Below, piece after piece: positions 1 to 16,945 of a DNA stretch of 16,945 nt (its first letter is position 1; each line of letters opens with the position of its first letter). Source of the DNA: Candidatus Altarchaeota archaeon (GTDB lineage: Archaea; Altiarchaeota; Altiarchaeia; IMC4; QMZM01); NCBI GenBank assembly GCA_016931955.1, contig JAFGDV010000011.1:1-16945 (forward strand), written 5' to 3'. Below the pieces are notes generated by a model. The model searched no databases. It worked only from the letters and a program-made list of their open reading frames with translations, and was not told where the DNA came from. The position numbers and the translations under genes were made by a program.

Positions 1-180
1 AGTCGTATTGTAGCGAATAGAATCTATTCGCTTATTGGCTTCTGGTTGAATCAGGCCTCTTTCAGGTTTCTGTTTTGGTTTCTGGGCTTTATTCGCTTTG
101 AAAATAGGAGGCGATTTTATCCTGCTCTAAGTTATTTCGACTCCAATCGACTTGTCGAAGGGAGTCGGACGGTTTTGAAA
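1..180. repeat. gene-free flank downstream of tRNA-Ser with two hairpins
   Basis: No credible gene is visible here. A perfect 9-bp hairpin with a 3-base loop (AAT) lies at 12-32. A second inverted repeat pairs 138-144 with 161-167 (CGACTCC/GGAGTCG) and holds a small inner palindrome at 147-158. TATTCGCTT occurs twice, at 25-33 and about 91-99. Because tRNA-Ser runs on the minus strand, this stretch is its 3' trailer side. The hairpins are of the same style as those in the arrays on the other side of the tRNA and after tRNA-Arg, but I see no sequence match to them. Confidence 0.5.
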
Positions 181-267
181 CGCCGAGGTTGGGATTTGAA
201 CCCAAGCCTCCCAGGGGGAGACAAGCTTTCCAGGCTTGCGCGTTAGTCCAGGCTCTGCCACCTCGGC
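181..267 (-). tRNA. tRNA-Ser (anticodon GGA)
   Basis: On the minus strand the 7-bp acceptor stem GCCGAGG/CCTCGGC closes the molecule and is followed by discriminator G, the usual serine identity base. The anticodon stem CAAGC/GCTTG encloses the loop CTGGAAA, giving anticodon GGA, which reads UCC and UCU. The variable arm is long (CTCCC-CCT-GGGAG), as expected for a class II serine tRNA. The T arm is TTGGG-TTCAAAT-CCCAA. No CCA is encoded and no intron is seen. No good TATA box lies 25-30 bases upstream; a possible older promoter lies beyond the hairpin array near 553-562. The 5' end is duplicated at 471-490 and, more degenerately, at 516-530. Confidence 0.95.
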
Positions 268-384
268 ATGTCGGAATTAGCCGACGACTAAGGTGCTATC
301 TTCACACCTTCGGTGTTCGATAACACAGATGTTTATTGCCGATTTCTTATCTGTCGACACAAAGTGTCGACCTTTCTTTTCCGT

Positions 385-408
385 GAGCGAGACCTTCGGT
401 CTCGACTC
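385..408. repeat. bulged hairpin shared with the tRNA-Arg array
   Basis: The stem 388-394/398-404 (CGAGACC/GGTCTCG) with loop TTC is extended by GAG/CTC across a single bulged A at 405. The reverse complement of 7895-7918 has the same layout, the same bulge and the same loop. There the outermost pair of the 7-bp stem is T-A instead of C-G. The innermost pair is a T.G wobble when read on the plus strand of that copy. These differences preserve the fold. Confidence 0.75.
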
Positions 409-437
409 AGACAAGACAGCAACGCTGTCTTGTTGAT

Positions 438-466
438 GCACGTTTTTCTTGCTAAGAAAAGGGTGC
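438..466. repeat. G.G-mismatch hairpin beside the tRNA-Ser fragment
   Basis: GCAC/GTGC closes the stem. A G.G mismatch (442/462) follows, then an inner T/C-rich arm pairing with an A/G-rich arm, and a 3-base loop (GCT). One pair, 443/461, is T.G. The copy at 7724-7754 has the same closing stem and the same G.G mismatch, with the wobble replaced by T-A and one extra inner pair. Four bases after this hairpin begins the duplicated tRNA-Ser fragment; the other copy has the same arrangement relative to a tRNA-Arg fragment. Confidence 0.75.
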
Positions 467-470
467 CCAC

Positions 471-490
471 GGCTCTGCCACCTTGGCATG
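471..490 (-). repeat. duplicated 5' end of tRNA-Ser
   Basis: These 20 bases match 251-270 at 19 of 20 positions. The matched part is the first 17 bases of tRNA-Ser plus three bases upstream. A shorter, more degenerate relative is visible at 516-530 (CTGCC-TTGGCAT with a gap). The spacing from the real tRNA end is 220 bases. Only a tRNA fragment is present, so it is not a second tRNA gene. It resembles a target-site or attachment-site duplication. Confidence 0.8.
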
Positions 491-552
491 AAGAGGCTAG
501 CGACGACGGTCGCTTCTGCCTTGGCATATGGGTTAATTATCTTGATTTGAGG

Positions 553-574
553 TAGTTAAATTAGATGTATATTA
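553..574. promoter_or_regulatory. TATA-like elements, possibly divergent
   Basis: On the plus strand GTATATTA (567-574) lies about 26 bases before a start site near 597, giving a leader of only about 5 bases for the gene at 602. On the minus strand TAATTTAAC (about 553-562) lies 26-30 bases before the outermost tRNA-Ser-like fragment (about 525), so it could be the original tRNA promoter, now about 290 bases from the intact tRNA. Both assignments rest on spacing and composition alone. Confidence 0.4.
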
Positions 575-601
575 ATGTGAAAATCACATAAGTAATTCAA
601 T

Positions 602-1381
602 ATGGCTGAGAAACCTGAGACAGAGGCGGCTGAAGCCGACGGTGAGTGCGAGGTGGCTGTGAAAGAATGCGAGGACGCGATACTTGAATGCGAGGATGCG
701 TCGCTCTCGTGCAGGTATCTGCTCTCAGTATGCGTCATCATAATCATACTATTGGGTTCGCTGATAATCTACCTCAATCTGCCCTACGACGAAAACGGCG
801 AAAGGTTCGAGAATCTGACAGTGTATTACCTGAAGCCCCAAGGATGTGTTGACTGCGATCTTTCAGCGATGAATGAGGTTTCATCGGAGCTGAGATTAGA
901 TATAGCAGTCGTCGAATCAGACAGCGTCTTAAGGCCGAGCCTATTCGTCGTCTATGGGGATGAGTCCACGTTGGGTCTGGCCAACTCAAAGCTGAATATG
1001 CTATCTCTCCTGTGCTACTTCGCGGATGTTAAGGAATCGTGTGAGTTAAGGGATGAAGACATAAGGTCTGCAGTAGAGTGTTTAAGCAGTTACAACATCT
1101 CGGGAGATGCTGTGGTGTTTTACACCCAAGAAGGCTGTGAACGATGCTCTGACATGATACAGTGGATTAGGCAGTTGAGGGATGAGGGCTATAGTTTTTA
1201 TACAATAGACGTGGACGACGAAGATGAGAGAGAGATCGCTGAGCAATGTCTTAATGATGTTCTTGACTTACACGGTGTTGTGCCTCAGTTCGCCTGCGCC
1301 GCTAAGGGCAGGAACAGTATTGGAGCGTTCACCTCAATCGAACAGATGACGTCTTTCGCTGAAGACTGTAAAGGCAGTTAA
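602..1381 (+). CDS. membrane-anchored tandem glutaredoxin-like protein
   Basis: The 259-residue product has a short acidic N-terminus, one membrane segment (about 39-60) and two thioredoxin-fold domains. Each domain has a CxxC pair (C82/C85 as CVDC, C179/C182 as CERC) followed by a likely cis-proline (P112 and P228, the latter in VVPQF). The architecture suggests thiol-disulfide exchange at the membrane. A single segment with an acidic cytosol-style N-terminus favours the redox domains facing outside, but topology is inferred. The N-terminus has cysteines at exactly 16, 23, 30 and 37, one every seven residues, within ECED-type repeats. The start at 602 fits a short leader behind the TATA box near 570; no Shine-Dalgarno is seen. 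The stop codon overlaps that of convergent leuS by four bases. The substrate is unknown. The tandem-domain layout recalls archaeal protein disulfide oxidoreductases, but those are soluble. Confidence 0.8.
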
Positions 1382-4158
1382 GCTTCGATATAGATTCCCG
1401 GCTTCATAGGTAGTGCGTTCTTTGCCTTGTTTTCCGGGTCATATTCAGGTGTCTTCTGTATCCTAATATCTGCCTTGAATTCCTCTCTGAGGAATTCCAC
1501 GGCATCGGATAACGTGGAGTGCTCTTCTTCCGGGGTCAAGACGATCTCTGGGATCTCGTCCTTCCTCGTTTTCTGCATGAGGGTTGCCGTAAGTTTACCG
1601 TTCTTCCTTATCTCTGGATCCCCCATCGCGTCTTTAATGGTTTTCCCCTCCTTGATTAATTTGAAAAGCCTCCACTTCCACTCAGGTGCGATGTAGACGT
1701 GGATTGTCTTGGGTTCCACTCTGGTTACATCCAGTATGCTCTGTATGTCTTTTAGGAGGGCCTTAATCATCTCCTCCTCCTGGATTATCTGAGGTCTGAT
1801 CCTCTCAGTATCCGGTTCAGGGTATCCTGCAAGCGAGACAAAATCTTTTTCTTTGCCCATCCTCGACCAAAGCTCCTCGCATACGAATGGCGTGAATGGT
1901 GCCATTAGCCTCACCCATTTGTTTACGACAGCCTTTAAGACAGTCGAGTTCGGCTTACAACGCCTAGTATACCATGTGAGGTCGTTCAGGATGTTATAGA
2001 ACGCTGACTGCAATGCTTTTCTCATCTGAAATCCTTCAAGGGCATTGATTGTCTCGCTTATAGACTCCTCAACCCTGCTGAGCAACCACCTGTCTATGTC
2101 CCTCACAGGGATATCGTTTTCCATGCTTAATGCATGATTAACGTGTTCGTAGAACTGCTTCAGTTTCTTCGCGGCATTTTTGACTAACGAATCCCTCCAA
2201 TCGAAGTCCTGCCAAGGCTCTGCGTTACCCATCAAGAACAGTCTGACTGTGTCGCTTCCATACTTCTCTATAGCTTCGCTTAATAGTATGATATTACCCT
2301 TAGAGGAAGACATCTTGTTCCCCTCAAGAAGCCCCATGCCGAAGACAACAATCCCCTTAGGCCAGCAATTTTTCGGGAATAATGCGGTGTGATGAAACAT
2401 GTGAAACGTTAGATGGTTTCCTACCAGGTCCTTGGCCGAAAGCCTCCACTCAGATGGATACCAGTACTGGAACTCGTCTCTGATAGCCTGCAGCCTTTTA
2501 TCGTCTATACCGGCCTTCTCAGCAATCTTCCCTATGTCTCCCTTCCCAAGAAAGACGAAATCGAAGAACTCCGGTTGAAGTCCTCCTGGCTCTATATCCT
2601 TCAAGTGCCGTGAGATCGTGTAGTATGCCATGTATATCGTTGAATCGCTCAGGGGCTCTACCAACCATTTATCATCCCATGGAAGCTTAGTCCCCAAACC
2701 CACCCGGCGAGTGCACGCCCAATCCCTAAGCCAGTCTATAAAGTATGAAAAATTCTGCCGAGTCTCCTCTGGGACGATCTTCATCCCCCCAAGACATTCA
2801 TGGGTTTTTTCCTTCCACCCAGGGTTGCTGTATTCAAGAAACCACTGGTCCTTGAGGATTTTTATGTAACAACGAGTACCGCACCTGCAGACTACTGGGT
2901 TCTGAGAGAACTCGTAGAATATCCCACCATCACCTTTTTCGATTAATTCTCTTATGATATCCTCCCTCGCTTCCCTCACAGGCATACCCCCATAGCCTTT
3001 TATCGACTTCTTCATAACGCCCTTGGCATGCTCTGTACGATAAAGGACCTCAGTGGCTTCCTCCAGTTTCTTATCCTTCTGGTCTCTTATGCCCATCCCT
3101 TCAACGATAACCTTGGCCGGTATGCTATCCACATCATCGGTCTCTATTATGGAGACTGGCTCAATTTCGCTTTTCAGGTCCCTTAAGGCCACATAGTCGT
3201 AGGGTGCATGAGCTGGAACGGACATAACAACACCTGTTGCGTAATCAGAATCGACGAATGGCGCAGGAAGTATTGGGACCTCCCTCCTGCCTATTGGATC
3301 AGTGCAGGACCTGCCGATAAATTCTTCTCCACTAATGCGATCAAGCACGTTGACGATCGTGCCAGCGTGTTTGAGTTTCTCCGCAGCCTCTTCTGAGAGA
3401 AGCCAGGTCTCTCCCCCAACATTCGCCTTAACGTATTCTATATCAGGGTTAAGCCACATATTCGTCACCCCAAATATTGTCTCGGGTCTGAGGGTTGCCG
3501 CCGGCAGTATGATGTCATCGCATCTGAATTTTATCACAGTGAACTCATTTATTGTGGCGTTTTCTCCCTCCAATAGGTCGTGGTCGCCAACAGGGTTATC
3601 GCACCCTGGACAGTACCTCACCGGGTGCTCTCCCTTCTTAACCAACTCTTTACTGTGGAGGGTCTTATACTGCCATTCGACGAATTTACTGTACTGGGGC
3701 GTTATCGTGAGGAACTGTCTGCTCCAATCTATTGAAAACCCCATCTGGGTCATGTTTTCCCTGTATTCATCAGAGAAATGCTTGACGATGTTTTTCGGCT
3801 CGATGAAGGTGTCCAGAACGTTCGCTGGGACCTTATAGAGTTCCCCATATATCCTCATCGCCTTAGGATCCTTTTTCTTTATCCTCTCAGCTATGCCAAG
3901 AACGGGGCTTCCGGTAACGTGCCACGCCATCGGGAACAGGACATTGTAGCCCTGCATCCTCTTGAACCTGGCTATGACGTCCGGGACGGTGTACGTCCTA
4001 CCATGACCTACGTGCATGCTTCCTGAGGGATAGGGGTAAGCAACAGTCAGATAAAATTTCTTTCTGGCGTCTGGGATGGCCTTAAAGACATCCCTCTTGG
4101 TCCATGCATTAACCCACCTGTCCTCCATCGCCTTAGGATCGTATTCCGTCGTCTTCAT
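1378..4158 (-). CDS. leuS: leucyl-tRNA synthetase, archaeal type
   Basis: This 926-residue class I synthetase attaches leucine to tRNA-Leu in the cytosol. The HIGH-type signature is HVGH at 49-52, after YPYPSGSM, and the KMSKS signature is KMSSS at 615-619. The CP1 editing domain, which removes mischarged residues, is intact: the threonine-rich TLRPET motif is at 222-227 and the [10 protein letters not shown] motif with its conserved Asp lies downstream. A CxxC pair at C183/C186 marks a zinc-binding insertion. The length is normal for the archaeal/eukaryotic form. The start ATG overlaps the aminotransferase stop as ATGA, with a GGAG Shine-Dalgarno inside the upstream gene, so the two are translationally coupled. 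It is the last gene of the asd operon. Confidence 0.97.
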
Positions 4159-5306
4159 AGTTTCTCCATGAATTTCTGCATTCTATCCAATGCCCCAGAG
4201 ATGTTTTCCCTAGACACAGAGTAAGCGCAGCGAACGTATCCCTCCCCTGATCTGCCAAAAGCATCCCCTGGGATTACTGCGACCTTCGCCTCCTTCAGAA
4301 GGCGTTCAGCAAACTCAGCAGAGGAAAGCCCGGTTTCCTTTATATTAGGGAACGCGTAGAATGCGCCCTTAGGCATTATACATGACACATCAGGTAATGA
4401 ATTCAGGCCCTTAACCAGCAGCTTCCTTCGGAGGTCATAGCTTTTGACCATGTCCCTAACGTAGTCGTCAAGCTCAAAAGCGTTCAAAACAGCATGCTGA
4501 GATATGGATGACGCACATATCTGCGTGTATTGGTGTATCTTCACCATGGCCTCGATGAATTCTACAGCAGCAGCTACATAACCCAAACGCCATCCGGTGA
4601 ACGCATAGGGCTTAGAATAACCATTCAGGGTTATCGTCCTATCCCCCATACCGTTCAACGAAGCTATCGAATAGTGTTTTTCGTTATCATAAATCAGATC
4701 CTCATAGATCTCATCTGATATCACCACAAGGTCGTGCTCTACAGCAATTCCCGCAATCTCCTCTAAGTCCTTTTTCCTGAGTATGTTGCCTGTGGGGTTG
4801 TTTGGGGAACCGATGAGGATCGCCTTCGTTTTCTTCGTCAGCCTCTCCACTATGTCCTCTGACCTCACCCTGAAGCTGTTTTCCTCAGTTGTTGGAACAG
4901 TCACAGGGTTCCCGTAAGCAAACCAGACGTTTGAGGTATAGGATACGTAGCTGGGCTCTGGGATGATGACGTCGTCTCCTGGGTCGACGATGGCCCTCAC
5001 AGCCAGATCCAAGCCTTCACTAACGCCATTCGTTATAAGGATCTCGTTTTCAGGACTCCTATTTATATCATTCCGGGTCCTCAGTTTTTTGGCTATCCTC
5101 TCCCTCAACTCCAGCAGACCATAGTTCGACGTATAGGATGTATAGTTGTCCTCTATGGCCCTAATGGCGGCGTCCTTCAGGGGCTCAGGTGTGGGAAAAT
5201 CCGGCTCACCCACGCCCAGACTGATGATGCCCTCACTCCGCATAACAAGATCGAAGAACTTCCGTATCCCAGAGAAAGGAACATCTCGAACCCTCTTCGC
5301 TATCAT
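4155..5306 (-). CDS. PLP-dependent class I/II aminotransferase, aspartate-type
   Basis: This 383-residue fold-type I aminotransferase is of the archaeal aspartate/aromatic aminotransferase group. GEPDFPTP (33-40) and Y120 belong to the substrate and cofactor pocket. SPNNPTG (167-173), D198 and Y201 in SDEIYE contact PLP, and K232 in [10 protein letters not shown] is the Schiff-base lysine. A late Arg in the YVRCAYS stretch should bind the substrate alpha-carboxylate. Transamination between aspartate and oxaloacetate would feed the asd product of the same operon, but substrate choice cannot be settled from sequence and an aromatic or alanine role is possible. The start is 8 bases after the regulator stop. 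Its own stop overlaps leuS. Confidence 0.9.
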
Positions 5307-5314
5307 CTTAAGCC

Positions 5315-5809
5315 CTAGATACTGATCTTCAGCCTCTTCGTTTTATCGTCGAAGGAGATGACCCCATCCCTCTTGTACGCTTGCAGGACGATGTGAGTGT
5401 ACGTTCCAACAACCTCCTTCTTCGGCGCCAATTTCTCCGTAACAAACTCGCTTATCTCATCTATGTTAGCCGTCTCCACCAACAAGATCAGATCATATTC
5501 GCCGGTAGCTACATAAAGATCCTTAACCCTCGAATCCTTGGATATCTCCCTGCAGATGCGGGAGAAACCTGCCCTCTGCTGCGGAACAACCTTGACCTGT
5601 ATGACCGCCGCAGACCGATGTTTTCCCTTCCTCTTCCAGTCGATGCTTGTCTTAAACTTCCGGATAATACCCTCTTTGCTGAGCTTATCCATCCTGTCCT
5701 CGACCTCTTTCTCGCTCAAGTCCAGCATCTCAGCCATCTCCTTGACCGGGATCCTCGCATCATCCTCAAGTATCTTCAGTATCTCCTCATCAACATCCAA
5801 CTTGCTCAT
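5315..5809 (-). CDS. Lrp/AsnC-family transcriptional regulator
   Basis: The 164-residue protein has an N-terminal helix-turn-helix (about 4-52, with LDLSEKEVEDRMDKLSKEGII as the recognition region) and a C-terminal RAM ligand-binding and oligomerisation domain (about 66-150). The RAM domain contains the typical ATGEYDLILLV strand. Lrp/AsnC proteins sense amino acids and bind promoter DNA as octamers or dimers. It sits between asd (17-base gap, with GGTGAT before the start) and the aminotransferase (8-base gap), so local control of the amino-acid operon is the simplest inference. The ligand is not predictable from the sequence. A tail of about 15 residues follows the RAM domain. Confidence 0.92.
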   Translation of the reverse strand: MSKLDVDEEILKILEDDARIPVKEMAEMLDLSEKEVEDRMDKLSKEGIIRKFKTSIDWKRKGKHRSAAVIQVKVVPQQRAGFSRICREISKDSRVKDLYVATGEYDLILLVETANIDEISEFVTEKLAPKKEVVGTYTHIVLQAYKRDGVISFDDKTKRLKISI

Positions 5810-5826
5810 TTAGATCACCACAAAGA

Positions 5827-6873
5827 TTAGATTAGTTTCCTTGCGCGCGCAAGCTCGGCGTTCAAGACGCTCGCACCCGCAGCACCCCTCACCGTATTAT
5901 GGCTCAAACAGACAAATTTAAGAAGCCTCTCCCTCTTCTTCCTTATCCTGCCGACTGAGACGCTCATCCCGCCACCCAAGCCCCTGTCAAGCACAGGCTG
6001 CGGCCTATCCTCCTCCTCCATGACGATGACTGGGTTCTCAGGAGCCGAGGGAAGACCAAGCCTCTGAGGTTCGCCCCTAAACGAGGAAAGCGCTTTCTTG
6101 ATGTCTTCCAATTCAAAATCCTCATCTGTTTGTACGAAGACAGCCTCAGTATGCCCGTCTCGGACCATCACTCTATGACACGAAGAGAAGACATAAAAAT
6201 CTGCGAACTCTATCCTATTCTGTCTCAGTTTGCCCAACAGCTTCAGGGCCTCAACCTCCACCTTCTCCTCCTCATTCTTTATGAAAGGGATGACGTTATC
6301 CAAGATAGCCATCGACGGGACCCCAGCATAGCCGGCACCAGACAATGCTTGCATAGTGGATACGTGAACCCATGAAACCCCGAAGGAGTCCAAGATCGGC
6401 TTTAAGGGGATAATGAAGCCAATTGTTGTGCAATTAGGGTTGGTTACGATGAAACCATTCCATCCCCTCTTTTCCCTTTGAGCCTCTACTAGCTTAAAAT
6501 GATCTGGGTTCACCTCAGGTATCATCAAAGGGATGTCTTCTTCCATCCTATAAGTTGAAGTGTTCGAGAAAACCGGCACATGCTCAGCGAAACCACCCTC
6601 AACCTCCTTCGCAATATCGGAGGGTATTGCAGAGAACACAATATCCAGTCCATCAGCGATCCTAGGATCCATCCCCTCAACAGTCATCTCAGCAATATCT
6701 GAAGGAATCCTGCTCTCAAGATACCACTTCGCCACATCGGAGTACCTGCTACCGGCACTCCTCTTCGAAGCAAGCAACGCCTCCACACTAAACCAAGGAT
6801 GGTCATTAAGCTGCTCTATAAACCTCTGCCCCACCATACCAGTAGCACCCAGTATACCTACCCTGAGTTTCAT
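5827..6873 (-). CDS. asd: aspartate-semialdehyde dehydrogenase
   Basis: This 348-residue enzyme reduces aspartyl phosphate to aspartate semialdehyde with NADPH, at the entry to the lysine, threonine and methionine pathways. The nucleotide-binding loop is GILGATGMVG (6-15). The catalytic Cys148 is in TNPNCTT. The SGAGYAG stretch (178-184) and the R234 and H241 region (SCHRVMVRDGH) complete the active site of the archaeal/fungal-type enzyme. The length is typical. It is probably the first gene of the operon, because a TATA-like TATTTATTTA (6901-6910) lies about 26 bases before a start site near 6879, giving a leader of about six bases. No aspartate kinase gene is in the window. Confidence 0.95.
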   Translation of the reverse strand: MKLRVGILGATGMVGQRFIEQLNDHPWFSVEALLASKRSAGSRYSDVAKWYLESRIPSDIAEMTVEGMDPRIADGLDIVFSAIPSDIAKEVEGGFAEHVPVFSNTSTYRMEEDIPLMIPEVNPDHFKLVEAQREKRGWNGFIVTNPNCTTIGFIIPLKPILDSFGVSWVHVSTMQALSGAGYAGVPSMAILDNVIPFIKNEEEKVEVEALKLLGKLRQNRIEFADFYVFSSCHRVMVRDGHTEAVFVQTDEDFELEDIKKALSSFRGEPQRLGLPSAPENPVIVMEEEDRPQPVLDRGLGGGMSVSVGRIRKKRERLLKFVCLSHNTVRGAAGASVLNAELARARKLI

Positions 6874-6900
6874 CTTACGACATAATAACTTACACAGGGA

Positions 6901-6910
6901 TAAATAAATA
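6901..6910 (-). promoter_or_regulatory. TATA box for the asd operon
   Basis: TATTTATTTA on the minus strand is centred near 6905, about 32 bases before the asd ATG (6873). The predicted start is near 6879. It sits just before the stop codon of the upstream PHP gene, in the 39-base gap, so asd can be transcribed independently of PHP. Confidence 0.5.
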
Positions 6911-6912
6911 GC

Positions 6913-7530
6913 CTACAGAAGCCCACACATCCGCCGATTAATCGTTTCCCTGATCACCCTAAGCTTATCTACCTGAGACACTATCTCAACCCTACCCGCA
7001 AGAATAGACTCAATAGGGTCATTTCCAACCACCATCAAAACAGACCCCAACTCCCTCACAGAGTGTGCATCGCTTCCACCAACCTTCCGAAGCCCGGCTT
7101 CGTCAGCAATTCTCTCCGCGTTATTAGACGTCAGAAGCGTGTGTCCATTAGACACCTCCACAGCGTCGAAGTCCAGCTTACAGATGAGGTCGCCCACACC
7201 CCCCCGCAAGACATCATAAGGATGAGCTGCTATTGCAATACCCCCCAGCTCATGAGCCCTCTCAATGACCTCCCCCGCCGACAAATATTTTTCTAAAGAC
7301 TCAGAGACGTTCAAGACAAGGATATGACCCTCAAGCGAAGAAACCTCCATACCAGGAATAACCCGAAAATCCTCTGAATCAAACCTCAAAGCCCTAAGAC
7401 CGCCCTCCACAGTATTATGGTCCGTCACCGCCAAACCATCCAAGCCAATCCTCTTAGCCTGCTCAACCATCTCCTCCACAGAGTTCAACCCATCCGAGCA
7501 ACGCGTATGCACGTGTATGTCAATCCTCAT
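6913..7530 (-). CDS. PHP-domain metal-dependent phosphoesterase
   Basis: This 205-residue single-domain protein is of the polymerase and histidinol phosphatase (PHP) superfamily. The metal ligands are in order: H6 and H8 (DIHVHT), D13 (CSDG), H38 (TDHNT), E62 (GMEVSS), H103 (AAHPYD), and D154 and H156 (GGSDAHS). All classic positions are present, so it should be active as a phosphatase or nuclease with two or three metals. It is a stand-alone small form without a polymerase or insert domain. Related small proteins include nucleotide phosphatases and RNA-trimming enzymes, so the substrate is open. The start at 7530 is 27 bases from a TATA box and looks leaderless. It lies upstream of asd and diverges from tRNA-Arg. 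Confidence 0.88.
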   Translation of the reverse strand: MRIDIHVHTRCSDGLNSVEEMVEQAKRIGLDGLAVTDHNTVEGGLRALRFDSEDFRVIPGMEVSSLEGHILVLNVSESLEKYLSAGEVIERAHELGGIAIAAHPYDVLRGGVGDLICKLDFDAVEVSNGHTLLTSNNAERIADEAGLRKVGGSDAHSVRELGSVLMVVGNDPIESILAGRVEIVSQVDKLRVIRETINRRMCGLL

Positions 7531-7552
7531 CCCAGATTTAACCCCATACTCC

Positions 7553-7565
7553 GCTATTTATAATT
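7553..7565. promoter_or_regulatory. shared TATA box between PHP gene and tRNA-Arg
   Basis: The A/T tract TATTTATAA (7555-7563) reads as a TATA box both ways. A start 26 bases away on the minus strand falls near 7533, just before the PHP ATG. On the plus strand it falls near 7585, just before tRNA-Arg at 7591. The whole intergenic gap is only 60 bases, so no separate element fits easily. Confidence 0.55.
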
Positions 7566-7590
7566 AAGGAAAAACAACATTAAAGGACAA

Positions 7591-7664
7591 GGGCCTGTGG
7601 GGTAGCCAGGATATCCTAGGGGACTTCGGATCCCTTGACCCGGGTTCGAATCCCGGCAGGCCCG
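7591..7664 (+). tRNA. tRNA-Arg (anticodon TCG)
   Basis: The acceptor stem is GGGCCTG/CAGGCCC with discriminator G. The anticodon stem GGGGA/TCCCT encloses the loop CTTCGGA, giving anticodon TCG, which reads CGA. The T arm is CCGGG-TTCGAAT-CCCGG and the variable loop is short. No CCA is encoded and there is no intron. A TATA box lies about 30 bases upstream. The T-loop-to-3'-end segment and nine bases beyond it are repeated at 7755-7784. Confidence 0.95.
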
Positions 7665-7723
7665 CTAATAGCCCTTTTAGAAAAAGGGCTATCATCCCAA
7701 AAGAAAACGGATTTCTTTTTCGT

Positions 7724-7754
7724 GCACGTTTTTCTTTCCCAAAGAAAAAGGTGC
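7724..7754. repeat. G.G-mismatch hairpin beside the tRNA-Arg fragment
   Basis: The closing stem GCAC/GTGC is followed by a G.G mismatch (7728/7750), then nine perfect pairs and a CCC loop. It is the homologue of 438-466, with the same mismatch position and pyrimidine-purine arm. The duplicated tRNA-Arg segment begins immediately after it, as the tRNA-Ser fragment does at the other locus. Confidence 0.75.
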
Positions 7755-7784
7755 TTCGCAATCCCGGCAGGCCCGCTAATAGCC
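7755..7784 (+). repeat. duplicated 3' end of tRNA-Arg
   Basis: From 7760 to 7784 the sequence matches 7649-7673 at all 25 positions. The match extends left through TTCG if one inserted C is allowed. The copied part runs from the T loop through the tRNA end and nine bases of trailer. The offset is 111 bases. An exact repeat of a tRNA 3' end is what an integration site looks like, but only hairpin DNA lies between the copies. Confidence 0.85.
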
Positions 7785-7894
7785 ATCAGCCTTTCTTTTT
7801 AGAGAGCGCAAAATCTATGATTTTGGCTACCAAAATTGCTTTGCAATTTTGAGTAAAAGAAACGCTGTCAGCAGAACGCAACAGCGTTCTGTCT

Positions 7895-7918
7895 GAGTTG
7901 AGACTGAAGGTCTCACTC
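7895..7918. repeat. bulged hairpin shared with the tRNA-Ser array
   Basis: The stem TGAGACT/GGTCTCA (7899-7905 with 7909-7915) has loop GAA, a bulged T at 7898 and outer GAG/CTC pairs. It is homologous, in reverse orientation, to 385-408. One full pair differs by a compensatory exchange, and one pair (7905/7909) becomes T.G. Confidence 0.75.
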
Positions 7919-7927
7919 AGCGAAAGA

Positions 7928-7958
7928 AAAAGGAATTCGCCAAAGGCGAATTCTTTTT
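7928..7958. terminator. terminator-like long hairpin with T run
   Basis: The perfect 9-bp stem GAATTCGCC/GGCGAATTC with AAA loop is extended by one G.T and four A-T pairs, ending in five T on the plus strand. This could stop transcription from the tRNA-Arg promoter. Archaeal termination needs only T runs, and another run of six T lies at 8019-8024. A terminator role is inferred from shape alone. Confidence 0.35.
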
Positions 7959-8015
7959 GATCAACCTTTTACGAAAAGGTTGGGGTTGATAAGGGAGGGA
8001 ACGCAGTTCCCACAC

Positions 8016-8162
8016 TTATTTTTTCAGGATTATGATGTCTCCCCCGCCTTTCTTGAATTTCCCCTTCTCAGCGCTTCTCCCAGGTATCAGAGAATACAGC
8101 AAACTGAGTAGTAATTACAGGGACTACCATACTTCACTTTATCCTCTAGTAAAGGAGGGATA
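8016..8162. other. spacer with a possible gene remnant
   Basis: Between the hairpin array and the DUF192 stop, the minus strand has an open stretch of 32 codons (8114 down to a stop at 8016-8018). It reads as a hydrophobic piece followed by a basic, glycine-rich tail (GKFKKGGGDIIILKK). It has no ATG and is preceded by a stop. In another minus frame a short ATG-started peptide begins about 8131. It may be the decayed end of a small membrane-protein gene, or chance. Nothing else is visible. Confidence 0.2.
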
Positions 8163-8648
8163 TCATTCAGGCAGCTTGAAGAACACCATGGATTCGTTCG
8201 TTATATTATATCGTTCTGCAAAGCCTGCAGTGACCTCTACGACGTAGAGTGTGTCATTCAAGGGAGTATAAGAGGGGCAAGGTCTTTTCGGGCAAGGTTG
8301 GAGGTTCTCTGATATGTCTACCACTCTTTTCTCTTTGTCGACCCAGACTATGTCTATTGGAAACTTCATACGCCACATCCAGAAACCGTATCTGCCCTCT
8401 CTCTCAAAGACGAAGAGCATGCCTTCCTCGTCAGTCAACGAATTCTTACTTGAGAGTCCAATGCTGCGGCTTCTGTCGTTGTCTGCTATCTCAACCAAGA
8501 CACATCTGGCATCTGGCTCCCCCCTGGGTGAATTAAAGCACAGTTCAGTGGTCCGGAGACCGGGATTCAGCAAGAGAATCAATAAGAAGATGGCTACAAC
8601 AACCACTAACCCTATCAATAAAGTCCTGTTGTTTATCTCTAACTCCAT
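8163..8648 (-). CDS. DUF192 protein with N-terminal membrane anchor
   Basis: The 161-residue product starts with a membrane segment (about 9-28), then a DUF192 beta-fold domain (about 50-158). Family hallmarks are visible: RSIGLSSKNSL (61-71), EEGMLFVF (74-81), FWMWRMKFPIDIVWVD (89-104), the PC..CPSYTP stretch (118-129) and VVEVTAGFAERYNI (136-149). DUF192 proteins are usually exported or membrane-anchored and have no agreed biochemical role. Anchoring here suggests the domain sits outside the membrane. The ATG at 8648 lies 27 bases from TTTTATAAG, a TATA box overlapping the end of the upstream prs gene, so it is probably leaderless and separately transcribed. Confidence 0.9.
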   Translation of the reverse strand: MELEINNRTLLIGLVVVVAIFLLILLLNPGLRTTELCFNSPRGEPDARCVLVEIADNDRSRSIGLSSKNSLTDEEGMLFVFEREGRYGFWMWRMKFPIDIVWVDKEKRVVDISENLQPCPKRPCPSYTPLNDTLYVVEVTAGFAERYNITNESMVFFKLPE

Positions 8649-8670
8649 CCTTAATTAATCAAATCACTCA

Positions 8671-8679
8671 CTTATAAAA
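8671..8679 (-). promoter_or_regulatory. TATA box for DUF192 gene, overlapping the prs stop
   Basis: TTTTATAAG on the minus strand is centred near 8675, placing the start at about 8649, one base before the ATG. It includes the stop codon of prs (8672-8674), so gene end and promoter share bases. Confidence 0.5.
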
Positions 8680-9538
8680 TGTTTGAGACTACCTCAGAGA
8701 TCAACCCAGAGACACTAATCCTGCTGACCTGCTGAGAGATGGAGTCAGTGCAGGCTAATTCATCCAAGACCCCCCCGAAGATCTGCAAACCCCTGGAGAA
8801 AACCCCGTGAACGCATCCAGCGCTTACCGATTTCGCCTTCTGAGCCCTGATGAATCTTGCGGCTTCCAGGATAGTGCCCCCAGTAGATATCATGTCATCC
8901 AGTATCACCACGTCCCTTCCAGAGACATCCACCTCCTTTACTGTAAACCTTACTTTGTCATCTGATATCCTTGTCTTCTCCAAGTAATCGAATTCACAGT
9001 TGACTGCCTTAGCAGCCCTCCTCACATACTCGAAGGCTCCCCTGTCAGGGGATATGAGTATTAAATCCTCAGTCTTCTCCTTGAAATAGTCGGCGACCAG
9101 CGGACCAGCGTCGATGTTTCTGATGTCAACCCCCTCAAAGTCGAAGACGCCCTCAGAATCAAGAAAATGACAGTTTATCGTCGTTATGGAGTCAGAGAAC
9201 TGATTTATCAACTCCAAAACAGTTTTTGCACTGAAGGCTTCCCGCTCCTTGAATCTTCTATCCTGGCGGGAATAGCCCATATATGGCATAAAGGTGTGGA
9301 TAGTCTGCGCATTAAAGTCTCGAAGCGCGTCCAAGAGGAGGAGTAATTCCATAAAGGCGTCGTTGGAGTTCGTAGATTGTATCACAACACAGTCCTCACC
9401 TTTGACTTCGGAGAGAATCCGCATATAGTGTTCGCCATCAGGGAATAGCCTGTGTTCAATCAAACCGATGTCTGCATTTAACCTCCTGGAGACCTTCTCA
9501 GAGAGGTTCTTGGAGACAGAACCGCAGAAAACAATCAT
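8672..9538 (-). CDS. prs: ribose-phosphate pyrophosphokinase (PRPP synthetase)
   Basis: This 288-residue enzyme makes 5-phosphoribosyl 1-pyrophosphate from ribose 5-phosphate and ATP, for nucleotide, histidine and tryptophan synthesis. The ATP-binding region is MPYMGYSRQDRRFKERE (84-100). The flexible-loop LEKTR (186-190) supplies K188 and R190, and the PRPP loop is ILDDMISTGGT (212-222). The short length, about 30 residues below the bacterial enzyme, matches the archaeal form. The bacterial metal motif with two His is altered to NCHFLDSEG (122-130), where one His remains. The start ATG at 9538 is preceded by A/T-rich DNA with a TATA-like tract near 9561-9575. Confidence 0.95.
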   Translation of the reverse strand: MIVFCGSVSKNLSEKVSRRLNADIGLIEHRLFPDGEHYMRILSEVKGEDCVVIQSTNSNDAFMELLLLLDALRDFNAQTIHTFMPYMGYSRQDRRFKEREAFSAKTVLELINQFSDSITTINCHFLDSEGVFDFEGVDIRNIDAGPLVADYFKEKTEDLILISPDRGAFEYVRRAAKAVNCEFDYLEKTRISDDKVRFTVKEVDVSGRDVVILDDMISTGGTILEAARFIRAQKAKSVSAGCVHGVFSRGLQIFGGVLDELACTDSISQQVSRISVSGLISEVVSNIL

Positions 9539-9583
9539 ATAATGATAAATAAAAAGAAAGAATAAAAAATAAAAACAGATAGA

Positions 9584-9871
9584 TTAGATCTTTTTGACTC
9601 TGTCGACGCCTTCTTTCTTGACTACTGGCTTCTTGACCTTCGCAGGCAACCAGCTTGGTCTGTTAGCCGGTGCATTAACGGTTTTAACGTCCCCCTTAAA
9701 AACGTGAATGGAGTACGTGCCGTCTTTGTTTCTCCTCCCCCTCTCCCTTAGCTTTATGTCCTTAAAACCTCTTGTAGCCGCCTTCAACGCAGCCTGTCGG
9801 GGTGTCTTCCCTGTAAACACATGCTTTTCTTTGCCTTTCCTTAGTTCATAGTATTTTGTTTCTTTAGCCAT
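9584..9871 (-). CDS. chromosomal protein MC1
   Basis: The 95-residue basic protein is of the MC1 family, a monomeric non-histone DNA-bending protein that compacts archaeal chromosomes. Recognisable pieces are YELRKGKEKHVFTGKTPRQAALKAATRG (read from residue 8), IKLRERG, YSIHVFKG and NRPSWLPAKVKKPVVKKE, matching the DNA-binding arm and C-terminus of methanogen MC1. A strong Shine-Dalgarno GGGGAGGT (9879-9886) lies seven bases before the ATG, unlike the leaderless genes around it, which fits high expression. A TATA-like CTATATAA lies near 9904-9912. MC1 is known mainly from Methanosarcinales, haloarchaea and some other archaea, so it helps place the organism. Confidence 0.93.
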   Translation of the reverse strand: MAKETKYYELRKGKEKHVFTGKTPRQAALKAATRGFKDIKLRERGRRNKDGTYSIHVFKGDVKTVNAPANRPSWLPAKVKKPVVKKEGVDRVKKI

Positions 9872-9952
9872 TTTTTATACCTCCCCATGTGACTGTTGGT
9901 AGGTTATATAGTTATTAACATATAGCCTTAAAAACTAAGATTAGTATGCAGG
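9872..9952. promoter_or_regulatory. divergent promoter region, MC1 and DUF373
   Basis: The 81-base gap holds TATA-like tracts for both directions. On the minus strand, GTTAATAACTATATAA (about 9904-9919) precedes the MC1 leader with its Shine-Dalgarno at 9879-9886. On the plus strand, CATATAG (9919-9925) lies about 30 bases before the ATG at 9953. An out-of-frame ATG at 9946 just upstream would compete if the transcript began earlier. Confidence 0.45.
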
Positions 9953-11191
9953 ATGGAAAATCTGGTTATCTGTGTTGACAGGGATGATGACATAGGAAGG
10001 AAAACGAAAGCAAGAGGCCCTATCATCGGCGTAGAAGAAAATCTTGCAGTTGCAAGAGAGCTTGCCTTAGTAGACCCAGAGGACACTGATACAAATGCCA
10101 TATTCGCGGCAGTAAAGATAGCAAAGGAGATAGGGTCAGAGGTAGTAACCTTGACCGGGGACAAACAGGTGGGCGTAACATCTGATACAAGGATAGCAAA
10201 ACAATTGGATAAAGTCCTTGAGGAATTCAAACCAATGGGGGTAATACTTGTAGTAGACGGGGCTGAAGATGAGAACGTCATACCCATAATAGAATCAAGG
10301 ATCAAGATCAATTCAGTAAAAACCGTGATAGTCAGACAGAGCCAAGAGCTGGAGCGGGCATACTTTAAGATAATCAACTTTATAAAGGAGATCGAAGAGG
10401 ATCCTAATCTGGCGAGGCTCGTCTTCGGCATTCCTGGATTAGTATTAATCCTGATTGCTATCGGTGGGGCCTTTGGAGTGATGGTGCAAGCAACAACCAT
10501 CGTCATAGCAATAATCGGCGTCTATCTGCTCATAAAAGGCTTCGGCTACGAGGAAGAGTTCTTCACCAGGATATCACACTTCCTTAAGTCACTTTCTGTG
10601 GAGAAGATAAGCACCTTCACCTACCTGGTAGCAACCGTTGTCTTCTTGGTTGCAGTCTCTTATGGGTACAGCGAAGTCTTTGGACAGGAATCGATAGACC
10701 TAATACTTGCTGCATTCATAGTGGGGTCGGCGAACCTCATGCTTGCCGCAGTAGTCATCGCCGTGATCGGCAAAATCATAGACGACTACTCCAGCGGCAA
10801 ATACCTTAATGTGCGAACCGACTTGGTCTTCCTAGCATTCATATTCCTTGTAAAGTTGACATTAGAGTCAGGGGCAAGGTTTTGGTTAAAACAACCATCG
10901 CCTACAGAGATACCCAGCTACATCATATCCCTGCTTGCAGGAATCATCATATTCATAGGCGTTATCAAGATCACTGAGTACCTGTTCATCGAGGAAATAG
11001 AGGCAAGAAAGAGGCTAATAAGCAACTTCGCTAATATGGAAGTATACGACGAGAAGGGTGAACTACTAGGCAAGGTAAACCGAGTGCTCTTGGATGGCTC
11101 AAAACTCATAGGTTTAAAGGTTAAGAGGAGGATAATACCAAAGGAAGACATAATATCGCGGGAAGAGAGGATCGTTGTTCGAGTGAAATAG
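9953..11191 (+). CDS. DUF373 membrane protein with PRC-barrel-like tail
   Basis: The 412-residue protein begins with a soluble alpha/beta domain (about 1-150; ICVDRDDDIG, then RGPIIG and VTLTGD). About six membrane segments follow (about 154-175, 180-196, 221-241, 248-273, 288-303 and 321-346). The cytosolic tail (360-412) reads MEVYDEKGELLGKVNRVLLDG...IPKEDI, like a PRC-barrel, a small beta-fold used in photosynthetic reaction centres, RimM and sporulation-type proteins. DUF373 is a conserved archaeal family of unknown function. Its N-terminal domain binds no ligand I can identify, although the Asp-rich DRDDDIG loop could hold a metal. The PRC call is by pattern only. The gene is monocistronic and converges on the PhoU/TrkA-C gene with a 2-base gap. 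Confidence 0.85.
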   Translation: MENLVICVDRDDDIGRKTKARGPIIGVEENLAVARELALVDPEDTDTNAIFAAVKIAKEIGSEVVTLTGDKQVGVTSDTRIAKQLDKVLEEFKPMGVILVVDGAEDENVIPIIESRIKINSVKTVIVRQSQELERAYFKIINFIKEIEEDPNLARLVFGIPGLVLILIAIGGAFGVMVQATTIVIAIIGVYLLIKGFGYEEEFFTRISHFLKSLSVEKISTFTYLVATVVFLVAVSYGYSEVFGQESIDLILAAFIVGSANLMLAAVVIAVIGKIIDDYSSGKYLNVRTDLVFLAFIFLVKLTLESGARFWLKQPSPTEIPSYIISLLAGIIIFIGVIKITEYLFIEEIEARKRLISNFANMEVYDEKGELLGKVNRVLLDGSKLIGLKVKRRIIPKEDIISREERIVVRVK

Positions 11192-11193
11192 GT

Positions 11194-11820
11194 TCATATA
11201 TTATCCATCTTTTTTCTTCCCTTACTCAGGTCAATCAATGTGTCAACAGCAGATTCGCTGCCGCTTGCAACGAGAACATCCCCCTCAAATATTTTAGTGT
11301 CCTTTCCGGGATCGTATATCCAAGCAGACCCCCTCTTTATAGCCCTCACATAGCATCCCGTCTTGGAGGAAACCCTTAGTTCTCCAAGGGATCTGCCAGT
11401 CAGCTCAGATTCGCTCACAACCTTGGTTTTTACAATCTGCTCCTCGGCTTCACCCAGCATCTTCTTGTAGATGGGGTGGTCTCCAACGCCTCGAAGAACG
11501 ACGTCGGCTATCTCCGCTGCCGCGTTTGATATGTTTTCTGCAGCGACCACTACATGCAGGATCCCGGAAAGATCTGCTGCGTCATCTGGGGTTCTTGCAG
11601 AGAGGAGGAGCATGGCTTCGATTTCATACCTTAGGTTATCCATGGACCCCTCAAGCTCCTGAACCTCTTCCGCGATCTCCTTGCTGTTAGTCAGAAGCGC
11701 AGAATAGGCCAGATCGATCATCAATTCGGAGGTATCCTTCATCTCCACAAGGATTTCGGAAACGTTCCTCTTATGAAAAAGAGCATTGTCTACAAGATCA
11801 TCAATTTCCTGTTCCGTCAT
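11194..11820 (-). CDS. PhoU/TrkA-C two-domain regulator
   Basis: The 208-residue soluble protein has a helical PhoU-like bundle (about 15-125) and a C-terminal RCK_C/TrkA-C ligand-binding domain (about 130-200; ELTGRSLGELRVSSKTGCYV, then DTKIFEGDVLVASG). TrkA-C domains control ion channels by binding nucleotides or ions. The gene follows the MgtE-type channel gene at a 34-base gap on the same strand, so it is best read as that channel's cytosolic gate or sensor. The PhoU part does not imply phosphate control. There is no Rossmann RCK_N domain. A TATA-like AATATATTAAC at about 11832-11843 may give extra expression. Confidence 0.9.
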   Translation of the reverse strand: MTEQEIDDLVDNALFHKRNVSEILVEMKDTSELMIDLAYSALLTNSKEIAEEVQELEGSMDNLRYEIEAMLLLSARTPDDAADLSGILHVVVAAENISNAAAEIADVVLRGVGDHPIYKKMLGEAEEQIVKTKVVSESELTGRSLGELRVSSKTGCYVRAIKRGSAWIYDPGKDTKIFEGDVLVASGSESAVDTLIDLSKGRKKMDNI

Positions 11821-11854
11821 TTTGTGGTAGTGTTAATATATTACTCCATTGTTT

Positions 11855-12433
11855 TTAAATAATGGATGTCGGGATAAGGCTAACTACTTTGACCGCGAAA
11901 AACAAGCAGAAGACAGTTATCACATCCCCGACAGTCGATAGAGCTGGCATCAACACATTATCAGGATCAAAGCCCTTTGAGTAGGTGGCTATTGCAAGGT
12001 ATACAGATAAAGCGGTTAAGAATAAACCTGCAATCGTCCCCGCGATAAGGGATATCAAGGTAAGCTGGATGACGTTCGCATGAGTTTCTACGTTAGTAAT
12101 CTCATAGGCTATACACGCTATTATGCCCGAAATTAATGCCATAAGCACGTTTAAGAACATCGCAGACCAGACATTATCGCTGAGGGGTTTACCCCATCTG
12201 ATCTCAGGCTCGATTAATCCAAGATGCAGTCCGGAGGCGAGACGGGAACCCAAGGCACCGCTTATGTTGCCCCTCATACCAAGGCTTGCTGGCAGGAGTA
12301 TCAGAAGTCCCGGGATCCCCAGCAGGTCATGCTCCATTCCAGTCAAGATTACGCCTGCTCCAATCCCGCCGACGACGCAGATTATCTGTATGGGTATGCT
12401 CTCGATCAGTATCCTCCTGACATCTGAATTCAT
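11855..12433 (-). CDS. MgtE/SLC41-type divalent-cation channel, half-size
   Basis: The 192-residue integral membrane protein has about five membrane segments and matches the MgtE transmembrane domain alone. The first conserved block is LPASLGMRGNISGALGSR (47-64). The second is MPALSTVGDV (162-171), whose D170 corresponds to the pore Asp that coordinates Mg2+ in MgtE. The cytosolic N and CBS domains that close bacterial MgtE in high magnesium are absent. The downstream PhoU/TrkA-C protein probably replaces them. Bacterial MgtE is a homodimer with five helices each, so a dimer would suffice. The ATG is 24 bases from the TATA-like AGCTTAAATAAAA (12453-12465). The ion could be Mg2+ or another divalent. 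Confidence 0.88.
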   Translation of the reverse strand: MNSDVRRILIESIPIQIICVVGGIGAGVILTGMEHDLLGIPGLLILLPASLGMRGNISGALGSRLASGLHLGLIEPEIRWGKPLSDNVWSAMFLNVLMALISGIIACIAYEITNVETHANVIQLTLISLIAGTIAGLFLTALSVYLAIATYSKGFDPDNVLMPALSTVGDVITVFCLFFAVKVVSLIPTSII

Positions 12434-12452
12434 GTAAGATATTGTAAGATAG

Positions 12453-12465
12453 TTTTATTTAAGCT
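12453..12465 (-). promoter_or_regulatory. TATA box for the MgtE / PhoU-TrkA-C pair
   Basis: CTTAAATAAAA on the minus strand is centred near 12457, giving a start near 12431 and a leaderless message. It lies directly at the stop codon of the prepilin peptidase (12464-12466), so the cation pair has its own promoter. Confidence 0.5.
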
Positions 12466-13348
12466 ACAGCATGAGAGATAAAACAATCAATTCAAGGACG
12501 TTTCCATAGAAGAAGGTCATAAGGAAAGCAATGAAAAAGACTGGAGCAAACCTGATGCCCCATCTTATAGAGATTTTCTCAGGAATATTGCCCTCAGCAG
12601 CCAGGGAGCGTATCTCCCCCAACTGCTCTTTAGTGATGCCTTCAATATCCCTCCTACTAGCTATCTTCCGGTCATCAATAACTAGATCGTATGCCAGTAT
12701 ATCCGCCTCCCTCAGCTCACTGAGGGGTATGCTCTTTTGTAGGGCTATCCTTTCCACCGCCTTCAGGTAAAGCGACACTAAGACAAGGAGTGGTATGAGA
12801 ACATAGATAAATGTCAACCTCTGCGTTCCCAGATTGGAAACTATAAAAGACAGCAAAAAAGAAAACAGAACAAGTGCCAAATACGCCCTATTAGTGAGGC
12901 TTTTAATGAATTCTTCGAAAACGGCAGGTTTCATCAACCCAAGGAATAAGGAGTAGAGTATGGCATAAGGGGGTGCCGCAGTCGCAAAATTTATGAAATA
13001 ATCCACAGGATAGGAGAAGGCTCCCTGAGGGGTGAAATAACCCAAGGCGTTCAATAAGCCAAGAGAGCAGCCGATCCCAGCCAAGAGCTTAACATCCCCC
13101 CCACCCCACTCACCCAGATAAAACATCACATAGCCGACTACGAAAAAACCAGTTCCAACAGCCAGAGACCAGAACATGAAGTAATAGCCCAAGGTATTAA
13201 AAGAGGATATAGCTGCTAAGACAATGACTGCGACGATAAGGCCGCGCGTGATCTTCTCGGGAATCTCCCCCGTCTTCAGGTCAAAGTAGCTCGCAAAAAA
13301 AAGGAATATTGAGGTAATCCACACAACAATGTCTGGTGACGTGATCAT
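12464..13348 (-). CDS. archaeal prepilin peptidase (A24 family)
   Basis: This 294-residue membrane aspartic protease removes class III signal peptides from type IV pilin-like proteins or archaellins. The two catalytic aspartates are D23 (YFDLKTGEIP) and D85 in the GxGD motif (EWGGGDVKLLAGIG). About eight membrane segments are visible. A large soluble loop (about 205-270; ELREADILAYDLVIDDRKIASRR) lies between the last segments, as in longer archaeal members, and gives a length above the usual 230 residues. No pilin, archaellin or assembly ATPase gene is in the window, so its substrates lie elsewhere. It diverges from the HAD gene across a 35-base gap. Confidence 0.9.
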   Translation of the reverse strand: MITSPDIVVWITSIFLFFASYFDLKTGEIPEKITRGLIVAVIVLAAISSFNTLGYYFMFWSLAVGTGFFVVGYVMFYLGEWGGGDVKLLAGIGCSLGLLNALGYFTPQGAFSYPVDYFINFATAAPPYAILYSLFLGLMKPAVFEEFIKSLTNRAYLALVLFSFLLSFIVSNLGTQRLTFIYVLIPLLVLVSLYLKAVERIALQKSIPLSELREADILAYDLVIDDRKIASRRDIEGITKEQLGEIRSLAAEGNIPEKISIRWGIRFAPVFFIAFLMTFFYGNVLELIVLSLML

Positions 13349-13383
13349 CCTATTTAATTATTAGGATTTGAAATATTAATCCA
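13349..13383. promoter_or_regulatory. compact divergent promoter
   Basis: The 35-base gap contains two facing TATA boxes. TATTTAATTATTA (13351-13363) reads on the plus strand and places a start near 13382, two bases before the HAD ATG. ATTAATATTT on the minus strand (13371-13380) places a start near 13350, at the prepilin peptidase ATG. Each box lies within the promoter of the other gene, and both messages would be leaderless, so TBP binding at one may exclude the other. Confidence 0.55.
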
Positions 13384-14478
13384 ATGGCTAAAAACGTGAT
13401 CTGTTTCGACCTTGAAGGGCCTCTTTCGCCTCAGGACAACGCATATGAGGTCATGGGGCTATTCGATAACGGACACAAGATATTTGAGGTCATAAGCAAG
13501 TATGACGACGCACTCACACTCGAAGGCAGGGAAGACTACGAACCAGGAGATACCCTATCCCTAATCATCCCCTTCCTGATAAACCACAACATTTCGGAAA
13601 AAGATATTGTTGAAGTCTCCCGGAAGGCGAAGATCGTCGACGGAGCAGGTTACCTCATCTCAAGACTCACGGAACTGGGATGGTCACCACACATAATATC
13701 AACAAGCTACCAACAGCATGCATACAACATCGGGGGGCAAGTGGGTGTGCCAGAGAACAGGATACACTGCACCCGGTTCCCCTTAAACGAATTCAGAAAA
13801 GGACTTAAAAAAACAGAAACGCCTATGATCAAAGAACTTGAAACAGACATACTCGAGGAACTTTATCCGAAAATCGAAGACGAAGACAGGATAAGGGAGA
13901 GGCTTGACAGATTCTATTACAGCGACATTAAAGGGACTGCGATAGGAGACATTATGGATAAAGTAAGAGTAGTAGGCGGTATGAGAAAGGTGAAAGCAGT
14001 TGAGAGGATAGCCGAGGAGATGAGAACAAAACGCTCTGAGCTGATCGTTGTCGGGGACAGTATAACGGACTATAAGATGCTCGAGGGGGTAAGAAGTGAG
14101 GGGGGCATAGCGATAGTGTTCAACGGGAACAAGTATGCTATACCCTATGCGAACGTGGGCCTTGCGACGACAGACATGCGCTTTCTTCTAGTCATCGTCG
14201 CAGGATACATGTGTGGGGGCACATCCTATGCCATGGATGTGGTAAGAGAATGGGAGAAGAACCACAAAGAATTTATGAAAGACCCAGCAGCGATCAGGGA
14301 GGACCTCATACCAGAAGACGTGAGAAAACTGCTCATAGAAAAAACCAGAGAACCAGTATTCTTCCAGCCACGCTTCCACTACCTGCAGGGTAGCAGTAAA
14401 GAGAAAATCGACGAAGTCGTGAGGATACATGCGGAAAGCCGGGCCCTTGTCAGGGGGAATGCAGCAAGGTTAGGTTAA
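13384..14478 (+). CDS. HAD-superfamily protein, EhaR-like
   Basis: This 364-residue haloacid dehalogenase-fold protein has all four motifs: I FDLEGPLSP (D9, E11), II IIST (S106), III K202 or K204 in MRKVKAVERI, and IV VVGDSITDY (D225, D229). Motif I is DxE in place of DxD, as in the phosphoserine/homoserine phosphotransferase ThrH and in proteins named EhaR in methanogen energy-converting hydrogenase A clusters. An insert of about 80 residues before motif III forms the cap. A phosphatase or phosphotransferase is likely. The substrate is unknown. No hydrogenase genes are near, so the EhaR name should not be taken as function. It overlaps the convergent zinc-ribbon gene by 9 bases and is probably leaderless. 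Confidence 0.75.
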   Translation: MAKNVICFDLEGPLSPQDNAYEVMGLFDNGHKIFEVISKYDDALTLEGREDYEPGDTLSLIIPFLINHNISEKDIVEVSRKAKIVDGAGYLISRLTELGWSPHIISTSYQQHAYNIGGQVGVPENRIHCTRFPLNEFRKGLKKTETPMIKELETDILEELYPKIEDEDRIRERLDRFYYSDIKGTAIGDIMDKVRVVGGMRKVKAVERIAEEMRTKRSELIVVGDSITDYKMLEGVRSEGGIAIVFNGNKYAIPYANVGLATTDMRFLLVIVAGYMCGGTSYAMDVVREWEKNHKEFMKDPAAIREDLIPEDVRKLLIEKTREPVFFQPRFHYLQGSSKEKIDEVVRIHAESRALVRGNAARLG

Positions 14479-14976
14479 CGCCTTCCCACAGTAGGGACAG
14501 AATATGCTATCATAGGGTATCTTTCTATCGCAGTTCTTGCACTTTTTGACCTGAAAGAGCTGCACCGCTGGATGAGCTTTTAAACCCAGCCTCTTGAGGA
14601 ACCCCTCCGCAGAGGATGCTAAACTTCTGTATTCCCTGCTATCCTCTATCCCAGATTTGAGGTCCCTATACCACTTCATCCGGTACAGGACCTTCTTGAA
14701 GATGAGATTGAACAGAACGTAATTGATTTTCGACAAGGTGAAGATAATCCAAGCATAGAGTGTTGAAATAATCGGCAGCGAGGTGGCAAAGTAAAAAATC
14801 GAGAACAACACCCCGAATAGAAGGGCAAAGAATCCTGAGAGGTATCCTATAAGGAAGAGAATCACTCCAAGAGCCGCGAAGATCGCATCCACAATATGCT
14901 GTCCGACAAAGTAGTAGGCCACGGCGATAATTGCCGAGGAAATCACTATAAGCAACGCAGCCTTCCAGGAATCCAT
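14470..14976 (-). CDS. membrane protein with C-terminal zinc ribbon
   Basis: The 168-residue protein has three or more hydrophobic segments (about 6-25, 30-62 and 66-88), a basic helical linker (about 95-130; KKVLYRMKWYRDLK) and a C-terminal zinc ribbon with CxxC pairs at 146/149 and 160/163 (CKNCDRKIPYDSIFCPYCGK). I do not recognise a named family. Zinc-ribbon tails of this kind usually serve protein or nucleic-acid contacts on the cytosolic side. It diverges from the AAA ATPase gene across 49 bases, so joint control is possible but unproven. Confidence 0.75.
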   Translation of the reverse strand: MDSWKAALLIVISSAIIAVAYYFVGQHIVDAIFAALGVILFLIGYLSGFFALLFGVLFSIFYFATSLPIISTLYAWIIFTLSKINYVLFNLIFKKVLYRMKWYRDLKSGIEDSREYRSLASSAEGFLKRLGLKAHPAVQLFQVKKCKNCDRKIPYDSIFCPYCGKALT

Positions 14977-15025
14977 CGCAGTAATAAATTAAGGAATCGA
15001 GTTAATAATATAAACAGATAAAAGA
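14977..15025. promoter_or_regulatory. divergent promoter, zinc-ribbon and AAA genes
   Basis: On the minus strand TTTATATTATTAA (15002-15014) lies about 26 bases before a start near 14981, close to the ATG at 14976. On the plus strand TAATAAATTAAGG (14982-14994) lies about 26 bases before a start near 15013, so the AAA gene would have a leader of about 12 bases. The two boxes face each other, as in the gap at 13349-13383. Confidence 0.4.
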
Positions 15026-16774
15026 ATGAGAATAACCAAAGTAAAGACATCGGCTTTTGCTATCTCTAAGGGAGAGGAAAAGAAGCTTACAAGCAAGAAA
15101 CAGGATGATATAAGGATTAAACTGCACAGAAGGTATCTGCCATTAGGCAAAATCAAGACGGTAAAGACGAAGGGGGTAAGTAAGGGCGCGTTAAGGAGAG
15201 AAAAGACAAGCATAATCAGGAACTACATCTATGTGGACCTATCCCACCTCAACATTTACTATGTCGGCGTCGAAGGGATTCTAAGGCCACAACCGGTAAT
15301 CAAAAAGACAGACATCCTCAGGAGGTCTTGGGATTTCACGCCCCAGATGTTGAACACTTTAAACTACGTATGGGAGAGGGGGAGCGTCCTATACGATGGA
15401 CTTAACAGGGACATCGTGATTGATCTGGCAAGACTTGGCTTCGTTGTCGTTTACGAGTCAGGGGACAGCCAGATCTTCAATCTACTCAAAATCGCGACCG
15501 ATGAGAGGATGATTCCACGATACAGTGTCAAGCCTAGATTTTATATCCCAAAATATGGCGACCGGAGGTATAACCTATCAAGTTTCTTGGAGGTTGTTGG
15601 CACGGTAGATAGCTCATACAGGATAGACCCCATAAGACACTCGATAAAGAAGATCGAAAAAACAGTGAGCTATTTGTTCAACTGCGACGCCCAGCTTGAG
15701 GGGATAACCTACTTGCCATACATAGTATCAGAACGTGCTGGTTCAGGTGATGCGGATGCTGTTTTTTATTACCCCATATGCCCTATGAAAAGCACAGACA
15801 TAAAGAAGAAATATGATACTGAGACTAAATTAGCGCCTATATCCCTAAGCACGGAACTCTATGAAGGAGACTCAGTACCCATTGAAAAATCAAGCATATC
15901 CTTCTCTGACATCGGCGGCTTACAAGAAGCAAAAAGAGAGATCGTTGAGGCCATAATATTCCCCCTCATAAGACCTGACCTGTCCAAGAAGTTCGGGAGA
16001 AAATCTGGTGGGGGAATACTCCTGTACGGCCCACCTGGCTGTGGTAAGAGCCAGATAGCAAAAGCGGCCGTAACAGAGTGCGGGGTTTCCTTCTTCAATG
16101 TGAATGTTAGCGACATCATGAATGAGAAGGGGGAGGAGGCAAAAAAGCTCCATGAGGTCTTTGAGAAAGCAAACAATAGTACCCCAGCGATCATATTCTT
16201 TGACGAGATAGATGCCCTCTGCAGCCGCAAGAGTTCACAAGACGAATCAAAGAGGAAGGTGTTGAACCAGTTCCTCATGGACATGGACGGCGTCGAACGA
16301 CTTAGCGAAGGTTTGCTGATTATTGCAGCGACCAACATCCCATGGGAGCTTGACCCCGCACTAAGGAGGGCTGGAAGACTCACCAAACAGATATTCATCC
16401 CACCACCAGACCTCGTCTCCAGGGCAGAGATCTTTAAGATCTGCACACGAAACAAGCCACTATCAAAAGATATCGATTTCATGAGGCTTGCTGAGTTGAC
16501 GGAGGGCTACTCTGGCGCGGACATCGCGGAAATCTGCAATACTGCGGCAAGCATCCCCTGGAAGGATGCAGTATATGGAGAATCTGAAAGGGCCATACTC
16601 ATGAGCGATTTCCTGACGGCGATAAAAAAACAAAAGTCGTCCCTGATAACATGGTCCCTGTCCGCAGAAGGGCTTATAAGAGAGAGCAAGGAAGAGGAAC
16701 TCTACCGGGACCTTCTCAACCTAGTAGAAAGGATAAACAAACTATTCACCCCCGAAAAGAAAGAACAGCAATAA
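15026..16774 (+). CDS. AAA ATPase with unusual pore loop
   Basis: The 582-residue protein has an N-terminal region of about 285 residues that I do not recognise, followed by one classical AAA module. That module has FSDIGGL (293-299), Walker A GPPGCGKS (335-342), Walker B IIFFDEID (389-396), sensor 1 N437 (AATN), arginine fingers R448 and R451 in LRRAGR, and sensor 2 GYSGAD (495-500). The ATPase core most resembles the Cdc48/Vps4/katanin-like AAA group. Pore loop 1 is altered: DIMNEKGEEAKKL stands where SKWMGESE-like sequence is expected, so the aromatic residue that grips substrate is absent. The C-terminus (KKEQQ) lacks the HbYX tail for proteasome docking, arguing against a PAN-type role. 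The basic first 65 residues could bind nucleic acid or membrane. ATP hydrolysis looks intact; the substrate is unknown. Confidence 0.85.
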   Translation: MRITKVKTSAFAISKGEEKKLTSKKQDDIRIKLHRRYLPLGKIKTVKTKGVSKGALRREKTSIIRNYIYVDLSHLNIYYVGVEGILRPQPVIKKTDILRRSWDFTPQMLNTLNYVWERGSVLYDGLNRDIVIDLARLGFVVVYESGDSQIFNLLKIATDERMIPRYSVKPRFYIPKYGDRRYNLSSFLEVVGTVDSSYRIDPIRHSIKKIEKTVSYLFNCDAQLEGITYLPYIVSERAGSGDADAVFYYPICPMKSTDIKKKYDTETKLAPISLSTELYEGDSVPIEKSSISFSDIGGLQEAKREIVEAIIFPLIRPDLSKKFGRKSGGGILLYGPPGCGKSQIAKAAVTECGVSFFNVNVSDIMNEKGEEAKKLHEVFEKANNSTPAIIFFDEIDALCSRKSSQDESKRKVLNQFLMDMDGVERLSEGLLIIAATNIPWELDPALRRAGRLTKQIFIPPPDLVSRAEIFKICTRNKPLSKDIDFMRLAELTEGYSGADIAEICNTAASIPWKDAVYGESERAILMSDFLTAIKKQKSSLITWSLSAEGLIRESKEEELYRDLLNLVERINKLFTPEKKEQQ

Positions 16775-16796
16775 GTTGTATTAAATAACTCAGTCA

Positions 16797-16846
16797 ATAA
16801 TATAAACACGGGCAAAAGATCAACAACCACGCCCTAAAGGGCGTGG
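16797..16846 (+). repeat. TATA-like tract and GC-rich 8-bp hairpin
   Basis: After the AAA gene, AATAATATAAAC (16797-16807) resembles a TATA box. About 26 bases on begins a perfect hairpin, CCACGCCC (16827-16834) and GGGCGTGG (16839-16846) with loop TAAA. GC-rich hairpins of this shape are common at the ends of IS200/IS605-type elements, but no transposase gene is in view, so the assignment stays open. Confidence 0.45.
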
Positions 16847-16847
16847 T

Positions 16848-16945
16848 ATGAACTTACAGTCAAAAACAAAGGAGGTGCAAGCGCAAGGTAACGGGATATA
16901 CGCAATGTGGCTGAAATACGTTCAGACAGCGCAAAACTGCAGGCA
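16848..16945 (+). CDS. possible start of a gene running off the window
   Basis: An ATG one base after the GC-rich hairpin opens a frame that stays open for 32 codons to the window edge, beginning MNLQSKTKEVQAQGNGIYAM. An internal GTG at 16875 and an ATG at 16905 are alternative starts. An AAAGGAGG tract at 16868-16875 overlaps the GTG and is too far (about 30 bases) from the later ATG. The peptide matches nothing I recognise. Non-coding sequence of an element end is equally possible. Confidence 0.2.
   Translation, partial: MNLQSKTKEVQAQGNGIYAMWLKYVQTAQNCR

What the first reader, a model, noticed from the sequence alone, without database searches (positions are those of the whole stretch)
369..466. 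Homologous hairpins at the two loci with pair-preserving changes
Plus-strand 369-437 aligns with the reverse complement of 7862-7935, including the pyrimidine tract and the GAG/bulged-A/CTC hairpin. Between 385-408 and 7895-7918 one stem pair changes C-G to T-A and another to T.G, while loop and bulge stay. The G.G-mismatch hairpins (438-466, 7724-7754) keep the mismatch and swap T.G for T-A. Compensatory exchange points to selection on the folded form. The modules are in opposite relative orientation at the two loci, so they can be shuffled.
Basis: seen in the sequence. Interest (0 to 1): 0.8.

Follow-up and report, generated by a model that had tools for sequence, protein, structure and literature searches.

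The report
Triple-helix hairpin insertions at tRNA genes
The two hairpin clusters belong to a large family of tiny, gene-less DNA insertions in a group of uncultured archaea (Altiarchaeales); they have repeatedly inserted at the ends of tRNA genes, copying a piece of the tRNA gene each time, and their sequences change in concert as expected if the DNA strand folds into a hairpin and a triple helix.

Summary
Covariation holds on collected copies: 11 of 20 pairs in the double hairpin (H2-H3) change on both sides. The "G.G mismatch" hairpin (H1) is the core: a variable, covarying outer stem; one fixed mismatch (C.C or C.T on one strand, G.G or A.G on the other); a pyrimidine/purine inner stem; then a 3' purine tract (R'). 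R' is the parallel complement (mirror) of its own hairpin's pyrimidine arm (permutation 0/5000), which no polymerase can template and which points to a selected intrastrand triplex. 16 of 17 tRNA genes detected carry such modules; 10 of 17 have a partial copy of their own end beside the insert (0 of 24 in control archaea). Related genomes supply empty sites, and in two tRNA genes a module lies in the anticodon loop, in the place of an intron. G.T and A.C are equally rare (15 each), so no strand-specific RNA fold is indicated. Best reading: structured-DNA insertion elements that duplicate 14-41 nt of target, often tRNA ends. The mobiliser is unknown: no reverse transcriptase, Cas1 or Y1 transposase was found in this genome.

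The parts
180..268 (-). intact tRNA-Ser(GGA) gene, host of the first insertion
467..490 (-). partial copy of the tRNA-Ser 5' end (CATGCCAAGGTGGCAGAGCCgTGG), upstream flank of the insertion; second copy is 248-270 inside and before the tRNA gene
   Evidence: the orthologous tRNA-Ser in L091 has the same kind of duplication ending at the same tRNA position
438..466 (-). H1 hairpin, C.C class: outer stem GCAC/GTGC (466-463/441-438), fixed C.C mismatch (462/442), Y arm CTTTTCTT (461-454), R arm (450-443)
385..437 (-). H2-H3 two-hairpin cassette, lying inside the 8-nt turn CGTGC|ACG between H1 and R'
   Evidence: the uninterrupted turn is seen in L125 and L128, and with CCG for ACG in L091
353..371 (-). 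GTCGACACTTTGTGTCGAC hairpin, also present in the orthologous insertion in L091/L257
7591..7665 (+). intact tRNA-Arg(TCG) gene, host of the second cluster
   Evidence: the orthologous tRNA-Arg locus in L041 has no insertion
7649..7673 (+). target duplication copy 1: tRNA-Arg 3' end from the T-loop, plus GCTAATAGCC
7668..7692 (+). ATAGCCCTTTT..AAAAGGGCTAT hairpin directly after the tRNA
7712..7754 (-). second H1-R' unit, inverted: H1 7754-7724 (C.C on the - strand, G.G on the + strand), turn CGTGCACG 7728-7721, R' AAAAAGAAA 7720-7712
7760..7784 (+). target duplication copy 2 (tRNA-Arg 3' end)
7787..7867 (+). H1 CAGC-C-TTTCTTTT / AAAAGAAA-C-GCTG with a 55-nt two-hairpin cassette (7800-7854) in its loop
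   Evidence: similar cassettes in L131 and L174
7868..7919 (+). H2-H3 cassette inside the turn CGCTG|GCG
7920..7933 (+). turn end GCG and R' AAAGAAAAAGG, parallel complement of the Y arm TTTCTTTT
7933..7953 (+). H4 hairpin GAATTCGCC-AAA-GGCGAATTC
   Evidence: family members
7959..7982 (+). H5 hairpin GATCAACCTTTT-ACG-AAAAGGTTG, often the end next to the target duplication in related genomes
7989..8019 (+). H6-type hairpin ATAAGGGAGGGAACGCAGTTCCCACACTTAT
   Evidence: family members

Best explanation
The clusters are mosaics of short, gene-less insertion elements of an Altiarchaeales lineage. The core (H1-R') is a single-stranded DNA fold: a hairpin with a pyrimidine/purine stem whose 3' purine tract can fold back as the third strand of a class II (purine-motif) intrastrand triplex. 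In the C.C class the outer stem and an 8-nt hairpin turn compete for the same bases, so the element may switch between an extended hairpin and a triplex. Copies insert with duplication of 14-41 nt of target, mostly at tRNA genes: at the 5' side the copy runs from mature position 1 into the D arm; at the 3' side from the T-loop to the mature 3' end; in two genes a module lies in the anticodon loop, where an intron would be. The tRNA stays intact. Shown: dispersed repeats, covariation, mirror covariation, duplicated tRNA ends, empty sites. Inferred: that the DNA strand folds in vivo, that the fold is the unit recognised or the polymerase block that causes insertion, and that the extruded tRNA-gene cloverleaf is the target. 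The mobilising activity is not identified; an unknown recombinase, or host replication with template switching at structured DNA, is most likely.
For: Dispersed copies in the own genome and in related Altiarchaeales, none in 56 other genomes for the H5 pattern. H2-H3 covariation. H1: 8 of 10 pairs with two-sided changes in 23 copies; 44 distinct H1 with one internal mismatch, C.C 29, C.T 14, C.A 1; purine run within 30 nt 3' in 35, 5' in 5. R' matches the parallel complement of its own Y arm: mean 0.926 versus 0.795 for the antiparallel complement and 0.811 permuted, 0/5000; within-genome permutations 0/5000, 0/5000, 3/5000; turn pairs 62 of 66 Watson-Crick, permuted maximum 59. Duplicated tRNA ends: 10 of 17 own tRNA genes versus 0 of 24 controls, p = 1.7e-5; 41 of 116 in seven Altiarchaeales genomes, 5' copies always upstream and mostly starting near position 1, 3' copies always downstream starting in or just before the T-loop. 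Empty versus filled orthologues for tRNA-Pro and a GTT-anticodon tRNA (5' side and anticodon loop), and a 37-nt anticodon-loop insertion in tRNA-Gly; tRNA-Val; tRNA-Arg.
Against: No triplex or expression data exist; R' tracts are A-rich and short, and copies are related, so permutation values overstate independence, although within-genome permutations agree. The H1 set for one search was hand-picked from copies with the mismatch; some pyrimidine hairpins lack it. In C.T copies the mirror tract begins with C instead of G and no turn hairpin was tested. The other conserved hairpins H2-H6 are not explained by the triplex. Some insertions are shared by distant species (tRNA-Glu in G000, G008 and G015), which could mean retained function rather than mobility. 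All genomes used are draft assemblies or single-record assemblies of uncultured archaea.
Confidence: 0.68

Rival explanations
1. Replication template switching: forks stall at tRNA genes and at triplex/hairpin DNA; the nascent end copies a hairpin element and returns upstream, leaving the element flanked by a duplicated tRNA end. No dedicated enzyme is needed. (A rival for the agent of insertion, not for the identity of the elements.)
For: Variable duplication length 14-41 nt, tandem amplification of the units (L157, L158, L041, L297), no known transposase family shared by the genomes; purine-motif triplexes are reported to arrest polymerases (PMC4666352).
Against: Recurrent element left end (H1 right after the duplication) and pinning to mature tRNA ends suggest end and target recognition.
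Confidence: 0.3
2. A structured non-coding RNA or transcription terminator/processing element, selected as RNA.
For: Hairpins directly follow tRNA genes and covary; the complementary strand could form a pyrimidine-motif triplex, which RNA allows (PMC4666352).
Against: G.T and A.C equally frequent on the tRNA strand; modules occur in both orientations, at CDS starts and ends, and in tRNA anticodon loops; on the tRNA-sense strand the triplex is mostly purine-motif, reported not to form in RNA; no Rfam match.
Confidence: 0.12
3. Integrative elements of a tyrosine recombinase using tRNA 3' ends as attachment sites, reduced to remnants.
For: 3' copies run from the T-loop to the 3' end, like known tRNA attachment blocks (own knowledge); a tRNA-Thr 5' fragment with an insertion is reported in Caldiarchaeum (PMC3293823).
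Against: Each site duplicates its own tRNA or CDS sequence while the element ends are shared, inserts can be as short as 34 nt (L157), and coding-gene starts and ends are also duplicated.
Confidence: 0.07
4. Non-autonomous elements moved by a casposase (Cas1) or by target-primed reverse transcription.
For: Casposases give 14-15 bp duplications at tRNA 3' ends (PMC6977970); variable duplications resemble reverse-transcription insertion.
Against: No Cas1 or RVT_1 in the own genome; RVT_1 in 0 of 8 and Cas1 in 2 of 8 genomes searched; 5' copies and duplications up to 41 nt do not fit a casposase.
Confidence: 0.08

Closest known systems
PIT / BoxC / TMECO intrastrand triplex motifs (class II purine motif; PMC4666352)
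   Same: Strand order Y arm, R arm, reverse-Hoogsteen R' with mirror symmetry; dispersed, multi-copy, mostly intergenic; short first loop.
   Different: A/T-rich instead of G/C-rich; closing outer stem with a fixed C.C or C.T mismatch; R-R' turn of 8 nt that itself pairs (C.C class); flanked by target duplications and concentrated at tRNA genes, whereas that paper found no association with mobility.
REP / BIME / REPIN elements with RAYT transposases (PMC3116915, PMC2817692)
   Same: Short imperfect palindromes with a conserved mismatch, mosaic clusters, inverted pairs.
   Different: No Y1 transposase in the genome, the conserved neighbour is ACG/GCG or CATCCC plus a purine tract, and long target duplications are present.
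Repetitive hairpin-forming elements of mitochondria (PMC2800124)
   Same: Gene-less hairpins invading intergenic regions, amplified as clusters.
   Different: Here tRNA-end duplications, a mirror third tract and an archaeal host.
Caldiarchaeum tRNA-Thr disruption (PMC3293823)
   Same: 5' tRNA fragment upstream of an intact tRNA with an insertion between, and a tRNA intron gain.
   Different: That is one locus with a recombinase-encoding insert; here many tRNA genes and tiny hairpin inserts.
Casposons (PMC6977970, PMC4046053)
   Same: Duplication at the 3' end of tRNA genes.
   Different: No Cas1 in this genome; variable and longer duplications, also at tRNA 5' ends and coding genes.

Membership tests
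Class II intrastrand triplex motif (PIT/TM) | Y-loop-R-turn-R' with R' the mirror of R | tested here: met
Class II intrastrand triplex motif (PIT/TM) | TMECO consensus (G/C-rich 9-nt stems, 3-nt second loop) | tested here: not met
   A/T-rich stems, 8-nt turn; consensus from PMC4666352
Class II intrastrand triplex motif (PIT/TM) | Triplex forms on the isolated strand | not testable with these tools
   needs CD, NMR or DMS
REP/REPIN (RAYT-mobilised) | Imperfect palindrome with conserved mismatch | tested here: met
REP/REPIN (RAYT-mobilised) | Y1 (TnpA-REP) transposase in the genome | tested here: not met
   PF01797 absent in G000, and its distribution does not follow the modules
REP/REPIN (RAYT-mobilised) | Insertion without target duplication (own knowledge of IS200/IS605-type transposition) | tested here: not met
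   14-41 nt duplications
Casposon-derived MITE | Cas1 casposase in the genome | tested here: not met
Casposon-derived MITE | Fixed 14-15 bp duplication | tested here: not met
   14-41 nt
Retroposed element (SINE-like) | Reverse transcriptase source in the genome | tested here: not met
   RVT_1 0 of 8 genomes
tRNA-integrating tyrosine-recombinase element | Integrase gene and matching att block on the element | not tested
   integrase family not searched; no integrase gene fits in the short inserts seen
Known Rfam RNA family | Match at gathering score | tested here: not met

The most novel reading that the evidence does not exclude
A family of mobile DNA elements recognised by shape, not sequence: a bistable hairpin/triplex on a single strand that inserts at extruded tRNA-gene cloverleaves (ends and anticodon loop), copies the tRNA end each time, and can become a tRNA intron.
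Probability: 0.3. Interest if true: 0.9.

Novelty: new variant of a known kind. Interest (0 to 1): 0.76.

Why it matters
Intrastrand triplex repeats have been known in bacteria for decades without a natural role or evidence of mobility. Here three-strand covariation gives evolutionary evidence that such a fold is selected, and the copies carry insertion scars with orthologous empty sites. The same elements appear in the anticodon loop of tRNA genes, where a mobile hairpin could become a tRNA intron; this would bear on the open question of how archaeal tRNA introns and tRNA gene fragments arise.

Tried and rejected
Rfam at gathering and relaxed thresholds: only the two tRNAs, then chance matches. 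RAYT/IS200 origin: rejected because Y1_Tnp is absent or wrongly distributed. Reverse transcriptase and Cas1: absent in this genome. Viral carriage: pattern scans gave two H5-pattern and six H2-H3-pattern contigs whose surroundings do not resemble the modules, read as chance. A regular-expression count of H1 plus R' was too restrictive and was replaced by hairpin detection. Strand-specific RNA fold: G.T = A.C = 15.

Full report
Setting. The window is a whole 16,945-base contig (C22) of a 1.55 Mb, 46-contig genome. The leucyl-tRNA synthetase gene (1378-4158) has its most similar listed relative, 71% identical, in Ca. Altiarchaeales isolate B52_G2, and other Altiarchaeales/Altiarchaeota follow at 61-66%. 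The window has two tRNA genes, tRNA-Ser(GGA) at 180-268 on the - strand and tRNA-Arg(TCG) at 7591-7665 on the + strand.

Observation. The similarities are beyond chance: 369-437 versus the reverse complement of 7862-7935 scores 51 (best of 500 dinucleotide shuffles 29), and 438-466 versus 7724-7754 scores 36 (shuffle maximum 26). The base changes named are present.

Copies. The two clusters find 13 and 58 BLAST matches in the genome, in intergenic clusters and at contig ends. Recurrent hairpins are H2 (CAAGACGC family), H3 (CGAGACC), H4 (GAATTCGCC), H5 (CAACCTTTT), H6 (ATAAGGGC) and H1, the long hairpin with a mismatch. Flanks of own tRNA genes hold 91 hairpins against 10-16 in shuffled flanks. 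The pattern GATCAACCTTTT-N3-6-AAAAGGTTG occurs 7, 6, 3, 4 and 6 times in G000, G002, G008, G009 and G013, in none of 56 other genomes and never as the reversed control.

Secondary-structure covariation. Seventeen H2-H3 copies: 93.0% of cells paired, 11 of 20 pairs with two-sided changes, 28 two-sided cells against 7.9 in shuffles, and 29-45% pairing when partners are slid. Twenty-three H1 cores: 8 of 10 pairs with two-sided changes, 46 cells against 13.1, while position 5/16 is never paired. The mismatch result is partly by selection of the set, which took every pyrimidine-arm hairpin, found 44 distinct ones with a single internal mismatch (C.C 29, C.T 14, C.A 1) and 23 without exactly one, several of which are not H1. 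On the tRNA strand G.T and A.C are equally frequent, 15 each, so nothing favours an RNA fold of one strand.

Three-strand covariation. 35 of the 44 H1 are followed within 30 nt by a purine run, 5 are preceded by one. This tract R' repeats the parallel complement of the same hairpin's pyrimidine arm: CTTTTCTTT with GAAAAGAAA, TTTCTTTTC with AAAGAAAAG, CTTTTCTCTTT with GAAAAGAGAAA, TTTTTCTTTCT with AAAAAGAAAGA. Mean matched fraction is 0.926, against 0.795 for the antiparallel complement and 0.811 after permuting loci, 0 of 5000; within G000 0/5000, within G002+G009 0/5000, within the others 3/5000. In the C.C class the turn from R to R' is 8 nt, CGTNNACG, in nearly all copies, with co-variants CGCTGGCG and CATTGATG; 62 of 66 possible turn pairs are Watson-Crick against a permuted maximum of 59. 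A mirror relation is not produced by copying or by hairpin correction, so I take it as selection for a class II purine-motif intrastrand triplex as defined in PMC4666352. The central GT (or GC, AT) of the turn can pair either with the outer 5' arm or with the turn's own 3' arm; both are kept, which suggests two alternative folds. That step is inference.

Reading the window with this model. Locus 1, - strand: tRNA-Ser 5' copy (490-467), H1 (466-438), half turn CGTGC, H2-H3 cassette (437-385), half turn ACG, R' (381-371). Locus 2, + strand: H1 arms 7787-7799 and 7855-7867 with a 55-nt cassette in the loop, half turn CGCTG, H2-H3 cassette (7868-7919), GCG, R' (7923-7933). Hairpin 7724-7754 with R' at 7720-7712 on the - strand is another, inverted unit between duplicated tRNA-Arg ends. 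Cassettes sit in the hairpin loop and in the turn.

Insertion scars. Direct duplications of 13-41 nt of host sequence flank many clusters, also at a CDS start (L125) and a CDS end (L159). For tRNA genes, 10 of 17 in this genome have a partial copy of their own end nearby against 0 of 24 in control methanogens and other archaea, p = 1.7e-5. In seven Altiarchaeales genomes 41 of 116 do, after I removed matches between neighbouring tRNA genes. 5' copies are always upstream and start within a few bases of mature position 1 (exceptions: one at -9, three extended by tandem repeats, and L157 at -19), ending in the D arm or just beyond (about 11-34). 3' copies are always downstream, start in or just before the T-loop and end at the mature 3' end or run on into a shared H1. 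16 of the 17 tRNA genes detected carry modules.

Empty and filled sites. tRNA-Pro: three units in G000, none in G001. A GTT-anticodon tRNA (L185, probably tRNA-Asn): in G000 an insertion upstream and a 72-nt anticodon-loop insertion made of modules, both absent from G001. tRNA-Gly: G002 has a 37-nt H1-like insertion in the anticodon loop, absent from G009. tRNA-Val 5' side: filled with a 15-nt duplication in G002, empty in G000. tRNA-Arg: filled here, empty in nzgw1 (L041). Splicing of the anticodon-loop insertions is inferred, not shown. Some insertions are shared: tRNA-Ser (G000, G009), tRNA-Glu (G000, G008, G015).

Mechanism. Shown: family, folds by covariation, mirror tract, duplications, presence/absence. 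Inferred: DNA folds on single strands during replication or transcription, and insertion happens where tRNA-gene DNA is itself structured, since breakpoints fall at the base of the acceptor stem and in the D arm, T-loop and anticodon loop. The agent is open: Y1 transposase, reverse transcriptase and Cas1 are absent from this genome, RVT_1 is absent from all eight searched, Cas1 is in two of eight. An unknown recombinase or template switching would both fit. Tyrosine recombinases were not searched.

Comparison. It works like the PIT/TM triplex motifs in strand order and mirror symmetry but is not the TMECO family. It resembles REPs in having a mismatched palindrome and mosaic clusters but fails the transposase and no-duplication criteria. 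The Caldiarchaeum tRNA-Thr case (PMC3293823) is the nearest precedent for tRNA fragments with insertions, at a single locus. No paper linking Altiarchaeota to such repeats was found in the library searched, which is limited to open-licence papers.

Limits. Draft assemblies, related copies, small control set, A-rich third tracts, no biochemistry.

Noticed in passing
L244 (G002, tRNA-Ile) versus L247 (G009): A 102-nt anticodon-loop insertion in tRNA-Ile present in one species and absent in its congener, not obviously made of hairpin modules.
   Followed up: partly
window 7800-7854, L131 about 870-915, L174 about 1690-1770: A two-hairpin cassette GCAAAATC..GATTTTGG / CAAAAYTGC..GCARTTTTG recurs, at two loci inside the loop of an H1 hairpin.
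   Followed up: partly
L157, L158, L041, L295, L297: Near-perfect tandem repeats of a leader or gene piece plus one hairpin (for example 68-bp and 129-bp periods), suggesting amplification after insertion.
   Followed up: partly
G000 genome: Only 17 tRNA genes score in a genome estimated 92% complete; many contigs end in these repeats, so missing tRNA genes may lie in unassembled repeat clusters.
   Followed up: no
tRNA-Glu in G000 (L140), G008 (L265), G015 (L295): Same breakpoint after about position 28 and the same H1 variant in three species, yet the 5' copies share bases specific to their own tRNA: concerted evolution or repeated insertion at one site.
   Followed up: partly
L312 (G008:C106), L313 (G013:C11): Cas1 genes found in two of the eight Altiarchaeales genomes searched; whether CRISPR or casposon was not examined.
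   Followed up: no
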